DNA of 64,000 nt from Rhizobium gallicum bv. gallicum R602sp. Its GTDB lineage: Bacteria; Pseudomonadota; Alphaproteobacteria; Rhizobiales; Rhizobiaceae. The notes under the pieces were generated by a model. The model did no database searches. It was not told where the DNA came from and worked only from the letters and a program-made list of their open reading frames with translations. Each line of letters begins with the position of its first letter. Position 1 is the stretch's first letter. A program made the position numbers and the translations under genes. Below, piece after piece: positions 1 through 64,000 of this stretch. The DNA is taken from the NCBI RefSeq assembly GCF_000816845.1, contig NZ_CP006880.1, positions 1,798,001-1,862,000 of the forward strand. Reading direction: 5' to 3'.

Positions 1-1
1 T

Positions 2-523
2 GGCGTTTCAAGGACCCCGTTGCGTGAGGCAATCAAGTATCTGGCGAGCGAAGGGCTCGTCGAGCTCGTCCCCAGTCGCGGAGCAGTCGTGAAGCGCTTC
101 AGTGCTAAGGATGTGGAGGACATGCTGACGGTATTGCAATCAATGGAGGAGCTCGCCGGACGGCTCGCATGCGAGGTCGGCTCCGCCGAGGAAATCGCCC
201 ATGTTCGCGCCCTTCACGATGAGATGCTGGACAAATACAGGTCGGGCGACCGGCTGAACTACTACAAGCTCAACCAGGCGATCCATACGGCAATCGTCCA
301 GATGGCGCACAACGCAACGCTCTCGAACATGCATACGACGTTGCAAACGAGGCTGAAGCGCATCCGTTTCGTCGGTCATGAAGGTCCTGAGAAATGGGCT
401 GCCGCCGTTGCCGAGCATGAAGAGATGATCGTCGCCCTGGAACAGCGCAATCAGCCGGCATTGTCGGAGGCGCTTGGACGGCATCTGAAAAACGCCTGGG
501 AGCGCGTCAAGGACGGTGTGTGA
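2..523 (+). CDS. GntR/FadR-family transcriptional regulator, 5' end cut by window
   Basis: The reading frame is open from the first bases of the window and gives about 173 residues of a GntR-family regulator. The visible start (SRTPLREAIKYLASEGLV, then SRGAVVKRF) is the recognition helix and wing of the N-terminal winged helix-turn-helix. The rest is an FCD-type helical effector domain with scattered His/Asp residues of the kind that bind a metal or carboxylate. The true start lies upstream of the window, and the TTG at position 20 is not a credible start because the DNA-binding domain extends past it. It converges on the histidine kinase gene (63 bp gap). Effector and target are not visible. 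Confidence 0.85.
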   Translation, partial: GVSRTPLREAIKYLASEGLVELVPSRGAVVKRFSAKDVEDMLTVLQSMEELAGRLACEVGSAEEIAHVRALHDEMLDKYRSGDRLNYYKLNQAIHTAIVQMAHNATLSNMHTTLQTRLKRIRFVGHEGPEKWAAAVAEHEEMIVALEQRNQPALSEALGRHLKNAWERVKDGV

Positions 524-586
524 GCCACGTTTGCCGGCGCAACGGGGCAGCCCACTCGATACTGCCACGCGGCATTGCGGACAACA

Positions 587-1849
587 TCAACCGATCGTTG
601 GGGCGGCCCGATGCGCTGGAAGTGTCACGACGAAGCAGGCGCCGCCGCCCGAGGGGGATTCGTAACGGACCGCACCGCCATGGCGTTCGGCGATCTGGCG
701 CACCAGCGCCAATCCCAAGCCCCAGCCGCCCGTGACCTCGCTTCGTCCCGAGGGCCGGTAAAACGGCTCGAAAACGCGGACATTCTCACTATCCGGTATG
801 CCCGGACCCTCGTCACGGATTTCGAGTTCCACCGTACTGTCTACCTGCGCAACACTGGCCGTGACGGGAGGGACGCCGTGGCGCAACGCGTTCTGCATGA
901 GATTGCGCACGAGCCTGCCGAGCAGGCGCGCATCGCCCATGACAGCCGCGGGCGTGCCAAAGACCTCGACGCCGTGGCGCGCCCCTTCTTCCGAGACAAG
1001 AGCCAAGAGGTCGATCGACTCGGGCGCATCGAGCTTTTGGACATGGTCGAGCCTGCTCGCCAGCAGAATCTCCTCGACGAGCGTGTCCAGTTCGGCCAGA
1101 TTGCGCACGATCTCCTCCTTGCGGTTCTCGTCCGGCGCCTGCTCATAGAGATCGATCGCCATGCGAAGGCGCGCAAGCGGCGAGCGCAATTCGTGGCTGG
1201 CATTGGCGAGCAGAGCGCGGTTCGACGTGATCAATCGCTCGACATGATCGGCGGCCGTGTTGAAACTCTTCGCGACCGCCGCGACCTCATCGCTGCCGTC
1301 CGCTGGTACACGCGCCACGAAGTCACCCCTCCCCCAGGCATCCACGCCCCTGCGTAGCCGCTCCAATCGGCTGGTGAGGTGGCGCACCACCGGATAGGCG
1401 GCAAGCCCAATGACGCCGGCGATCAACGCCAAATAGGTTAGCGGATTGCGGGCGGACGGACGGAACGGCCGCGCCATGCGCGCTGCCACCACGCGCCCGT
1501 CAGGCAACTCCGTCACCATGGTGTGAAAGCTGCCTCTGGCGTGGCGCCAGCGACCCTCGCGAACGTCGGGCGGGAGCGGCTGGCCGGCGCTCGCGATCAG
1601 CCTACCGCGCGGATCGTAAACTGCAATGTCGGCGTCGAATGCGCGTGAAAACCGCTCCAGCGTCGCCTTAATCGACTGCAGGTCCATGTCGGGCGGAATC
1701 AGTGCGGCGACGAACCGCGCGCGTTGGCTCTGCCAGCTGGACTCCTCCTCTCCCTGCCCCAGCCACACGAAGGCCGCACTGGCGAGCGCGACCGCTGCAA
1801 GGCTCGCCAGCAGCGTCAGGTAGATTTTCAGGAAAAGCCGGCTGCGCAT
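587..1849 (-). CDS. Sensor histidine kinase, CpxA-like
   Basis: This is a 420-residue membrane sensor kinase, the likely partner of the response regulator immediately upstream. It has an N-terminal transmembrane helix (about residues 7-31), a periplasmic domain, a second helix (about 138-155), a HAMP linker, the H-box ASHELRSPLARL with the phospho-accepting His near residue 219, an N-box (NLMQNALRH), DEGPGIPD and GWGLGLALV. The ATG at 1849 lies 2 bp after the regulator's stop, so the two are co-transcribed and probably translationally coupled. A longer in-frame extension exists but lies inside the regulator gene. The stimulus is inferred to be envelope stress or metal from the neighbouring Spy-like gene. 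Confidence 0.88.
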   Translation of the reverse strand: MRSRLFLKIYLTLLASLAAVALASAAFVWLGQGEEESSWQSQRARFVAALIPPDMDLQSIKATLERFSRAFDADIAVYDPRGRLIASAGQPLPPDVREGRWRHARGSFHTMVTELPDGRVVAARMARPFRPSARNPLTYLALIAGVIGLAAYPVVRHLTSRLERLRRGVDAWGRGDFVARVPADGSDEVAAVAKSFNTAADHVERLITSNRALLANASHELRSPLARLRMAIDLYEQAPDENRKEEIVRNLAELDTLVEEILLASRLDHVQKLDAPESIDLLALVSEEGARHGVEVFGTPAAVMGDARLLGRLVRNLMQNALRHGVPPVTASVAQVDSTVELEIRDEGPGIPDSENVRVFEPFYRPSGRSEVTGGWGLGLALVRQIAERHGGAVRYESPSGGGACFVVTLPAHRAAPTIG

Positions 1850-1851
1850 CG

Positions 1852-2550
1852 CTATCTCTCTTCGTCCTGGAAACGGGCGAAGACATAGCCGGCGCCGCGT
1901 ACGGTGATAATGCGCCTCGGATGCTTGGGATTGCTTTCGATCGCCGCCCTGATGCGCGATATATGGACGTCGATCGAGCGGTCGAACGCATCCAACTCCT
2001 CGCCCTTGACCGTGTCCATCAACCGTTCGCGCGACAGCGTGCGCCCGGCATTTTCGGCAAGCGCCACAAGCAAGTCGAACTGATAGCTGGTCAGGACACA
2101 TTCATCGCCATCGATCCTGACCGAGCGGGATCCCGCATCGATCTCCAACCGTCCGAAGCGCAGGACGCGCGAAACCGCTGCGCTCCCGTTGCGGCGGCGC
2201 AGGATCGCCTTCAGGCGCGCCAGCAATTCGCGCGGATTGAAAGGCTTGGGCAGGTAGTCGTCGGCCCCAAGCTCCAGCCCGACGATACGGTCCGTTTCTT
2301 CACCTTTGGCCGTCAGCATCAAGATCGGCACGTCCGATACCACGCGCATGCGCCGGCAGGTCTCGAAGCCGTCAAGGTCTGGCAGCATGACATCGAGAAT
2401 CACGACATCCGGCATAATGCGGCCAAGGTCGGTGAGGCCCGCCGCGGCCGTCGCCGCGGCGTGGACGGTGTAACCGTTGCCGGAGAGATAGTCGGCGAGC
2501 ATAGCGGAGAGGCGCGTATCGTCGTCAACAATCAAGACCCGTTGCGCCAT
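1852..2550 (-). CDS. OmpR/PhoB-family response regulator, CpxR-like
   Basis: This is a 232-residue response regulator. The receiver domain (about 1-120) shows the acidic pair in VDDD near residue 10, the phospho-acceptor Asp near 53 in ILDVMLPD, a Thr in MLTAKG and a Lys in LPKPFNPREL. The C-terminal OmpR-type winged helix contains LTSYQFDLLVALAENAGRTLSR and IRRIITVRGAGYVF-like elements. It sits between the Spy-like gene and the kinase on the same strand. A GTAAA-N5-GTAAA box upstream of the Spy-like gene matches the known CpxR recognition sequence, which supports a CpxR-like role. Confidence 0.9.
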   Translation of the reverse strand: MAQRVLIVDDDTRLSAMLADYLSGNGYTVHAAATAAAGLTDLGRIMPDVVILDVMLPDLDGFETCRRMRVVSDVPILMLTAKGEETDRIVGLELGADDYLPKPFNPRELLARLKAILRRRNGSAAVSRVLRFGRLEIDAGSRSVRIDGDECVLTSYQFDLLVALAENAGRTLSRERLMDTVKGEELDAFDRSIDVHISRIRAAIESNPKHPRRIITVRGAGYVFARFQDEER

Positions 2551-2589
2551 TACTTTGCCCTCCGTTCAGTCCGCTCGGCCCACTTAGCC

Positions 2590-3126
2590 TTACCACCGGC
2601 CGCGGCCCCTGCGCTCTTTCAAATGCTCGACGAGCTTAACGCGCTGCTCCGGCGTCAAAACTGCGGCGGCGTCGAGCAGAGCAGTCGTCATTTTGCGCGA
2701 GGCCGCGTCGATGGCCGCGACGCGCTCACTGCGCAGCTTCTCCGCGGCGGCCCGGTCAATGGTCGGAGCACCGAGGAGCTCGACAACCTGCTCACGCGTC
2801 TCGCGGAAGTCCCGGAAAGTCGGCCCGATCTCATCACGCGCCTTGTCGACGATCTCCCAAATCTTGTCTTCCTGCTCGGATGTCACCTCGATTTCGTCAA
2901 GCACGGAGCCTATTCGGTGTTCCATAAAGCCGCCACCTCCCATATGTGCGTGCATCATGTGGCCGCCCATGCCGAAGCTGAAAACATCGCTCCTCGCGGC
3001 TGCAAAACCGGCCGCGCCGACTACAGCGACGGCTACCACGCCGCCAATCGCGGCGCGTCGCCCCCATCCTTTCGAGGCTGGTTCGCCGAAAGTCGGGCTC
3101 GCCAAATTCTTGTTCTCGTTTTCCAT
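2590..3126 (-). CDS. Spy/CpxP-like periplasmic protein
   Basis: This 178-residue protein has a membrane anchor or signal segment (about residues 24-46), then a Met/His/Gly-rich stretch (MGGHMMHAHMGGGG), then a helical domain ending in LTPEQRVKLVEHL, the LTxxQ motif of Spy/CpxP-type proteins. Such proteins are periplasmic chaperones or metal-sensing modulators of a two-component system. It is first in a likely operon with the regulator and kinase 40 bp downstream, matching a CpxP-CpxR-CpxA arrangement. The His/Met-rich segment suggests metal (copper or zinc) sensing, which is inference only. Confidence 0.75.
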   Translation of the reverse strand: MENENKNLASPTFGEPASKGWGRRAAIGGVVAVAVVGAAGFAAARSDVFSFGMGGHMMHAHMGGGGFMEHRIGSVLDEIEVTSEQEDKIWEIVDKARDEIGPTFRDFRETREQVVELLGAPTIDRAAAEKLRSERVAAIDAASRKMTTALLDAAAVLTPEQRVKLVEHLKERRGRGRW

Positions 3127-3206
3127 CGTTAGTCTCCTTCACTGCGCAGCACCTGCTGCAATGATGGAACGCTAACAGGGCAACGTTTCGAGTGTTCTGG
3201 GCAAAT

Positions 3207-3221
3207 GTAAAGGAATGTAAA
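3207..3221 (+). promoter_or_regulatory. CpxR-type box GTAAA-N5-GTAAA
   Basis: Two direct GTAAA copies separated by exactly 5 bp, about 80 bp upstream of the Spy-like start. This is the published CpxR consensus of enterobacteria. The 308 bp gap between 3126 and 3435 otherwise holds no gene. Confidence 0.5.
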
Positions 3222-3434
3222 GCCGCAGCACGCCGTCGCCAGGCTGGGCCGCATCGATGAGATTACGTCGGCCGTCATGCTACTCGGTAAAAAATTCCTG
3301 CGCCCAAACAGACAGTTACACGGTCAAAACGTCAAAGTATGCCGGAGTGTATTTTCGAGAAAGAAACATTAGACTAAAGTCATACGCGCTGGGGTCAACA
3401 GCAGGTAAAAGTACTATTTTTGGGAGGAAATAGA

Positions 3435-3641
3435 ATGTCACACAAAGTGGCCTTGAAGAAACGCGTGCTGTCTTCAAAGGATCTAGACATGCTGGACGGT
3501 TTGCTCAAGGAATGGTGCGACAGTCGTCACTACGACATTTTGAACTTGGAGGCCCAAGAGGCTGCAAGGGAGTTGGTGATGTGGTTTGAGTTCGGCGTCG
3601 ATAAGCCCCATCAACTTCGGGAGCTGCTTGCGACGCGTTAA
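3435..3641 (+). CDS. Small hypothetical protein
   Basis: This is a 68-residue predicted soluble, mostly helical protein with no recognised domain. The ATG at 3435 follows GGGAGGAAA at about 3422-3430, a good ribosome binding site. A start five codons earlier would lie on top of that site. Acidic and aromatic residues cluster in the middle (LLKEWCDSRHYDILNLEAQEA). It stands alone, with a hairpin just after its stop. Function unknown. Confidence 0.6.
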   Translation: MSHKVALKKRVLSSKDLDMLDGLLKEWCDSRHYDILNLEAQEAARELVMWFEFGVDKPHQLRELLATR

Positions 3642-3648
3642 TCGAGAT

Positions 3649-3677
3649 GCCCGTCTGGCATTAAACCCCAGATGGGC
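3649..3677 (+). terminator. Stem-loop downstream of small hypothetical gene
   Basis: GCCCGTCTGG pairs with CCAGATGGGC (10 bp, one G-U) around a 9-nt loop, 8 nt after the stop at 3641. It has no T-run, so it may be a weak terminator or an mRNA 3' stabiliser. Confidence 0.4.
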
Positions 3678-4464
3678 ACATCAATCCGGCGCATGGCGTA
3701 GTTCCAGTTTCCAACCCGCAGATACTGACTGAATGGCTATCGTCGGCATGAGCCGTCGGCCTGCAATCCAACAGGCGTCTCCATGCTGCTCGCCAATCGA
3801 GCGGGGGATTTTTGCCGCAGCTATCGGTTCAATCAAACAAAGGTTTGGCTTCATCGAGCCGGGATGATCCTGCAAGATCGGCGGCCGAGATCGTCGTCTT
3901 CGGGGAACTACGCGTCCTCTGCGGCATTAGAAGCAGGTTGGTCGCAATTTGTTCAAGGGAGGCCGAGACGTCAGGAAAGAAGAAGAGCGTCCGCTCCAGC
4001 GCCGCTCCCGTTCGGCCACATCGCCTTCGCCCGAAGCGAGGGGCACGATTTCGCGTGTTCGAAAAAGCCAATCGCCAAGCCATGCAGATTGCCTGGCTCG
4101 TTGTTATCACTTTTGTTGCCGCCATCGCACTGCATGCCTTGTTGACATGATCAACATTGGTTGCACATGCCATCGAGCCGTTATGCTGGTTGGCAATACG
4201 CCCATCCCAGATCAAAGAAATGCCCCATGCAGGTGGATGCGGGTGGAATAGCGTGTCGCGCAAGTGCCTCGGCTAGAGTCCTAACCTTCCTGGATAAGTG
4301 ATTGAGATCAGAATATTTTATCGGATCAGATCGACGCAAGAACGCGACCAAATTCCCGCATTCCGACGGTTCGGGTCTCATTGCACAAAAGAAGGTCAGA
4401 CTCCTCCAACCGGCAATTTTATGGCAGTATTAGCGAAGCCTTAAATGAAAGGGAGGAAACACTT
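3678..4464. other. Intergenic region without a supported gene
   Basis: About 790 bp in which several overlapping short frames exist on both strands, none with a convincing ribosome binding site or recognisable protein. One frame ends in a single hydrophobic segment (about 4083-4150, 22 codons) that could encode a tiny membrane peptide, but nothing supports its translation. Confidence 0.4.
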
Positions 4465-4725
4465 GTGTCTCTGATAACAAAACTGCCAGCAGGCCAAACT
4501 GTCCTTGAGTTCGAGGGGCACAAGTTCTGGGTCGATATTACGGAGAAACCGAAATTTGAAATGAGAGTTGGGATGGTGCCAGAAGGTGACGATCCCGAAC
4601 TGGTAGTGAAACTCATGGCCGCTCTGGAGGAAGGGAGTAAATGGAAGAAGAATAAAGACGGTTCTTGGAAGTGCGTCGATGAAAGTGGGTCGGCAACTGA
4701 CGGCATGCACAGAACGAAGCACTGA
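4465..4725 (+). CDS. Small hypothetical protein with GTG start
   Basis: This is an 86-residue predicted soluble protein without a recognised domain. The GTG at 4465 is chosen because GGGAGG lies 8 nt upstream (4451-4456). A TTG start 28 codons earlier (4381) has no such site. The protein has a charged C-terminal part (EEGSKWKKNKDGSWKC). No neighbour on the same strand is close enough to form an operon. Confidence 0.5.
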   Translation: MSLITKLPAGQTVLEFEGHKFWVDITEKPKFEMRVGMVPEGDDPELVVKLMAALEEGSKWKKNKDGSWKCVDESGSATDGMHRTKH

Positions 4726-5208
4726 AAAAACAGCCGCCCGGCCTTAGCGAGACGGGCGTTCGAAATTACGCTCGGCCAGAAGATCAGCAGCATCAGGGTG
4801 ATGATATCGGCGAATTATTGCCATTCCCTATTGCGTCAGAACCGCTGCATGGCCTCCGTTCCATCGATGATGCCGAAGGATGCGCCCGTTGTGATCCAAA
4901 ACATACGTTTCCCTTTTGGCGAAACCGTCGCGAGGCGTTCAGATGTCGCCTATTTGTAGCATTCTCTCCCGGGGCAGCAGGTTTAACCGACGTCCAATGG
5001 TTCCGGTGGCTGGGGCAGATTGAAGTCAGTGTCGCGGTCGGACAACCCGGAATATCAGACAAGTCGAAGCGCGATCGGTGCGCGACCGCCCTTTCCCACT
5101 GGGCCGTTGCGTGGGCGTTTCACCAGGAAGTGCGCGAGACTCCATGAATGCGGAACTTCCGGACTTTCTTCTCATTTGATCGAGATGAGCTGCCGAGAAC
5201 GAGATCCC
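4726..5208. other. Intergenic region with a weak stress-promoter candidate
   Basis: No supported gene. GGAAC at 5152-5156 followed after 18 bp by TT (5175-5176) fits the loose RpoE2 rule (GGAAC-N18-19-TT) ahead of the DUF4334-like gene, but the -10 reads CATT rather than CGTT, so the match is weak. Confidence 0.3.
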
Positions 5209-5730
5209 ATGCGAGGCGACCAGCAGCAGGAAATGACTTCCTGGTTGCGGTCATTGGACCCTGTCCAACCAAAGGACATGATCGGACTTTGGAAAGGCGT
5301 CGGCCTTCCGTCGGGTCACCCGCTGGACGGCGTCCTCGAGAACTTGCACTGGTTCGGAAAGCGCTTCCATGCCGACATGCGGGCGGACGCTTTGCTCTTC
5401 CAACGGCGCCCCGGACGGCTTGTGGCGATTGATCCCGCCTATATCCCCATTGGGCTCGCGATCAAGGCGGCACCGTTGGGACGAACGGCTGTTGCTCGGA
5501 AGCTGTTTTTGCACCTTCAGCAGGCGTTGCGCGCAAAAGGTACGACAGCTTCGATATCGCTCCAAACACTTGAACAAGTCGAAAGCGCGGCGCTGATCTA
5601 CGACAAGCAGCCCATCGTCGACCACTTCCGGCTTGTAAGTCATGACGAAGTGGTCGGAATGATGTGCGTGCGCGACGACCCGTGCCGGTATTTCTTCAGG
5701 CTTCGGAAAGTGAAGGTGGCGGGCGTGTAG
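5209..5730 (+). CDS. DUF4334 / GXWXG-type protein
   Basis: This is a 173-residue predicted cytoplasmic protein. The N-terminal part has the GLWKGVGLPSGHPLDG stretch followed by LHWFGKRF, which matches the GXWXG element of DUF4334 proteins. The C-terminal half (YDKQPIVDHFRLV and the CVRDDPCRYFFRL ending) fits the second DUF4334 domain. The ATG at 5209 is preferred. An in-frame ATG at 5185 is possible, and the frame extends further upstream without support. The family's biochemical role is unknown. A weak RpoE2-like promoter lies upstream. Confidence 0.65.
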   Translation: MRGDQQQEMTSWLRSLDPVQPKDMIGLWKGVGLPSGHPLDGVLENLHWFGKRFHADMRADALLFQRRPGRLVAIDPAYIPIGLAIKAAPLGRTAVARKLFLHLQQALRAKGTTASISLQTLEQVESAALIYDKQPIVDHFRLVSHDEVVGMMCVRDDPCRYFFRLRKVKVAGV

Positions 5731-5754
5731 CGTACGGCTTGGACTGCGTCGCCC

Positions 5755-5779
5755 GGAACATTGTCGGGCTCGGACCGTT
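5755..5779 (+). promoter_or_regulatory. EcfG/RpoE2-type promoter
   Basis: GGAAC (5755-5759), 16 bp, CGTT (5776-5779): an exact match to the alphaproteobacterial general-stress sigma factor consensus, 31 bp ahead of the start at 5810. Confidence 0.7.
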
Positions 5780-5809
5780 CGCAGGGAAGAGCAGCAATCG
5801 GAGGACCAC

Positions 5810-6571
5810 ATGAGCAATCTTTACAACGACAGCGCCCCCGCGGTCTCGGGCGAACCGGCAAAGAGCATGCTGACTGCGTTCTTTGACTCACGACGCGAAG
5901 CGGAGGATGCCGTCGAGCGCCTCAAAGAGGCGGGCGTCACCGACGTCCGGCTGATGCCGGGATACGAAGCCGATGCCGAGAAGGCTAAAGTCGAAAGCGA
6001 CGATCGTGGGGGCTTCTGGCCTCAACTCGGAGACTGGCTCCTTCCGGACGAAGACCGTGCCGTCTATGCTGAAGGACTTCGACGCGGTGGCTTCCTGGTG
6101 TCCGCTTCGGTGGACGAGGCCACCTACGACACGGCCCACGACATACTCGACGATGAAGGAGCAATCGACATGGACGAACGCGCCGACCTTTGGCGCAGCG
6201 AAGGCTGGAACGTCCTGAAGCCGAACGAGACATATGTCGAGGCGAGATATGATCGGAACCGTCTCGGAGAAGCGAACCGCGACCAGCAGGTCTCCGGCTC
6301 TCGCGACGATGTGTTCGAAGCCGACGCCGCCGCGGGGTCTGCGGCGGGTGCGGGTCACTACATGAGAAGCGGTGAGTCTACGACTTCGCGCGTGCGAGCC
6401 TATGAGCTCGATGAGGAAGTTCCCGTGGACGAACATCTGCGCGACGACATCCTTCCTACCGGTCATCAGCGAACGGTCGCCGAAGGACAGGGTCCTGCCG
6501 ACCGCGAACTTCGTCAGAGCCAGGACATGGACGGGCTGCGTCAGGAGCAAAGCTTCCCACGCAGCCGATAA
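5810..6571 (+). CDS. General-stress-type protein (YsnF/GsiB-like, weak)
   Basis: This is a 253-residue hydrophilic, acidic protein. The N-terminal segment (about 18-110; SMLTAFFDSRREAEDAVERLKEAG) resembles the general-stress 17M-like domain that precedes YsnF/AvaK-type proteins. The C-terminal part (RAYELDEEVPVDEHLRD) recalls a fragment of their DUF2382 domain. The start follows ATCGGAGGACCAC, a good ribosome binding site. The exact EcfG-type promoter 31 bp upstream fits a stress role. Domain assignment is by eye and uncertain. A hairpin follows about 55 bp downstream. Confidence 0.7.
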   Translation: MSNLYNDSAPAVSGEPAKSMLTAFFDSRREAEDAVERLKEAGVTDVRLMPGYEADAEKAKVESDDRGGFWPQLGDWLLPDEDRAVYAEGLRRGGFLVSASVDEATYDTAHDILDDEGAIDMDERADLWRSEGWNVLKPNETYVEARYDRNRLGEANRDQQVSGSRDDVFEADAAAGSAAGAGHYMRSGESTTSRVRAYELDEEVPVDEHLRDDILPTGHQRTVAEGQGPADRELRQSQDMDGLRQEQSFPRSR

Positions 6572-6626
6572 GCGCGGACGAGCTGATCGACGCTTGTCGG
6601 CGCAGGTCGGTGGCCGTCGGAGAAGA

Positions 6627-6649
6627 AGGGACCGGGCGTTGACGTCCCT
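6627..6649 (+). terminator. Rho-independent-like terminator
   Basis: AGGGAC pairs with GTCCCT around an 11-nt loop and is followed by CTTTCATTTAT, a T-rich tail. It lies 56 nt after the stop at 6571. Confidence 0.45.
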
Positions 6650-6671
6650 CTTTCATTTATGAAGCTGTTCA

Positions 6672-6694
6672 CTGGCGTTCATATGGAACGCCAG
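6672..6694 (+). repeat. 9-bp inverted repeat
   Basis: CTGGCGTTC and GAACGCCAG separated by ATATG form a perfect stem-loop, 23 bp after the likely terminator. It could be a second terminator or an operator for the DUF296 gene about 190 bp downstream. The 310 bp gap holds no gene. Confidence 0.4.
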
Positions 6695-6885
6695 AATATA
6701 GCCAGTAGGTGTCGACGGTTACCGATATCGCGACCCGTATACAGGGGTAGAATGCTTCAGCCACCGCCGAGACCTCGACATCCTTGAGGCATAGATCCCT
6801 GTGCAGCTCGTAGAGGAGCGTGATGCGGAGCGTGTTCGTGACGACCGACATTGATGAAACTCCCATTCTTCCAAGGAGGACCCAA

Positions 6886-7329
6886 ATGAAGAGCAAGGAA
6901 CTTGCCGAAAGTGATCCGTGGCGCGAGCGCAACTTTGTGCTGGTCCTGGACGACGGCGAAGAGGCGTTCGAAGCAATCACGCGCTTTGCCGAGGAGCAAA
7001 AGGTCGGCGGCGCGTCGCTAACCGCCATCGGGGCCTTCCGTAGCGCCACGCTCGGCTTCTTCGAGTTCGCGACGAAGAACTACAAGGAGATCCCGGTTGA
7101 GGAACAGACCGAGGTCCTAAGTGCCATTGGAGACATTGCCATCGGTGACGACGGCAAGGCCAGCCTCCACATGCATGTGGTTCTCGGCCTGTCAGACGGA
7201 GGCACCCGGGGCGGCCATTTTATCAAGGGCACCGTGCATCCTACGCTCGAGATCATCATCCGCGAAAGCGCAGTCGGATTCCGCCGCAGAAAGCGCGAAG
7301 ACCTTGGCATCGCGCTGATCGACCTGTAG
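6886..7329 (+). CDS. PPC (DUF296) domain protein
   Basis: This is a 147-residue protein consisting of a single PPC/DUF296 domain: RNFVLVLDDGEEAFEAITRF, then SLTAIGAFRSATLGFF, LHMHVVLG, GGHFIKGTVHPTLEIII. Prokaryotic members form trimers and carry conserved His residues (here in LHMHVV and GGHFIKG) that bind metal. The function is unproven. The ATG at 6886 follows AAGGAGGA (6873-6880), which fixes the start. The upstream 22 in-frame codons are not translated on this reading. It is probably monocistronic. Confidence 0.82.
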   Translation: MKSKELAESDPWRERNFVLVLDDGEEAFEAITRFAEEQKVGGASLTAIGAFRSATLGFFEFATKNYKEIPVEEQTEVLSAIGDIAIGDDGKASLHMHVVLGLSDGGTRGGHFIKGTVHPTLEIIIRESAVGFRRRKREDLGIALIDL

Positions 7330-7534
7330 AAGGCGGTCTGGATCAGGCGATCACGAGCGGTCTCTTCCCTGGACGTTTATGACGATCGCGTTTCATCGTC
7401 CTACCAGTCGCTGAATCTGCGTGATCTGCAGTGCTGCGGGCGTAACTCCCTTGGAACTCAGCTGATGGCTTGGGCTCGCCTTCGACCTGTCGTTGGACGA
7501 GCCCTTGTCGCAGTATATTTCGTGAAATGCATTG

Positions 7535-7560
7535 CCCGCGCTTCAGCGGGTTTTATTGTT
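7535..7560 (+). terminator. Rho-independent terminator
   Basis: CCCGC, a 6-nt loop, GCGGG, then TTTTATTGTT. It lies about 205 bp beyond the DUF296 stop, so it ends either that transcript or an unrecognised short RNA. Confidence 0.5.
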
Positions 7561-7577
7561 GAGTCTCAGGCTGTTGA

Positions 7578-7757
7578 AGAACTAACCATGCTGAGCTTGC
7601 CACTCCCTGGCTTCAGCGCGACCATGATGATGCCCGCAACGCGCTGCTGTTATATTCGAATGACCTGTTGGGCGACAACCAGCCACTGAAGGACCTCCGA
7701 GTGAGCCACCGCGGCAAACATTGGCAGTCGACCGTTACTTTCATCGCGCCTCCATGA
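7578..7757 (+). pseudogene. Possible 3' remnant of an unknown gene
   Basis: A frame without a start codon, open from the TGA at 7575, encodes about 59 residues whose composition looks protein-like (HDDARNALLLYSNDLLG, then KDLRVSHRGKHW) and ends in a normal stop. No family is recognised. It may be the tail of a decayed gene whose upstream part has been replaced. The remainder of the 7330-8224 gap shows no supported gene. Confidence 0.3.
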
Positions 7758-8152
7758 TGAAAATTGCAGCGCGGGAGATACGGCGACGGCTTCACGAATT
7801 GTGCAAGCATCGCGAGCATGAAGAAAAGCGTCGCACGACTTCTCAGATTGCAGATCATGCCCTGTCTCGGGAGCGACAAGCAACGTCGACGGGGCAACAA
7901 CGACCCAGGCGTGGCCCGTCGAAAGCAGGAGTAGCTGGACTTACCCCGTCGCTACACACCCGAAACCTATCGCTCGAACGTCTTGATGAAACCTTCGCCA
8001 TGAAGATTTTCTTTGGTCTGAAAAGATTTTCCCTGCCACCAATAAGGTGCTTGTCCGCTGAACTTGATCGCAGGTGAGGGAGACCAACCAGCTACCACAC
8101 GAACTCAATGAGACCAAAGTCTTAAGTGCTTCAGGCCAATGGTCTGACGGAG

Positions 8153-8177
8153 GGAACCGCTCCATTGTGTTGTCGTT
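8153..8177 (+). promoter_or_regulatory. EcfG/RpoE2-type promoter
   Basis: GGAAC (8153-8157), 16 bp, CGTT (8174-8177): an exact consensus match, 48 bp upstream of the DUF1236-like gene. Confidence 0.65.
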
Positions 8178-8224
8178 TGCTCACCTGTGAGGCTGCCAAG
8201 ACAGCCACGGAAATGGAGAAGAAA

Positions 8225-8620
8225 ATGTTCACCAAGATTCTCGTCTCTACCACTGCGATCGCCCTCATGTCGGGTGCTGCCTTTGCAGGATCATCGACGG
8301 TTAACGGCGCGGTTGGCGGTGCAGCCACAGGCGCAATCGTCGGCGGTCCGGCCGGTGCCGCAATCGGGGGCGCGGCAGGTGCGGTCGTCGGGACTCTACT
8401 CGATCCGCCGCCGCCGAAGGTCGTAACCTATGTGCGCGAAGCGCCTCCTCCGTCGGGCACCGTCGTCATAAAGGAGAAGGTGGTCGTCGGACAGCCTCTT
8501 CCTGAGGCCGTTGTCGTCACTCCGGTGCCCGATGACCCGACATACGCCTACGCTGTGGTCAACGACCAGCGTGTGATCGTCGAGCCTTCCTCGCGCAAGG
8601 TCATCCAGATCGTCAACTGA
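8225..8620 (+). CDS. Exported DUF1236-type protein with glycine-zipper region
   Basis: This 131-residue protein has a clear signal peptide (MFTKILVSTTAIALMSGAAFA, cut near 21). A Gly/Ala-rich stretch with glycine-zipper spacing follows (GGAATGAIVGGPAGAAIGGA). The C-terminal DUF1236-type domain contains YAYAVVNDQRVIVEPSSRKVIQ. GGAGAAGAAA just upstream supports the ATG at 8225 over the one at 8213. Family members are small periplasmic or outer-membrane proteins of unknown role in rhizobia and relatives. The EcfG-type promoter suggests stress induction. The next gene shares the same C-terminal domain. Confidence 0.75.
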   Translation: MFTKILVSTTAIALMSGAAFAGSSTVNGAVGGAATGAIVGGPAGAAIGGAAGAVVGTLLDPPPPKVVTYVREAPPPSGTVVIKEKVVVGQPLPEAVVVTPVPDDPTYAYAVVNDQRVIVEPSSRKVIQIVN

Positions 8621-8626
8621 CGACAA

Positions 8627-8654
8627 GGTTGGACCCGGCATGCCGGGTCCAACC
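8627..8654 (+). terminator. Perfect 28-bp palindrome
   Basis: GGTTGGACCCGGCA is followed directly by its exact reverse complement (14+14 bp, no spacer), 6 nt after the stop at 8620. There is no T-run. It may act as a terminator or RNA-processing hairpin between two related genes, or as a protein site. Confidence 0.5.
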
Positions 8655-8734
8655 TGCCAACTCAAACGACACCACAAGGACGTCGTGCTGCGACGCCCTC
8701 TGGCGCAGTACGTCCTCGGCTATGGAGTTTAGCT

Positions 8735-9523
8735 ATGAACCGCAAGATACTACCTGTCTTGATCGCCTCGCTCGCGCTCGGCGCGTCGCCAGTTGGTCTG
8801 CTTTCTGCAGCCGCGCAGGATGCAACTCCTATATTGCCCAAGAAGGGCACGACGCAAGGCGAGCAGCCGCAATCCGGCACATCGCAGCAGCCGTCAGGCG
8901 CAGAAGCGCCAAGCAACGGCTCGGGTCAAGAAGCCCCGTCCGCAGGAACGGGCGACGCCACAACGGTCAAACCCGATAGCGGAGGAACGGGTACATCCGG
9001 CTCATCGCAAGGTACCGATCAGCCTACCACTCAACAGCAAGACACAACGAAACCTGCCGACGGATCCACTTCGCAGCAGGCGCCTGCATCCGGCAGCGAG
9101 AGCGAAAAGAGCTCGACGAAGAGCTCCGGAGAAACAACTTCGCCTGATGGAAAAGCCACATCCGATAAGCCGTCTGACGCCACAGGATCGGGCGACACTG
9201 GCACGACGGGTGGAAGCACGACGACGGGAACGTCCGATCAATCCACTTCCACTAAGACTGAAACCGAAGTCAACATCTCTGTCGAACAGAAGACTGAAAT
9301 CCAGCAGGTCGTGAAGGAAGTCAATGTCGAGCCGGTTCGCGAAGTCGACTTCGCGGTTGAGGTTGGCACAGCAATACCAAAGACGATCCGACTTGAGCCG
9401 CTGCCGCCGCGGATCGTCAAGATCGTCCCGCAATATGAAGGCTATCGCTTCTTCATCCTGGCAGATGGCAGGATCATCATCGTCGAACCCTCGACGTTCA
9501 AGATCGTCTACATCATCGTCTGA
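8735..9523 (+). CDS. Exported DUF1236 protein with long Ser/Thr/Gln-rich linker
   Basis: This is a 262-residue protein. It has a signal peptide (about residues 1-28, ending SAAAQ) and a low-complexity Gly/Ser/Thr/Gln/Lys/Asp linker (about 35-170). A folded C-terminal DUF1236 part follows (VEPVREVDFAVEVGTAIPKT, then GYRFFILADGRIIIVEPST). The final motif parallels the VNDQRVIVEPSSRK of the gene upstream, so the two are paralogues in tandem, the second with an inserted disordered linker. It is likely periplasmic and may span or attach to the cell wall. A GC hairpin lies 13 bp after the stop. Confidence 0.78.
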   Translation: MNRKILPVLIASLALGASPVGLLSAAAQDATPILPKKGTTQGEQPQSGTSQQPSGAEAPSNGSGQEAPSAGTGDATTVKPDSGGTGTSGSSQGTDQPTTQQQDTTKPADGSTSQQAPASGSESEKSSTKSSGETTSPDGKATSDKPSDATGSGDTGTTGGSTTTGTSDQSTSTKTETEVNISVEQKTEIQQVVKEVNVEPVREVDFAVEVGTAIPKTIRLEPLPPRIVKIVPQYEGYRFFILADGRIIIVEPSTFKIVYIIV

Positions 9524-9536
9524 CTAGGACCGACTT

Positions 9537-9560
9537 CCCCGGCGGCAAGGTCCGCCGGGG
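9537..9560 (+). terminator. GC-rich stem-loop
   Basis: CCCCGGCGG pairs with CCGCCGGGG (9 bp) around CAAGGT, directly after the DUF1236 gene. No strong T-run follows. Confidence 0.5.
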
Positions 9561-9602
9561 CAAGAGAAGACCATCTTATGCGACGAAACAAGGGCTAGTG
9601 AT

Positions 9603-9746
9603 ATGGGATTTCCACTCGCGGTGATCGCAGCGGCCATCGCAGCTGTCGTTCTTGCGCTCATGGTGCTCGGTGATCCCGCAGAGACGGCGCCGAGCCGTGT
9701 CTTTGTGCAACAGGCTCTGCATCATCAAGTGGTGCGCTCGCCGTGA
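9603..9746 (+). CDS. Small single-pass membrane protein
   Basis: A 47-codon frame starts at ATG 9603 with one strong hydrophobic segment (PLAVIAAAIAAVVLALMVLG) followed by a short polar tail. It lies 80 bp after the tandem DUF1236 genes on the same strand and may be transcribed with them by read-through. No ribosome binding site is obvious. Function unknown. Confidence 0.4.
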   Translation: MGFPLAVIAAAIAAVVLALMVLGDPAETAPSRVFVQQALHHQVVRSP

Positions 9747-9881
9747 CGCTTAGGGACTTGGGCGCCTCAGCTTCTGCTGCTCGCAGGGCCGCCCAGAACT
9801 AGGACGCGAGGTCGCTCAGAGGCCTAAAATGGATATCGTGTCGCCTGGATTGAACCCGCGTCCGCCAGCGAGGCTCCGGCA

Positions 9882-10121
9882 TCAATGGCGAAAGGGCGAA
9901 TTGTCCTCAGCGGCAACATCAGGGTAAAGCTGGCGCCGGAGCGTCTCCAGTGCCCTGACCTTTTGAAGCTCGCGCTTTTCAGCCTCGGCCGTAACATCGC
10001 GCCAGGCTGCGCCATCCAGCTGGTCCCATACCCTTCCGCCGGATGCCAGAAATTCGCAAAAGGCCTGCGCCGAGCGAAGGCGGCTGCTAAGTTCGACATA
10101 GTGGTTAATGTATGCGTCCAT
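9882..10121 (-). CDS. Small hypothetical protein
   Basis: This is a 79-residue predicted soluble protein (MDAYINHYVELSSRLRSAQ, then FLASGGRVWDQLDGAAWRDV). The amino-acid composition and amphipathic pattern are clearly protein-like, while the overlapping frames are Arg/Pro/Ser-rich shadows. CGGAGTTCTC precedes the start. No domain recognised. It lies 75 bp downstream of another small gene on the same strand. Confidence 0.6.
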   Translation of the reverse strand: MDAYINHYVELSSRLRSAQAFCEFLASGGRVWDQLDGAAWRDVTAEAEKRELQKVRALETLRRQLYPDVAAEDNSPFRH

Positions 10122-10195
10122 GAGAACTCCGTCAGCATAACGCGCGCCCTTATGAAAATGACGTTCCCGTCATTAGCTGCCCTAACACTTCGCCC

Positions 10196-10504
10196 TTAGT
10201 GCAGCACTGTCGGCGGCAGACGAACGATGCTCGTAATCGTCTCGAGCAGCTCAACGAACTGGTCGAGGACCATTCCAAAATTCTTGTCGTCCATCCGCGC
10301 TATCTCCGGGATCGTGTCGTAAGTGCGTGCAACAAGGTGGTCGAGGCCCGTGCTGTTGGCGAACGGGCTGTCGGAAAAGTCGCTAGTGCGAACCGCGTGC
10401 AGTTCATCCACAATCCGGCGAACAAGATGCTCGCGATCGTTGATTGAAAGGCTCAACAGTTCCTTCCGCGCATCGCGAATTTCGCTGATGATACCGTGGG
10501 ACAT
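10196..10504 (-). CDS. Small hypothetical protein, intact copy of a duplicated gene
   Basis: This is a 102-residue helical protein beginning MSHGIISEIRDARKELLSLS and rich in acidic residues. The ATG at 10504 follows a GGGAGGCTC ribosome binding site; the upstream 54 in-frame codons look non-coding. Its first 40 codons have a decayed copy at 11760-11866 beyond the BrnTA pair, which shows that a related gene was once present there. No domain recognised. Confidence 0.6.
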   Translation of the reverse strand: MSHGIISEIRDARKELLSLSINDREHLVRRIVDELHAVRTSDFSDSPFANSTGLDHLVARTYDTIPEIARMDDKNFGMVLDQFVELLETITSIVRLPPTVLH

Positions 10505-11097
10505 GAGCCTCCCTGATCTAAACGTGGCGGCAGCGCGCCTTGCGTGCAGCTGCACTGTAGCAGCTCCTTCGCGACTAGACGTCGGACCTTGGTCTGATCG
10601 CACCCTTCCACAAAGGCCTATTCCTGGCTCGAACCCCGCCTTCTCCGCAGCTGCTTTGGAAGCCATGAAAGCCCGAGGGACTGATCGCCGCTCTCTCGCG
10701 CTGCTATTGGGTCGTTTGAACGTTCATCCAGGGCGGCACGACACGTACAGACCCGTGCTTATAATGGTGGCGAGACCTTCGGTCGCGGAGGCGAAGACGA
10801 TCGTTCTTTCGCCTCAGCGACTGAGGTGGCCCCACCCACGCGTTACGCCACATCAGAGTTCTCTTACGAAGGGTCGAGGGGACGCTTAATGAGATTCATC
10901 TCGGGGTCTAAAAGACGAAAAACGAAGACCCTCGTCACGTACCAGAACCTGGAATCGGCATTTTGGGTAATCGGAGGAGGACCGCGGGTCCCCTTATGGC
11001 ATATCGCTATATCACCCTCGTCGTGTTGAGCACCCGTGCGTGGTAATCGAGCGGCTCTCTCTCCTTCTCGTGCGCTTTTGCCTTCGCTGTCTCGCCC
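10505..11097. other. Intergenic region without a supported gene
   Basis: About 590 bp. Long frames on the + strand are Arg/Ser-rich and lack ribosome binding sites. A GGACC-GCG-GGTCC hairpin (about 10980) precedes a 16-codon frame, which is not supported further. Confidence 0.4.
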
Positions 11098-11128
11098 TTG
11101 AAATCAGTGTATATTATGGCAATATACA
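11098..11128 (+). promoter_or_regulatory. Promoter and operator of brnTA
   Basis: TTGAAA (11098-11103) with a 17-bp spacer to AATATA (11121-11126) reads as a sigma-70 promoter. A perfect inverted repeat, TGTATATT and AATATACA (11108-11115 and 11121-11128), overlaps the spacer and -10, as expected for autoregulation by a BrnA-type antitoxin. The predicted transcript would start at or next to the BrnT ATG (11132), and no Shine-Dalgarno sequence is visible. Confidence 0.5.
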
Positions 11129-11131
11129 TCG

Positions 11132-11434
11132 ATGATTGATTGGGAGCGGATAACGGGCTTCGACTGGGACGCGGGAAACGCCCGCAAGAGCGCTGAAAAG
11201 CACAGCGTGGGCCAGGCAGAAGCGGAGCAGATGTTTTTCAACGAGCCACTGCTGACGGTTCCCGACGCAAGGCATAGCGCCGAAGAGCAACGCATCCACG
11301 CTCTTGGGCGCACCGACGACGGAAGGCTGCTTCATGTCACCTTCACGCTTCGGCAGAACGCTACGAAGATACGGGTGATCTCGGCCCGGGACATGAGCCG
11401 CAAGGAGCGGAGCTATTATGAGCAAGACGCTTAA
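11132..11434 (+). CDS. brnT: BrnT-family toxin of a type II toxin-antitoxin system
   Basis: This 100-residue protein has the BrnT pattern: FDWDAGNARKSAEKHSVGQAEAEQMF at the N-terminus, a central RIHALGRTDDGRLLHVTFTLR and the C-terminal IRVISARDMSRKERSYYEQ. Known BrnT toxins are RNase-fold ribonucleases that block translation and are neutralised by BrnA. The 3' end overlaps the antitoxin start by 17 bp, which couples their translation. The key residues of the family (His in EKH, Arg in the C-terminal SARxxSRKER) are present, so it looks functional. Confidence 0.9.
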   Translation: MIDWERITGFDWDAGNARKSAEKHSVGQAEAEQMFFNEPLLTVPDARHSAEEQRIHALGRTDDGRLLHVTFTLRQNATKIRVISARDMSRKERSYYEQDA

Positions 11435-11696
11435 GCCAACTCCGGAATTCAAGACGGAAGCGGAAGAACGGGCCTTCTGGGAAAGTCAGGATTCCGACGA
11501 TCATATCGACTGGGACAAGGCGGAGCGCGTGCGCTTGCCGAACCTGAAGCCATCCTCGACATCAATCTCGCTGCGGCTACCGAACGCGCTTCTTGAACGG
11601 ATAAAGGTCGCGGCCGGCAGACGCGACGTACCCTATCAGTCGCTCATCAAAATCTGGCTCGCAGAGAAGGTCGACACTTCGGGTGGGCAACGCTGA
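11418..11696 (+). CDS. brnA: BrnA-family antitoxin (CopG/RHH type)
   Basis: This 92-residue partner of BrnT has an acidic, flexible N-terminal half (EFKTEAEERAFWESQDSDDHIDW) and a C-terminal ribbon-helix-helix DNA-binding domain (STSISLRLPNALLERIKVAA, then VPYQSLIKIWLAEKV). In this family the dimer binds its own operator, and an inverted repeat sits on the promoter upstream. It starts 17 bp before the toxin stop. Confidence 0.9.
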   Translation: MSKTLKPTPEFKTEAEERAFWESQDSDDHIDWDKAERVRLPNLKPSSTSISLRLPNALLERIKVAAGRRDVPYQSLIKIWLAEKVDTSGGQR

Positions 11697-11759
11697 CGTC
11701 CGCGGATTGACGCAAGCGTTGCATAGTGGCAGGCACCCGTTCATCGTGACCTATCGGGC

Positions 11760-11866
11760 AGTAGCATGCCTCGCCACGCCCGTCCTGTGGACGTCTCGAT
11801 CTCTGATTGAAAGGCTCAATCCCTTCTTTCGGCATCGCGAAGTTCGGTGAGGACACCGTAGGGCAT
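11760..11866 (-). pseudogene. Decayed copy of the 10196-10504 gene (5' part)
   Basis: From an ATG at 11866 this stretch reads MPYGVLTELRDAERR, then after a one-base shift LSLSIRDRD. That parallels MSHGIISEIRDARKELLSLSINDRE of the intact gene. The DNA shares an identical run around TTGAGCCTTTCAATCA. The rest of the gene is missing. The intact and broken copies flank brnTA in the same orientation. Confidence 0.6.
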
Positions 11867-11894
11867 GCGCCGTCCCCAACCGGTTTTCCTGCAT

Positions 11895-13370
11895 CTACGC
11901 GGCTCCGCATTCATTTCCATGAGGATCGGCGACCATCGGCCAGATATTTCTCGGTGCCCGGCGATAGGGCGTCTTGGCCGGATTGTTAGGATAAGGCGTC
12001 CCCGCGGAACAATAGAGGATTTCGGCCGCGATCTTCGAAAACGACGCGAAGAAGTGGTTCGTAGATTTGATGACCAGGATCTTCTTCTTCGTCGGGTCAA
12101 TGCCCATGACCGTAAAGAGGCTGGCATCAAAGCTCTGGGCACGCGTCGAGTTCAAGATGATGTCGATGCCGTTCATAACCACATGAGCGGCATCGCCGAA
12201 GGGTGCCAGGCTCTCGCCGAACTGCATCTCGGCATCCTTCACAAGCTTGACGACCGTCACGGTGCCATCGATCGGATTTCCGGTGCCGGGCGCCGATTTC
12301 GCGCCGAAGCGAAGCGGAATCTCAGCGCCCTCCCCTGCCGCAAAACAGATCTGCACCGCCATCGGGTCCCAGATCGTGCCGATCGCCGTATCCTTCGCCT
12401 CATGGGTCAGCATTTCTTCGAGGATGACCGTGGCATCGCCTGCCGTACCGCCGCCCGGATTGTCCCACACATCGGCGATGACGACCGGCCAGGTGGTGGC
12501 GGCCAGAGCACGCGCGACCGCCTCCTTCTCATCTATCTGAGGTGCCATGAAGGTTCCGCGCTTGGAGAACAGCTCAAGCCCCAGGTCGCGGGCAAGCGCT
12601 GCCCCCTTTTCCGGCTTGCCATCCGTCACCACCAGCATTTTCGTTCCCATTTCGGGAACGTCGCCGACCATGAAGCCATGGATCACGGAAATCGACAGGA
12701 CATCCGGGTCGTCGCTTTCGATCTTGATGATCTTGTCCACGAAGGAGCGCATAGGTTCGCGCGACGTGGGAAAGACGTCGATCATGCGGCAATCGAAGAC
12801 GGAAACGGCAGGCTTGACCCTGCCTTCAAGCGTATCGACGGCGATGCGCCACAGATCTTCGGCGCGGTCGACGAAATCCGTGTGCGGGAATTCCTTGAAG
12901 TAGACGGCGAAGTCGAGGGCCGCCACGCGCCTGGCGGTCAGATGGCTGTGCGGGTCGAGTTCGGCGCAGACGAGAATATCGGGTCCCACGATCTCCCGGA
13001 TGCGCGCAAGGATGTCGCCTTCGGTATCTTCGTAGCCCGCCGCCACCATGGCTCCGTGCAGCCCGAGGACCACCGCGTCAACTGGCATTGCGGCGTTAAG
13101 CTGAGCCAGTATCTCGTCGCGCAAATCTTCATAGGTGGAACGGTTGACGAGCCCGGCCGGATCCGCCCAGGTTGCCGTTCCTTCAATCAGCTCCCAGCCC
13201 TTTGCCGCGGCGACACGCCTGCCGACGGTGATCGGCGCGGTGCAAAGTGTCGGCGTTTCAGGATGCTGTCCCGGCGGTGCGTAAAGCGAAGCCTCGAAAG
13301 CCCGCCGGTCGACACAAATCGGTGAGAAGGTGTTGGTCTCGGTCGCCAGAGCCGCCGTGAAAATGCGCAA
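11895..13370 (-). CDS. M81-family metallopeptidase (MlrC-like)
   Basis: This 491-residue enzyme belongs to the M81 (microcystin LR degradation MlrC) family: N-terminal FTAALATETNTFSP, then GLHGAMVAAGYEDTEGD, an ELDPHSHLT metal-binding region, the ADVWDNPGGGTAGDATVIL glycine-rich element and a C-terminal MlrC domain. Family members are zinc enzymes, but outside microcystin degraders the substrate is generally unknown. No signal peptide is present. It lies 30 bp downstream of the NTF2-like gene on the same strand, facing away from the RidA operon. A paralogue is encoded at 18048-19484, so two M81 enzymes serve this locus. Confidence 0.85.
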   Translation of the reverse strand: MRIFTAALATETNTFSPICVDRRAFEASLYAPPGQHPETPTLCTAPITVGRRVAAAKGWELIEGTATWADPAGLVNRSTYEDLRDEILAQLNAAMPVDAVVLGLHGAMVAAGYEDTEGDILARIREIVGPDILVCAELDPHSHLTARRVAALDFAVYFKEFPHTDFVDRAEDLWRIAVDTLEGRVKPAVSVFDCRMIDVFPTSREPMRSFVDKIIKIESDDPDVLSISVIHGFMVGDVPEMGTKMLVVTDGKPEKGAALARDLGLELFSKRGTFMAPQIDEKEAVARALAATTWPVVIADVWDNPGGGTAGDATVILEEMLTHEAKDTAIGTIWDPMAVQICFAAGEGAEIPLRFGAKSAPGTGNPIDGTVTVVKLVKDAEMQFGESLAPFGDAAHVVMNGIDIILNSTRAQSFDASLFTVMGIDPTKKKILVIKSTNHFFASFSKIAAEILYCSAGTPYPNNPAKTPYRRAPRNIWPMVADPHGNECGAA

Positions 13371-13400
13371 GAGATTGGCCTTTATGTTGTCGACACCGCT

Positions 13401-13886
13401 TCAACCCATAGGATTCGGCAGATAGCCGGTGAACCCGCAGATCTTCCAGCACCCCTCGTGAAGCCGGCAGTAATAGAGCGTCTGCCACTGCATGACATCG
13501 CGGCTGCCGTCGGCCTTGGCAATGCCGCCATCAAATTTCTTGCGCACCAGGGCCATGTCGCCTTCGATCTCGATAGATTCCAGCGTCGTCGTCGAAAAGA
13601 TCGCGGTGCGCGCGTCCTCCGCCAGGCGTTCCCTGCCAAATCCCTTGGCCTGCCGAAGCCATTCGTCGCGATAGGCGGCAAGCGTCGGAAAGGCAAGACG
13701 CCATTTGTCCGGACTCACCTGCTTGCGACCATCGATCCCGATGAAACCATCTTCCACGAAGTCGTTTTCAACCATGGACCAATCGGCAGCCAAAAACGCG
13801 TCGATATCGCGCGGAACGAGCATCTCCCAGATGGAATGCCGGGCTGTGTCGGACGATGGGAAGGGATTCTTGAAAGGATCGCGCAT
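13401..13886 (-). CDS. NTF2-like / SnoaL-type protein
   Basis: This is a 161-residue predicted cytoplasmic protein. The N-terminal helix and Trp/Asp-rich strand pattern (DAFLAADWSMVENDFVEDGFIGID) and the closing strands (MQWQTLYYCRLHEGCWKICGFTG) fit the cone-shaped NTF2/SnoaL fold, used by many small isomerases, hydratases and binding proteins. It is divergent from ridA across a 110-bp control region and precedes the M81 gene. The reaction cannot be told from the sequence. Confidence 0.65.
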   Translation of the reverse strand: MRDPFKNPFPSSDTARHSIWEMLVPRDIDAFLAADWSMVENDFVEDGFIGIDGRKQVSPDKWRLAFPTLAAYRDEWLRQAKGFGRERLAEDARTAIFSTTTLESIEIEGDMALVRKKFDGGIAKADGSRDVMQWQTLYYCRLHEGCWKICGFTGYLPNPMG

Positions 13887-13901
13887 GCTCGCCCTTTATT
13901 T

Positions 13902-13983
13902 AAATTCTTTTCATAAATCGCGTTTTTCGCTGGCCAAATTCTGCTTTCTATGGTCACTTGTCAACTTATCAAGAAAATAATTT
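13902..13983. promoter_or_regulatory. Divergent control region with RpiR-operator-like inverted repeats
   Basis: AAATTCTTTTC (13902-13912) and GAAAATAATTT (13973-13983) are inverted repeats with one mismatch. A partial third copy, AAATTCTGCTTTC, lies at about 13936. On the - strand TTGACA sits between them as a possible -35. This is the only gap able to carry promoters for the NTF2/M81 pair and the RidA operon, and the operon encodes an RpiR regulator. Confidence 0.35.
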
Positions 13984-13996
13984 GCAAGGATCCGGA

Positions 13997-14386
13997 ATGT
14001 CCATCAAGCGCTATGGCACTGTTCAAACCGGCGCCGGCGGCAAGTCTTTGCCATTTGCGCGCGCCGTCGAAGCCGATGGCTGGCTTTATGTTTCCGGTCA
14101 GGTTGCAATGGAAAACGGCGAGATCGTCGAGGGCAACATCATCGCCCAGACGCATAAGGCAATTGCCAATGTGCTGGCGATCCTCAAAGAGGCCGGCTAC
14201 GGCGTCGCGGATGTCGTGCGCGTCGGCGTCTGGCTCGACGACCCCCGCGATTTTTGGACGTTCAACAGGATCTATCAGGAATATTTCGGCGGGCATCCCC
14301 CGGCACGCGCCTGCGTGCAATCTTCAATGATGGTGGATTGCAAGGTGGAGATAGACTGCGTCGCCTATAAGAAGAAAGATCAGTAA
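13997..14386 (+). CDS. RidA/YjgF-family protein
   Basis: This is a 129-residue Rid-family protein. It shows the start region SIKRYGTVQTGAGGKSLPFA, LYVSGQVAMENGEIVEG, THKAIANVLAILKEAGYG, and a C-terminal GGHPPARACVQSSMMVDCKVEID. The Arg in PPARAC matches the catalytic Arg of imine deaminases (RidA), and the preceding segment resembles Rid subgroups more than classical RidA. Such proteins hydrolyse reactive enamines or imines from PLP enzymes or amino-sugar metabolism. The ATG at 13997 follows AAGGATCCGGA. It is first in a five-gene operon (RidA, RpiR, SDR, GH20, M81) with gaps of 24-29 bp. Confidence 0.85.
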   Translation: MSIKRYGTVQTGAGGKSLPFARAVEADGWLYVSGQVAMENGEIVEGNIIAQTHKAIANVLAILKEAGYGVADVVRVGVWLDDPRDFWTFNRIYQEYFGGHPPARACVQSSMMVDCKVEIDCVAYKKKDQ

Positions 14387-14410
14387 GGGCGCCATCACCG
14401 GGAGGACTGG

Positions 14411-15274
14411 TTGGATATCTTTTCCACATTGCAGGAAGACAAGGGCCGCCTTTCTCCATCGGAGAACCGGATTGCCGAAATCATCGTCAACGATTTCGAA
14501 TTTGCCGTGAACGCCTCCATCATCGAGCTTGCGGAGAAGGCCGAGGTCTCGCCGCCGACCGTCACGCGCTTCTGCCGCCGTCTCGGCTGCGAAAGCTTCT
14601 CTGACTTCAAGGTTCAACTCGCCCGCACGGCGCATATCGGCGTCCGCTATCTGAAGCCCGAGTCCAAAAGCAGCGATCCCGCCGACGTTGCGCAGGACAT
14701 CATCACCAAGGCCCAGAACGCGCTGTTCCTCCTGCACCGTTCGCTTGACATCGCCGCAATCGAACGCGCCGCCGACCGGATCGCCAAGGCGGATATGATC
14801 TATGCCTTCGGTTCGGGTGGAAACTCCTCGATGATCGCCGACGAATTCCAGAACCGCCTCTTCCGCCTAGGGCTGCGCATCACGGCAAGTTCGGACCACA
14901 GCATGCAGCTGATGATGGCGGCGGCAGCGCGCGCGGGCGACGTGCTGATCGGCTCGTCCTTTTCGGGGCGCAATGCCGAGCTCGTTCGCGCTTTCGGGCT
15001 GGCGCGCGAAGCCAAAGTCACGACGATTGCACTGACGCAGAGCGGAAGTCCGGTGGCAGCGGCGGCAGAGATCGTCGTGCCGATCGATCTGCCGGAAGGA
15101 AACAATATATTCCGTCCCACCTCGACCCGCATCGCCTATATCGCAACCGTCGACATCATCGCGAGCCTTGTCGCCTATGCCATCCAGCCGAAGGCGGCGG
15201 TAACACTAAGACGTATCAAGCAACAATTGGTCGCCCACCGCGACGGCGACGACCGTCAGCTCCTCGGAGACTGA
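14411..15274 (+). CDS. MurR/RpiR-family transcriptional regulator
   Basis: This 287-residue regulator has an N-terminal RpiR helix-turn-helix (about 1-75; IIELAEKAEVSPPTVTRFCRR) and a C-terminal SIS sugar-phosphate-binding domain (about 120-260; IYAFGSGGNSSMIADEF, then GSSFSGRNAELVRAF). The start is a TTG at 14411 behind GGGAGG (14400-14405). RpiR proteins respond to phosphorylated sugars or amino sugars, which fits a neighbouring GH20 hexosaminidase. It lies 24 bp after ridA and is likely the local regulator. Candidate operator repeats lie upstream of ridA. Confidence 0.9.
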   Translation: MDIFSTLQEDKGRLSPSENRIAEIIVNDFEFAVNASIIELAEKAEVSPPTVTRFCRRLGCESFSDFKVQLARTAHIGVRYLKPESKSSDPADVAQDIITKAQNALFLLHRSLDIAAIERAADRIAKADMIYAFGSGGNSSMIADEFQNRLFRLGLRITASSDHSMQLMMAAAARAGDVLIGSSFSGRNAELVRAFGLAREAKVTTIALTQSGSPVAAAAEIVVPIDLPEGNNIFRPTSTRIAYIATVDIIASLVAYAIQPKAAVTLRRIKQQLVAHRDGDDRQLLGD

Positions 15275-15300
15275 GGACGTGCAAAAGGAAGGGATGAAGC

Positions 15301-16077
15301 ATGACGCAATCGGTCGCTATCGTGACGGGAGCTGCTGGAGACATCGGCGCTGCAATCGCCGCGAGGCTCGCCGATGACCATGACATCGTCCTGCTTGCCG
15401 ACATCGACCGGGAGGCGGCCGCAGCCGTTGCCGCCACGCTTTGTCCGCAAAACCGTTTCGTTGCCGTCGGGTGCGACGTCACCAGCGAGGAGAGCGTTTC
15501 TCATCTTGCAAGCCGCTGCGCCGAACTTGGACAGTTGCAGACGCTCGTCAACAATGCCGGCGCGGCACGTGCTGTCAGCCTTCATGATACCACGCCTTCC
15601 ATCTGGCGCATGGATAATGCCCTCAACCTCGAAGCTGCATTCTTATGCTTTCGCGCCGTCGAGGACATGCTGAAGGCCTCGAAAGGATCGGTCATCAACA
15701 TCGCCTCCGTCAACGGCATGAACGTTTTCGGGCATCCGGCCTATAGCGCGGCGAAGGCGGGGCTTATCCACTTCACGCGGTTGGTGGCCGTCGAATACGG
15801 CAAGTTCGGCATCCGCTCCAATGCGGTCGCCCCCGGCACGGTCAGAACCCGGGCCTGGGAAGCGCGCGCGGCTGCCAATCCCAACGTCTTCGAGGAGGCG
15901 CGGCGATGGTATCCGCTCCAGCGGGTTGTCGACCCGAAGGATGTGGCCAATGCCGTTGCCTTTTTAGCCGGATCGCAGGCGGCAGCCATCAGCGGGGTTT
16001 GTTTGCCCGTGGATTGCGGCCTGACGGCGGGCCAGGCGGAGCTCGCCCGCACCTTCTCGCAATCAGACCATTACTGA
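15301..16077 (+). CDS. SDR-family oxidoreductase
   Basis: This 258-residue short-chain dehydrogenase/reductase has the cofactor motif TGAAGDIGAAIA near residue 9, NNAGAA, the Ser in INIASVNG and the catalytic YSAAK. The C-terminal SGVCLPVDCG is usual for the classical family. The acidic residue after the second strand (ADID) suggests NAD rather than NADP. It lies between the RpiR regulator and the GH20 gene, so a sugar or sugar-acid derivative is a reasonable but unproven substrate. Confidence 0.9.
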   Translation: MTQSVAIVTGAAGDIGAAIAARLADDHDIVLLADIDREAAAAVAATLCPQNRFVAVGCDVTSEESVSHLASRCAELGQLQTLVNNAGAARAVSLHDTTPSIWRMDNALNLEAAFLCFRAVEDMLKASKGSVINIASVNGMNVFGHPAYSAAKAGLIHFTRLVAVEYGKFGIRSNAVAPGTVRTRAWEARAAANPNVFEEARRWYPLQRVVDPKDVANAVAFLAGSQAAAISGVCLPVDCGLTAGQAELARTFSQSDHY

Positions 16078-16106
16078 AATCCATAAACAAAAGAGAGGAA
16101 CAGGAC

Positions 16107-18023
16107 ATGAAACCGGTTTACTATCGCTTGGAAAACAGCTGGACCCCAAAGGGCGGGCCAAACGGCCAGTTCACCTTCACGCTCTTAAACCTCTCCGAAA
16201 GCCCGCTTTCCGGCTTCAAGCTCGTCTATACATCCTTGACGCGGGTGAGCGACCCTGAAGCCTGCGAGAACGCCCAGTTCCTGCGCCGGAACGCGAACTT
16301 CCACGAATTCTCGCCGCCTCCGGGGTTCCTTCTTGCGCCCGGCCAGAGCTGGATCTTCACGGTTGCCGGCCTTCATCGCAAGGCGCAGCATTGCACGGAT
16401 GGGGCAAAATCCGCCTACCTGACACTGGTCGACGGCACGCATGTCGAGGTGGCTGTCTCCGATCTGCTTCTTGAAGGCAGTCTGAGCGAGCCGCCGCCGG
16501 CGTTGCTGCCGGAGGGCCACCTTGATCTTCCCTTCGCGCTCCAGCCCTGGCCGGCAGAGATCGATGCCAAGCCGGGCGACAGCTTTCCGGTCGTGCTTTA
16601 TCCGCAGGGCGCACGCTCCGACGAGCTGCTTTCGATCTCGACGGTGATTTCCCTTTCGCGCCGGCTCTTTGAGAGCGACCATTCCGTCTTCAGCCTGGCG
16701 CCATCGCCGCAGGGCCGGGCACTGGTCTTCGACCGCCAGGCCTCGCTCGATGCGGAGAGTTACCGGCTAACCTTTGCCTCTGACAAGGTCACGCTTTCCT
16801 ATCGCGATGCGGCCGGGCTCCAGTATGGCCTGACCTCGCTTGCGCAGTTGCTCAACGGGGCGCGCACGACAAAAGGCAGGTTCCGCTTTCCGATCTCCGG
16901 CAGCATCTCCGACAAGCCGCGTTACGGCTGGCGCGGCTGCCATCTCGACGTGTCACGTCAGTTTTATCCGGTTGCCGACGTCAAGCGGCTGATCGATATC
17001 CTTGCCTGGTTCAAGCTCAATATCTTTCATTGGCATCTGACCGACGACGAGGCATGGCGGTTGGAAATCAGGGCCTATCCGCAGCTGACCACCACCGGCG
17101 TCCTGCGCGGTCCAAACGAGCCGCTGCTGCCGCAGCTCGGCAATGGCGCTGAGCCGGTCGGCGGCTTCTATTCGCAGGGCGATATCCGCGACATCGTCGC
17201 CCATGCCCAGGCACTGAATGTCGAAGTCGTGCCGGAGATCGATATTCCCGGTCACAATGCCGCAACGCTGGCCGCCCTCCCGGAACTCACCGATGGCCAG
17301 GAGGCACCCGACAGCTATCATTCCGTTCAGGGCTATCCGAACAACGCCTTGAACCCGGCCGTGCCCCTCACCTACGAATTCCTGGAAAAGGTCTTCGACG
17401 AGATGGTCGAGCTCTTCCCCTCCTCCTACATTCATGTGGGCGGTGACGAAGTGGCGAACGGTTCATGGCTTGCCTCTCCGCTGGCAAAGGAGCTGATGGC
17501 CGAGGAAGGCATTTCCGGCACGTTCGGCCTGCAGTCCTATTTCCTGAAACGGATCAAGGACATGCTGACGGCGCGCGGACGCAAGCTTGCCGGCTGGAAC
17601 GAGGTGGCCCATGGCGGCGGGGTCGCGGCGAAAGACACGCTGCTGATGGCCTGGGAAAATCCGCAGGTCGGCATCGATCTCGCAAGGGAGGGCTACGACG
17701 TCGTCATGACGCCGGGACAGGCTTATTATCTGGACATGGTCCAGGCAGAAGCCTTCCAGGAGCCGGGAGCGAGCTGGGCAGGCACGGTGCCACCGGCACA
17801 TACCTATGCCTATGAAGCGGAAGGCGAGTTCCCCGAGGATCTCAAGGACAAGATGAAGGGCGTACAGGCCTGCATCTGGTCGGAACACTTCCTGTCGCGC
17901 GGCTACTTCAACCGCCTGGTCTTTCCGCGCCTTCCGGCGATCGCCGAAGCGGCATGGACCCCGAAGGCCAAGAAGGACTGGAACCGCTTTGCGGCCATCG
18001 TCCCCCTGAGCCCGGCACTCTAG
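16107..18023 (+). CDS. GH20 beta-N-acetylhexosaminidase, cytoplasmic
   Basis: This 638-residue enzyme has an N-terminal beta domain (about 1-150), a GH20b domain, then the catalytic TIM barrel from about residue 270. The catalytic Asp-Glu pair in HVGGDEV is at residues 447-448. GCHLDVSRQFYP, IFHWHLTDDEAWRLEI, EVVPEIDIPGHN and CIWSEHF are also conserved. GH20 enzymes release terminal GlcNAc or GalNAc by substrate-assisted catalysis. The ATG at 16107 follows AGAGAGGAACAGG. No signal peptide is present, which implies action on imported oligosaccharides. It follows the SDR by 29 bp and precedes the second M81 gene by 24 bp. Confidence 0.93.
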   Translation: MKPVYYRLENSWTPKGGPNGQFTFTLLNLSESPLSGFKLVYTSLTRVSDPEACENAQFLRRNANFHEFSPPPGFLLAPGQSWIFTVAGLHRKAQHCTDGAKSAYLTLVDGTHVEVAVSDLLLEGSLSEPPPALLPEGHLDLPFALQPWPAEIDAKPGDSFPVVLYPQGARSDELLSISTVISLSRRLFESDHSVFSLAPSPQGRALVFDRQASLDAESYRLTFASDKVTLSYRDAAGLQYGLTSLAQLLNGARTTKGRFRFPISGSISDKPRYGWRGCHLDVSRQFYPVADVKRLIDILAWFKLNIFHWHLTDDEAWRLEIRAYPQLTTTGVLRGPNEPLLPQLGNGAEPVGGFYSQGDIRDIVAHAQALNVEVVPEIDIPGHNAATLAALPELTDGQEAPDSYHSVQGYPNNALNPAVPLTYEFLEKVFDEMVELFPSSYIHVGGDEVANGSWLASPLAKELMAEEGISGTFGLQSYFLKRIKDMLTARGRKLAGWNEVAHGGGVAAKDTLLMAWENPQVGIDLAREGYDVVMTPGQAYYLDMVQAEAFQEPGASWAGTVPPAHTYAYEAEGEFPEDLKDKMKGVQACIWSEHFLSRGYFNRLVFPRLPAIAEAAWTPKAKKDWNRFAAIVPLSPAL

Positions 18024-18047
18024 GCCCGAAACGCCAGGACGGTAGCG

Positions 18048-19484
18048 ATGCGGATTGCGGTCGGCGGAATTCACACGGAATGCAGCACATACTCGCCGGT
18101 GCTGATGGCGATCGAGGATTTTCGCGTCATGCGCGGAGCAGATCTCCTCGGTTCCGACTATTTCAACTTTCTGAACGCGCAAGGGGTCGACCACCTCCCG
18201 CTTCTCCATGCGCGTGCCATTCCGGGCGGACCGGTGTCGCGTGCCGCCTACGAGGAGTTCAAGACGGAGTTCGTCGACCGGCTGCAGGCGTCCACGCCGC
18301 TTGACGGTCTCTATCTCGCCATGCACGGCGCAATGAACGTCGAGGGCATGGATGACGCCGAAGGCGACTGGATATCGGCGGCCCGCGCCGTCGTCGGTCC
18401 GGACTGCATCGTCGCTGCGAGCTACGATCTGCATGGCAATGTCAGCCAGAAGATCGTCGACCAGCTCGATATTTTCGCGGCCTACCGCACGGCGCCGCAT
18501 ATTGATGTCCGCGAGACCATGGTGCGCGCCTGGTCGATGCTCGTCGACGCGCTGACGAGCGGGAACCGGCCGGGCGTGGCCTGGGCGCCGGTGCCTGTCC
18601 TGTGGCCGGGCGAGCGGACTTCGACTGAGGATGAGCCGGCAAAGGGCCTCTACCGACGGCTTGCGGACTTCGACCGCCGCGACGGCGTTCTCGATGCCAA
18701 TCTGATGATCGGTTATGTCTGGGCCGACGAGCCGCGGGCGACGGCCTGCGCTGTGGTGACGGCGTCGGACAAAGCTGCTGCCGCAAAAGCCGCGGAGGAG
18801 ATCGCACTTTCCTATTGGAATGCCCGAAAGGATTTTCGTTTCGGGCCGGTAACCGGTCCGCTTGACGACATGCTCGATATCGCAGCAGATACGAAGACTG
18901 CGCCGGTCGTGCTTGCGGATTCGGCGGACAATCCGACCGGCGGCGGTGTGGGCGACCGGGCCGATGTCCTAAGCGCGGTTCTTTCCCGCAAGTTCGAAAA
19001 CACGCTCTTTGCCGGCGTCACCGACCGGCCGGCCGTCGAGGCCTGCTTTGCCGCCGGCAGGGGAGCGATCGTGCCTCTGTCAGTCGGCGGTAGTCTCGAT
19101 CCGGCGAGCTTGCCCGTTCGTATCGAGGCTGAGGTGATCCTACTCGACGATCCAGGCTGCGAGGCCGAACGCCAGGCGGTGATCCGGACCCGCGGCGTCA
19201 CGGTGGTTCTTGCTGCCCGCAGGCGCCCCTATCACAGCATCGCGGATTTCGCGCGCCTTGGGCTCGATCCCAGATCGGTTCGGCTGCTTGTCGTGAAATC
19301 GGGCTATCTTTCGCCCGAGCTTGCCCCGATTGCCAATCCGAATCTCATGGCACTGACGGAGGGCGTCGTGAACCAGGACATCGAAAGTCTAGCGAGCCAT
19401 CGCCGAACCCGGCCGATCTTCCCGTTCGACCGCGAATTCGTATACCAACCGCAGGCGCGTCTTTCAGCGCGCTGGCAGGACTGA
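18048..19484 (+). CDS. M81-family metallopeptidase (MlrC-like), second copy
   Basis: This 478-residue M81 enzyme has the N-terminal MRIAVGGIHTECSTYSP, LYLAMHGAMNVEGMDDAEGD, ASYDLHGNVS, DSADNPTGGGVGDRADVL and a C-terminal PFDREFVYQPQARLSARW. It is clearly related to the 11895-13370 product but diverged throughout, so the two probably have different substrates. It is last in the RidA operon. A 69-bp echo of its own 3' end lies 300 bp downstream. Confidence 0.87.
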   Translation: MRIAVGGIHTECSTYSPVLMAIEDFRVMRGADLLGSDYFNFLNAQGVDHLPLLHARAIPGGPVSRAAYEEFKTEFVDRLQASTPLDGLYLAMHGAMNVEGMDDAEGDWISAARAVVGPDCIVAASYDLHGNVSQKIVDQLDIFAAYRTAPHIDVRETMVRAWSMLVDALTSGNRPGVAWAPVPVLWPGERTSTEDEPAKGLYRRLADFDRRDGVLDANLMIGYVWADEPRATACAVVTASDKAAAAKAAEEIALSYWNARKDFRFGPVTGPLDDMLDIAADTKTAPVVLADSADNPTGGGVGDRADVLSAVLSRKFENTLFAGVTDRPAVEACFAAGRGAIVPLSVGGSLDPASLPVRIEAEVILLDDPGCEAERQAVIRTRGVTVVLAARRRPYHSIADFARLGLDPRSVRLLVVKSGYLSPELAPIANPNLMALTEGVVNQDIESLASHRRTRPIFPFDREFVYQPQARLSARWQD

Positions 19485-19719
19485 TTATGTTCTATTTTGA
19501 GGCCCGGAATGACGGCCACCATCCCGTAGGGATCTGCATCTTGCGGAACGAGGATATAAGGTTCCCGGGGGACCTTTCAGCCTCGTCTGGTGGCAGCACG
19601 GCTCCTAGCGATGCCACCGTCGTCTGCTTCAGCCTTCCTGGCCCCTCTCCCCATGGCCGCCAGCCCTCCGGCCGGTTCAAACCACGCACTCTGCCAGGTG
19701 AGAGCAGCCGGCGCAGGCG

Positions 19720-19788
19720 ATCCTCCCGTTCGACCGCAATTTCGATTGCCAGCCGCAGGCGCACTTTTCGACGCGCCGGTGGGATTGA
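19720..19788 (+). pseudogene. Remnant of the 3' end of an M81 gene
   Basis: This short frame reads ILPFDRNFDCQPQAHFSTRRW then stop. It parallels PIFPFDREFVYQPQARLSARW at the end of the gene at 18048-19484, with about 70% similar DNA. It is the tail of a lost third M81 gene or a diverged partial duplication. The rest of the 19485-19878 gap shows no supported gene. Confidence 0.55.
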
Positions 19789-19878
19789 CATTTCGCATCA
19801 TCAAATCGCGTGGCGGGCGGCGCATTGCCAGAACGCGCGCCGTGTGACCACCAGATCGTTCCCTTCGTTGATATCCGC

Positions 19879-21072
19879 ATGAACCGCCTTCTTCCCGATG
19901 TCTTTCGCAATCCGGCAATCCGCGTCAGCATGATTGCCATCTTTTTGTTCGGGTTTGCGGGGGCGACAACATCACCGTATCAATCCGTCGTCGGTATTCG
20001 CGAGCTGGGATTGAGCAACGGTCTTTATTCAGCCCTCATCTTTGCGGCCGCGGCGGTCAATGTCCTCGTGAGCATCCTCCTCGGCAACCTTGCCGACCGT
20101 CTCGGCGAATATCGTTCGATGATGCTGGTGGCTGCCAGTTTCGGTATTTTCGGCTATGGCGCGATATATTTCGTTCCGACCCAAACGAGCTTCATCGCCT
20201 GCTCGCTTCTGTTGCTACCGATCTATGGTTCGCTCAACTCCCTGCTTTTTGCCCATGTCCGGGCCGCCACCGCGGGAATGCCCAAAAACGAGGTCAACAC
20301 CGTCAACTCAGGCGTCCGGGCAATGATCTCGCTGTCGTGGGTGCTGGTACCTGGCATGACAGGTGCGCTGCTTTCCACGTCGATGAGCATGCTGCCCGCC
20401 TATCTTTTCGCCTGTCTCTCCTGCATATTCTGTTTTGCCCTGATCAGCGCGGTCCTGCCGCGCCAGAAGGGCACGGACAAAGCAGCAACGCATCATCTCT
20501 CTCATCTTGCTGCCCTCGCAGAAGTGGTCTCGCCGAGAATCTTCACGCCCTTGATTGCCGTTGCGCTCATTACGAGCACGCTCCATGTCAACGGGGCGAT
20601 CCTGCCCTTGATCGTCACCGGCGCGGTTCACGGGACGGTAGCCGATGTCGGCATTCTCGTCGGCATCGTTGCCTTCCTCGAGATCATTTTCATCATCGTC
20701 TGGGCGCGACTTCTCAGGCAGATGGGTCAGGTCGCAGCACTGGTGACCGGCACCATCATATATGCCGCCTACCTGTTGCTGCTCGGGCTTGCTTCACAGC
20801 CCTGGCACGCTTACGCCCTGACAGTCATCAGCGGTATTGGCGCTGCAGCGCTGATCAGCATCCCCATCACCTACCTCCAGGACCTCATTGCAGAGAGGCC
20901 AGGTCTTGGCAGCGCCCTGATATCCGTCAACATTTTTCTCAGCGCAGGCGTGAGCGCACTCGTCTTCGCCATTGGCAGTTCCATCACGACCTATTCGGGG
21001 ACCTCAATTATTGGCGCGCTCTTCGGGCTCGGCGGCATTGGGCTCCTGATATACTGCAGCACCAGACGTTGA
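19879..21072 (+). CDS. MFS transporter, sugar-efflux (Set)-like
   Basis: This 397-residue major facilitator has about 12 hydrophobic helices, beginning IRVSMIAIFLFGFAGATTSP. The loop 2-3 signature is present (GNLADRLGEYRSMM), as is a second half similar to sugar efflux transporters SetA/SetB (YQSVVGIRELGLSNGLYSAL). The ATG at 19879 is preferred because the 23 codons before it look non-coding. It follows the M81 gene by about 400 bp containing a gene remnant, so it may be separately transcribed. Direction and substrate are unproven; a sugar or glycopeptide is likely from the context. Confidence 0.8.
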   Translation: MNRLLPDVFRNPAIRVSMIAIFLFGFAGATTSPYQSVVGIRELGLSNGLYSALIFAAAAVNVLVSILLGNLADRLGEYRSMMLVAASFGIFGYGAIYFVPTQTSFIACSLLLLPIYGSLNSLLFAHVRAATAGMPKNEVNTVNSGVRAMISLSWVLVPGMTGALLSTSMSMLPAYLFACLSCIFCFALISAVLPRQKGTDKAATHHLSHLAALAEVVSPRIFTPLIAVALITSTLHVNGAILPLIVTGAVHGTVADVGILVGIVAFLEIIFIIVWARLLRQMGQVAALVTGTIIYAAYLLLLGLASQPWHAYALTVISGIGAAALISIPITYLQDLIAERPGLGSALISVNIFLSAGVSALVFAIGSSITTYSGTSIIGALFGLGGIGLLIYCSTRR

Positions 21073-21183
21073 GCTGTCTGATGGAGGACTACCGCCGGAT
21101 GAAGACAGCAGGCGCCTAAGCCCAAGGATAGGCGACGGCCGATCTCCCACCATCTTTCAAAGTCCACAGGTGCGGAACGTTCG

Positions 21184-21416
21184 AATTCAATGACTATCCG
21201 GTGCCTGCATCCACTGGGTTTGGCATGAAGCACATGCCATAGGTCGACATGATCTGGCTGGTCATGACAAAGGATGAGATAGCGATGGCCTTCATCGAAA
21301 CGCTCCGCAGGTCAGGAAATCCCAACTCATATGCATACCGCAATGACCGGCCTCCGGATGGCTGGCCATCAGATCATAAGCAGCTTGAAGAGCATCGACA
21401 AAGCCGAGAGCGGCTT
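21184..21416 (-). pseudogene. ParE/RelE-family toxin remnant with frameshifts
   Basis: Three successive frames on the - strand join into a ParE-type sequence. The first reads GFVDALQAAYDLMASHPEAG, the second RYAYELGFPDLRSV, the third RFDEGHRYLILCHDQPDHVD followed by LWHVLHAKP. That matches the order and motifs of ParE toxins (helical hairpin, hPEaG turn, Arg-strand, YLIfY, RVLHA). At least two frameshifts break it, and no antitoxin gene is next to it. It is the only content of the 430-bp gap after the MFS gene. Confidence 0.55.
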
Positions 21417-21504
21417 GGTTCCAGCTTCGTGTGCAATCCGCGACCACGGACCATGTCGGCCTCCTCCAGCCGGGCACGGGATATCGCGGTTTTGGTGCTG
21501 GCTC

Positions 21505-22788
21505 CTACTGAATTGCGGAACTATCGGCCTTTTCAAGAGCAATGTAAGCCGCTGCCGTCCATGAGAATCCGAGCCCACCGCATCCTTCCCCGGTTTTCGG
21601 ATCGAAATATTCGGCAAAGCCTTCGGTCTCGATTGCGCTGATCGTCGATTGGCGCAGTTCCGCTGCAAATCCTGCGTGGCCGTTGCGGTGTAATCCCTCG
21701 ATCAGGAGCCAGTTGATGATCGCCCAGGCCGGACCGCGCCAATAGCGCTTGGCCTCGAAACTCGCGGAAAGAGGCTCGGTCGTCGGGAAGACGACTTTCA
21801 TACCCTTGCACCATCTTCGCATTTCGGCGGCTGCAGCGTCGGCTGTCGCCTCGTCAAGGTCGAGCGCAAGAAGCGGAATGAAGCCGGCCTGCGTGGCTGC
21901 GACGACATCCTCGCCGGCCAGCAGATCCCGCGAGACGAAACGCGAAAGATGAGAACGCCACTGCGCCTTCAGGGCCTGCCGTGTGCGCTCATTCAGCACT
22001 GCAATCTCATCGGCTTCGCCTGCGCGCCCGAGGACAGCTGCCAGATAATGCAGATCTTCACCGGCCTTCAGCAGGATCGCGCTGGTCTGGATATCAGCGA
22101 TCTTGAACTCGGCCTGTTGCCATTGCTCGACGGGGTCCCAGCCGCAGGCCGCATAGGTATCCAGGAGATGGATGAAGCGGCCATAGTCCTCGTCGCGCGG
22201 GCGCATTTGCGGGTTCACATGCCCTATATCTTTTCGCACAACCGGCGTTTCGGTTGTCGTCGCAACACGCGCAAGGGCGACGTCCCAGGCAGGCGAGTTG
22301 TCGCTGCCGCTTTCCCAAGGATGCAGCAAGGCGACGAGACCGGTGCCTTCCGGATCACGCGCGCTGTACCACCACCGGTGCCACTTCAAGGCGGCTTCGT
22401 AGAGCGTAAGGGTTCGCTTGTTTTCGACCGAGCCGGTGGCGACCGCTGTTTCGTAAATCTTGCGAAGAGCCATAGCGAAGACCGGTGGCTGCGTGATACC
22501 GGAGGTCGGAATGACATGGTTCGTGCGCCAGACGTCGGGGCCGGGGAAATAGCTGTCGCTCGGCTGATGGAACACGATATGGGGGATCATGCCATCGGTC
22601 CATTGTCCCTCGGCCAGCCGTTCGAGTTCACGATAGGCGCGGTCGATGTCGTAGGCGGCAAACCCCATGGCGACGAAGGCCGAATCCCAGTTCCACTGAA
22701 AAGGATAAAGCCGATCGGTCGGTACCGTGTAGCCGCCGCGGTCATTCGCCGCCAAGATCGCCTTGGCTTCATCGATGTATTTCGTCAT
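21505..22788 (-). CDS. MGH1-like (GH63-related) glycoside hydrolase, cytoplasmic
   Basis: This 427-residue (alpha/alpha)6-barrel enzyme has YPFQWNWDSAFVAMGF, DGMIPHIVFHQ, LHPWESGSDNSPAWD, FWRGPAWAIINWLL-like (RYWRGPAWAIINW) and GGLGFSWTAAAY. These are the signature blocks of mannosylglycerate-hydrolase or trehalase/GH63-type proteins. The acids in NWDSAF and SDNSPAWD are the likely catalytic region. No signal peptide. It lies 21 bp after the ATPase gene at the end of the first ABC operon, so it probably cleaves the imported alpha-linked disaccharide or glycoside. Exact specificity is unknown. Confidence 0.8.
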   Translation of the reverse strand: MTKYIDEAKAILAANDRGGYTVPTDRLYPFQWNWDSAFVAMGFAAYDIDRAYRELERLAEGQWTDGMIPHIVFHQPSDSYFPGPDVWRTNHVIPTSGITQPPVFAMALRKIYETAVATGSVENKRTLTLYEAALKWHRWWYSARDPEGTGLVALLHPWESGSDNSPAWDVALARVATTTETPVVRKDIGHVNPQMRPRDEDYGRFIHLLDTYAACGWDPVEQWQQAEFKIADIQTSAILLKAGEDLHYLAAVLGRAGEADEIAVLNERTRQALKAQWRSHLSRFVSRDLLAGEDVVAATQAGFIPLLALDLDEATADAAAAEMRRWCKGMKVVFPTTEPLSASFEAKRYWRGPAWAIINWLLIEGLHRNGHAGFAAELRQSTISAIETEGFAEYFDPKTGEGCGGLGFSWTAAAYIALEKADSSAIQ

Positions 22789-22809
22789 TCCATTTACTCC
22801 AGATATTTG

Positions 22810-23868
22810 TCAGGCAGCAGCCGCCAGGTAGGCCTTGCCGCTATCGGGTGCGAGCCAAGAAATGCGCGCGGGATCAGGTTTCAGGCCGATGACGTCGCCG
22901 CTTGCAACCTTTTCGGCGGCGGGCAGAATGACGCGAACGGGTTGGTTTTCGATCAATCCCGTCAAAAGAAGATGCGAACCCATTGGCTCGGCGACGCGAA
23001 CGCGCATTTGAAATCCCTCTGACGGCGGCGCAAGCACCACGGCTTCGCCGCGCAGCCCGAGGATGATCTCGGGCCCGGATTGCGGCGGCACCGAAAAGCG
23101 CTCGCTGCCCGCGATCACGTGCCCGTCGGTCACGGGCATGCGGATGAAATTCATCGGCGGATTGCCGATGAAGCCGCCGACGAACCGCGTGGCGGGATGG
23201 TTGTAGATGTCGACGGGATGGCCAACCTGCTCGATCTGGCCGTCGTGCATGACGGCGATCCTGTCCGAAAGGCCCATCGCCTCGGTCTGGTCGTGCGTCA
23301 CATAGATCGTCGTCGTGCCGGAAGACTGCAGGACCGTCTTTAGTTCCGTACGCATTTCCAGGCGCAGCAGCGCATCGAGATTGGAAAGCGGCTCATCCAT
23401 CAACAGGACCTTCGGCTCGACAGCGAGCGCCCGAGCCACGGCTACGCGCTGGCGTTGGCCGCCCGACAGCTTGTTCGGATAGCGGTCGAGATAGGGCTCT
23501 ATATGCAGAAGAGCTGCCGCTTTTTTCACCTGCTGGCTGACGCGCGCCTCATCGGCCTTTTGCATCCTGAGGCCGAAGGCGACATTTTCAAAGACGGTCA
23601 TATGCGGGAAGACGGCGTAGTTCTGGAAGACCATGGCAAGGCCGCGGTCCTTCGGCTGAAGCCCGACTACCGAGCGGTCTCCGATCCGAATGTCGCCGGC
23701 ACTTTCGGATTCAAGACCGGCGATGATGCGTAGCAGCGTCGTCTTTCCGCAGCCAGAGGGGCCGAGAAGGGAAACGAATTCCCCGTCGTTGACTGTCAGC
23801 GAGACCTCCTTCAGCGCCTGGAAGGTCCCGAAGTTCTTCCGGATGCGGTCGATGATGATGTTGGCCAT
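22810..23868 (-). CDS. ABC sugar importer ATP-binding protein (MalK/UgpC type)
   Basis: This 352-residue ATPase has Walker A GPSGCGKTT (near 37), the Q-loop, the signature LSGGQRQRVAVARAL, Walker B VLLMDEPLSNLD, and the switch His in YVTHDQTEAM. The C-terminal TOBE/OB regulatory domain (about 240-352) is typical of CUT1 sugar importers. The ATG at 23868 (MANIIIDRI) is preferred, since a longer in-frame extension is non-coding. It serves the permeases upstream. It may also energise the second, ATPase-less importer at 30542-33583. Confidence 0.93.
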   Translation of the reverse strand: MANIIIDRIRKNFGTFQALKEVSLTVNDGEFVSLLGPSGCGKTTLLRIIAGLESESAGDIRIGDRSVVGLQPKDRGLAMVFQNYAVFPHMTVFENVAFGLRMQKADEARVSQQVKKAAALLHIEPYLDRYPNKLSGGQRQRVAVARALAVEPKVLLMDEPLSNLDALLRLEMRTELKTVLQSSGTTTIYVTHDQTEAMGLSDRIAVMHDGQIEQVGHPVDIYNHPATRFVGGFIGNPPMNFIRMPVTDGHVIAGSERFSVPPQSGPEIILGLRGEAVVLAPPSEGFQMRVRVAEPMGSHLLLTGLIENQPVRVILPAAEKVASGDVIGLKPDPARISWLAPDSGKAYLAAAA

Positions 23869-23897
23869 GAAACTGTTCCCGTTACTTGGATGACCCG

Positions 23898-24728
23898 TTA
23901 CTTGGATGAAATGCCCCAGATCGCGAAAAGGTAGCGCCTGACCGCGAAGATGAAGACCACGGATGGCAGGATGAGCATGAGGCCGCCCGCAAAGCGGTAA
24001 TGCATGGGGCTTTCCGCCAGCACGGTCAGCAGATAGGCCGTTAACGTCCGATTTCTGACGGTGAGCACGGACGCGGCGAAAACCTCGTTCCAGGAGATGA
24101 CGAAGGCAAAGACGGCGGTCGCGGCGATACCTGGAAGGGCGAGAGGAGCGACGATCTTGAAGAATGCCTGGATACGCGAGCACCCGAAGACCCATGCCGC
24201 TTCCTCGAGTTCTCTCGGAACGCCAAGAAAGATGCCTTGCGTCACCAGCACGGCGAAGGGAAGGGCAAGGACGGTATGAACGAGCCCGACGCCCGTTACC
24301 GTATCGTAGAGGCCGAGACGGATGAAGGAAACGGTGAGCGGCAGAGCAAGGATTGCCAAAGGAAAGGCGCGGGTCAAAAGGACCATCAGCCGAAAGGAAT
24401 CCTTGCCGTGAAAATTATAGCGTGCCAGCGCATAGCCGGCGGGCGCTCCGAGAAGCAGGGACAGGGCAACCGTGATCGCTGCAGCTCCGAGTGAGTTCAG
24501 GAAGGAGCCGAGAACGCCTTCTGTCCTCAGGAAAAGCAGAAAGGGCTCTAAGGAAAGGCCTGTCGGCAGACCGGTCTTCGGCCAGAGGTAGACGGCGCTG
24601 CGTCCGCCGAAGGCGCCGAGCGCGACCAGATAGATCGGTGCGAGAACCCAGGCGCAAAGGACGGCGATCCCGCTCCAGAGCAGAATGCGGCGGGACGAGA
24701 CGAAGTTTGCGGCGCGGGCCGTGCTCAT
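23898..24728 (-). CDS. ABC sugar importer permease (MalG type)
   Basis: This 276-residue inner-membrane permease has six predicted helices. The EAA loop is at ELEEAAWVFGCSRIQAFFKIVAPLALPG, the ATPase contact site. The ATG at 24728 overlaps the stop of the upstream permease by 4 bp (ATGA), which indicates translational coupling. The long upstream in-frame extension lies inside that gene. Belongs to the CUT1 family. Confidence 0.92.
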   Translation of the reverse strand: MSTARAANFVSSRRILLWSGIAVLCAWVLAPIYLVALGAFGGRSAVYLWPKTGLPTGLSLEPFLLFLRTEGVLGSFLNSLGAAAITVALSLLLGAPAGYALARYNFHGKDSFRLMVLLTRAFPLAILALPLTVSFIRLGLYDTVTGVGLVHTVLALPFAVLVTQGIFLGVPRELEEAAWVFGCSRIQAFFKIVAPLALPGIAATAVFAFVISWNEVFAASVLTVRNRTLTAYLLTVLAESPMHYRFAGGLMLILPSVVFIFAVRRYLFAIWGISSK

Positions 24729-25576
24729 GGAAGACGCTCCGGATCGACCTTGATGGCCTTCAGATAGAACATGGTGGCCGCAAGCGAGACGAGCATGATG
24801 AGAACCGCGTAGGCTGCGGCAACGCCATAGTTTTGGTTCTGGTTCTGCCAATTGTAGGCCTCGCCGACGAGCACCGGGAAATTGCGGCCGCCAAGGGCAT
24901 AGACGACGGCAAAAACCTCGAAGGCCAAAACAGTGCGCAGGATGAGCGCCGACTGCAGCGCCGGCCGGATGAGCGGCAAGGTGATGCGGAAGAAGCGCGT
25001 CCACGGACCTGCGCCGAAGATTTCTGCCGCTTCCCGGTATTCCTTCGGCACCTGGTTGAGGCCGGCAACGATGACGACCATGACGATGGCCGTTCCCCGC
25101 CATATCTCGGCGGCGGCTATGCCGAGAAAAAGTGGAAACGGCGTCTGGTAGGAAAGCCAGCTCGCCTGCCGTTCTATGATGCCGAGGCCGTAAAGGAAGG
25201 AATTGAGATAACCGCTGTTCTGCAGGATCGACAACCAGACGAGACCGGCTGCGAGATCCGAAATGCCGAGCGGAATGGTCCAGATCCACAGGATCGTTTC
25301 CCGGCCGGCTGCCACTTTCGCGACCATCGTTCCCATGGCGAGCGCAATGACGATCTGCACCGGCACAACGGCAAGCGTCAGAAGAAACGTGTTTTGTACC
25401 GAGCGCGTAAAATTGAGATCGCCCACCATACGCTGGACATTGGTAAGCGAGGGCGTGCCATTGTCGGAGACGGCAAGCCAGATCGTCTGCACAAGCGGCA
25501 CGACGAACAGCAGCGCCAGGAACGCCACCGAGGGCAAGATCAGCAGATAGGGGATCCACGTGCGGTTGTTCGGCAT
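24725..25576 (-). CDS. ABC sugar importer permease (MalF type)
   Basis: This 283-residue inner-membrane permease has about six helices (WIPYLLILPSVAFLALLFVV at the start). The EAA loop EYREAAEIFGAGPWTRFFRI is followed by TLPLIRPAL. It forms the heterodimeric channel with the downstream permease. A 10-bp stem-loop separates it from the binding-protein gene upstream. Confidence 0.92.
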   Translation of the reverse strand: MPNNRTWIPYLLILPSVAFLALLFVVPLVQTIWLAVSDNGTPSLTNVQRMVGDLNFTRSVQNTFLLTLAVVPVQIVIALAMGTMVAKVAAGRETILWIWTIPLGISDLAAGLVWLSILQNSGYLNSFLYGLGIIERQASWLSYQTPFPLFLGIAAAEIWRGTAIVMVVIVAGLNQVPKEYREAAEIFGAGPWTRFFRITLPLIRPALQSALILRTVLAFEVFAVVYALGGRNFPVLVGEAYNWQNQNQNYGVAAAYAVLIMLVSLAATMFYLKAIKVDPERLP

Positions 25577-25605
25577 TGGCTTTGACTTCGTGGCTTTTCG
25601 GGAAG

Positions 25606-25631
25606 CGGCCCGGGCCTAGGCGCCCGGGCCG
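25606..25631 (-). terminator. Intra-operon stem-loop after the binding-protein gene
   Basis: CGGCCCGGGC and GCCCGGGCCG (10 bp, perfect) around a 6-nt loop, 7 nt beyond the binding-protein stop on the - strand. Such hairpins in ABC operons protect the binding-protein mRNA and lower expression of the membrane components. The role here is inferred. Confidence 0.5.
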
Positions 25632-25637
25632 AAAGGC

Positions 25638-26915
25638 TTATTCGACCGGGCAGGCTCCGTCGCTCTTGGCGTCCGGCGCCCAGCACGGGGCCTTCGTATC
25701 GGCCATCAGCTTTGCAAGCGTTGCGCCTTGCGCCTTCAGGACGTCGCCGACGGCTTCGTTCTGCAGGATGATCCGCTGGAAGCTGTCCATATAGACCTTG
25801 TTGAACTCGCCGCCCTTGTCGCCGAGGCCGACGGGAAGCAGCGAAATCAGCGCGTCCGGCGCGGTCTGGGTTGCGTTGACGGCAGCCGCGAGCAAGCCTA
25901 CTCCAGGATCGATATCGGAAGGAAGCTTGGCGTCGAGCGTCGGAAAGAACCCCACCTTCTGCGCTGTCAGCAATTGCGTATCGGGCATCGTCAGGTGTTC
26001 GATGATGGCGATCGCGCCTGCCTTGTCAGGTGCCCCCTTCGGAACGGCGAGGCCGGCGACAACGGGCATGTAACCGCGGCCTTTCGGCCCGGCGGGAGCC
26101 GGGAAGACGACATATTGATCAGGCTCGGAGGAGATCGCCTCCTTGAGGCGGGCGACGTGATCCCAGGCGACCATGACTTCGCCGGCAAGCAGCGGCTCCT
26201 GCATGAAGTCGTAGTTGGTGGAGTTCGGATTGACGACCGACCAGAGCTCCTTCAGCTTCTCCCACCCGGCTGCAGCATCAGCACTTTGGAAGGGCCGCAC
26301 GACGCCGCCTGTGAAGGAGGGATAGAAGTAACCCTGGAAAAAGCGGGACATCAGCCCCTTCGGCCCGGCCGGAAAGCCGATCTGCGGCTGGCCGGTGGCT
26401 TCCTGCATCTTCTTTCCCCATTCGATCAGTTGATCGTAGGTGAGCTTGTTCACATCCGCGCCCTGGGGAAGATATTGCAGGGCGTCCTTCCTGGCGGCCA
26501 TGACATAGGTCGCCTGCATCCAGGGGATATATTGCTGGCTGGACTTTCCGAGCTTGCCGAGATCAAGCAGAGGCTGCGGCATGCCTTTCGAGGCGAGCGC
26601 CTTGGCGACGTCGTCGAGCGGCTCAAGGCCGTCCTTGTCGGCAAGCGGCGACAGTTCGCCGTGCAAGGCGCCGACAAGGCTGATCGTGTGCGTTCCGGCC
26701 TGGCGCTCGGCCTCCATGCGGACCGCAAATTGCGGCGGCTCCTCGACTACGTAGTCGACCGGGCTCTGGACGCCCTTGAGCAGTTCTTCGCGAACCACTG
26801 TCGCTTCTGCGATCGGACGAAGTTGCGTGGACAGGAACACCGTGTCGGCAAGCACCGGCGTTGCGGCCAAAAGGACGGTCGATGCCAGAATTCCAAGTGA
26901 CGCTAGATGTTTCAT
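25638..26915 (-). CDS. Extracellular sugar-binding protein of ABC importer 1
   Basis: This 425-residue periplasmic binding protein has a signal peptide (about 1-23, ending TPVLA). The fold is a MalE-type family-1 solute-binding protein (TYDQLIEWGKKMQEATGQPQIG, then GEVMVAWDHVARLKEA and the late hinge segments). It starts 24 bp after the LacI gene in the same operon. The ligand is unknown; oligosaccharides are likely from the CUT1 architecture. Confidence 0.92.
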   Translation of the reverse strand: MKHLASLGILASTVLLAATPVLADTVFLSTQLRPIAEATVVREELLKGVQSPVDYVVEEPPQFAVRMEAERQAGTHTISLVGALHGELSPLADKDGLEPLDDVAKALASKGMPQPLLDLGKLGKSSQQYIPWMQATYVMAARKDALQYLPQGADVNKLTYDQLIEWGKKMQEATGQPQIGFPAGPKGLMSRFFQGYFYPSFTGGVVRPFQSADAAAGWEKLKELWSVVNPNSTNYDFMQEPLLAGEVMVAWDHVARLKEAISSEPDQYVVFPAPAGPKGRGYMPVVAGLAVPKGAPDKAGAIAIIEHLTMPDTQLLTAQKVGFFPTLDAKLPSDIDPGVGLLAAAVNATQTAPDALISLLPVGLGDKGGEFNKVYMDSFQRIILQNEAVGDVLKAQGATLAKLMADTKAPCWAPDAKSDGACPVE

Positions 26916-26939
26916 TTTCTCCTCCTCTTTGGTTCTTCT

Positions 26940-27950
26940 CTATGCATTTGGCAGTGCACGCCGATGGCTCCCGCGGTCGACGAATTCGATCGGGTGCAGT
27001 TCCTGAAGTTCTTCCGAAGGCTCGCCGGCGATGGCGCGAAGCAGCAGCGAGGCAAAGCTGCGGCCCAGGTTCTCGCCCGCCATGCGCATGGTGGAAAGCG
27101 GTGGGCTGGTATAGGCACCGGTGGGAAGATCGTCATGGCCGACGATGCTGATCGTCTCCCCGCCCTCAATCTCACGGAGCGCCCGCAGGGCGCCGATCGC
27201 CATTTCGTCTGTCGCGCAGACGATCGCGGTTGGCCGGCGTGGATGGCGCAGCAATTCCAGCGCCGCCAGGTATCCACCCTGCTCGGTCGGCGCGCCTTCG
27301 GCGCAAAGTTCGCTCGAAAGGCCGCTTTCTTCCATGGCTGCCTGCCAGCCCATGCAGCGGACATGGGCAAAATAATAATCCTGGGGGCCGGCAATGTGAG
27401 CGATCCGCCGATGACCATCGGCATGAAAGCGAAGGCTTGCCGCTTGAAACCCGGCAAAGCCGTCGCCGTCGAGATAGGGATGCGGCAACGCCGACTCGGT
27501 CCGTCCATTGGTGACGAACGGAACGCCCCGCGCCTGCAGAAATTCCACGCGCTCGTCCCTGCGTTTCGTGCGAACGAGCAGCATGGCGTCGACCCTTTGC
27601 CCGTCGACGAAACGGCGGCACATGTCGAGCTCGCTCTCGCCGCGCGGCACAGGGGCAATCACGAGGTTAAGGCCGGCGGTCGCAAGATGTTCTGCGCAGC
27701 CGGAGAGCATATCGAGAAAGTGCGGCGGGCCGATATGGCCCGGATCGCTCGGGAGTGTCACGGCGACAAGTTCGGCGCGCTGTTTGCGAAGGCGTCGTGC
27801 AGAAGCATTGGGGCGATAACCCGTGAGCGCTGCCGCTTCCCGTACGCGTTCGCGGGTTGCCGGCGAGACGTCCGGATAGCCGTCAAGGGCGCGCGATACC
27901 GTGGTGATCGACAGGCCGAGCGACTGGGCCAACTGTTTTAAATTGGACAC
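26940..27950 (-). CDS. LacI-family regulator of ABC operon 1
   Basis: This 336-residue regulator starts at GTG 27950 behind GGGAGGT (27957-27963). The next ATG upstream would put an unrelated 42-residue tail before the helix-turn-helix. The N-terminal LacI DNA-binding domain (SNLKQLAQSLGLSITTVSRAL) and hinge precede a periplasmic-binding-protein-like effector domain with VGHDDLPTGAY near the end. It is first in the operon (LacI, binding protein, two permeases, ATPase, hydrolase). Two identical palindromes lie just upstream, so it likely controls itself and the operon. Confidence 0.92.
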   Translation of the reverse strand: MSNLKQLAQSLGLSITTVSRALDGYPDVSPATRERVREAAALTGYRPNASARRLRKQRAELVAVTLPSDPGHIGPPHFLDMLSGCAEHLATAGLNLVIAPVPRGESELDMCRRFVDGQRVDAMLLVRTKRRDERVEFLQARGVPFVTNGRTESALPHPYLDGDGFAGFQAASLRFHADGHRRIAHIAGPQDYYFAHVRCMGWQAAMEESGLSSELCAEGAPTEQGGYLAALELLRHPRRPTAIVCATDEMAIGALRALREIEGGETISIVGHDDLPTGAYTSPPLSTMRMAGENLGRSFASLLLRAIAGEPSEELQELHPIEFVDRGSHRRALPNA

Positions 27951-27982
27951 TGCGTACCTCCCAGATACAGGGTCAATATGAA

Positions 27983-28018
27983 CCAAAACGTTTTGGAGAT
28001 CAAGCCAAAACGTTTTGG
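27983..28018 (-). promoter_or_regulatory. Two tandem LacI-type operators
   Basis: The perfect 14-bp palindrome CCAAAACGTTTTGG occurs twice (27983-27996 and 28005-28018), with centres 22 bp (two helical turns) apart. The nearer copy ends 33 bp upstream of the GTG start. The central CG and symmetry are the hallmark of LacI/GalR operators. Confidence 0.75.
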
Positions 28019-28192
28019 AAAGGGACAGCCAGCAGAAGCCCTGAGCGCTCGTCGGCCGCCAGACGGGTAAGACCAAGATCTTTGCAATATCGACCGGTCA
28101 AGCTCAGCCGCGCTGTCAGCACTGCGGAGAAAATTTACGCAAGGACGAGGAATGGATCTGCGCGATCGGAGCCGGCCCCGCAACCGCCCCAG

Positions 28193-29239
28193 TCACGCGC
28201 TCTCTCGCACGATGAACCGCCAAGGTGTATAGAACGCCTTCGCTTCCAAGGGCTTCTGCGCGGAGAGACTGTCAATGAGGTGCTGGCCAGCTTCAAGTAG
28301 CGAAAGCCATTCCGGGCCGATGGTCGTCAAGCGGGGATTGCAGTAAAAGCCCTCCTCGGCATTGCCACACCCTACGACGGCAATTTCGCTGGGCACCTGA
28401 ATGCCGAGGCGAGCAAACTCCTCGATCAGTGTCACAGCCGTGTAGTCGGAGTCGAGCAAGACCGCTGTCGGCCGCTTTGCCATTTCAGCGATATTTCGCG
28501 CGCACCCAGCGGTAGCCTCACGCGCATCTGCGCCCACCATTGTGGTAATCAGCACTGACAGACCTGCCCTCACCGCACGCGCCTTCAGCGCAGAAATTCG
28601 CGGATTGTGCTGCATTTCGGCGTTTTGAATGTAGGCGAAATCGCGATGTCCTTTGTGCAGAAGATCGTCGAAAGCACACTCAAGCGCGTCGATCAAGCCG
28701 CTGTTAAGAACAGAATAGGATCGCGGTTGTGCTGTGGGATGGATGACGAGACAGGGTCGATTGAATGGCGCAAATGTCTGCTCGACCTGCTCTTCGGTGA
28801 GAAAACCGACTTCAGCGATCACACCATCGGCAAGACCCGCTTCAACCTCCCCCAGGATCTTCTGGACTGCACCGATCGTGGAGCCCGTCAAGACAATCGG
28901 CAGCAATCCCTGCTGCGCAGCCACCGATCCGAGATCGTGAACCATCTTGTCGGCATAGGGTATTCCGAGCTTCGGCAGGACAATGCAAATGCGTTCACTC
29001 TGCTGGCGACGCAAATGGCGGGCGGTTTTGTTCTGGATGTACCCCAGTTCTTCGACGGCGGCGCGGATGCGCTCGCGTGCTTCCGGTCCAACGCGCTTTA
29101 AATGTTCCTGGCGGCTGCTGAAATAGAAGGAAACGGCGGCCGTGGATACGTCGGCAAGTCGAGCAACGTCGGCAACGGTCGCGGATCGTTCGGTTCTGGC
29201 CGCCAGCCTTTCGCCGTCACGCATGTTTTCACTGCTCAT
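28193..29239 (-). CDS. LacI-family regulator of the sulfatase operon
   Basis: This 348-residue regulator has a LacI HTH (about 20-75; TVADVARLADVSTAAVSFYF) and an effector domain (ERICIVLPKLGIPYADKMV onward). SVSFYF in place of the usual SRAL gives a recognition helix different from that of the other LacI protein here, so the two should bind different operators. The ATG directly abuts the sulfatase stop (TGAATG), so it ends the sulfatase operon and is translationally coupled to it. Confidence 0.9.
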   Translation of the reverse strand: MSSENMRDGERLAARTERSATVADVARLADVSTAAVSFYFSSRQEHLKRVGPEARERIRAAVEELGYIQNKTARHLRRQQSERICIVLPKLGIPYADKMVHDLGSVAAQQGLLPIVLTGSTIGAVQKILGEVEAGLADGVIAEVGFLTEEQVEQTFAPFNRPCLVIHPTAQPRSYSVLNSGLIDALECAFDDLLHKGHRDFAYIQNAEMQHNPRISALKARAVRAGLSVLITTMVGADAREATAGCARNIAEMAKRPTAVLLDSDYTAVTLIEEFARLGIQVPSEIAVVGCGNAEEGFYCNPRLTTIGPEWLSLLEAGQHLIDSLSAQKPLEAKAFYTPWRFIVRESA

Positions 29240-30523
29240 TCAAGTCGCCGTAATCCTAGGACATCTCTCGCCGGCCGCAACGATGCGCTTCAGAAGCCGC
29301 TCGCGCAGCCGCTTCCTTATATCCTCATAGCCATCCCGGCCACAGAGATCTTCCAGCTCGTAAGGGTCGTTTTCAAGGTCGTAGAGATGTGTCTCGACAT
29401 AGTGGGCGCTCGCCATGTCGTTCCAACCGCTGAGATCCGGTGCGGTGACCTCGTATTTCCATCTTCGCGTCCGCAGTGCCCTGCCCACATGATGCTCGCT
29501 GATCTGCACAAGCACGTCTTCTTCGCCAGCACCCTGTTGATCGAGGATTGACCTTCCCTGCATTAAAGCGGGCACCTGCAATCCGGCCGCCGCAAGAAGT
29601 GTTGGCGGCAGGTCGATCAGGCTGACCAGACCCTGATGGCCTCCCCGCCCCATGAACCCGGGCCCATGAAAGAAAGTCGGCACCCGTATCGACGCCTCGT
29701 GACACGAGCGCTTGTATTCGTTGTTGCGTGTCTTGAAATGACAGCCGTGGTCCGAGGTGAAGAGAATGATCGTGTTTTCGAGCTGGCCGAGGCTTGTCAA
29801 TGCATCCGTCAGTCGTCCAAGCGCCTCGTCCAGGCGCTGGATCATTCCGAGATAGCCCGCATAGTGCTCACTCGAGGATCCGCCAAGGGCCGCAAGATCA
29901 GGCGGCAATTCCATTTGTTTTCGAATCCGCTCCTCGTAGCCGATCGGCGCAGGATAGCTGTCGAATTCATTCTGCTGGTGCGGCTCGATGAAGGACAGGA
30001 AAAGAAAGTATGGCTTTTCACGGTCGGCCGCCACAAAGCGGATCGCTGCGTCAGTCAGGGCGTCGACACGGTAGCCGGGAAGCCTGACGCGCTCGTCCTT
30101 GCCGTTGAAGACGACTGTATCGTAGGCATATGACGTGAATTCGAGAATGTTGGACGCCAGCCAATATTGGTAGCCGCCGCGTTCAGACGCAGGCACCGGC
30201 TCGCTGCCTGAAAGATGCCATTTGCCGATATAGCCGGTCTCGTAGCCCCCTTGGCGGAACCAGTGTGCGAGCGTCTTCTGGCCACTCGGCAAGGGAATGC
30301 TGTTGCGGAAGCATCCCGTCGTCGTGGGGTAAAGGCCCGTCTGCAGCGCCGAGCGCGCCGGTCCGCACACCGGCTGGCAGGTGAAAGAATTCGGCACGAA
30401 CATCCCGGCTTCGGCAAGGCGGTCGAAATTTGGCGTCAGCTTCATTGGATGACCGTGAAGCCCGACCGTATCCCAGCGTTGTTGGTCGGTGAAAAAGACG
30501 ATGACGTTGGGAGAAGCACTCAT
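29240..30523 (-). CDS. Type I sulfatase, cytoplasmic
   Basis: This 427-residue arylsulfatase-family enzyme has the modification motif CGPAR at residues 53-57 (C-x-P-x-R), where Cys-53 is converted to formylglycine. N-terminal metal ligands are in FFTDQQRWDT, and GKWHLSG, HGCHF-like SDHGCHFK and other metal-binding residues follow. No signal peptide is visible (start MSASPNVIVFF), unlike most sulfatases. The anaerobic-type C-x-S motif is absent; the Cys-type needs an FGE, whose gene is at 33709. It sits between the permease genes and the regulator. It probably desulfates an imported sugar. Confidence 0.9.
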   Translation of the reverse strand: MSASPNVIVFFTDQQRWDTVGLHGHPMKLTPNFDRLAEAGMFVPNSFTCQPVCGPARSALQTGLYPTTTGCFRNSIPLPSGQKTLAHWFRQGGYETGYIGKWHLSGSEPVPASERGGYQYWLASNILEFTSYAYDTVVFNGKDERVRLPGYRVDALTDAAIRFVAADREKPYFLFLSFIEPHQQNEFDSYPAPIGYEERIRKQMELPPDLAALGGSSSEHYAGYLGMIQRLDEALGRLTDALTSLGQLENTIILFTSDHGCHFKTRNNEYKRSCHEASIRVPTFFHGPGFMGRGGHQGLVSLIDLPPTLLAAAGLQVPALMQGRSILDQQGAGEEDVLVQISEHHVGRALRTRRWKYEVTAPDLSGWNDMASAHYVETHLYDLENDPYELEDLCGRDGYEDIRKRLRERLLKRIVAAGERCPRITAT

Positions 30524-30541
30524 TATCTACCTTTCCATGGC

Positions 30542-31378
30542 TTATTTCATTCCGGACATCATCACCGAGCGCACGAAATAGCGTTGCATGAACACAAACA
30601 GCAGGAGGCTGGGGAGAAACAGGATCACCCCGCCCGTTGCCGTCAGATTCCATTGTGTGAAGAACTCCGAATTGAACAACGTCAGCCCTGTCGTAATCGG
30701 CCGCATCTCGACCGAGCTTACAACCACCAAGGGCCAGAGAAATTCATTGAACTGGAACACGAAGGTCAGCAGGCCAAGCGTTGCCATCGGTGCGCCAAGC
30801 TGCGGCAAGACAACCGATCGATAAATGCGCCACTCCGAGGCACCGTCGAGACGCGCAGCATCAAGAAGGTCGCTCGGAATTGGCCGGATAAATTGCCGCA
30901 TGAGGAAAATTCCGTAGGCGCTCATGGCGAACGGCATGATGAGACCCTGATAGGTATTCAGCCAGCCCATTTTTGCGGTCAGAATGTAAAGCGGGATCAT
31001 CCGGATGAAGAAGGGCAGCATCAGCGTGGAGAGCAGTGCTGCAAACATTGCCCGCTTTCCCGGAAACTCCATCTTTGCAAACACGTAGCCGACGAGCGGA
31101 TCGAAGAAGAGGTGGAGCGCAGTTATGCCGCCGGCGATGATGAAACTGTTGAGTATGAACCGGGCAAACGGCGCCTTCTCCCAGATTGCCACGTAGTTCG
31201 AAAACTGCAGCACCGAGGGGACCAGCATCGGCACGCCGCTGAAGAGATCGGCGTCAGTCTGCAGCGATAGAGAGATCATGTACAAGAATGGAAAGAGCGC
31301 AAGGATGACAAAGAACCCGAGGGTGCCGTAGACGGCAAAGACGGCAAGTGGGGCGCGGTGGGAGGAGCCGGTCGACAT
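30542..31378 (-). CDS. ABC sugar importer permease (MalG type), operon 2
   Basis: This 278-residue permease has six predicted helices. The EAA loop is DLLDAARLDGASEWRIYRSVVLPQLGAP. The ATG at 31378 overlaps the upstream stop by 1 bp. The upstream in-frame extension is inside the neighbouring gene. CUT1 family, part of a binding protein-permease-permease-sulfatase-LacI operon. Confidence 0.9.
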   Translation of the reverse strand: MSTGSSHRAPLAVFAVYGTLGFFVILALFPFLYMISLSLQTDADLFSGVPMLVPSVLQFSNYVAIWEKAPFARFILNSFIIAGGITALHLFFDPLVGYVFAKMEFPGKRAMFAALLSTLMLPFFIRMIPLYILTAKMGWLNTYQGLIMPFAMSAYGIFLMRQFIRPIPSDLLDAARLDGASEWRIYRSVVLPQLGAPMATLGLLTFVFQFNEFLWPLVVVSSVEMRPITTGLTLFNSEFFTQWNLTATGGVILFLPSLLLFVFMQRYFVRSVMMSGMK

Positions 31379-32265
31379 CAGTAGACCACCTCCCGGTTCA
31401 GGAATCGAAATTGCACGAACGTGATTGCCAGGATCGCAATGAACATCAGGAACGAGAGCGCCGATGCGTATCCGATGTTTAGCTCCAGGAATGCCACCTC
31501 GTAGACATGCAATGCGTAAAGACGGGTCGCCTCTGCTGGACCGCCGCCCGTTAGCAGATAGGGTGCAGAAAGATCCTGAAGGTGTGCGATCATGCTGATA
31601 ACGGCAAGAAAGAGTGTCGTCGGCATCAGCAACGGAATTGTAATTCGCCTGAACCGTTGAGCGGGCGAGGCGCCATCGACCTCGGCAGCCTCGTAGAGCT
31701 CCTTGGGAATGCCCTGGATGGCGGCGATGTAGATCAGCATCGCGTAGCCGATGTCCTTCCATACGGTGATCGCGATGATTGTCGGAAGGGCTGTCGATGG
31801 TGTGCTCAGCCAGTTCTGCGTGGGAAGGTCCAGAAAAGAGAGCAAGACGTTCAGCATGCCGGTATAGGGATCGAGCAGGCTCTTCCACATCAGGGCAACG
31901 ATCACGAAGGAGATTATATAGGGGAAGAAGATGATGGCGCGAATGGTCGTAGCGGCCTTGATTGGGCCGCTGAGAATGGCCGCCAGAAAGAGCGCCGGCA
32001 CCAAGGTGCAGAATGTTCCCAGAGTCGCGAACACGATGGTGCGGCCGAAGGCAGCGCGCACACGGGGGTCCATCAGAGCCTGGCGATAATTCTCAAAGCC
32101 TGCAAATTCAGATTGGCCGATGAGCGGCTGCCCGCGAAAGAAGCTGGCCCAGAGCTCCACCCCGATCGGATAGAAGAAATAGACCAGGAAGTATGCGATT
32201 GCAGGCAGCAGAACGATGTAGGCGAATCCGGCCTCCCGGGCCTTGCGGCTGTTAAGCAGCCTCAT
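31378..32265 (-). CDS. ABC sugar importer permease (MalF type), operon 2
   Basis: This 295-residue inner-membrane permease starts MRLLNSRKAREAG at 32265 behind ACGGAGGTCG. The longer frame overruns the binding-protein gene. EAA loop: KELYEAAEVDGASPAQRFRRITIP. About six helices. It forms the channel with the permease downstream. No ATPase gene is present in this operon. Confidence 0.9.
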   Translation of the reverse strand: MRLLNSRKAREAGFAYIVLLPAIAYFLVYFFYPIGVELWASFFRGQPLIGQSEFAGFENYRQALMDPRVRAAFGRTIVFATLGTFCTLVPALFLAAILSGPIKAATTIRAIIFFPYIISFVIVALMWKSLLDPYTGMLNVLLSFLDLPTQNWLSTPSTALPTIIAITVWKDIGYAMLIYIAAIQGIPKELYEAAEVDGASPAQRFRRITIPLLMPTTLFLAVISMIAHLQDLSAPYLLTGGGPAEATRLYALHVYEVAFLELNIGYASALSFLMFIAILAITFVQFRFLNREVVY

Positions 32266-32338
32266 GCCGACGACCTCCGTCAGAACAATGATTGCGGACG
32301 GCAGTGACGACGCCAAAACGCGCAGCCGCTGCTCTTTG

Positions 32339-33583
32339 TTACTTATGCCCGAGTGCGGCGTTTGCCCGGCCCGCATAGTCGGAGAGAACCTCCTGCGCAG
32401 GCTTGTCGTTATAGAGGATGTCCTGGATGGCCGCCTTGAAAAGATCCTGTACGGCAGCATTCTTGCCGGTCAGCGAAAGCTTGGCGGATGAATCTACGGC
32501 GTAAGGCAGGCATTGGCTGAATTTTCCGAGCACAGGATCTGCCTTGACTTTCGGATCCGCAGCCCAGGATTTGCGCGGCATGGTCATGCCGTTGGGCAAC
32601 GAGGCTGCAAGTTCCGTCTCAAGCGTAACGAACCGTTTGAGCAGGTCCCACGCTTCGGCTGGATGCTTGGCCGTCTTGGGGATGAAAAGGCTCACGCCAC
32701 CGGACATCGTCGCCTGCTGCTTTTCCGTCAGCGACGGTGCGACGTCCCAGTTCAGTTTGGGATTGCCCGTTTTGATCGGGCTGACGTCCCATGGACCCGT
32801 TAGGATCATCGCAGCCCGGCCAGCCGTAAAGAGCTTCTGCGGGCCTTCGTAGTCGGCACCCGCCACCGGCAAAGGTGCGGCTTTGTCCTTGTGGATGAGG
32901 TCGGCCACAAACTGGATCGCCTGTGCGGACTGCGGGCTGTCGAAAGCGACCTTGTTAGCCGCCGAGTCATATAAAGCGCCGCCATTCTGGTAAATCCATG
33001 GCGTGTAGTATGTTGCAACCTGGTTGGGAGCAAATCCGAATTTTCCACGCTTGCTGGTTGCAATCGCGACCTTGCGGAATTCCTGCCAATTGGTCGGCGG
33101 CTTGTGGAAGCCGGCTTCCTTCAACATGTCCACATTATAGACCAGCGTCGCACAGGTCAGGTGTAATTGGATGCCATAGTACTTGCCGTCGATCGTGTTC
33201 CGGTCGACCGAGAAATCCTGCCAGTCCTGTGGATAACCCAAGTCTTTGCCGTCTTTTGCGACAAAGTCGTTGAGCGGCGTAATCATGCCCTGCAAAGCGA
33301 ATTCGGGTACCCAGCCACCAGGTTCGGCAACGAGGTCCGGCGCATTTCCAACCGAAAGGTCGGCCACCAGCTTGGTGCGCATGTCCGGCCATTGGAAGCG
33401 ACCCCATTCGACCGTCCAGCCGGGGTGGTCTGACTCGAATTTTTTGATGACGTCGGCATAGGCTTGGTAGGCATGGCCAGCGTTCCAATAAACCTTAAGC
33501 GTTTCGGCCCGAGCAGCGCCTCCAACTCCATACAGGCACAACGCAACGGCAATGCAACGGCTCAATCGATCGGCAAGTTTCAT
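32339..33583 (-). CDS. Extracellular sugar-binding protein of ABC importer 2
   Basis: This 414-residue periplasmic protein has a signal peptide (about 1-26, ending GGAARA). The family-1 binding-protein fold shows WPDMRTKLVADLSVGNAPDL, NWQEFRKVAIATSKR, and GRAAMILTGPWDVS. It heads the sulfatase operon. The presumed ligand is a sulfated oligosaccharide, inferred from the sulfatase and FGE genes only. A strong palindrome lies 72 bp upstream. Confidence 0.9.
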   Translation of the reverse strand: MKLADRLSRCIAVALCLYGVGGAARAETLKVYWNAGHAYQAYADVIKKFESDHPGWTVEWGRFQWPDMRTKLVADLSVGNAPDLVAEPGGWVPEFALQGMITPLNDFVAKDGKDLGYPQDWQDFSVDRNTIDGKYYGIQLHLTCATLVYNVDMLKEAGFHKPPTNWQEFRKVAIATSKRGKFGFAPNQVATYYTPWIYQNGGALYDSAANKVAFDSPQSAQAIQFVADLIHKDKAAPLPVAGADYEGPQKLFTAGRAAMILTGPWDVSPIKTGNPKLNWDVAPSLTEKQQATMSGGVSLFIPKTAKHPAEAWDLLKRFVTLETELAASLPNGMTMPRKSWAADPKVKADPVLGKFSQCLPYAVDSSAKLSLTGKNAAVQDLFKAAIQDILYNDKPAQEVLSDYAGRANAALGHK

Positions 33584-33654
33584 GGGTCTTCTCCCAAAGA
33601 CAACTCAGAAACCGGCGCATTCATCACCGGATCCCTCCTCAAGGCCCGATGAAA

Positions 33655-33682
33655 CCGGTAGGTTAATGGATTAACCTACCGG
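33655..33682 (-). promoter_or_regulatory. 28-bp inverted repeat upstream of ABC operon 2
   Basis: CCGGTAGGTTAAT and ATTAACCTACCGG (13-bp perfect arms, 2-bp centre GG) lie 72 bp upstream of the binding-protein start. On the - strand a TTGACT or TTGAAA -35 (about 33690) has its -10 inside the repeat. Its sequence differs from the first operon's operators, so it is a good candidate for the second LacI protein. It may also act as the FGE transcript terminator. Confidence 0.5.
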
Positions 33683-33708
33683 GCTTTTCAAGTCAATCGA
33701 AGTCCCGA

Positions 33709-34608
33709 TCAAATGTCAAAAGCGACCCGGAAGCCAATATGTCCGGTCGTCGAGTCACCGGTGCTGCCCATGCGAGCAGCGATGCGGTATCGGTGGCAAT
33801 AGGATGCATGGCAGAGGTAGGAGCCGCCTTTGAGAACGCGGCGGCTTTCCTGCAAAGCCGTGGCGTTTAGAGACTGCGAGGTCTTGCGCAAGGACCTCAC
33901 GCGAAACGCGTCCGCGGTCCATTCCCAGCAGTTCCCGGCCATATTATACAGTCCAAATCCGTTGGGCTCGAACGAGACCGAGGGTGCGAGCCCCTCGTAA
34001 CCGTCTACCCCGCTATCGAATTCCGGAAACCGCCCCTGCCAGATATTACAGGGGGTAAAGTCATCATCCGGATGGCGGTCGCCCCACGGGTAGATCGCGC
34101 CGCTAAGTCCGCCCTTGGCTGCGTGTTCCCATTCGGCTTCGCTCGGAAGCCGTCCGCCCACCCAAGCGGCAAATTGGGCCGCGTCCCGCCATGAGATGTG
34201 AACGACAGGATGATCCTTGAATGCCTCGAGATTGGAACAGGGCCCAAATGGCGCGCGCCAGCATGCGCCCTCGACCCGCCGCCACCATTCAGCGCCGACG
34301 ACGCCTGAGGTCGCAAGCTTGGGAGCGACGTGCCGATAAAACACATAGGACCAACCCAACTGCTCGGCCTCGGTGATATAACCCGTGGCCGCAATGAAAT
34401 CGGCGAACTGCGAATGGCTGACAGCTGCCTTGGCCAACAGGAACGGCTTGAGCCGCAGCTTCCGGGCAGGGCCTTCCCCGTCCGCCGTCAGGTATGGCCT
34501 GTCTGTCCCGACCTGCACGAGCCCACCTGGAATTTGTGCCTTATCGACAAATACCGGAGAAAGAGCTCGACGCACGGGCGCCCTCATCGGCGGATCGGCC
34601 TCGGACAT
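33709..34608 (-). CDS. Formylglycine-generating enzyme (SUMF1/FGE family)
   Basis: This 299-residue enzyme (start MSEADPPMRAP at 34608; an in-frame extension of 29 residues is possible) converts the sulfatase Cys into formylglycine. It shows GWSYVFYRH, VHISWRDAAQFAAWVGGRLP, AKGGLSGAIYPWGD, MAGNCWEWTADAF, and the active-site block SYLCHASYCHRYRIAAR with both copper-binding cysteines, as in aerobic FGE. No signal peptide, so it would act in the cytoplasm like its apparent substrate. It lies 125 bp upstream of ABC operon 2 on the same strand. Confidence 0.9.
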   Translation of the reverse strand: MSEADPPMRAPVRRALSPVFVDKAQIPGGLVQVGTDRPYLTADGEGPARKLRLKPFLLAKAAVSHSQFADFIAATGYITEAEQLGWSYVFYRHVAPKLATSGVVGAEWWRRVEGACWRAPFGPCSNLEAFKDHPVVHISWRDAAQFAAWVGGRLPSEAEWEHAAKGGLSGAIYPWGDRHPDDDFTPCNIWQGRFPEFDSGVDGYEGLAPSVSFEPNGFGLYNMAGNCWEWTADAFRVRSLRKTSQSLNATALQESRRVLKGGSYLCHASYCHRYRIAARMGSTGDSTTGHIGFRVAFDI

Positions 34609-34956
34609 GTTGGATAATTCGCTCGGGTGGCAGCAGCTCTTCATGGTGTCATTCGTTGGTTGCCGGCGATTGGCAGGTTTCAGTCCAAGATACAATAAGT
34701 TCTACGAACGTTGCGCAATGGGTTTTGCTCAACATGAAGACCAGCTGGCTGCCGGACGAGGGCGTCGATAAAGAGGTTGATGTCGAAGAGAAAGCCGCCT
34801 TTCTCAGTCCGCAAGCGGCTTTCGAGCCTTTTTCAAATTGCTAGACCTCTTCAGGAAGTGGCGAAGAAGCGACATATGCCGTCGGTCACCTCAGAAATTT
34901 GCAACAAACGCTCCGGGTCGACGTTAGGTGTATTAAAGGCAACTCTGAGGCGACCC

Positions 34957-35349
34957 ATGGTCTACAAGCGGTACGGTTTAGAGGAGAATTCTGACGGCAC
35001 GTGGCATGTCATCGACTACCACGAAGGTAGAACGGCAGAGATGCACGGAACGATTCTCAATCGGTTGCCCCACGATGTCGCGACTGACCTCATGATCATC
35101 CTGAATGCCGAAGAAAAGAGAAAGGCCGAGGCCGGGCCTCAGCACGCAAAGATTCACCTCATGGCAACCGGGCGTTATGGCCGTCGCAGGAACCTGAATG
35201 ACTACTGGGCGGTGGTCGATGCAGTGACCGGACAGGCGGTCGTTATCGACGGGGTGGTCATGGATATGCTCACTGAAGAGGATGCCGAGGAGTTGGTCGA
35301 GCGTCTGAACCTTAAGGATGAGGAAGGAAGACCGTTCAGTCGTCCCTGA
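34957..35349 (+). CDS. Small hypothetical protein
   Basis: This is a 130-residue, acidic, mostly soluble protein. The ATG at 34957 follows GAGGCGACCC. The start at 34777 would add a 60-residue basic, low-quality extension. It has two repeat-like strands (NSDGTWHVIDYHEGR and NLNDYWAVVDAVTGQ), each followed by a similar motif (MHGTILNRLPHDVATDLM and IDGVVMDMLTEEDAEELV). This suggests an internal duplication of a small module. No family recognised. Confidence 0.6.
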   Translation: MVYKRYGLEENSDGTWHVIDYHEGRTAEMHGTILNRLPHDVATDLMIILNAEEKRKAEAGPQHAKIHLMATGRYGRRRNLNDYWAVVDAVTGQAVVIDGVVMDMLTEEDAEELVERLNLKDEEGRPFSRP

Positions 35350-35381
35350 CATTGCCGCTCAGATGGGGACTCCTAATCCTG

Positions 35382-35835
35382 CTAACTCAATGGCCCAACC
35401 GTGTAGGTCTTGTCGCCGTTGTTGCGCACGTGACCGAGGCCAGGAAACGGGAGGTGTGCGCCTGCGATGAGGTATCGATCCTTCGCAGCATCACCGAAGA
35501 CTCGCCAATGCTCTTGCTCGGCCTCGGCACTGTCGACGTCATATCCGATCGTGACGGCCGGATCGACAAATTGCACTGCGGCGACATGGACGATATCGCC
35601 CCAAAGGAGCAGCTTTTCGCCTTTGCTTTCCACTTCGTACATCGTATGACCAGGAGTATGCCCGTAGGCCGGCTGGGCCTGGAGGTTTCAACCTGCCAAG
35701 AAAGTTGCTTTTCAGGGCATCGGCGATCCGCGCGGTGTCTCCTTGCAACATCTTCCTAGCCGCAAGCAGATTCTTGCCATCGGAAAGTACCGTGACCTCA
35801 CAGTCACCAACCATCAAACGAAAGAAGCCGAATGA
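35382..35835 (-). pseudogene. Broken MBL-fold (metallo-beta-lactamase) hydrolase
   Basis: A C-terminal frame reads AYGHTPGHTMYEVESKGEK, LLLWGDIVHVAAVQF, then IAGAHLPFPGLGHVR. That is the second half of a rhizobial MBL-fold hydrolase, with the metal-binding HTPGHT and AGAHLPFPG motifs. Upstream, in another frame, FGFFRLMVGDCEVTVLSDG then LAARKMLQGDTARIADAL is the first strand region. The middle, including the HxHxDH metal site, is missing and the frames do not join, so the gene is inactive. Confidence 0.65.
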
Positions 35836-35981
35836 GCTCGCGCAATTCTTCCACCGTGTAGCCGATCGGCGCTCCTGCCACTCGCGAACGGCCTTTCAGA
35901 TTGCCAGGCAGTCGCTCGTTTGAACTACCGAGGAAAAGGTCCTGCTCCATGGTGACTAAGAGCTGCTTATGACGATCGTGT

Positions 35982-36006
35982 GGAACAAGTTGATCGGTCG
36001 GATGTT
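35982..36006 (+). promoter_or_regulatory. Weak RpoE2-like promoter
   Basis: GGAAC (35982-35986) with TGTT at 36003-36006: fits the loose GGAAC-N18-TT rule but lacks CGTT. It lies 31 bp before the exported hypothetical gene. Confidence 0.35.
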
Positions 36007-36036
36007 CGTCATTTTCAACCATCAGGATTCTGCGTC

Positions 36037-36540
36037 ATGCGAGTTTTACCCGTCATCGCCCTAACTTGCGCCACCTGTCTGACTTCGAACGCGTCCGCTT
36101 CTGAAGAAGACTTCTTGAAGTCGATCGAAGGACAGTGGACGGGCGGCGGAGCGGTCCTGACAAAGCTCGGCGGAAGCAAGGTTGATGTCTCGTGCAAAAT
36201 GCAATCCGATGCCAAATCGTCCAGCTTTTCGATGAACGGCTCATGCCGAGCGTTTGCCGTTGTCACGCGCAGCTTTACCGCGAACGTCAAGGCGTCTGGA
36301 GAAGCGTATTCCGGCATTTATGTCGGAATATCCGGTAAGCCGTCCACACTCGTGGGCAGCCGAGACGGGAATACCATTAAACTCGATGTTACCTGGGCCA
36401 ATACAATCTATGGGGACCGCCAAGCGAAAATGACGATCGAGAAGGTTGGCGAGGACGGTCTTCGAATTCGAACGATCGATCAAGATCCAGCGTCTGGGAA
36501 GTCGATTGTCACCACTCAATTAGATTTGAGGCGACGTTGA
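36037..36540 (+). CDS. Exported hypothetical protein
   Basis: This 167-residue secreted protein has a signal peptide (MRVLPVIALTCATCLTSNASA, cut near 21). The mature protein is a beta-rich domain beginning EEDFLKSIEGQWTGGGAVL, with two Cys residues (VSCKMQS and GSCRAF) that could form a disulfide. The pattern resembles small lipocalin-like periplasmic proteins of rhizobia with unknown function. The ATG at 36037 is chosen for the signal peptide. Confidence 0.7.
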   Translation: MRVLPVIALTCATCLTSNASASEEDFLKSIEGQWTGGGAVLTKLGGSKVDVSCKMQSDAKSSSFSMNGSCRAFAVVTRSFTANVKASGEAYSGIYVGISGKPSTLVGSRDGNTIKLDVTWANTIYGDRQAKMTIEKVGEDGLRIRTIDQDPASGKSIVTTQLDLRRR

Positions 36541-36737
36541 ACGGCTATCGTCCGTCTTTTCCGAGAGCCTGTGACGGCGGCGTCGCTCCTTGGGCCGTCT
36601 ACAGTGAACAAACGTCGGCCATTGGTTCAAAGCTCCGCACTGCCCGGTCGGAGTGTTGATCGACAGCGGCGCGTAAAGGCGCACCGCAATAGTGTCAGGA
36701 GGCAGGCTCCCAATATGACGTCAAAGGTCAGCGCTGG

Positions 36738-37640
36738 TCAGCCGATGCACTTGATGAAATCGATGAATGCACGCAGTGGCGCCGGCACGAGGCGCCGTCC
36801 AGGATAGTAGAGAAACGGCCCAGAGAAGGCCTGCCACCAGGGTTCAAGGACGGGTTCGAGGGCGCCGCGATTGAAATAAGGCTTCAGCCAGTCCTCGAAC
36901 AGCCCCACGATGCCGACGCCGGCGATCGCCGCATCAACGGCAAGATCGACGGCTCCGCCAATCCCCACGGTCAACGGACCTTCCGGATCGACCCGCACGA
37001 CCTCGCCGTCCCGCTCGAACTCCCACGGCGTCATCATCGCACCGCTCGGAAAGCGACCGCGTAGGCAGGCATGGCTGAGCAGATCGCGAGGATGAACGGG
37101 CCGCCCATGGCGATCAAGGTAAACCGGAGACGCAGCGGTGGCGAACCGCTGGACACGAGGTCCGATCGGCACCGCGATCATATCCTGCTCCAGCCGCTCC
37201 TCGTAGCGGATACCGGCATCGCATCCGGCCGCCAATACGTCGACGAAACTTTCCTCGGCGATCACCTCCAGCCGGATGCCAGGATAGGCCGCCAGGAATG
37301 GCGGAACGATGCCGGGCAGCACCAGCCGCGCCGCGCTGACCGGCACGTTCAGGCGCAACGAGCCCGCGGGCCGATCGCGAAAGCCGTTCACCACGTCGAG
37401 GGCGGTTTCCACCTCGTTCAACGCCGGGCCGAGCCGCTCTAGAAGGCCATGACCAGCGTCGGTCAAAACGACGCTGCGTGTCGTACGGTTGAGCAGCCGG
37501 ACGCCGAGCTGCGCTTCAAGGCGGCGGACCGCCTCGCTCAAGCCCGACGCGCTTGCACCGCTTGCACGCGCTGCGTCGCGAAAGCCCTTGGCGCGCGCCA
37601 CCGCCACGAAAGCGCTCAGATCACCTAGATCGACACTCAC
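36738..37640 (-). CDS. LysR-family transcriptional regulator
   Basis: This 300-residue regulator has an N-terminal LysR HTH (DLSAFVAVARAKGFRDAARASG, then LSEAVRRLEAQLGVRLLNRT) and a C-terminal periplasmic-binding-protein-like effector domain from about residue 88. It is divergent from an aldo/keto reductase gene across 91 bp that contain the inverted repeat GCACAG-C-CTGTGC (37654-37666), so it probably regulates that gene. Effector unknown. Confidence 0.93.
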   Translation of the reverse strand: MSVDLGDLSAFVAVARAKGFRDAARASGASASGLSEAVRRLEAQLGVRLLNRTTRSVVLTDAGHGLLERLGPALNEVETALDVVNGFRDRPAGSLRLNVPVSAARLVLPGIVPPFLAAYPGIRLEVIAEESFVDVLAAGCDAGIRYEERLEQDMIAVPIGPRVQRFATAASPVYLDRHGRPVHPRDLLSHACLRGRFPSGAMMTPWEFERDGEVVRVDPEGPLTVGIGGAVDLAVDAAIAGVGIVGLFEDWLKPYFNRGALEPVLEPWWQAFSGPFLYYPGRRLVPAPLRAFIDFIKCIG

Positions 37641-37653
37641 TGTTCGCCTCTCC

Positions 37654-37666
37654 GCACAGCCTGTGC
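37654..37666. promoter_or_regulatory. Short inverted repeat in LysR/AKR divergent region
   Basis: GCACAG-C-CTGTGC, an interrupted palindrome 14 bp from the LysR start and 66 bp from the aldo/keto reductase start. A LysR-box candidate only. Confidence 0.3.
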
Positions 37667-37731
37667 AGATTGTATCCGGTTATCGCGCGGATGACCAACC
37701 CCTATCTACGCCTTGATCAGATAAGGGAAAG

Positions 37732-38634
37732 ATGGTGACCAGCACCGAAAACCAATCCAAAACCTTCGTCCTCGACGACCGCACCGTGAAGCGACTGGGC
37801 TACGGCGCCATGCAACTTGCAGGGCCTGGGGTGTTCGGTCCGCCCAAGGACCGTGACGCGGCATTGGCCGTATTGCGCGAAGCAGTGGAGCGCGGGGTCA
37901 ATCACATCGACACCAGCGACTTTTACGGCCCGCACGTGACCAACCAGTTGATCCGCGACGCACTCGCACCCTATGGCGAAGATCTCGTCATCGTCACCAA
38001 GATCGGCGCCCGGCGCGGCGAGAATGGATCCTGGCTCTCGGCCCTCTCGCCGGGAGAACTGACCCAGGCCGTGCATGACAATTTGCGAAATCTCGGTCTC
38101 GACGTGTTGGATGTCGTCAACCTTCGGATTATGTTCGACGCCCATGGCCCGGCCGAGGGATCAATCGAGGCGCCGCTCACCGCCCTGGCCGAGCTCCAGC
38201 GGCTGGGCCTGGTGCGACAGATCGGGTTGAGCAATGTCACCCCCACGCAAGTCGCAGAAGGACGCCGGATTGCCAAAATCGTTTGCGTGCAGAACCAGTA
38301 CAATTTAGCGCATCGGGGAGACGATGCCCTGATTGACGATCTTGCCCGCGATGGCATCGCCTATGTGCCGTTCTTTCCGCTCGGCGGATTCAATCCGCTG
38401 CAGTCGTCTATCTTGTCCGACGCCGCTCAACGCCTCGGCGCCACGCCATTGCAGGTCGCTCTCGCCTGGCTGCTTCGCCGGGCGCCGAACATCCTACTGA
38501 TCCCCGGCACCTCCTCGGTTGCGCATCTGCGCGAGAACCTCGCCACGGCGGAACTTGATCTGCCGAATGATACGCTTGATGCATTGGACGGCATTGCAGC
38601 AAACGTCAGTTCCGCCGGAAGAGCCGACGATTAG
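37732..38634 (+). CDS. Aldo/keto reductase
   Basis: This 300-residue NADPH-dependent oxidoreductase has LGYGAMQLAGPGVFGPP, IDTSDFYGPHVTNQLI with the catalytic Tyr, the Lys in IVTKIGA, and the C-terminal cofactor-binding IPGTSSVAHLRENLA. The VVNLRIMF region replaces the usual DLYQLH, as in some AKR subgroups. The start follows AAGGGAAAG. LysR control is likely. Substrate unknown. Confidence 0.9.
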   Translation: MVTSTENQSKTFVLDDRTVKRLGYGAMQLAGPGVFGPPKDRDAALAVLREAVERGVNHIDTSDFYGPHVTNQLIRDALAPYGEDLVIVTKIGARRGENGSWLSALSPGELTQAVHDNLRNLGLDVLDVVNLRIMFDAHGPAEGSIEAPLTALAELQRLGLVRQIGLSNVTPTQVAEGRRIAKIVCVQNQYNLAHRGDDALIDDLARDGIAYVPFFPLGGFNPLQSSILSDAAQRLGATPLQVALAWLLRRAPNILLIPGTSSVAHLRENLATAELDLPNDTLDALDGIAANVSSAGRADD

Positions 38635-38780
38635 CTTGCTTCCGGGCGCAGCCGGCGCTCGGCAATCGGGTGAAAAGCCGGCAGCGCGATCGTACTCAGC
38701 AAAGTCTGCTTTTCACTCATAGACTCGGTTCGGCCGCACTGTGCTGCAGCAATTGCTTTCGTTGAACGCCGCAGGTCCCG

Positions 38781-38805
38781 CCGTCCCGTTATCGATACGG
38801 GACGG
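38781..38805. repeat. 9-bp inverted repeat, operator-like
   Basis: CCGTCCCGT and ACGGGACGG are separated by TATCGAT. The gap between the reductase (ending 38634) and the stress gene (ending 38877) also holds a 29-codon - strand frame (start about 38719, MSEKQTLLSTIALPAFHP), about 62 bp downstream of the repeat. The repeat looks like a TetR-type operator and may be left from a deleted gene. Confidence 0.35.
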
Positions 38806-38876
38806 TATTAGGTATTCACCAACTTTGTCGGAACAGGATAAGGCCGCTTATCTCAGTGAGGGAGGATCGGAGCGCG

Positions 38877-39329
38877 TCAGTCCGGCTCCACTGGTCGGAT
38901 CGTATCGACCGAGACGTCGCCATCCAGGATCCCGCGCGAAACGTCGGTACGATCACGGTCGATCTCGATCACGGTGTAAAGCTTGTCGTCCCGGAAAGCA
39001 CTCGCATTAGCTGTCGTCACGTCTTCGGCAGGCGCGGCATCGACCTCCATGAAGTCCAGCTCGCGACTCGCCGCGATGATCCGTGCGTCGCCTGGCGTCC
39101 TTGCCGCCACTACGACAACTCCATGTCCTGGAGAATTGGCCCATCTTGGATCGTTCGGTGCGGCGATCGGTTCGAGACGATAGATGCTGAGTGGTTCCCC
39201 AGCGCTGCCGGGCGCGCTCTGCGCGGCCGCGTCAGCGATCTGCGCCTGGCTTTCGACCGAACGCCCAAACGTAGTCGGGCTGGTTGCATTGTTGATCGCG
39301 TCGGTGCCTGTCTTCGAAACGTTCGACAT
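38877..39329 (-). CDS. Stress-regulated hypothetical protein
   Basis: This is a 150-residue acidic soluble protein. An Ala/Ser-rich N-terminal part (about 1-45) is followed by a compact domain (GHGVVVVAARTPGDARIIAA, then DFMEVDAAPAEDVTTANA). GGAGGACG just upstream supports the ATG at 39329. An exact EcfG-type promoter lies 23-47 bp upstream. No family recognised. It is transcribed on the same strand as the membrane protein at 39578, which has its own promoter. Confidence 0.65.
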   Translation of the reverse strand: MSNVSKTGTDAINNATSPTTFGRSVESQAQIADAAAQSAPGSAGEPLSIYRLEPIAAPNDPRWANSPGHGVVVVAARTPGDARIIAASRELDFMEVDAAPAEDVTTANASAFRDDKLYTVIEIDRDRTDVSRGILDGDVSVDTIRPVEPD

Positions 39330-39351
39330 GACGTCCTCCATAACAAACAAT

Positions 39352-39376
39352 AACGATAGCGGCACCCAACTGTTCC
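39352..39376 (-). promoter_or_regulatory. EcfG/RpoE2-type promoter
   Basis: On the - strand GGAAC (39376-39372), 16 bp, CGTT (39355-39352): exact consensus, 23 bp before the start at 39329. Confidence 0.7.
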
Positions 39377-39577
39377 GCACTCCAGAACTCGCAAGCGCCG
39401 GGCCGGTACGGCGCTCAAGGCGAAGCTGATCCTTAAATCCCAGGTGCAGACCAAATTCGCAGGGCAAGGAGCGTGCAGGGGCTCGGCCCCCCACGACCGT
39501 TTTAGTAACCCACGCAAGAGCGCTCTTTCAAATGGGTCGCCCCTGTTGAGCGGTTTGTCTACGTGGGCCTTAAATAT

Positions 39578-40483
39578 TCAGCGCGTCACGTAGACGTCTT
39601 CGTCCCGCACGACGTGGGTCGTGCCGACGGCGCCGCCGATCCAAGCCGCGATAGCACCTACGGCTAGAGCGATGAATGCCAGGATCGCGCCCGCCGAGAA
39701 CGCTGTCGCTGCGGTCTCGGCGGCCTCGGTCGCCTGCTGCTTCGCCCGGGCAACGGCGTCCTTGTACTGCTGCTCGTACTGGGCGACCTGCTGCTTGGCC
39801 TGATCGACAGGAATGTTCTGAGCTCGGGCGATGGCGTCGGCAGCGCGATTGCGTGCTTCTTCTGCCTTGGTTTGGTCGCCTGTCAGAACTGCGCGCACGG
39901 AGGCGACTGCGGCATCACGCAGCGCTGCTGGATCGTTGCCGCCACTTGCGTCGCGGATGCTCTGCTCGACGCCAGCCATTGGATCGGTGGCCGTCGCAAG
40001 TGCCGGCGCTGCAGTCGTGGCGGCTGTGGCCACCGTGGATCCGGCGCTGGAGACGATGCCGCCCAAACCAGAGAAGACGCCACCGACGAGAGCGCCGACG
40101 GATGTGGTCAAAAGATAGACGACGACGAGCGTAGTGACGGCCCACGACGTGACGCCATGAAGAGATCCCGTCGAACGAAGGGGGCGTCCGGACAACCGGC
40201 TGGCAATGTAGCCGCCGGCAAAGGATGCGATGAGGCCGCTAACGACGAACCAGATTGCCGTGCTGACCGAGAGCGTTGTCGCACTCGGATTATCACTCGA
40301 AGCGGGATCGATGACGGCGGCGCCGAGGCCGGCACCCAGGAGGTTGAGCAGGATCTGAACCACAAGTGCCACTGCGACGCCGGCGAACACGGCGCCCCAG
40401 GAGACCTTGTTGAAGGCTGCGTTGAGGTAGGGGTTATCGTCGCGCGTATGAATGTGCGCCACGGATGAAACGGGTTCGGTCAT
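39578..40483 (-). CDS. Multi-pass membrane protein with Ala-rich central domain
   Basis: This 301-residue inner-membrane protein has about four helices (WGAVFAGVAVALVVQILLNLL near 29-50, then two more to about 145, and a last at about 265-290). The long Ala-rich central helical stretch (about 150-262) includes QAKQQVAQYEQQYKDAVARA-like sequence typical of a coiled coil. Similar rhizobial proteins are often labelled PhnA-like, but no PhnA zinc domain is visible. An EcfG-type promoter upstream points to a membrane stress role. Confidence 0.75.
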   Translation of the reverse strand: MTEPVSSVAHIHTRDDNPYLNAAFNKVSWGAVFAGVAVALVVQILLNLLGAGLGAAVIDPASSDNPSATTLSVSTAIWFVVSGLIASFAGGYIASRLSGRPLRSTGSLHGVTSWAVTTLVVVYLLTTSVGALVGGVFSGLGGIVSSAGSTVATAATTAAPALATATDPMAGVEQSIRDASGGNDPAALRDAAVASVRAVLTGDQTKAEEARNRAADAIARAQNIPVDQAKQQVAQYEQQYKDAVARAKQQATEAAETAATAFSAGAILAFIALAVGAIAAWIGGAVGTTHVVRDEDVYVTR

Positions 40484-40522
40484 AGGAGTTTCCTTTTTTC
40501 ACGCGTTCGTGAAGTGGCAATC

Positions 40523-40548
40523 AAACTCGCAGATGTGCCCATTGTTCC
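40523..40548 (-). promoter_or_regulatory. EcfG/RpoE2-type promoter
   Basis: On the - strand GGAAC (40548-40544), 16 bp, AGTT (40527-40524): one base from the consensus, 40 bp before the membrane-protein start at 40483. Confidence 0.55.
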
Positions 40549-40755
40549 AGGTGGCTGAACTTCATTGGAAAGCGTGGATGCGAAATCCCAGATCCTTTGC
40601 TTGTAGCACCCGCAAGCACATACGGCTCGAGCCGCACCGGTGCCTTCTTAAACCCTCTCCAGAGGAAGAATGGGGGCGGAGGCAGCACCATGGTGACGGC
40701 GCGCGCGGGCGGACGCCAGAGCCAAGCGCGCCCGCGAGGCGCTTGTCTACCTTTC

Positions 40756-41982
40756 TTATTTCACGATCGTTTTTATCTTCGCCACAGCTTCGAGCGTGCG
40801 ATGGACCGGGCATTTGTCGGCAATTTCAGCAATCTTGCTGCGAAGCTCCTCGCCGATCTCGCCATCGATGGAAATGACGCGCTCGAAACGATCTATCCTG
40901 CCGCTGCCGCGGCGTTCCGCTTCGGTGCAGTCTTCGCAGTCCTTGACATGAATTTTTGCATGCGAGACGTCAACGGCGATCCGCCCGAGCGTCAGCTTCT
41001 TGTGATCGGCATAGATACGCAGCGTCATCGAGGTGCAGGCGCCAAGTGCGATCGACAGGAAATCATAGGGCGATGGCCCGGTATCGAGCCCGCCCAGGTT
41101 TCCGGGTTCATCTGCGAAAAGCCGGTGGCTGCCCGCCTGAACCGAATTCTGGAACTTGCCTTCGCCCGTTTCCGTCACGCGGACATGTTCGATCACCCCC
41201 GTGCCCTGCGGCGTGTCGGCGGCAAGATAACGGGGCAGCCATCCCGATATGACCCTTCCGGCGAAGGCTGCGTCCTCAATGTCAGTGAGCAGGTGGTCGG
41301 CCTTGTCCAGCGAGATGAAGCTCTTGGGATGTCTGGCCGCGAGGAAGATTTCGTTGGCGTTTTCTATTCCGACCGTCTCATCCAGCGGCGCGTGAAGGAT
41401 GAGGAGCGGCTTTTTCAGGCTCGCAACCGCATCCTTGAGACGGTGTGCACGCGCGTCCTCGACAAATTGCTTGCTGAGAAGGAACGTACGCCCGGCAAGA
41501 TCCACTTCGGCTACACCACTTTTTTCGATTTCCTCGAGGCTCGTCCCGAAATTCTTCAACACGTGGCCGACATCGGCTGGCGCACCGATCGTGGCAACGG
41601 CGCGCACTTCAGGAATGTTCCTGGCGACGGCCAGCACCGCTGCGCCGCCGAGCGAGTGGCCGATCAGCACTGACGGTGCCCGGTAGTGCTGACGAAGATA
41701 GTCGGCCGCCGAAAGCAGGTCGGCGACATTGGAGGAGAAATTTGTCGAAGCAAATTCGCCTTCGCTCGATCCCAGACCCGTGAAATCAAAACGCATGACA
41801 GCGATACCTTCGCGCGCAAGCTCCGCTGCAATGCGGCGAACTGCGGCCAAATCCTTGGAGCAGGTGAAGCAATGGGCAAAAAGTGCGTAGGCGCGTAAGG
41901 GCCAGTTCGGCACGTCGAGGCGGGCAGCCAGGGTTGCGCCGGAATGGCCGGCAAATTGAACCCGTTGCGTGTGGAAGGCCAT
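40756..41982 (-). CDS. Bifunctional alpha/beta-hydrolase - OsmC family protein
   Basis: This 408-residue fusion has an N-terminal alpha/beta hydrolase (about 1-240) with the nucleophile elbow GHSLGGAAV, and a C-terminal OsmC/Ohr-type domain (about 260-408) with LSIALGACTSMTLRIYADHK and DCEDCTEAE. In OsmC proteins two cysteines reduce organic peroxides; here GACTSM supplies the resolving Cys. The DCEDC pair is unusual. The ATG at 41982 follows GGAGCATT. It lies about 240 bp downstream of msrA on the same strand, forming an oxidative-damage cluster. Confidence 0.88.
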   Translation of the reverse strand: MAFHTQRVQFAGHSGATLAARLDVPNWPLRAYALFAHCFTCSKDLAAVRRIAAELAREGIAVMRFDFTGLGSSEGEFASTNFSSNVADLLSAADYLRQHYRAPSVLIGHSLGGAAVLAVARNIPEVRAVATIGAPADVGHVLKNFGTSLEEIEKSGVAEVDLAGRTFLLSKQFVEDARAHRLKDAVASLKKPLLILHAPLDETVGIENANEIFLAARHPKSFISLDKADHLLTDIEDAAFAGRVISGWLPRYLAADTPQGTGVIEHVRVTETGEGKFQNSVQAGSHRLFADEPGNLGGLDTGPSPYDFLSIALGACTSMTLRIYADHKKLTLGRIAVDVSHAKIHVKDCEDCTEAERRGSGRIDRFERVISIDGEIGEELRSKIAEIADKCPVHRTLEAVAKIKTIVK

Positions 41983-42222
41983 GGGAATGCTCCGTCGCTG
42001 TGAGGAAATAAGCATTCTACATCAGCCACGGAGACCGACTATCTGGATGTTCGTTCAAACCAATCTTTGGCCAGATGTTTATGTCAGCGGAGCGCCGGCA
42101 CTGCCGGCGCCGCTCCTTGGTGGCGGCGTCCAATCCGCACGACGTGCTCCGTTATGGCCCGGCGCATCCGCCGCACTTTTAGAATGGGGCGCCGATCTGC
42201 CTGGCAGGAGACAGGCGGCCGG

Positions 42223-42729
42223 CTATTCGGCCGCCGAGCGCCGTGGCAGCACCCAGTTGGCGCGCGGGAAGTGGCAGGTGTAGCCGTTTGGATAGCGCTC
42301 CAGGTAATCCTGATGCTCGGGTTCCGCCTGCCAGAAATCTCCCGCCGGCTCGACCTCGGTCACCACCTTGCCGGGCCACAGACCCGAAGCGTCGACGTCT
42401 GCGATGGTGTCCTCGGCTATTTTCTTCTGCTCGTCGTCAACGTAATAGATCGCCGACCGGTAGGAGGCGCCGACATCGTTGCCCTGCCGGTTTCTTGTCG
42501 TCGGATCATGGATCTGGAAGAAAAACTCCAGAATCCGTCTGTAGCTGATCATCTCGGGATCGAAGATGATCTCGATGCCTTCGGCGTGGGTACCGTGATT
42601 TCGGTAGGTCGCGTTCGGCACATCGCCGCCGGTGTAGCCCACGCGGGTCTGAATGACCCCGGGCAGCTTGCGGATCAAGTCCTGCATTCCCCAGAAGCAA
42701 CCACCAGCCAGAACAGCTTTCTCGGTCAT
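42223..42729 (-). CDS. msrA: Peptide-methionine (S)-S-oxide reductase MsrA
   Basis: This 168-residue enzyme carries the catalytic GCFWG motif (Cys-11), the YTGG and GTHAEGIEI blocks, and YRSAIYY. It reduces the S epimer of methionine sulfoxide. The start is 1 bp from the msrB stop, so the two are co-transcribed and translationally coupled. A second Cys near the C-terminus (YTCHFP) could serve as the resolving thiol. Confidence 0.96.
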
Positions 42730-43173
42730 TTAGATATCCTCCACCTGGTTGAGATATGCACCGTAGCCCTCGGCGTCCATTTCGTCGCGCGGAATGAAGC
42801 GCAGGGCCGCGGAATTGATGCAGTAACGCAGGCCGCCTTGCTCTTGAGGACCGTCGGGAAACACATGTCCGAGGTGGCTGTCGCCATGCGCCGAGCGCAC
42901 CTCGGTGCGGATCATGCCTTGGGAGCCATCTCGCAGTTCCTTGACGTTTTCCGACACGATCGGCTTGGTGAAGCTCGGCCAGCCGCAGCCGGAATCGAAC
43001 TTGTCGCCCGAGGCAAACAGCGGCTCGCTCGAAACGATGTCGACATAGATCCCCGACCTCTTGTTGTCATGGTATTCCCCTGTAAAGGGGCGTTCGGTGC
43101 CGTTTTGCTGGGTCACCCGATATTGCTCGGACGTAAGTTTGCTGACCGCTTCGTCGGTCTTTGCGTAGGTCAT
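42730..43173 (-). CDS. msrB: Peptide-methionine (R)-S-oxide reductase MsrB
   Basis: This 147-residue MsrB has the catalytic Cys-118 in [11 protein letters not shown] and the resolving Cys-63 in SGCGWPSF. The two CxxC pairs that bind zinc in E. coli MsrB are replaced ([13 protein letters not shown]), so this is the zinc-free form. It reduces the R epimer, complementing MsrA just downstream. Both are cytoplasmic. Confidence 0.96.
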
Positions 43174-43286
43174 TGCCTATCTCCGTTCTCGGATTTGTTG
43201 CCTGAATATGGCGAAGGCCCACGGGGATTCCCAATATCAGGTGTGCATAGATTCGATAGCCGTACCATAAGGACAGTTCTGTCCGC

Positions 43287-44162
43287 TTACGCCCAGTCGT
43301 ACCGAGCTGCCATCTGCGCGATCTTGCGGATCTCGAGCGGCGTACCGGAACCGGAGACCGTCACGAAGACCAGTTCGCGTTCCAATGATATCCCTTCAAC
43401 CGGGCGCGTCGCTATGCCCTGCACGACGACGGATCGTTCGGGCATGATGCAGATCGCGCGGCCTTCGGCTACCATTTGCTGGACCCAGTCCTCGCGCTCG
43501 GCACTGAAGCGCGGTTGCATGACCGCATCTTGGTCCATCAGGTGCTCGGTGATCTCGGTGTGAAACTCGCAGGCCAGCCGGTCAACGTAAGGATAGGCGG
43601 CAATTGCCTCGGTGCTGACGACATCTTTGCCCGCCAGCGGATGGCTCTCCGCACAGGCAAGGAGGAATCGCTCGGAAAACAGCGGCACGACGTTGAACTT
43701 GGGGTTGGGACGCGGCGCCCGCGGCAGGATGCAGGCGTGGTACTTGCCCGAAAGCACTTCGTCCGCGCCTTCTCCGGCCAACAGCTGATGCATGTTGATC
43801 TTTATGGAAGGAAGCTTTCCAAGCGCGTCGTCGAAGAATGCGGCAAAGGTAGCGGGGCCTATGGTCGGGGCAACGGCGATGTCGAGAATACGGCGTCGGC
43901 CGAGCACCGTGCTCTCGGAATGCTCGAGCACGTTTCGAAGCGCGAGTTCAATCCGCATGAATTCGGCCTGGACGTCGCGGCCAAGCGCCGTAAGTCGGCT
44001 GTCCTTGCCATCGCGATAGATCAGTGGACTGCCCAATTCTTCCTCTAGACGCTGGATTGCTCGAGTGAGACTTGGCTGCGAGACACCACTTCGACGTGCG
44101 GCTTGGGTGAAATTCAAGGTTTCCGCCAAATTGAGAAAGTACCTAACCTGATTGATGTCCAT
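43287..44162 (-). CDS. LysR-family transcriptional regulator
   Basis: This 291-residue regulator has an N-terminal HTH (YFLNLAETLNFTQAARRSGV, then LTRAIQRLEEELGSPLIYRD) and a C-terminal effector domain. It is 113 bp upstream of msrB on the same strand, which could make it part of that operon or its regulator. An OxyR-like Cys pair is not evident (only isolated Cys near ACAES and RLACEF), so a redox role is not supported. Confidence 0.92.
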   Translation of the reverse strand: MDINQVRYFLNLAETLNFTQAARRSGVSQPSLTRAIQRLEEELGSPLIYRDGKDSRLTALGRDVQAEFMRIELALRNVLEHSESTVLGRRRILDIAVAPTIGPATFAAFFDDALGKLPSIKINMHQLLAGEGADEVLSGKYHACILPRAPRPNPKFNVVPLFSERFLLACAESHPLAGKDVVSTEAIAAYPYVDRLACEFHTEITEHLMDQDAVMQPRFSAEREDWVQQMVAEGRAICIMPERSVVVQGIATRPVEGISLERELVFVTVSGSGTPLEIRKIAQMAARYDWA

Positions 44163-44398
44163 GGATCACTTCTTGCGTGAGTTTGAAGAGGATTGCCATC
44201 AAGGTGAAAGCGAGATGCCCGGGTTTCGAGCCGTCTAGGAGTGAATACAGATCAGCAATGGTTTTTGCCACTCCTGGAGAGCGCCTGCCGCGATGAGCTA
44301 CCCAGTGCAGGCGATGATTTACCGCGAGGGCAGTGCGATCACAGCTTTCTTCAATGGGACCAAGAAAGCCATTGCGATGGTCATCGTCGGCCCGCGCT

Positions 44399-44509
44399 TA
44401 GGTGCAACGGCGCGCGTCACCGTCTCGGCCCAGGCAAGGGCATCCCGCTCACGCTCTTCGACGAGGTTGCCGGCTTCAGCCCATGCTTGCACGAGCGCGA
44501 TCTTGTAGG
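44399..44509 (-). pseudogene. Carboxymuconolactone-decarboxylase (AhpD-like) remnant
   Basis: On the - strand, directly after the antiporter stop, a frame reads IALVQAWAEAGNLVEERERD then ALAWAETVTRAVAP. This is the central helix pair of small CMD/AhpD-family proteins. The CxxC/His active-site part upstream and the usual HVPDEVY tail are absent. The surrounding 44163-44513 gap shows nothing else. Confidence 0.45.
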
Positions 44510-44513
44510 AGGG

Positions 44514-45593
44514 CTACGGCGCGATGGCAAAGAACAAGAACACTGCAAAGACGACCAGGTGCACGATCCCCTGAAGCACCGTGGTTCGGGCCGTACCCAA
44601 TGTGATCACGCTGATGATCAGCGTCAGCACCAGCAGAGTCTGATCCTTCTCCTCCAGGCCAAGCGCCAGGGGCTCGCCAAGCACGATCGAGACGAGCGCA
44701 ACGGCAGGGATCGTCAGGCCGATTGTCGCAAGGGCCGATCCCAGCGCCAGGTTCAGGCTGGTCTGCAGTCGGTTGGCCCGCGCTGCCTTGAGCGCCGCCA
44801 GACATTCAGGAAGCAACACGACGCCCGCAATGACGATTCCCACGACGGCCTTCGGCACGCCGAGCCAGTCTACGCCTGCCTCCACCGAAGGCGTCAGAGC
44901 TTTTGCAAGGCCCACCACCGCCACGAGCGCGACGAGCAGCAAAGCTGCGCTCGTGGCTGCCGTCCTGTTTGAGGGCACCGGCGCGTGCGCATCCTCGTTA
45001 TCGGCCTCGAACGGCAGGAAGTAGTCGCGGTGCCGCACGGTCTGGACGAAGATGAATGACCCGTAAAGAACCAATGAAACTGCACCGGCAAAGACAAGCT
45101 GCGGTGTACTGAACATCGGCCCCGCTGCGCGCGTGACGACGTTTGGCACGACCAGCGTCAGGACGGTGAGCGCGGCCAATACGGCCAAGGCAGCACTCGC
45201 TCCCTGGAGCTGAAATCCCTGTTCGTGGTGACGCATGCCCCCGCAAAGCAGGCACAGGCCGACGATACCGTTCATCACGATCATGACAGCGGCGAATATG
45301 GTGTCGCGAGCCAGGTCCGCCTTTTCTCCCGGAGCTGCGATCATCACCGAGACGATCAGCGCTACCTCGATCACGGTGACGGCGATCGCCAGAACCAACG
45401 TGCCGAACGGCTCGCCGACCCGCTGTGCGACAACCTCGGCGTGAAATACCGCGGCAAAGACGGTGGCGATCAGAGCTACTCCGGCAGCCGCAACAACAAG
45501 GCCCGCGCTGCCTGTAAACGGCGTCACCAACAGGATCGCCAATGCCACTGCAGGCGAAACCCATGCCCACCACGGTGTTTGTTCTGCTGCCAA
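44514..45593 (-). CDS. Ca2+/H+ antiporter, ChaA-type
   Basis: This membrane protein of about 359 residues has 10-11 helices. The CaCA-family signatures are GEPFGTLVLAIAVTVIEVALI (with the ion-binding Glu) in the first half and GVVLLPECLAALKAARANRLQ in the second. This subgroup corresponds to E. coli ChaA and rhizobial y4hA. It exchanges cytosolic calcium, sodium or potassium for protons. The start is uncertain: a TTG at 45593 gives the usual family start (AAEQTPWWAWVSP), while longer starts at 45701 or 45779 are possible but add a polar leader. No ribosome binding site decides it. Confidence 0.85.
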   Translation of the reverse strand: MAAEQTPWWAWVSPAVALAILLVTPFTGSAGLVVAAAGVALIATVFAAVFHAEVVAQRVGEPFGTLVLAIAVTVIEVALIVSVMIAAPGEKADLARDTIFAAVMIVMNGIVGLCLLCGGMRHHEQGFQLQGASAALAVLAALTVLTLVVPNVVTRAAGPMFSTPQLVFAGAVSLVLYGSFIFVQTVRHRDYFLPFEADNEDAHAPVPSNRTAATSAALLLVALVAVVGLAKALTPSVEAGVDWLGVPKAVVGIVIAGVVLLPECLAALKAARANRLQTSLNLALGSALATIGLTIPAVALVSIVLGEPLALGLEEKDQTLLVLTLIISVITLGTARTTVLQGIVHLVVFAVFLFFAIAP

Positions 45594-45816
45594 GACGGTG
45601 AAAACCCATTGTTCGGCCGTATAAGGATACGCATGGAAATCCTCCGTAGGCAACCTTACGTCGCACTCCAGGGGCGTGAGTCCGGCTCCGGAGAAAGACA
45701 TCCGGTTGTCACGCGCCGACGAGCTCAGTGTCTGGCGTTCATCAATCCTTTGAGGCTGCCTGGTGTCCAACCCTACCATCCTATCTGGACGCTCGGACAC
45801 TTAATCAAATCCAGGA

Positions 45817-47157
45817 TCAGCTGGTCGTGCAGGCGAGCGCGATGGCATCCGCGACCTCGCTGCTACGCTCCGAAAGATTGCCCGTTGCGACCCTGATATG
45901 ATTGCTGGGCAGGATCGAGAACTTTGCGCCGGGGTGAACTGCAATCCCTCTCGCCGCCAAGGTGACCATCGCAAAAGGCTCTGACGCGACCGGAATCCAG
46001 GCGCAGAGGCCTCCTCCATCATCCAACTCGACGCCGCGCTCGCGCAGCGCATTCGTCAGATCATCGTGGCGCTGCTGATAGATATTGCGCGCCCGGGCAA
46101 GGATTTCCTCGGTCCTGGGATCGCGTTGCAGCCACGCTGCCGCTGCTTGCAGAATCCGGCTGGTCCAGCCGGCGCTGAAGCTCCGATAGGATTGAATCTG
46201 CTCCACGATCGCCCGGGAACTCGACAGCACGGCAAGACGCAGGTCCGGACCCAGCGTCTTCGAATAGGACAGGATGTGTATGACGCGGTCCGGATAGCGC
46301 CCTCCCAAGGAATGCTTCGGTGAGCCGGAAATGTCGGCCACGCCATCGTCTTCGATAATCAGCGTGTCGCTCCCTGCCAAAATATTTCCCAGAGCTTCCA
46401 GGCGCGCCTTGCTGACGCTTTGGCCGGTCACGGAGTGGAGCCGCGGCTGAAACAGAAATGCAACGGGACGATATTTCATGGCCGCTTCGAGCGACGACGG
46501 CAGGGGGCCGTCCTTGTCGCACTGAACGGGCAGGATACGCACGCCCAGATCCTCGAGTATATCGAGAAGGCGCATGGCCGTCGGGTTCTCGATTGCGACC
46601 GAAGCGCCAGGCATCACTAACGCATGCAACAGCGTATAGACGGCGTTGTATCCGCCATTTGTTGCAAGGAAGGCCTCCGGCTCGTAGGGCCAGTCGCGCC
46701 GCACGGCCGCTTCGAGCTCCGGCAGGATACGGCTGCGTTCGTAGCTGTTGAGGTTTTCCGCCGAGGCGCCGTATGCCAGGGCGTCTGTGAGGGGCGGCAG
46801 CAGGCGTACATCCGGGACCGCCGCCGTGAGGTCGAGCACGCCCTCGCCGTAGTTGCCGGAACTTGCAAGCCTCTCGGGCTTGGCAACGAACCGATCGCCG
46901 CTGACCCAGGTGCCGTTGCGGCCGCGCCCGCTGATGATCTTCTGGCGGCGCAGCTCGCTCCAGGCCTCGGAGATCGTCGCGGGGCTGACGCCAAGCGCGA
47001 AGGCAAGGTCGCGGATCGCAGGCAGCTTGGTTCCGACGGGAAGTGCACCTGCCCTGATCAAGGCACTGGTTTCCAACGCAATTCCGCGAATGGACTTGTC
47101 GCTTAACTTTTGGGCAAACCAATCGGCATTTCGTGTGTCGTTCATATTTTGCGCCAA
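45817..47157 (-). CDS. MocR-type regulator (GntR HTH + class I aminotransferase domain)
   Basis: This is a 446-residue PLP-dependent regulator. The N-terminal winged helix (about 10-85; GTKLPAIRDLAFALGVSPATISEAW) is joined to an aminotransferase-fold domain with the PLP-binding Lys in SYSKTLGPDLRL and the FLFQPRLHSVTG and LIIEDDGVADI segments. MocR proteins sense an amino acid, amine or PLP derivative. It is divergent from a decarboxylase-like gene and an amino-acid importer across 92 bp with a 10-bp inverted repeat, so it likely controls them. Confidence 0.92.
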   Translation of the reverse strand: MAQNMNDTRNADWFAQKLSDKSIRGIALETSALIRAGALPVGTKLPAIRDLAFALGVSPATISEAWSELRRQKIISGRGRNGTWVSGDRFVAKPERLASSGNYGEGVLDLTAAVPDVRLLPPLTDALAYGASAENLNSYERSRILPELEAAVRRDWPYEPEAFLATNGGYNAVYTLLHALVMPGASVAIENPTAMRLLDILEDLGVRILPVQCDKDGPLPSSLEAAMKYRPVAFLFQPRLHSVTGQSVSKARLEALGNILAGSDTLIIEDDGVADISGSPKHSLGGRYPDRVIHILSYSKTLGPDLRLAVLSSSRAIVEQIQSYRSFSAGWTSRILQAAAAWLQRDPRTEEILARARNIYQQRHDDLTNALRERGVELDDGGGLCAWIPVASEPFAMVTLAARGIAVHPGAKFSILPSNHIRVATGNLSERSSEVADAIALACTTS

Positions 47158-47160
47158 GAT

Positions 47161-47210
47161 TAAATGTTCAATAACGTAATAACATTTGATCGCAGCAAAG
47201 TGAACATTTA
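47161..47210. promoter_or_regulatory. Candidate MocR operator
   Basis: TAAATGTTCA (47161-47170) and TGAACATTTA (47201-47210) are perfect inverted repeats, 40 bp start to start (about four helical turns). A partial copy AACATTT lies between them at 47181. They fill the divergent region between the MocR start and the decarboxylase-like start. Confidence 0.6.
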
Positions 47211-47249
47211 TCTACGAACAGAAATGACCATTCTTTGCGAGCGAAATGC

Positions 47250-48239
47250 ATGACTGTAACGATACGACTGGCCCTGCGCGACTGGGACTACATGACCCCG
47301 CTGGTGCTCGGAGAGGTCTCGTCACCCCGCCTCGACGTGAAGGTCGAAAGGGTTGGCACGCTCATCTCCCATATTGGAAAAGACGACGTCCACGAGGCGG
47401 CGGAAATGTCCTTCAGCCGATATACCCAGCTTCGCGCCGACGGCGACGAGACGGTGGTCGGCATCCCGAACTTCATCATGCGCGGCTTTCGCCATCGCTG
47501 CATCATCACGACGAAGCAGAGCCCGATCACGCAACTGCGTCAGCTTGCTGGAAAGCGGATCGGTGTGACTGGATGGCGCGATTCCGGAAATACCTGGACG
47601 CGCGCAGCCTTGCGCCGTGAAGGTGTCGGCGTCGAGGATGCGATGTGGTTTGCCGGCCGGTTGACGGAAGCCCACCCTGTCACCGATCGTCTCGACGGCT
47701 TTGGCCGCCCGGGACGCATCGAGGCCGCGCCCGGCGAGCGGCCGATGGTCGAGCTCCTGAAAGAGGGCGGGCTGGATGCGGTTTTCACACCCTTCATGCC
47801 CGAGGGCTTTTTCGATAAAGATACGCCGTTCCGCCAGGTGCTTGCAGATTTTCGCGGTGCCGAACGCCAATATTTCGACGACGTCGGCTACGTGCCGGGC
47901 ATGCATCTCATTGGCGTCAAGGCGACGGTGGCGGCGCAACATCCATGGGTCCTCGAAGAACTCAGCACCTTGATCGATGAATCCAAGCGCGTCTGGACGA
48001 CGAAGCGCCGCAAATATGCCGACACCACGCCATGGATGCTCGATGAACTCTTGAGGGTCTCGGCAGATCTGCCACCGGACTGGGACGAAAGCGGCCTTGA
48101 TGCCAACTGTGCGATGATTGCCGATTTTGCCCGGGAGCTGCACGCGCAGGGCATCCTGCCGCGAGCGCTCACGCCGGCAGAGCTTTTTCCGCTGCAGGCG
48201 TCCTCAGATCGCCCGCAGCTTGCCGCAGCCGAATCCTGA
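47250..48239 (+). CDS. 4,5-dihydroxyphthalate decarboxylase-like protein (binding-protein fold)
   Basis: This 329-residue protein has the type II periplasmic-binding fold but no signal peptide (start MTVTIRLALRDWDYMTPL). The order RDWDYMTPLVLGEV, EMSFSRYTQLRADGD, VGIPNFIMRGFRHR, GKRIGVTGWRDSGNTWTRAAL, VFTPFMPEGF, YVPGMHLIGVKATVAAQHPW matches the 4,5-dihydroxyphthalate decarboxylase family, which reuses this fold as a cytoplasmic enzyme. A role as a binding protein is less likely without a signal. It is first in the operon with an amino-acid importer. The ATG at 47250 is preferred over a TTG at 47235. Confidence 0.75.
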   Translation: MTVTIRLALRDWDYMTPLVLGEVSSPRLDVKVERVGTLISHIGKDDVHEAAEMSFSRYTQLRADGDETVVGIPNFIMRGFRHRCIITTKQSPITQLRQLAGKRIGVTGWRDSGNTWTRAALRREGVGVEDAMWFAGRLTEAHPVTDRLDGFGRPGRIEAAPGERPMVELLKEGGLDAVFTPFMPEGFFDKDTPFRQVLADFRGAERQYFDDVGYVPGMHLIGVKATVAAQHPWVLEELSTLIDESKRVWTTKRRKYADTTPWMLDELLRVSADLPPDWDESGLDANCAMIADFARELHAQGILPRALTPAELFPLQASSDRPQLAAAES

Positions 48240-48274
48240 ACCTGTTCCATACAAACCAAAAAGGGGAATAAGAA

Positions 48275-49165
48275 ATGCCATTGAAATCCATCACCTCCTT
48301 CGCTCTTGCCAGCGCCCTGCTCTCTGGAATGGCCATGGCCGAGGATGCAAAACTTCCGAAGCTCACCGTCAACGAGGAACTGCGGGCAAAGCTTCCCGAG
48401 GAGATCAAGACCGCCGGCAAGATGATCTCGGTCAACAACGGCTCCTTTCCGCCCTACGAGATCGTCACCGGAACGAAGATGGAAGGTGCAAGCGCCGACC
48501 TCACGGACGCGCTCGGCCAGGTGCTCGGCGTTACGATCGAGCACGCAACCGTCGGCGGCCTGCCGGCACTCCTCGCCGGCGTCAATTCCGGCCGCTATCA
48601 ATTCGCCTTCGGTCCTGTCGGCGATTTCAAGAGCCGCGAAGAGGCCAACGATTTCGTCGACTGGGTGCAGGAATTCGTCGTCTTCGCCGTGCACAAGGGC
48701 AATCCGAACGGCATAACCTCGCTGGAGACTGCCTGCGGACAGCGCATTGCCGTCATGGCTGGCGGGTCGGCGGAGAAGGTCATCAAGGTCCAGGCCGAAA
48801 AGTGCAAGACCGACGGCAAGGAGGCGATCGAGGTTCAATCCTTCACCGACCAGCCGAGCTCCATCCTTGCCGTCAGGTCCAAGCGCTCGGATGCATTCTT
48901 CTCGTCCCAGGCTCCCCTCACCTATTTTGTGTCGCAGTCTAATGGCCAGCTCGAGCTCACCGGCGTCGGCCAGAAGAACGGCTTTGAAGATCTCTACCAG
49001 GGTGCGGTCGTGCCGAAGGGATCGCCGCTCGGACCGGTGTTGCACGACGGCATGAAAGTTCTGATGGACAACGGCACCTATGCCGCGATCATGAAGAAAT
49101 GGGGCCTTGAGAACAACATGATCAAAGAGCCGGGCATCAATCTCGGCGGGATGTTGCCAAAATGA
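48275..49165 (+). CDS. Amino-acid ABC transporter substrate-binding protein
   Basis: This 296-residue periplasmic protein has a signal peptide (about 1-22, ending GMAMA). The family-3 binding fold shows ISVNNGSFPPYEIVTG, GASADLTDALGQVLG, ACGQRIAVMAGGSAEKV, and a closing YAAIMKKWGLENN. The ligand is polar (amino acid or opine-like) by family. It overlaps the permease start by 4 bp (ATGA), so the three transporter genes form one translationally coupled unit. Confidence 0.93.
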   Translation: MPLKSITSFALASALLSGMAMAEDAKLPKLTVNEELRAKLPEEIKTAGKMISVNNGSFPPYEIVTGTKMEGASADLTDALGQVLGVTIEHATVGGLPALLAGVNSGRYQFAFGPVGDFKSREEANDFVDWVQEFVVFAVHKGNPNGITSLETACGQRIAVMAGGSAEKVIKVQAEKCKTDGKEAIEVQSFTDQPSSILAVRSKRSDAFFSSQAPLTYFVSQSNGQLELTGVGQKNGFEDLYQGAVVPKGSPLGPVLHDGMKVLMDNGTYAAIMKKWGLENNMIKEPGINLGGMLPK

Positions 49166-50124
49166 GCGCCAACAACCACAAAAACGCATCGCCTTCGGGC
49201 GGTGCCCGCGACGTCGTCAACGCGCACAAGCCGTTTCGCATCGATCGCCTGGTCCTTTGGACGCTGACACTTGGCATTGCGGCCGATTTTGGATGGATCG
49301 TTGCAAACAACGAGAATTTCGGCTGGCCGGTCGTCGCACAATATTTCTTTGACCCGACGGTCATCAGCGGCCTTTACGTCTCGCTGGGACTGACGGTCGT
49401 TGCCATGCTGATCGGCATAGCGCTCGGTCTGCTGCTTGCCATTGCGCGGTTGTCGACGGACCGGCTCGCCCATTCCCTTGCCGGCCTCTACATCTGGTTC
49501 TTCCGCGGCACGCCGCTCCTGGTGCAGCTCATCTTCTGGTACAACCTGTCGACGCTCTTTCCGTCGATTTCGATCACCGTGCCGTTCGGACCGACATTGG
49601 CCAGTTGGGATACAAATTCCGTCATCACGCCGATGACGGCGGCAATCGTCGGCCTGGCGCTCAACGAGGCGGCTTACATGGCCGAGATCATCCGCGGCGG
49701 CCTTCTTTCCGTCGACAGGGGACAGGCGGAAACGGCCGAAGCCTTTGGCATGACGCGGGCACGCGCACTGCGCAGGATCATCATCCCGCAGGCAATGCGC
49801 TCCATCGTTCCGCCAACCGGCAACCAGCTCATCAGCATGATCAAGGCGACCTCTCTCGTCAGCGTGATCGCCATGGCGGACCTGCTCTATTCGGTCCAGT
49901 CGATCTATAACCGCACGTTCGAGATCATTCCGATGCTGCTCGTCGCGGTGGTCTGGTACCTGCTGATTACCTCGATCCTCAACATCGGCCAGGGCTATAT
50001 CGAGCGCTACTACAGCAGAGGCGACAGACGCTCCGGCAGCGCGGCGAAGCCTGCCGGACAGGCAGGCGCGCCGATCGTACCCGATACCCCCTCACCCGCC
50101 ATCGCACAGGAGGCGAGCCATTGA
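49162..50124 (+). CDS. Amino-acid ABC transporter permease (HisM/GlnP type)
   Basis: This 320-residue inner-membrane protein has an N-terminal extension, then GLYVSLGLTVVAMLIGIALGL, FFRGTPLLVQLIFWYN, the EAA-type loop AETAEAFGMTRARALRRIIIPQAMR and five or so helices. A single permease gene implies a homodimer. The C-terminal tail is long and Pro/Ala-rich. The last bases overlap the ATPase start (TTGA). Confidence 0.93.
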   Translation: MSANNHKNASPSGGARDVVNAHKPFRIDRLVLWTLTLGIAADFGWIVANNENFGWPVVAQYFFDPTVISGLYVSLGLTVVAMLIGIALGLLLAIARLSTDRLAHSLAGLYIWFFRGTPLLVQLIFWYNLSTLFPSISITVPFGPTLASWDTNSVITPMTAAIVGLALNEAAYMAEIIRGGLLSVDRGQAETAEAFGMTRARALRRIIIPQAMRSIVPPTGNQLISMIKATSLVSVIAMADLLYSVQSIYNRTFEIIPMLLVAVVWYLLITSILNIGQGYIERYYSRGDRRSGSAAKPAGQAGAPIVPDTPSPAIAQEASH

Positions 50125-50900
50125 ATGCCCTTGCAACTGTCGAACCGCTCGTCCACGCACGCAATGTTCACAAATCCTTCGACCAGCTTGAAGTCTTGAA
50201 AGGGATCGATCTTGACGTCGCCCCTGGCGAGGTTGTGGTTATCCTCGGGCCATCCGGCTCGGGCAAATCGACCTTCCTGCGCTGCATCAACCATCTGGAG
50301 GCAATCAATCAGGGCTCTATCATGGTCGATGGAGAGCAGATCGGTTATCGATTGCGAAAGGGCCGGCTTGAGAAGCTCTCCAACAATGCAATCGCTGCAC
50401 AGCGGCGCAAGATCGGCATGGTCTTCCAGCAGTTCAACCTCTATCCGCACATGACCGCGCTCGAAAACATCATCGAAGCGCCGGTGGGCATCCACGGCGA
50501 AAGCCGCAAGGCCGCAACGGAAAATGCGCTGACGCTTCTGGAGCGCGTCGGCCTCTCGGAAAAAGCCGGCAGTTATCCGCGCCAGCTTTCCGGCGGCCAG
50601 CAGCAGCGCGTGGCGATCGCACGGGCTCTGGCGATCAAGCCGAAGCTGATGCTGTTCGACGAGCCGACCTCCGCACTCGATCCCGAACTCGTCGGTGAGG
50701 TCTTATCCACCATGCGGGACCTGGCAAGCCAGGGATTGACCATGATCGTCGTCACTCACGAGATTGGTTTTGCGCGCGAAGCGGCCGATCGGGTCATCTT
50801 CATGGATGGCGGCAAAGTCGTTGAACACGGCAAGCCCGAAGATGTCCTCGGCAATCCGCAGCATCAGCGCACGAGAAGCTTTCTCGCGCGCTTCATCTAG
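50121..50900 (+). CDS. Amino-acid ABC transporter ATP-binding protein
   Basis: This 259-residue ATPase has Walker [11 protein letters not shown]-loop [11 protein letters not shown], signature [15 protein letters not shown], Walker [15 protein letters not shown] and the switch His in VVTHEIGFA. The start is a TTG at 50121 that overlaps the permease stop by 4 bp. GGAGGCGAG lies just upstream. Polar amino-acid family. Confidence 0.94.
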
Positions 50901-50987
50901 CCGGGCAATCTGTACGCTCCGCATTCTGCCCGCGGCGCCAAACCGCGGCGCCACCATCCCGTTCATTCTAGCTATCGGAACTGACTG

Positions 50988-52166
50988 ATGACACGCGACA
51001 ATGCTTTTGCCCGCATCTCCGACTTCGAACCGCTCAAGGAAGAGCTTCTCGCGACCCGCCGGCATCTTCACGCCAATCCGGAACTGTCGTTCGAAGAGGT
51101 CGAGACGGCACGCTTCGTCGCCGAAAAACTGGTTTCCTGGGGCTACGAGGTTTGCCGCAATGTCGGCGGCCACGGTGTCGTCGCACGTCTTAAGGTAGGC
51201 AGCAGCCCACGCAGTATTGCGATCCGTGCCGACATGGATGCCCTTCCGATACAGGAAGAAACGTCCCTACCTTACGCGAGCCGGGCCGCCGGCAAGATGC
51301 ATGCATGCGGTCACGACGGCCACACGACGATGCTGCTTGGGGCTGCGCAATATCTGGCGCGCACCCGCCGTTTTGACGGAACGATCAACCTGATCTTCCA
51401 GCCCGCCGAGGAAGCAGGGACCGCAAGCGGTGCTGAAGCGATGATCGCTGACGGATTGTTCGAACGCTTTCCGTGCGATGCAATTTTCGGGCTGCACAAT
51501 CATCCCGGCGCACCGGAAGGCACCTGGCTTTTGCGTTCCGGTCCATTGATGGCCGCTGCCGACACGGTACGAATCACCATCAAGGGAAAGGGCGGCCACG
51601 CCTCCAGGCCGCATCTGACGGTGGACCCCGTCGTTATTGCCTGCAATCTTGTCGTCTCTCTGCAGTCGGTCGTTTCGCGCAGCATCGATCCGACGCAGAC
51701 GGCAGTTGTCACCGTCGGCTCCATCCATGCCGGCGAGGCCTCGAATGTCATTCCGGACATCGCTACGCTTTTGCTGAGTGTCCGGTCCTTCGAACCGGCG
51801 ATCAGGGACATTCTGGAGGCGAGAATCCGCAAACTCACCGCGACCGTCGCTGAAGGCTATGGGGCCAGGGCCGAGGTCGACTATGTGCGCGGCCACCCGG
51901 TCGTCATCAACTCCGAGAAGGAAACCGAATTTGCCCGCGGCATTGCGGAGGAACTCGTCGGCCCGGACCAGGTCTTGACGTGCCCGCTCATCCCGGGAAG
52001 CGAAGATTTTTCCCATTTTCTCGAGCATAAGCCGGGCTGCTTCCTGCGCCTTGGCAACGGCCTGAACTCGGAGATCCTGCACAGCTCGAAATACAACTTT
52101 GCAGACGAGAACCTGACGGTTGGCGCCGCCATGTGGGCGCGGCTGACAGAGAAATTCTTGGGCTAG
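50988..52166 (+). CDS. M20-family amidohydrolase (N-acyl-amino acid hydrolase-like)
   Basis: This 392-residue metalloenzyme has the HxxxHPELSFEE-like RRHLHANPELSFEE, the dinuclear metal-site MHACGHDGH, the catalytic region QPAEEAGTASGAEAM, GLHNHPGAPEG, and the dimerisation insert with KGKGGHASRPHLT. Such enzymes split N-acyl or indole-acetyl amino acids, hippurate and similar conjugates. It follows the importer by 87 bp and probably cleaves the imported amino-acid conjugate. No signal peptide. Confidence 0.92.
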   Translation: MTRDNAFARISDFEPLKEELLATRRHLHANPELSFEEVETARFVAEKLVSWGYEVCRNVGGHGVVARLKVGSSPRSIAIRADMDALPIQEETSLPYASRAAGKMHACGHDGHTTMLLGAAQYLARTRRFDGTINLIFQPAEEAGTASGAEAMIADGLFERFPCDAIFGLHNHPGAPEGTWLLRSGPLMAAADTVRITIKGKGGHASRPHLTVDPVVIACNLVVSLQSVVSRSIDPTQTAVVTVGSIHAGEASNVIPDIATLLLSVRSFEPAIRDILEARIRKLTATVAEGYGARAEVDYVRGHPVVINSEKETEFARGIAEELVGPDQVLTCPLIPGSEDFSHFLEHKPGCFLRLGNGLNSEILHSSKYNFADENLTVGAAMWARLTEKFLG

Positions 52167-52325
52167 AATTCCCGTGACGCACCCGCAAGCATGCGCGCGC
52201 CGTTAACCTTGGCGATAAAGATTGTATTCAGTCTTTTTTGGTAATTTTCCGTTAGCCATTCACGCCAGCCGGTCCCGGCGGCAGGGGATTGGCATCGGCG
52301 GCAGTTGTTTTGCGTATGGGTTCTT

Positions 52326-53354
52326 ATGCGTCTATCGAATGTGACAGCAATTTTTCTTGCCTGCCTGACATTGGCCGGTTGCGCCGCCAATTCTCGTCCT
52401 GCGACCGTTCAGGCCGGGCGACCATCTGAGGAGACGACGGGCTCGGTTGCCCAATCGGCCGTGCCCGTCCCTGCCGCCGATATCGGCGACGTCGCGGCGC
52501 AAGCTGCCCCGCCGCAGGAGACATTGGCCTGGGCGGGATCGATACCGCAACCGCAGGCGTTTGCGCCGGCTTCAAGAACCGTTGGCGCGCCCGTTCCGTC
52601 AGACCGGCCGATTGCCATGCTTTCGCCGGACAAGCCTGAGATGGGGACAGCTCCGCAGACGCGCTCGCAGATTTACAGCTACGGGTTCCGCGACGCCAAG
52701 CCGATTAATTTCGGGTCCATATCGCCCAGAAAGCTTGCCGTGCATGGCGTCGACGTGTCGCGCTGGCAGGCGGAGATCGATTGGGAAAGGCTGAGAAGGC
52801 AGGGGGCGAACTTCGCCTATATCAAGGCGACCGACGGCGGGGATCATCTCGATCCGATGTTCAAGAAGAACTGGCGCCGGGCAAAGGAAGCCGGATTGAA
52901 GCGCGGCGCCTATCACTTCTTCTACTGGTGCCGGACGGCTGGCGAACAGGCCGACTGGTTCATCCGCAACGTTCCGAAGGAAGCTGGCGCGCTTCCCCCG
53001 GTGATCGACGTCGAGTGGAATGGTGAATCGAGCTGCAAGCGACGGCCTTCGCGCGAGCGGGTGCTCGAAAAAATGCAGGTCTTCATGGACAAGCTTGAGC
53101 GGCATTATGGTCAGCGCCCGATCATCTACACTGCACCCGACTTCTATCGCGACAATCTCAAGGGCGCGTTCCTCGACTATCCCTTCTGGCTGCGCTCGGT
53201 CGCCGCTCACCCGTCCAAGGTCTATCCAAAACGGAAGTGGGTTTTCTGGCAGTATTCGGGCTCCGGCCTGTCGCACGGTGTCGATGGCCGGATCGACCTC
53301 AACGTCTTCCATGGCGATGAAGGCGACTGGCATGACTGGGTGGCGTCACGGTAA
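52326..53354 (+). CDS. GH25 muramidase lipoprotein
   Basis: This 342-residue protein has a lipoprotein signal ending in the lipobox LAGC (Cys near 19), followed by a Pro/Ala-rich linker (about 20-140). The GH25 domain (about 140-340) begins VHGVDVSRWQAEIDWERLR and shows FAYIKATDGG, YHFFYWC, the catalytic VIDVEWNG and IIYTAPDFY. It should cleave the MurNAc-GlcNAc bond of peptidoglycan while anchored in a membrane. The ATG at 52326 is chosen for the lipobox distance. Confidence 0.9.
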   Translation: MRLSNVTAIFLACLTLAGCAANSRPATVQAGRPSEETTGSVAQSAVPVPAADIGDVAAQAAPPQETLAWAGSIPQPQAFAPASRTVGAPVPSDRPIAMLSPDKPEMGTAPQTRSQIYSYGFRDAKPINFGSISPRKLAVHGVDVSRWQAEIDWERLRRQGANFAYIKATDGGDHLDPMFKKNWRRAKEAGLKRGAYHFFYWCRTAGEQADWFIRNVPKEAGALPPVIDVEWNGESSCKRRPSRERVLEKMQVFMDKLERHYGQRPIIYTAPDFYRDNLKGAFLDYPFWLRSVAAHPSKVYPKRKWVFWQYSGSGLSHGVDGRIDLNVFHGDEGDWHDWVASR

Positions 53355-53645
53355 CGCCGGGCGGCGGGGTAGTTTAGCTTGCCCCTGAATAAGCGAGGAA
53401 CCATCCCGGCCACCGAAGGATGAATTGCGTCGCCGTGCAAGCCGCTGCGATTCCTGCAGTTTCCAGTAGCCACCGGGACGGGAACCGCGGTTCCGACGAC
53501 GGCAATCTTCGCCTCCAAACAACACCATCAGCGCTGCCACACTTCAAACAGTTCCCTCCGACGGGCGGCAGCCGTCGGGCGGGGCGAGTAATTCTGGACC
53601 TTGCCGTCTTGTAGGGTAAGCGTTCGGTTGCTCGGGCAAGTTCCC

Positions 53646-53926
53646 TCAGGCGGGGTGCGGATAGACCTTGATGAGTCCAGGTGCGACGATTTCAGTCGTA
53701 AGAAGCGGATATCCGGCGGCCTCGAAGTCCTCGCGTAGATCATCGCTCGTTCCGGCGTTGACTGCCAGGGCCACCCGATCGGCTCCTTCGCGGTCCATGT
53801 GGCGTCGATCCCGGTACGGCTCCCAATTTCTGTCTCCCGGATCGTAGATCCCACTCCGTTGCGGCCGTCAAGTGACAGGTGATACAGTATTTCGGCAACG
53901 CTCCGGTCCCTCCATACCTCTGTCAA
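53646..53926 (-). pseudogene. Possible frameshifted small gene after dnaE2
   Basis: Just after the dnaE2 stop, a frame starting TTG 53926 reads EVWRDRSVAEILYHLSLDG. After a frameshift near 53850 the sequence continues IYDPGDRNWEPYRDRRHMDR, EGADRVALAVNAGTSDDLRE, and DFEAAGYPLLTTEIVAPGLI, then stop at 53646. The joined reading is protein-like throughout. The 50-codon 3' part from ATG 53798 may be translated alone. No family recognised. The rest of the 53355-53926 gap shows no gene. Confidence 0.4.
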
Positions 53927-56900
53927 TCAATGGAAGTTCCGCGATTTGACCTTCAGTGTGTCGATGTGCCAATCGGGTTCGTAGAGATCTCGCGTCGGTG
54001 CCAAGGGCTTTGGTCGATCCCGCGAATCCGGCGAACCGCTTCCGTGAACCACCCCGTCACCGCGACCATGTTGCAACGGAAACGCTCCGTCACGCTCGCC
54101 GAGCCCTCCGAGATCGGACGACAGGTCGAACAGCCGCCGGGCGACCAGATGGACGACCTCGCCCTCGCGCTGGATTTTGCCGTTGATGGCGAGCATCGTG
54201 GCGGACAACACGACCCGCCTCTGTTTCTCAAACAGGCTCGGCCAGATGACGGCGTTGACGATTCCGGTCTCATCCTCCAGTGTCATGAACATCACGCCCT
54301 TGGCCGACCCAGGCCTTTGGCGCACGAGGACCAGTCCCGCCGTCATCAGCCATCGCCCGTCCCGCTCGGCCATCGCCTCGCCACAGGTGACGATGCTCCG
54401 CTTCCTGAGGTCCTGACGAAGAAAGGACACCGGATGCTGGCGCAGGGTCAGACCTGTGTGACTGTAGTCTTCCACGACCTCCATGCCCTGTGTCATCGAT
54501 CTCAATGTGACCGCGGGTTCCTGCATTTCCGCAATCGCCTTCGCTTCCCGCTCCGCCGCCGCGACCCATAGTTCGAGCGGTTCGTCGCGCAACGCCTTGA
54601 TCGCCCAGAGCGCCTCACGCCGTTCAAGGCCCATCGACGGGAGGAAAGCGTCGGCTTCGGCAAGCTTGACCAGAGAGGCCGTGGGCACGCCTGATCGCCG
54701 CCATATGTCATCGGCCGAGACGAAAAACTGGCCGGCGCGCGACGCGACGATCCTCGCGGCGTCTGCCGTTGCCAAACCCCGCACCATTCGCAATCCAAGT
54801 CGAACCGCGCGATGACGCGAACCCGCCCCGTCTTCCAAGGTGCAATCCCAGCGGGACCGATTTATGCAAACGGGCCTGATCTCGATCCCGCGAACCCTGG
54901 CGTCGGCAACGATCTGGGCCGGAGCGTAAAAACCCATCGGCTGAGAGTTCAGGAGAGCTGCGCAGAAGGCGTCCGGATGGTGGCATTTCACCCAGCTCGA
55001 GGCGTAGGCGATCAGCGCAAAAGACGCAGCATGGCTCTCGGGAAAGCCGTAACTGCCGAAACCTTCGAGCTGGCTGAAGGTCTTTTCCGCGAATTCCGGC
55101 GAATAGCCGTTTTTCACCATGCCGGACACCAGCTTGTTCTTGAACTTCGAAACCCCTCCTGTGTGCTTGAAGGTCGCCATCGCGCGCCGCAACTGGTCCG
55201 CCTCTCCCGCGCTAAAGCCGGCGCAGACCATCGCGACCTTCATCGCGCTCTCCTGAAAAAGCGGCACGCCAAGCGTCTTGCTCAGCACCGCCTCCAGTTC
55301 CGGCGTCGGGTACTCGACCTTTTCCCGGCCTTCCCGCCGCCTGAGATAGGGATGCACCATGTCGCCCTGGATCGGCCCGGGCCTGACGATCGCCACCTGG
55401 ATCACCAGGTCGTAGAACGTCTGCGGTTTCAGCCTCGGGAGCATCGACATCTGGGCGCGCGACTCGATCTGGAACGTCCCAAGCGTGTCGGCCTTGCGGA
55501 TCATCGCGTAGGTCGCATGGTCCTCCTGCGGAATTGACGCAAGGTCCTTGTTGTCTCCTTTGTGTTCTGCCATCAGCGCAAAGGCCTTGGACATGCAGGT
55601 CAGCATTCCAAGCCCTAGGACGTCGACCTTCATGAAGCGCAGCGCATCGATATCGTCCTTGTCCCATTCGACGACCTGACGGTCGTCCATCGCGGCCGGC
55701 TCGATCGGCACGAGGTCGTCCAGCCTGTCATGGGTCAGCACGAAGCCGCCAGGATGCTGTCCAAGGTGACGGGGCGCACCCATCAGTTGCCGGGCAAGAT
55801 CGAGGGTCAGCCGCAGGCGGTAGTCCGAGGCGTTGAGATTGTTCTCCTTGAGATGCTTCTCGCTGACGCCCTCTGACCAGCCCCAAACGCCGGATGAAAG
55901 CTGGGCGATCATGTCCTCGGGAAGCGATAGCGCCTTGCCGACGTCGCGCAGCGCGCCCTTCGTGCGGTATCGCGTGACCGTCGAGCAGAGTGCGGCCCTG
56001 CTCCGGCCGTAGGTCTCGTAGATCCACTGTATGACCTCTTCGCGCCGCTCGTGCTCGAAGTCCACGTCGATGTCCGGCGGCTCGTTGCGCTCCTGGCTCA
56101 CAAATCGCTCGAACAGGAGATCATTTGTTTCCGGGTCGATCGAGGTGATGCCGAGGCAATAGCAGACAGCCGAGTTCGCCGCAGATCCCCGGCCCTGACA
56201 GAGAATGCCCCTTGAACGCGCGAACCGCACGATGCTGTAAACCGTCAGGAAGTAGGGCGCGTATTTCATGACCCTGATGAGTTCGAGTTCATGCTGGACT
56301 GCCCTCCTGACTTTCTCGGGGATGCCCTCGGGATATCGTTCGGCTGCCCCTTCCCAGGCGAACTTCGTAAGGCTCTGCTGGGCGTCGAGGCCCGGAACAA
56401 TCGCCTCCTCGGGATACTGATATTCGAGTTGGCTCAGATCGAAACGACAGCGGTCGGCAATCTCCCGCGTTCGGGCCAACGCTTCGGGGTATTCGGCAAA
56501 CAGCCGATGCATTTCCTCGGGAGCCTTGAGGAAACGGTCTGCATGTCGCTCGCGCTCGAAGCCGACATCGTCGATCGTTGTCTTGTTGCGAATGCAGGTC
56601 ACGACGTCCTGTAGCTGGCGGCGGGAAGGCTCGTGAAACAGGACGTCATTGGTGACAACTGTCCGCACTTTGAATCGGGTCGCCAAGGTCGAAATACCAT
56701 GGAGGCGCAGCCTGTCGTTCGGCCGACGCCGCAGACAGACGCTGACATAGGCACGGTCATCAAAGAGTTCGGCGAGCTTGCGCAACTGCATGCCGCAGGT
56801 CTCGTCCGCCTCGTCAGGAACGAGGACTGCAATGAGGCCATCGGCGTACTGGGCGAAATCGGAGAAATCGAGAACGCAGTTTCCCTTGCCGCCTCGCGAT

Positions 56901-57187
56901 TTTCCGAGCGACAGCAGACGGCAGAGCCGCGAGTAAGCCGGACGATCTGTCGGGTAAACGAGTATCGACATGCCGTCCGAAAGGTCCAGCCGGCATCCGA
57001 CTACGAGCCGCACGCCGGTCGTCTTCGCCGCCTCCCAGGCACGCACGATTCCTGCCAGAGTATTGCGATCGACGACACCGAGCGCATCGATACCGAGGAC
57101 CGCGGCTGTGGCAAAGAGTTCCTCGGCGGAACTGGCGCCTCGCAGGAAGGAGAAATGCGTCGTGACCTGGAACTCGGCGTATCTCAT
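53927..57187 (-). CDS. dnaE2: Error-prone DNA polymerase DnaE2 (ImuC)
   Basis: This 1086-residue C-family polymerase has an N-terminal PHP domain ([35 protein letters not shown]) and a palm with catalytic acids in [19 protein letters not shown]. The fingers contain [16 protein letters not shown], and the domain order to the C-terminal OB region is normal for DnaE2. With ImuA and ImuB it forms the SOS mutasome for lesion bypass. The ATG at 57187 overlaps the imuB stop by 4 bp (ATGA), with GGAG 7 nt ahead. A longer in-frame start inside imuB is rejected. Confidence 0.95.
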
Positions 57188-58698
57188 CCGAACACTCCAT
57201 GGAGGAACCATCGATGGGAGCCGGTTTCCGCATCGAACCCGTCGCCGGCCCGAAAGATCCAGTATCGTTCACCCACCTCATCTTCGACCACGAAGTAGTC
57301 CCGAACCGCGGACATCTCCGTGGGGCGAAGCCACCATTCGCCGAAGATGCGTTCTGGACCGTCGGCGCGTTTTACGCGTCGTCGCTTGCCGCGCCAGGTG
57401 AAGACGGCAGGTGGCTGGTCGGGAAGCAGGGCGATCACCTCGATCCGCTCGGGCGTCGAAAGTAGACGTGACGGCCTCGGCCACTTCGCCGCCCAGTTCT
57501 CTCCGGTTTCGTCTGCCGTCGGACTGATCTTCCTGACGGACCTTTCCGGAACGTCGGAAGCAACGGGAGCGACGCGATAGAGACGCTGGCCGCGATTACC
57601 GAGGATATCGACCAATGGCGTCACGTCGACGATCGTCTCCTCGATCAACGAGGGTGCGATTTGCTTCTCCTCCAGCGGTTCTACCATAACGGCAACGAGC
57701 GCCATCTTCTCGATTCCGAAGCCAGGATCGATCTTCTCGATGCGGTCGCAGAGGAGTTTCGAAAGTCGGGCGGGCTCGCGGACAGGCTTGGCGAGGCCCG
57801 CCCTCAGACATTGCCTGATGTTGTCCACGCGGTGAATGATCAGGTCGCATCGGCGTACGCCAAGCCCTCGCTCCTCCAGCCTAGCCGTCAATTGGACGAC
57901 GAGGCGGCGCGTGTATTTTGCGATGGTTTCGGCCGCGCCGATCGGTTCGGAGAAATTGCGGGATACCTCGACCAGGTCCGGCGTACGGATCGGGTCAATC
58001 GGTTCGGCGATCCGGCCGAACATCTGGTCCAGGCGACGGCAGGGTTCCGGACCGAAGCGAAGCGTCAGGGGTGCGCGCGGCATTGAAAAAAGCTGGCCGA
58101 CGGTATCAACACCGAGCACCCGCAGACCCTGGACCATTTCCGATGGCAGCCTGAGACAGTGGATCGGCAGTTGGGTTACCACCTTGGCAATCGCTCCAAC
58201 GGGAACGACGGTCGTATCGTCCGAAGTCAGCCGCGCAAGTGCGTGGGCCGCACCCCAGGTATCGGCTACGGCTGCCTTCGCTGACAATCCCTTCGCCCGC
58301 AGTCTGTTCACCAATCCGCTGACGAGGAGGGCTTCGCCGCCCTGCAGATGATCCGCTCCCTCGGTGTCCATCACGAAGCCGTCGGTCCCATCCACGGCGA
58401 CCACCGGCGTGTACTGCCGGAGCGCCCAAAGGGCGAGCCGCTCGAGCGCGGCGGCGTCCTCGCCAGGAGCGGCGTCAATCATGACCAGATCGGCGACCAT
58501 CGCCTGGGCCTTGCTGGCGGGCATGCCGATTCTTAGACCGAGCTTTGACGCCTTGCTGTCGGCGGCAGAAATCCATCGCTTGGAGCCGCTCTTCGAGATG
58601 ACGACGAGCGGGCGTTCAGCTGGCACGGCTTCTGCTCCATGCCGTCTGAGCCGATCCGTGGCCAGACGCGGGAAGTAGACGGATACGACCCTTGGCAT
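57184..58698 (-). CDS. imuB: ImuB, Y-family-like polymerase homologue
   Basis: This 504-residue protein starts [18 protein letters not shown], where an active Y-family polymerase would have the catalytic DxD-type motif. The motif is missing, so ImuB is a non-catalytic adaptor that recruits DnaE2 to the beta clamp. The Y-family finger/palm order continues with [20 protein letters not shown] segments and [13 protein letters not shown]. The C-terminal third binds partners. It overlaps imuA by 83 bp and dnaE2 by 4 bp, so all three are coupled. Confidence 0.93.
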
Positions 58699-59374
58699 CG
58701 CAGGCTCCTATTTCAAACTCAGCACACTCGCCCGCCTTCACACGCATCAATTCCGCCAGCCATCGCGCCCGGCCGACACCGGCAACGGGAAGCGGTTCGG
58801 ACGGCAAGACGCTCACGCGCCATCTCGTTGCTGCAGCGGTGGGCTGGCCAAAGTCCGAGGCTTCCGTCTGCCGCCGCCAGCGCCGGAGCGCTATACCCAT
58901 CGTGCCGGTCTTTTCGGCTGCCAGCTGGAGACGGCGCGAGGCTGTCATGGGAAGACGTACGAGCTCGCCGACCACCGCTCCAAGGCCACCGAAACAGAGG
59001 CCTTCTTCCATTGAAGCCAACACGTCCGCTTCCCGGTCGGCCTCGCAGAAGATCACCCGGTCGGCATGCAGGCCCGCCTGAGATATGGCCGGAAAAAACA
59101 GGTCTGGCCTTGTCAGACACCACAGGATTTTACCCTTTGTGCGGGCAGCGATGCCCGCCGCAAACAGCGCTGCGGCCGCTCCATCGACACTCCCTGTCCC
59201 GCCGCCGGCGACCTCATGCAACGCTCCGTATGAAAGGCCCCCGCCCGGAAGGTGTCGGTCGATTTCGGCGACCCCGAACGGCAGGACGACCTTGCGGCGG
59301 CCAGCCGTTCCTTCGAGATGCCGGATATGGTCTCGAAGCTCGGAGAGGGTAAGGTTCGCGCGCGGCTGCGCCAT
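58616..59374 (-). CDS. imuA: ImuA, RecA-like SOS mutagenesis protein
   Basis: This 252-residue protein shows SELRDHIRHLEGTAGRRKVV then PFGVAEIDRHLPGGGLSYGALHEV and a RecA-fold core with DRVIFCEADREADVLASMEEG, as in ImuA/SulA-like proteins. Walker A is degenerate, as usual in the family. It heads the SOS cassette. The 83-bp overlap with imuB is large but typical of these operons. LexA control is indicated by the box 50 bp upstream. Confidence 0.92.
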   Translation of the reverse strand: MAQPRANLTLSELRDHIRHLEGTAGRRKVVLPFGVAEIDRHLPGGGLSYGALHEVAGGGTGSVDGAAAALFAAGIAARTKGKILWCLTRPDLFFPAISQAGLHADRVIFCEADREADVLASMEEGLCFGGLGAVVGELVRLPMTASRRLQLAAEKTGTMGIALRRWRRQTEASDFGQPTAAATRWRVSVLPSEPLPVAGVGRARWLAELMRVKAGECAEFEIGACDAKGRIRLLPASGHGSAQTAWSRSRAS

Positions 59375-59423
59375 CTGTGGCCTTCGTCAAAAGCAGGTTT
59401 CCATCTCGTTTAAAAGCGAGAAT

Positions 59424-59438
59424 GTTCCTCTTTTGTTC
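59424..59438 (-). promoter_or_regulatory. LexA box (SOS operator)
   Basis: GTTC-N7-GTTC on the + strand (GAAC-N7-GAAC on the gene strand), the alphaproteobacterial LexA consensus, 50 bp upstream of imuA. The remaining gap up to 60162 shows no supported gene. Confidence 0.8.
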
Positions 59439-60162
59439 CTATGCGAAAAGCGAGTCAATCGGCATGTTTCGGGTGGCATCTCACCTCAACCGTCCTCCAC
59501 AGCACGAAAACTCGTGATCCATCAGAGAAATCAATGCGATACAGGAGCCTGTCCACAGCGGTCGAAAATGTCATCGATGAGAAAAGATTCCGGCGGCGGC
59601 AGTGCGACTCCGAGAGAGGCGGTCATGGTCAAGGCGAGTAAAAGCCAGACCTGTTCTGACGCTAGGTGTCGCCACTCAGTTGCACCGAAGCCCGCCGCCC
59701 ACATCACAACGGTCCTATCCGTCACTGCAACGGATAGCGTGGATAGAGAGGTACTTGCGCGGCTTTAGGTTGAACCCGACGCCGAATAGTGCCGGGACCT
59801 CGACCTAGATCTGTTTTGACGATGCGGCCGCATCTATCGATTTGTTGCGACCGGTCGCACAGTTTGTCATCTCGACGTCCGCAGTAATCGCGGCGTGGTC
59901 GGGAGATTGTACGTAGGTGGCGTGACTTTGCCCGCAGTCCTGGCGTTCCGGTATCTGAGGTCAAGATTATGGAAGCAGTTTTCGAACTGCGTCGATATCG
60001 GCGCATAAGCCTACGCCGACGATGTGATGGTAGAACTGGTGCGATATCTTGTGACATTTGTCACCTCGTTCCGTATTGTTCTAATGTCGTGGAGAGCTTC
60101 TTGACTTCGTTGCGGGGCTCGGCCTTGCGACATGCACGCTTCATAAGGCAAGGGCGATCACG

Positions 60163-61005
60163 ATGAGACAACTCAGTGAAGAGGGTCGACGGACCCTGGA
60201 GGGGATTGCACAGCGGTACGGGGTCAGCCTTAGCGCGGTCGAGCACCTTCTGATGGCGATTATCGCCGGACAGGCGACACAGGCTCAGTTCAACCATCCT
60301 GATCTCGGTGGCATGGGGCAATGGTCGCAGGGCGGCATGATCATGGTCGGCGACATGTTCAACCATGCTCTGAAGGCGAACGTGGCGGGGATTTGTTCCG
60401 AGCTTGCGGTCCTGGTAGGCAGCACGGATTTGCTGGAGCCGCAGAGGTCGCACCAGTCCCAATACCAGGGTCAAGGCGGCGTCAGTTTGTTCGTGCCTGG
60501 GGCGTTGTCGGCCGGGAACTGGTGGCCCGAGGAGCTCGGGCATCCTGCCTCGACCGGGGCGCAGAATGACCTGCGCTATGCGTTTTTCCCGACAACCCGA
60601 CGACTGGCGATCGATGTCGGCGGCCGGGTTACGGTCTACGACACGAAGGACCATCGCATTGGCGGTTTCTCGCAACAGCAAAGCAGCGACCAGTCGCTGA
60701 GCTTTACGTCTCAGCACGGACTCGTGAAAATTTCGGAACTGGATGTGGTCCGTCAGAACGGCAAGGAACCGGCGGGCACGTCGGCTACCGGACCATCTGC
60801 CGCCACGGTTGCGCCATCGATATTCGCATCGTCCGCGCCGGAATCCACCGAGCCACAACAAGCGGCGCGTCCAGCGCCGGAGGCGCGTCGGTCCGATGAG
60901 GACATCTTCGACAAGATTGAACGCCTCGCAGCCCTTCATGCAAAAGGTATTCTCACAGATCAGGAATTCGAGGCGAAGAAATCGGAGTTGCTCAGCCGAC
61001 TATAG
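60163..61005 (+). CDS. SHOCT-domain protein
   Basis: This is a 280-residue protein. The N-terminal part (about 1-75) resembles a short HTH or helical module (GRRTLEGIAQRYGVSLSAVEHL) followed by a Gly/Gln-rich stretch. A central beta-rich region (about 110-195) contains ALSAGNWWPEELGHPA and RRLAIDVGGRVTVYD. An Ala/Pro linker leads to the C-terminal SHOCT domain (IERLAALHAKGILTDQEFEAKKSELL). SHOCT domains are short oligomerisation modules. Cytoplasmic, monocistronic, function unknown. Confidence 0.75.
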   Translation: MRQLSEEGRRTLEGIAQRYGVSLSAVEHLLMAIIAGQATQAQFNHPDLGGMGQWSQGGMIMVGDMFNHALKANVAGICSELAVLVGSTDLLEPQRSHQSQYQGQGGVSLFVPGALSAGNWWPEELGHPASTGAQNDLRYAFFPTTRRLAIDVGGRVTVYDTKDHRIGGFSQQQSSDQSLSFTSQHGLVKISELDVVRQNGKEPAGTSATGPSAATVAPSIFASSAPESTEPQQAARPAPEARRSDEDIFDKIERLAALHAKGILTDQEFEAKKSELLSRL

Positions 61006-61107
61006 GACCCGACGAACAGGGGCTTGCCGGACGCCGATCAGTTGATGGCTTTTCATCGAGCCCGGATAATCACTGCGCGGGCCGCCTGCAAACGTTCATC
61101 CGGATCT

Positions 61108-61320
61108 TTACCGATCGATCGGATTGTGGTGGCTTTGGCGTCTCAGAAACACCTGCGGTGCCGCGTGCCAAGGTTTGATCTCATCTGCGAGATCATCAAG
61201 AATGAAATCACCTTCGCTGGTGGAAAGCGTCAGGACGGCGTGTCCTTCACCTCAGGAAATGCAGCATGTCAGCCTTTGGCTCTTAATCTGCCATGTCCCG
61301 CGCAAGGCGCAAAGATTAGG
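61108..61320 (-). pseudogene. Transglutaminase-like cysteine protease (BTLCP) 3' remnant
   Basis: A - strand frame reads GEGHAVLTLSTSEGDFILDD, LADEIKPWHAAPQVFLRRQS then HHNPIDR and stop. This is the C-terminal His-Asp part of bacterial transglutaminase-like cysteine proteinases. A stop codon lies directly upstream in frame. Traces of earlier family sequence are in another frame (ALRGTWQIKS), and the catalytic Cys region is absent. The rest of the gap to 61520 shows only a short protein-like frame near 61445-61550 of unknown origin. Confidence 0.5.
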
Positions 61321-61520
61321 AATGTCGCTCGACATATTCATGAAAGCATTTCACTGCCAACCTCGCCGGTGAAATAAGCTCAAATCCTTTTCCGCGTTTC
61401 GGCACCCTCAATTCGTAGTCTAGATGCCAAAGTTTGCACACAGATCTGAACCCGGAGTTCTGCAACCACATCCGCGACGCGGATACGGCGCGGCGCTACA
61501 GCCACTGGAAATATTTCCGG

Positions 61521-61925
61521 CTACGCGTGCGGCGTAATCAGCGTCACTGACGGAAAATATGTGCGGTAGCGGCCAAGGTCGCGGGTGAGCAACGGAAGCT
61601 GACTAACCGCTGCATGGGCACCTATGAAAAAGTCGGGCAATACGCCGGTCTTTGATCCTCCGGCGCGGCGATACTGCGTAAATATCTTGCCGGCAAGGAA
61701 AAGGGCGGCTCGCGGCATTGCAGTCATTTCAAGCCCAGCCTCGTCGAGGAATGCCTCGAGTTCTTCGATACGATCGTATCGCACCGCCAGCTCGGCGTAC
61801 ACGGTATCATTAATCAGCAAAGGCCCATCGAGGCTCGCCGCTTCAAGTTGTGCAATCGACCAATCCGCCCACGCCGGATCATCAGTGACAACGTCCAGGA
61901 GGACATTGGTATCGACGAGGGTCAA
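61521..61925 (-). CDS. vapC: VapC-type PIN-domain toxin
   Basis: This 134-residue PIN-domain ribonuclease has the acidic site residues in VDTNVLLDV (Asp-5), NDTVYAELA (Glu), and LPDFFIGAHA (Asp), plus the C-terminal LLTRDLGRYRTYFP. VapC toxins cut specific RNAs. The start overlaps the antitoxin stop by 4 bp (ATGA), so the two are coupled. Confidence 0.93.
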   Translation of the reverse strand: MTLVDTNVLLDVVTDDPAWADWSIAQLEAASLDGPLLINDTVYAELAVRYDRIEELEAFLDEAGLEMTAMPRAALFLAGKIFTQYRRAGGSKTGVLPDFFIGAHAAVSQLPLLTRDLGRYRTYFPSVTLITPHA

Positions 61926-62155
61926 GTTTCGCCACGTGTCAGTGCCATAATGGCATCGGTGCTGAGCCCCTTGCCCGCCTGACCTCGCAACTTCGCAAAC
62001 CGGCTCACAGCCTGCTTCTTGTCCGCCCGCACCACGACAATGCTGCCATCGGCGGCGCGGCGGAAATCAACCTTGCTTCCGGGAACGATTCCCAACAGAT
62101 CGCGGACGGGCTTTGGAATGGTCACCTGCCCCTTTGCTGTCACTGTCGTCGCCAT
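61922..62155 (-). CDS. vapB: VapB-type AbrB antitoxin
   Basis: This 77-residue protein has an N-terminal AbrB/SpoVT DNA-binding domain (TVTAKGQVTIPKPVRDLLGI, then GSKVDFRRAADGSIVV) and a C-terminal toxin-binding tail. It represses its own operon with VapC. An inverted repeat lies just upstream. Confidence 0.92.
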   Translation of the reverse strand: MATTVTAKGQVTIPKPVRDLLGIVPGSKVDFRRAADGSIVVVRADKKQAVSRFAKLRGQAGKGLSTDAIMALTRGET

Positions 62156-62166
62156 TTGCGCCCTCG

Positions 62167-62194
62167 GTAATACTTGACCTTCAGAAGGTATTAC
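62167..62194 (-). promoter_or_regulatory. Candidate vapBC operator
   Basis: GTAATAC (62167-62173) and GTATTAC (62188-62194), 7-bp inverted arms with a 14-bp spacer, 12 bp upstream of the vapB start. Confidence 0.4.
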
Positions 62195-62308
62195 TTTGTA
62201 AGGGCGAAGTCAATAAGGCGGTCTCCAAGATGATATGCTTTCATAGGTGTTGTGCCGGCGGCGCGCCGCAATCCGCGAAGCCGAAACGATGAGCGAAAAT
62301 CCGTCAAC

Positions 62309-62548
62309 TCAATCCCTAGTATTGGCTTCCAAGTCGCCAGCCGCAAGGGAAGACGGTGCCGATTGCATACGCTCTTCGAGTTCCGCTGCGGCCCACTCGA
62401 GAAAGAGATTATAGGCCACCGCCAGTAACCTTGGTCCGAGAAAAAACTCGATGAATCCGAAAGCCAGAACGCCGCCGACGAGCCCGAATAGACCGAGCAG
62501 CTCGGGAAGATTGATGTTCTGGCTGAGCAGATATGGTCGGAGGAAGTT
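62309..62548 (-). pseudogene. AI-2E-family transporter C-terminal remnant
   Basis: A - strand frame reads NFLRPYLLSQNINLPELLGL then FGLVGGVLAFGFIEFFLGPR and LLAVAYNLFLEWAAAELEER. This is the last two helices of an AI-2E/PerM-family transporter. The first ~250 residues are missing, and the upstream in-frame 47 codons are unrelated and low-complexity, so the gene is truncated. Confidence 0.6.
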
Positions 62549-62758
62549 GAACGGATAGATGCAGAAATCCAAGGAAGAACAACTACAAGCCCGCGTTTTC
62601 AGTGCGGGTCTCCGCTCAGAGCGAGACGATGCGTGGAGAACCGGCCGTCGCGCTGTCATGTGGGCGGAGGTGGCTACCGCGCCGGCCATTGGCGACTAAG
62701 GCCCGTCGGCTGCCCTAGAACGAGCTAACCGACGGACCGATTGCCATTGGATGTGGCT

Positions 62759-63061
62759 TTAATGGATCGCGCCAGATCGCTGTGCCGGAAGCCCCTGGAT
62801 CGCAAAGCGATGGAAACGTGGGACTGCGAGCGTAACGGCCTCTTTCCTGGGCTTGCCGAAATGTCGTTCGAGCTGAATGGTCAGTTCGGCTGGACTGGTG
62901 GTTCCCTCTTGAAAGAGGCCGATCAGAAGCCGGGCTGCGATGGGGAAGGGTCGAGGCTGTTCAAAGAGAACATCGTCCGTATAGCCGGCATCCTTCAGCA
63001 CCCCCTGAAGCAAGTTGAGGTCGTCGCTCGTCATATATCTAATGGATGTTTCGGAAGACAT
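62759..63061 (-). CDS. Small hypothetical protein
   Basis: This is a 100-residue soluble protein (ETSIRYMTSDDLNLLQGVLK, then FPIAARLLIGLFQEGTTSPA). The composition is clearly protein-like. AAAGGAGGATGTC precedes the start, a strong ribosome binding site. No domain recognised. Confidence 0.65.
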   Translation of the reverse strand: MSSETSIRYMTSDDLNLLQGVLKDAGYTDDVLFEQPRPFPIAARLLIGLFQEGTTSPAELTIQLERHFGKPRKEAVTLAVPRFHRFAIQGLPAQRSGAIH

Positions 63062-63284
63062 GACATCCTCCTTTCGGTCGGGGCAAAGGGTTTGGCGGCC
63101 CTCAAACAGCAGCGCCCGTAATGATTACTGCTGGAGGCTAGACCATGCGCCCTCGGATTAGACAAAGCAAACAATAACTTTCGAGGATGCTCATATACGA
63201 CGGCAGCATAAGTCATCCGCGACGGACGACATGCGCGCCTCCTCGGCGCGGTGTGGCAAGTCACGATAGAGCTGCGTTCCCTAC

Positions 63285-63572
63285 TTAGACGCGATCTTCG
63301 GTCGCTGCCGGTGGTGCGGCTTGCTGGTCTTTCAGCAGCGCCGCATCGATTTCCGCTCGCGTGACTTGCAAATGCTGCCTCTTGAGCGAAGGCGTTTCAA
63401 TTGACGGAATTTCCAGATGAGCGGCTAATATCCTGTAAGCGGCAAAGGACAGTTCCTCGATCCGTTCTTCGTCCACCGTTAGCCGATATGTCCCGGCTGC
63501 CAGTGGCATAACGAGAGATTCGATGAGGAACGAATGATCGAACCTGATTTCGGTTTCAGTTGTTCTGTTCAT
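63285..63572 (-). CDS. Small hypothetical protein
   Basis: This is a 95-residue soluble protein. The first half looks beta-rich (ETEIRFDHSFLIESLVMPL, then GTYRLTVDEERIEELSF) and the second helical with an acidic/Ala tail. No domain recognised. It is downstream on the same strand as the partial frame at the window end. Confidence 0.6.
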   Translation of the reverse strand: MNRTTETEIRFDHSFLIESLVMPLAAGTYRLTVDEERIEELSFAAYRILAAHLEIPSIETPSLKRQHLQVTRAEIDAALLKDQQAAPPAATEDRV

Positions 63573-63724
63573 GGCTGACTCCGTCTGGATGTTGAGGCGA
63601 CAGGCGTTTGCCGCGCAGCGGGGAGAACTTTCCGTCCCGTCTGCCTTCTTTTCACGCGTTTATGGCCTCAGCCATGACGCGATCTGGTCGGGGTCGGACA
63701 GGCCTTGTGGTCGCTGCGCCAAAG

Positions 63725-64000
63725 TCACCTTCGGTTTTCCGCAGCTTTCGAGGCTGCCGCCGGACGCGCGCTGGTTGCGCCGCCTTCATTCTCCCACGAC
63801 GCCAGTGCATCCGGGCCTGAGCTTTGCCTGCGCCGAAGGGAGGGTGGGTAACTCTGCGAGGGTATCGTGCCGGCCTCAATGCGGCGGATGATCACGACTT
63901 CTTCGTGACGCTCCCGGCCCTCGTCGGCTTGCATGTCCGAAGTCGCATAATTGGCTCGCTTCAGAATTCGCTGCAGCGTCGAGCTCTCGACGGCTGCAGT
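63725..64000 (-). CDS. Hypothetical protein, 5' end beyond window
   Basis: On the - strand the frame is open from the window end to a stop at 63725 (about 91 residues visible): SSTLQRILKRANYATSDMQA, RERHEEVVIIRRIEAGTIPS, then DALASWENEGGATS and an Ala-rich tail. The composition is protein-like, and the overlapping frames are Arg/Pro-rich shadows. No family is recognised, and the start lies outside the window. Confidence 0.4.
   Translation of the reverse strand, partial: TAAVESSTLQRILKRANYATSDMQADEGRERHEEVVIIRRIEAGTIPSQSYPPSLRRRQSSGPDALASWENEGGATSARPAAASKAAENRR

Follow-up and report, generated by a model that had tools for sequence, protein, structure and literature searches.

The window, the whole stretch of 64,000 nucleotides that was analysed, contains a locus of six genes, all on the minus strand. 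A Pfam search with the six proteins gave a match over the cut-off for each of them. All the genes that the earlier note had placed on one strand are therefore present: a formylglycine-generating enzyme (FGE), an ABC binding protein, two permeases, a C-x-P-x-R sulfatase and a LacI regulator. The span of the locus was corrected to 28193-34644, the FGE start having moved from 34608. The ATG at 34644 (MKSCC...), as in R. sullae, is the most likely start. The features are given below; motifs and promoter elements were read from the sequence.

28193..29239, minus strand: LacI-family regulator (PF00356, LacI, 39 bits; PF13377, Peripla_BP_3, 75 bits)
29240..30523, minus strand: predicted cytoplasmic formylglycine-type sulfatase, 427 aa (PF00884, 200.5 bits; AF2 model, pLDDT 90.4)
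30353..30367, minus strand: sulfatase motif C53-G-P-A-R57, predicted formylglycine site
30542..31378, minus strand: ABC permease B (UgpE/MalG type), 278 aa (PF00528)
31378..32265, minus strand: ABC permease A (UgpA/MalF type), 295 aa (PF00528; start at 32265 set by homology)
32339..33583, minus strand: ABC substrate-binding protein, carbohydrate type, with signal peptide (SBP_bac_1, 133 bits)
33655..33682, no strand: palindrome CCGGTAGGTTAATCCATTAACCTACCGG, presumed LacI operator, core kept in related loci
33668..33673, minus strand: -10-like TAATCC, 17 bases past the -35-like box, inside the palindrome
33691..33696, minus strand: -35-like TTGACT
33709..34644, minus strand: FGE, 311 aa, without signal peptide (PF03781, 243 bits; best PDB relative 6s07, 302 bits)
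33796..33813, minus strand: FGE catalytic cysteine pair C278, C283 (GGSYLCHASYC; GGSYLCHASYCHRYR)
34630..34635, minus strand: FGE N-terminal Cys-Cys (C4-C5) of the MKSCC start

The exported binding protein and the two permeases, which scored 64 and 66 bits against BPD_transp_1, are what is expected of a CUT1-type ABC sugar importer. The structural model of the binding protein was closest to maltose- and oligosaccharide-binding proteins, and this predicted likeness supports the carbohydrate-type importer of the earlier note. An ATPase gene in the same operon, as in CUT1 systems, is missing: Pfam found none among the six genes of the locus, and the nearest candidate lies in another operon (22813-24195). 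In three relatives (L021, L031 and L035) an ATPase-like gene, recognised by eye, opens the locus. We propose that the transporter borrows an ATPase encoded elsewhere in the genome and that it would take up an intact sulfated carbohydrate, from a mono- to a small oligosaccharide.

The FGE and binding-protein genes are separated by 125 bases, in which a site resembling a promoter and a palindrome resembling an operator are present. Since the palindrome sits between the two genes, the FGE is probably transcribed separately. The palindrome overlaps the binding-protein promoter, and its core GTTAATNNATTAAC is kept at the same position in related loci of related alphaproteobacteria. A TTGAC box precedes it in all eight other loci compared, and relatives of the LacI regulator accompany it. 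The genome contains a single exact copy. With up to one mismatch allowed there are two sites, against three for the reversed control pattern, so rarity alone proves nothing. The LacI protein would bind here, over the -10 box, and the sugar or a derivative of it would free the protein from the operator. A short leader ORF also lies before the binding-protein gene; the corresponding ORFs of the relatives share little beyond the Shine-Dalgarno sequence.

The sulfatase combines the C-x-P-x-R motif, with Cys, and the sulfatase domain and fold, and is thus predicted to be formylglycine-dependent (S1). C53, P55, A56 and R57 were identical in at least 97 % of the 80 aligned sequences, the window's included. 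The conserved FFTDQQRW stretch puts D13 only 13 residues from the start, with no signal peptide before it. The highest 10-residue hydropathy was 1.37 for the sulfatase and 0.96 for the FGE, compared to 2.49 for the binding protein. Of the relatives from 91 loci, 86 were tested, and not one begins with a stretch resembling a signal peptide; the predicted cytoplasmic location of the sulfatase, proposed in the earlier note, is therefore well supported. The enzyme would cleave the sulfate ester in this compartment.

The FGE has the core of its family and both active-site cysteines. Its lack of a signal peptide, also claimed before, was confirmed; as bacterial FGEs are generally cytosolic (PMC4505483, in extract), this in itself is no evidence. 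The genome encodes three PF03781 proteins, and only the FGE has the catalytic cysteine pair. The suggestion that the FGE is dedicated to this sulfatase is not supported, because five further Cys-type sulfatases (C-x-[PA]-x-R) are encoded elsewhere in the same genome. Moreover, the gene lies upstream of the operator, and in several relatives the FGE is encoded at another place in the genome, or the search did not find it. FGE and the sulfatase subfamily co-occur in Rhizobiaceae (6/6 versus 48/291). At E 1e-40, a search of 50 sulfatase-bearing genomes found no FGE in 17, mostly metagenome bins (15), and this counts against our main reading. When the anaerobic radical-SAM maturase was considered as an alternative, TIGR03942 had no hit in the genome at E 0.001. 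In our proposal, the FGE would convert C53 of the sulfatase to formylglycine by oxidation and would also serve the cell's remaining Cys-type sulfatases.

Bacterial FGEs of this group bear an N-terminal Cys-Cys tail. CC occurs no more than 25 residues from a start codon in 33 of the 38 FGEs of the fetched loci, compared to 23 of 1089 control ORFs, and 90 of 108 tail-bearing bacterial relatives have Cys-Cys or Cys-x-Cys in the tail. In the extract available, a review describes an N-terminal extension with two cysteines as a feature only of higher-eukaryote FGE (PMC7279497). The bacterial tail cysteines contrast with that description and might bear on copper supply to FGE.

The sulfatase is a member of a close-knit subfamily spread over several phyla, which occurs in Paenibacillus, Poribacteria, Planctomycetota and Chloroflexi records. 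Among Rhizobiaceae it was found in 6 of 297 genomes (E 1e-80); wider sampling, with the own genome counted, gave 5/397 genomes of the order at 1e-120 and 2/385 of the class at 1e-140. In L031 and L035 the operon runs on, with genes for a GH2 protein and an aldehyde dehydrogenase. The GH2 protein of L035 is related to a beta-galactosidase and, by eye, has no signal peptide. A galactonate dehydratase cluster adjoins the locus in L015 and L016. Since relatives of this enzyme occur in 47 of 50 genomes (1e-40), their presence is uninformative and only the adjacency counts. The dehydratase was rejected as a regulon member, there being no GTTAAT palindrome before its cluster in L015; in L016 the locus ends before the cluster does, and the cluster's promoter is outside the sequence covered. 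The window's genome has eleven MR/enolase matches, all outside the window, which, like the missing palindrome in L015, counts against galactose. Many Poribacteria have an MR/enolase gene beside the sulfatase; they are close relatives and were not counted as independent. A sulfated glycan is a plausible candidate ligand. In a few relatives the gene neighbourhood gives a hint of a sulfated galactoside; the galactose-type sugar is the weakest part of our proposal. A targeted search for literature on galactose-6-sulfate together with galactonate dehydratase returned no paper.

Most likely, then, a regulated rhizobial operon imports a sulfated sugar whole, and the sulfate is removed inside the cell. 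On balance we favour the fuller reading, in which the operon is LacI-controlled, the intact carbohydrate is desulfated in the cytoplasm and enters ordinary sugar catabolism, and the FGE is shared. The sequence itself establishes the parts, the lack of signal peptides and the conservation of the palindrome; transport, desulfation, binding by LacI and the sharing of the FGE are inferred from it. Further observations count against this reading. The window's own operon lacks a glycosidase and any gene of sugar catabolism, as well as an ATPase. In relatives at 57-60 % identity (L107, L108 and L117-L120) the sulfatase lies outside this binding-protein/permease operon, and its neighbours are FGE, further sulfatases or less closely related ABC genes.

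A possible but clearly less probable explanation is that organic sulfate esters are taken up mainly for their sulfate, the organic part mattering little. ABC uptake followed by cytoplasmic sulfate-ester hydrolysis is a known layout of sulfur scavenging, as in the Pseudomonas Ats system. Two Paenibacillus loci (L037 and L052) also have genes resembling TauD-type dioxygenases, by eye. However, the LacI-type regulator with its local palindrome, the sugar-type transporter, and the GH2 and aldehyde dehydrogenase genes that follow the sulfatase gene of L031 and L035 argue against scavenging.

It is unlikely that the enzyme is another hydrolase of the alkaline phosphatase superfamily, acting on a phosphonate monoester, a phosphodiester or a sulfamate, and not a sugar O-sulfatase. 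Its D13-Q14 and D258-H259 presumably resemble the choline-sulfatase/PehA group, Pfam found an SGSH_C domain match, and there are partial matches to the models of choline sulfatase (TIGR03417, 139.7 bits) and of PehA, a phosphoric/sulfuric ester hydrolase (NF045661, 128.8 bits). Both matches are far under the cut-offs (433.45 and 900) and neither assignment was accepted. The best solved folds for the AF2 model are carbohydrate sulfatases, which speaks against this alternative, though the ranges overlap lower down: choline sulfatase reached 35.9 against the model and several carbohydrate sulfatases no better (e.g. 9bas 35.5, 1fsu 36.2), which counts against our main reading. Recycling of an own sulfated glycan (e.g. 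sulfated lipopolysaccharide or Nod factor fragments) in place of a foreign nutrient is very improbable: rhizobia are able to make sulfated surface glycans, but the same subfamily occurs in the other phyla named above and in so few Rhizobiaceae.

If import and cytoplasmic desulfation of a sugar is true, a rhizobium would share its cytoplasmic sulfatase, and the common sulfated sugar that it acts on, with unrelated bacteria from other phyla, and the clean operator would make the inducer easy to look for. We consider it doubtful that these sulfatases form a purely cytoplasmic family whose single substrate is a widely occurring sulfated galactoside taken up from outside, and that they are matured by bacterial FGEs whose flexible Cys-Cys/Cys-x-Cys tail corresponds to the C50/C52 extension of human FGE and perhaps serves copper pick-up or cytosolic reduction.

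As a principle, import with cytoplasmic desulfation is already known, the precedent being the GAG import cluster of Streptobacillus moniliformis (Smon0120-0127) as described in extracts of PMC5430744. That cluster likewise joins a binding-protein-dependent ABC importer of sulfated saccharides to a predicted cytoplasmic sulfatase, a pairing that our locus has on sequence grounds. It also has polysaccharide lyases and UGL (GH88), whereas Pfam found none among the six proteins here; in the extracts, it differs from the window locus, where a LacI gene, a conserved palindrome and FGE are adjacent. Targeted literature searches on cytoplasmic or intracellular sulfatases with transporters, or on Paenibacillus formylglycine and ABC transporter, returned no paper. 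The choline sulfatase of Sinorhizobium meliloti (6fny, 6g5z, 7pth; PMC6189696, in extract) is also rhizobial and has the Cys-type sulfatase fold. The Shinella acesulfame sulfatase, by the partial account of PMC11500405, is also a formylglycine sulfatase, plasmid-borne and probably activated by FGE from another replicon; it differs in its 502 aa, its CxPxRxxxLTGR signature, its artificial sweetener substrate and the adjoining amidase cluster. The closest solved folds to our sulfatase, the S1_25 module 6hr5, the S1_11 enzymes 5g2v and 7lha and the chondroitin sulfatases 6j66 and 8di0, belong to other S1 subfamilies and share 22-27 % identity over the structural alignments. The FGE 6s07, which we take to be that of Thermomonospora curvata, has the same core and cysteine pair as the window FGE, which differs from it by the MKSCC tail at its start.

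The window covers positions 1798001-1862000 of contig C4 (2.47 Mb) in a genome of 7.31 Mb. The genes under study and the Cys-Cys motif of the formylglycine-generating enzyme (FGE) are as follows:

34644-33709, minus strand, FGE, Pfam-confirmed
34630-34635, minus strand, N-terminal Cys-Cys of the FGE, also in L014, L016, L094 and other fetched loci carrying relatives of the sulfatase
33583-32339, minus strand, binding protein, Pfam-confirmed
32265-31378, minus strand, permease A, Pfam-confirmed
31378-30542, minus strand, permease B, Pfam-confirmed
30523-29240, minus strand, sulfatase, Pfam-confirmed
29239-28193, minus strand, LacI regulator, Pfam-confirmed

From the binding protein through LacI the intergenic gaps are at most 73 bases, and 125 bases separate the FGE and binding-protein genes. 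Pfam confirmed each of the six genes, and the parts list and cytoplasmic location proposed in the earlier note were both borne out. None of the six genes encodes an ATPase. The nearest named relative we met is Rhizobium sullae, whose sulfatase is 93 % identical and whose plasmid record matches the entire locus at 89.3 % identity. Our analysis adds a conserved subfamily of sulfatases to which none of the solved structures and family models searched is a close match, an operator-like palindrome that is also conserved, and an N-terminal tail on the FGE.

The claim that the FGE is dedicated to this sulfatase was not supported. It is the only one of the three PF03781 proteins of the genome with both active-site cysteines, and a search of the genome for a radical-SAM sulfatase maturase found none. 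The C-x-[PA]-x-R motif was observed in six of the ten PF00884 matches, namely the window's sulfatase and five others. The FGE is therefore probably the general maturase of the genome. Among 297 Rhizobiaceae genomes, judged by E value and not by the cysteine pair, 54 have an FGE match (1e-55) and six the sulfatase (1e-80). All six also carry the FGE (Fisher p 2.9e-5, a rough guide since the genomes are related). The two genes are close together in the window's genome and G057, lie 26 kb apart on one contig in G296, and are on different contigs in G131, G266 and G281. We also counted FGE matches at 1e-40, again by E value, in 50 of the 80 genomes with sulfatase relatives, and found 33: 27 of 29 isolates and 6 of 21 metagenome bins, as classed by record title. 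The isolates without a match at this threshold were L017 (Mesorhizobium) and L031 (Fluviibacterium). The FGE also adjoins the operon in two R. leguminosarum plasmids and Rhizobium sp. 16-449-1b, lies immediately 3' of the sulfatase in L034, and is a few kilobases away in L029, L037 and L054 (Paenibacillus).

In the nearer alphaproteobacterial relatives (L014-L017, L019-L021, L031, L035, L058, L094, L095, L106) the genes for the binding protein, the permeases and the sulfatase are clustered, in most cases together with LacI, as compared by simple ORF picking, which missed one gene in some loci. In relatives of 57-60 % identity (L107, L108, L117-L120) the sulfatase lies outside the binding-protein/permease operon.

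Next to its start, the FGE carries a Cys-Cys tail. Among 38 distinct cysteine-pair FGEs from the fetched loci, the window's included, 33 have CC at most 25 residues from an in-frame start codon (23 of 1089 other ORFs of at least 200 aa) and 30 within about 10 residues (10 of 1089). The L124 and L125 FGEs have C-x-C instead. The cysteine pair is present in 117 of the 120 database relatives listed (of 6873 matches). In 108 of those listed, the core is preceded by 25 residues or more; CC occurs in 80 of these, C-x-C alone in 10, and neither in 18. The window's FGE is among these 18: the start annotated in its database entry (P0121), MRAPV, lies after the likely MKSCC start, and the tail is missing from the annotation. 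Some of the other tail-less entries may thus also be start-site errors. The sequences surveyed are related, mostly alphaproteobacterial where named, plus three from Paenibacillus. The tail contrasts with a review, PMC7279497, which in the part available confines an N-terminal extension with C50 and C52 to the FGE of higher eukaryotes. The literature within reach of our search, partly in extract, yielded no report of such a tail in a bacterial FGE. According to the accessible part of PMC4505483, FGE requires copper and the prokaryotic enzyme is cytosolic; our guess is that the tail functions in copper supply.

Upstream of the binding-protein gene, at a distance of about 90 to 110 bases, the palindrome core GTTAATNNATTAAC was found in the window and in L014, L015, L016 (two copies), L019, L058, L094 and L095; an exact copy of the core also lies at 3510 in L018. 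A diverged form, ATTAATCGATTAAT, lies about 60 bases upstream in L020 and L106. None was seen in 500 bases of L017, nor where sought in L021, L031 and L035; the regulator in L021 and L035 belongs to another cluster. In the window, a TTGACT box is followed after 17 bases by TAATCC within the palindrome. The exact core occurs once genome-wide, in this locus. With up to one mismatch there are two sites, against three for a reversed control pattern, so the weight of the palindrome lies in its conserved position and not in its rarity. We infer that LacI binds it. A possible leader ORF of 15 codons (window 33581-33643), whose stop overlaps the binding-protein start, was also observed behind a strong Shine-Dalgarno, GAGGAGGG, which is present in L014, L015, L016, L094 and L095 too.

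Adjacent on the minus strand lies a sugar ABC operon (21505-28076) with its own LacI, binding protein and permeases, a UgpC-like ATPase (400.7 bits, cut-off 432) and an MGH1-like glycoside hydrolase (376 bits with the glucosylglycerate hydrolase model, below the cut-off of 550). As a guess, this ATPase may serve both operons.

Several relatives hint at a substrate. GH2 and aldehyde dehydrogenase genes lie downstream of the sulfatase in L031 and L035, with a LacI-like gene between in L035. The L035 GH2 scored 927 bits with the PDB beta-D-galactosidase 5euv, although with the NCBIfam beta-galactosidase models it stayed below cut-off. Immediately upstream, L015 carries a galactonate dehydratase that scores 728.6 bits over a cut-off of 311, together with a GMC oxidoreductase and an SDR; relatives of the dehydratase and the GMC oxidoreductase are downstream and inverted in L016. 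In L051, GH4 and, by eye, galK-, galE- and galT-like genes adjoin the sulfatase. All of these genes are absent from the operons in the window, R. sullae and R. leguminosarum, and the Paenibacillus loci examined hold chiefly additional sulfatases and ABC genes, which counts against a sulfated galactoside. We regard this ligand as a tentative candidate, somewhat on the unlikely side.

A second sulfatase family was also observed, in the window's genome (L111 8092-9585, near C4:1334103-1335107; CMPAR motif) and in L108, L109 and L120. Its N-terminus reads MK-x-VFVLFDSLNRH, by eye without a signal peptide, and ABC permease relatives share the locus in L108, L111 and L120. This family may represent a further system for desulfation in the cytoplasm, encoded on the window's replicon. 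For the scheme predicted in the window there is a precedent in Streptobacillus, where the available part of PMC5430744 describes ABC import with cytoplasmic desulfation.
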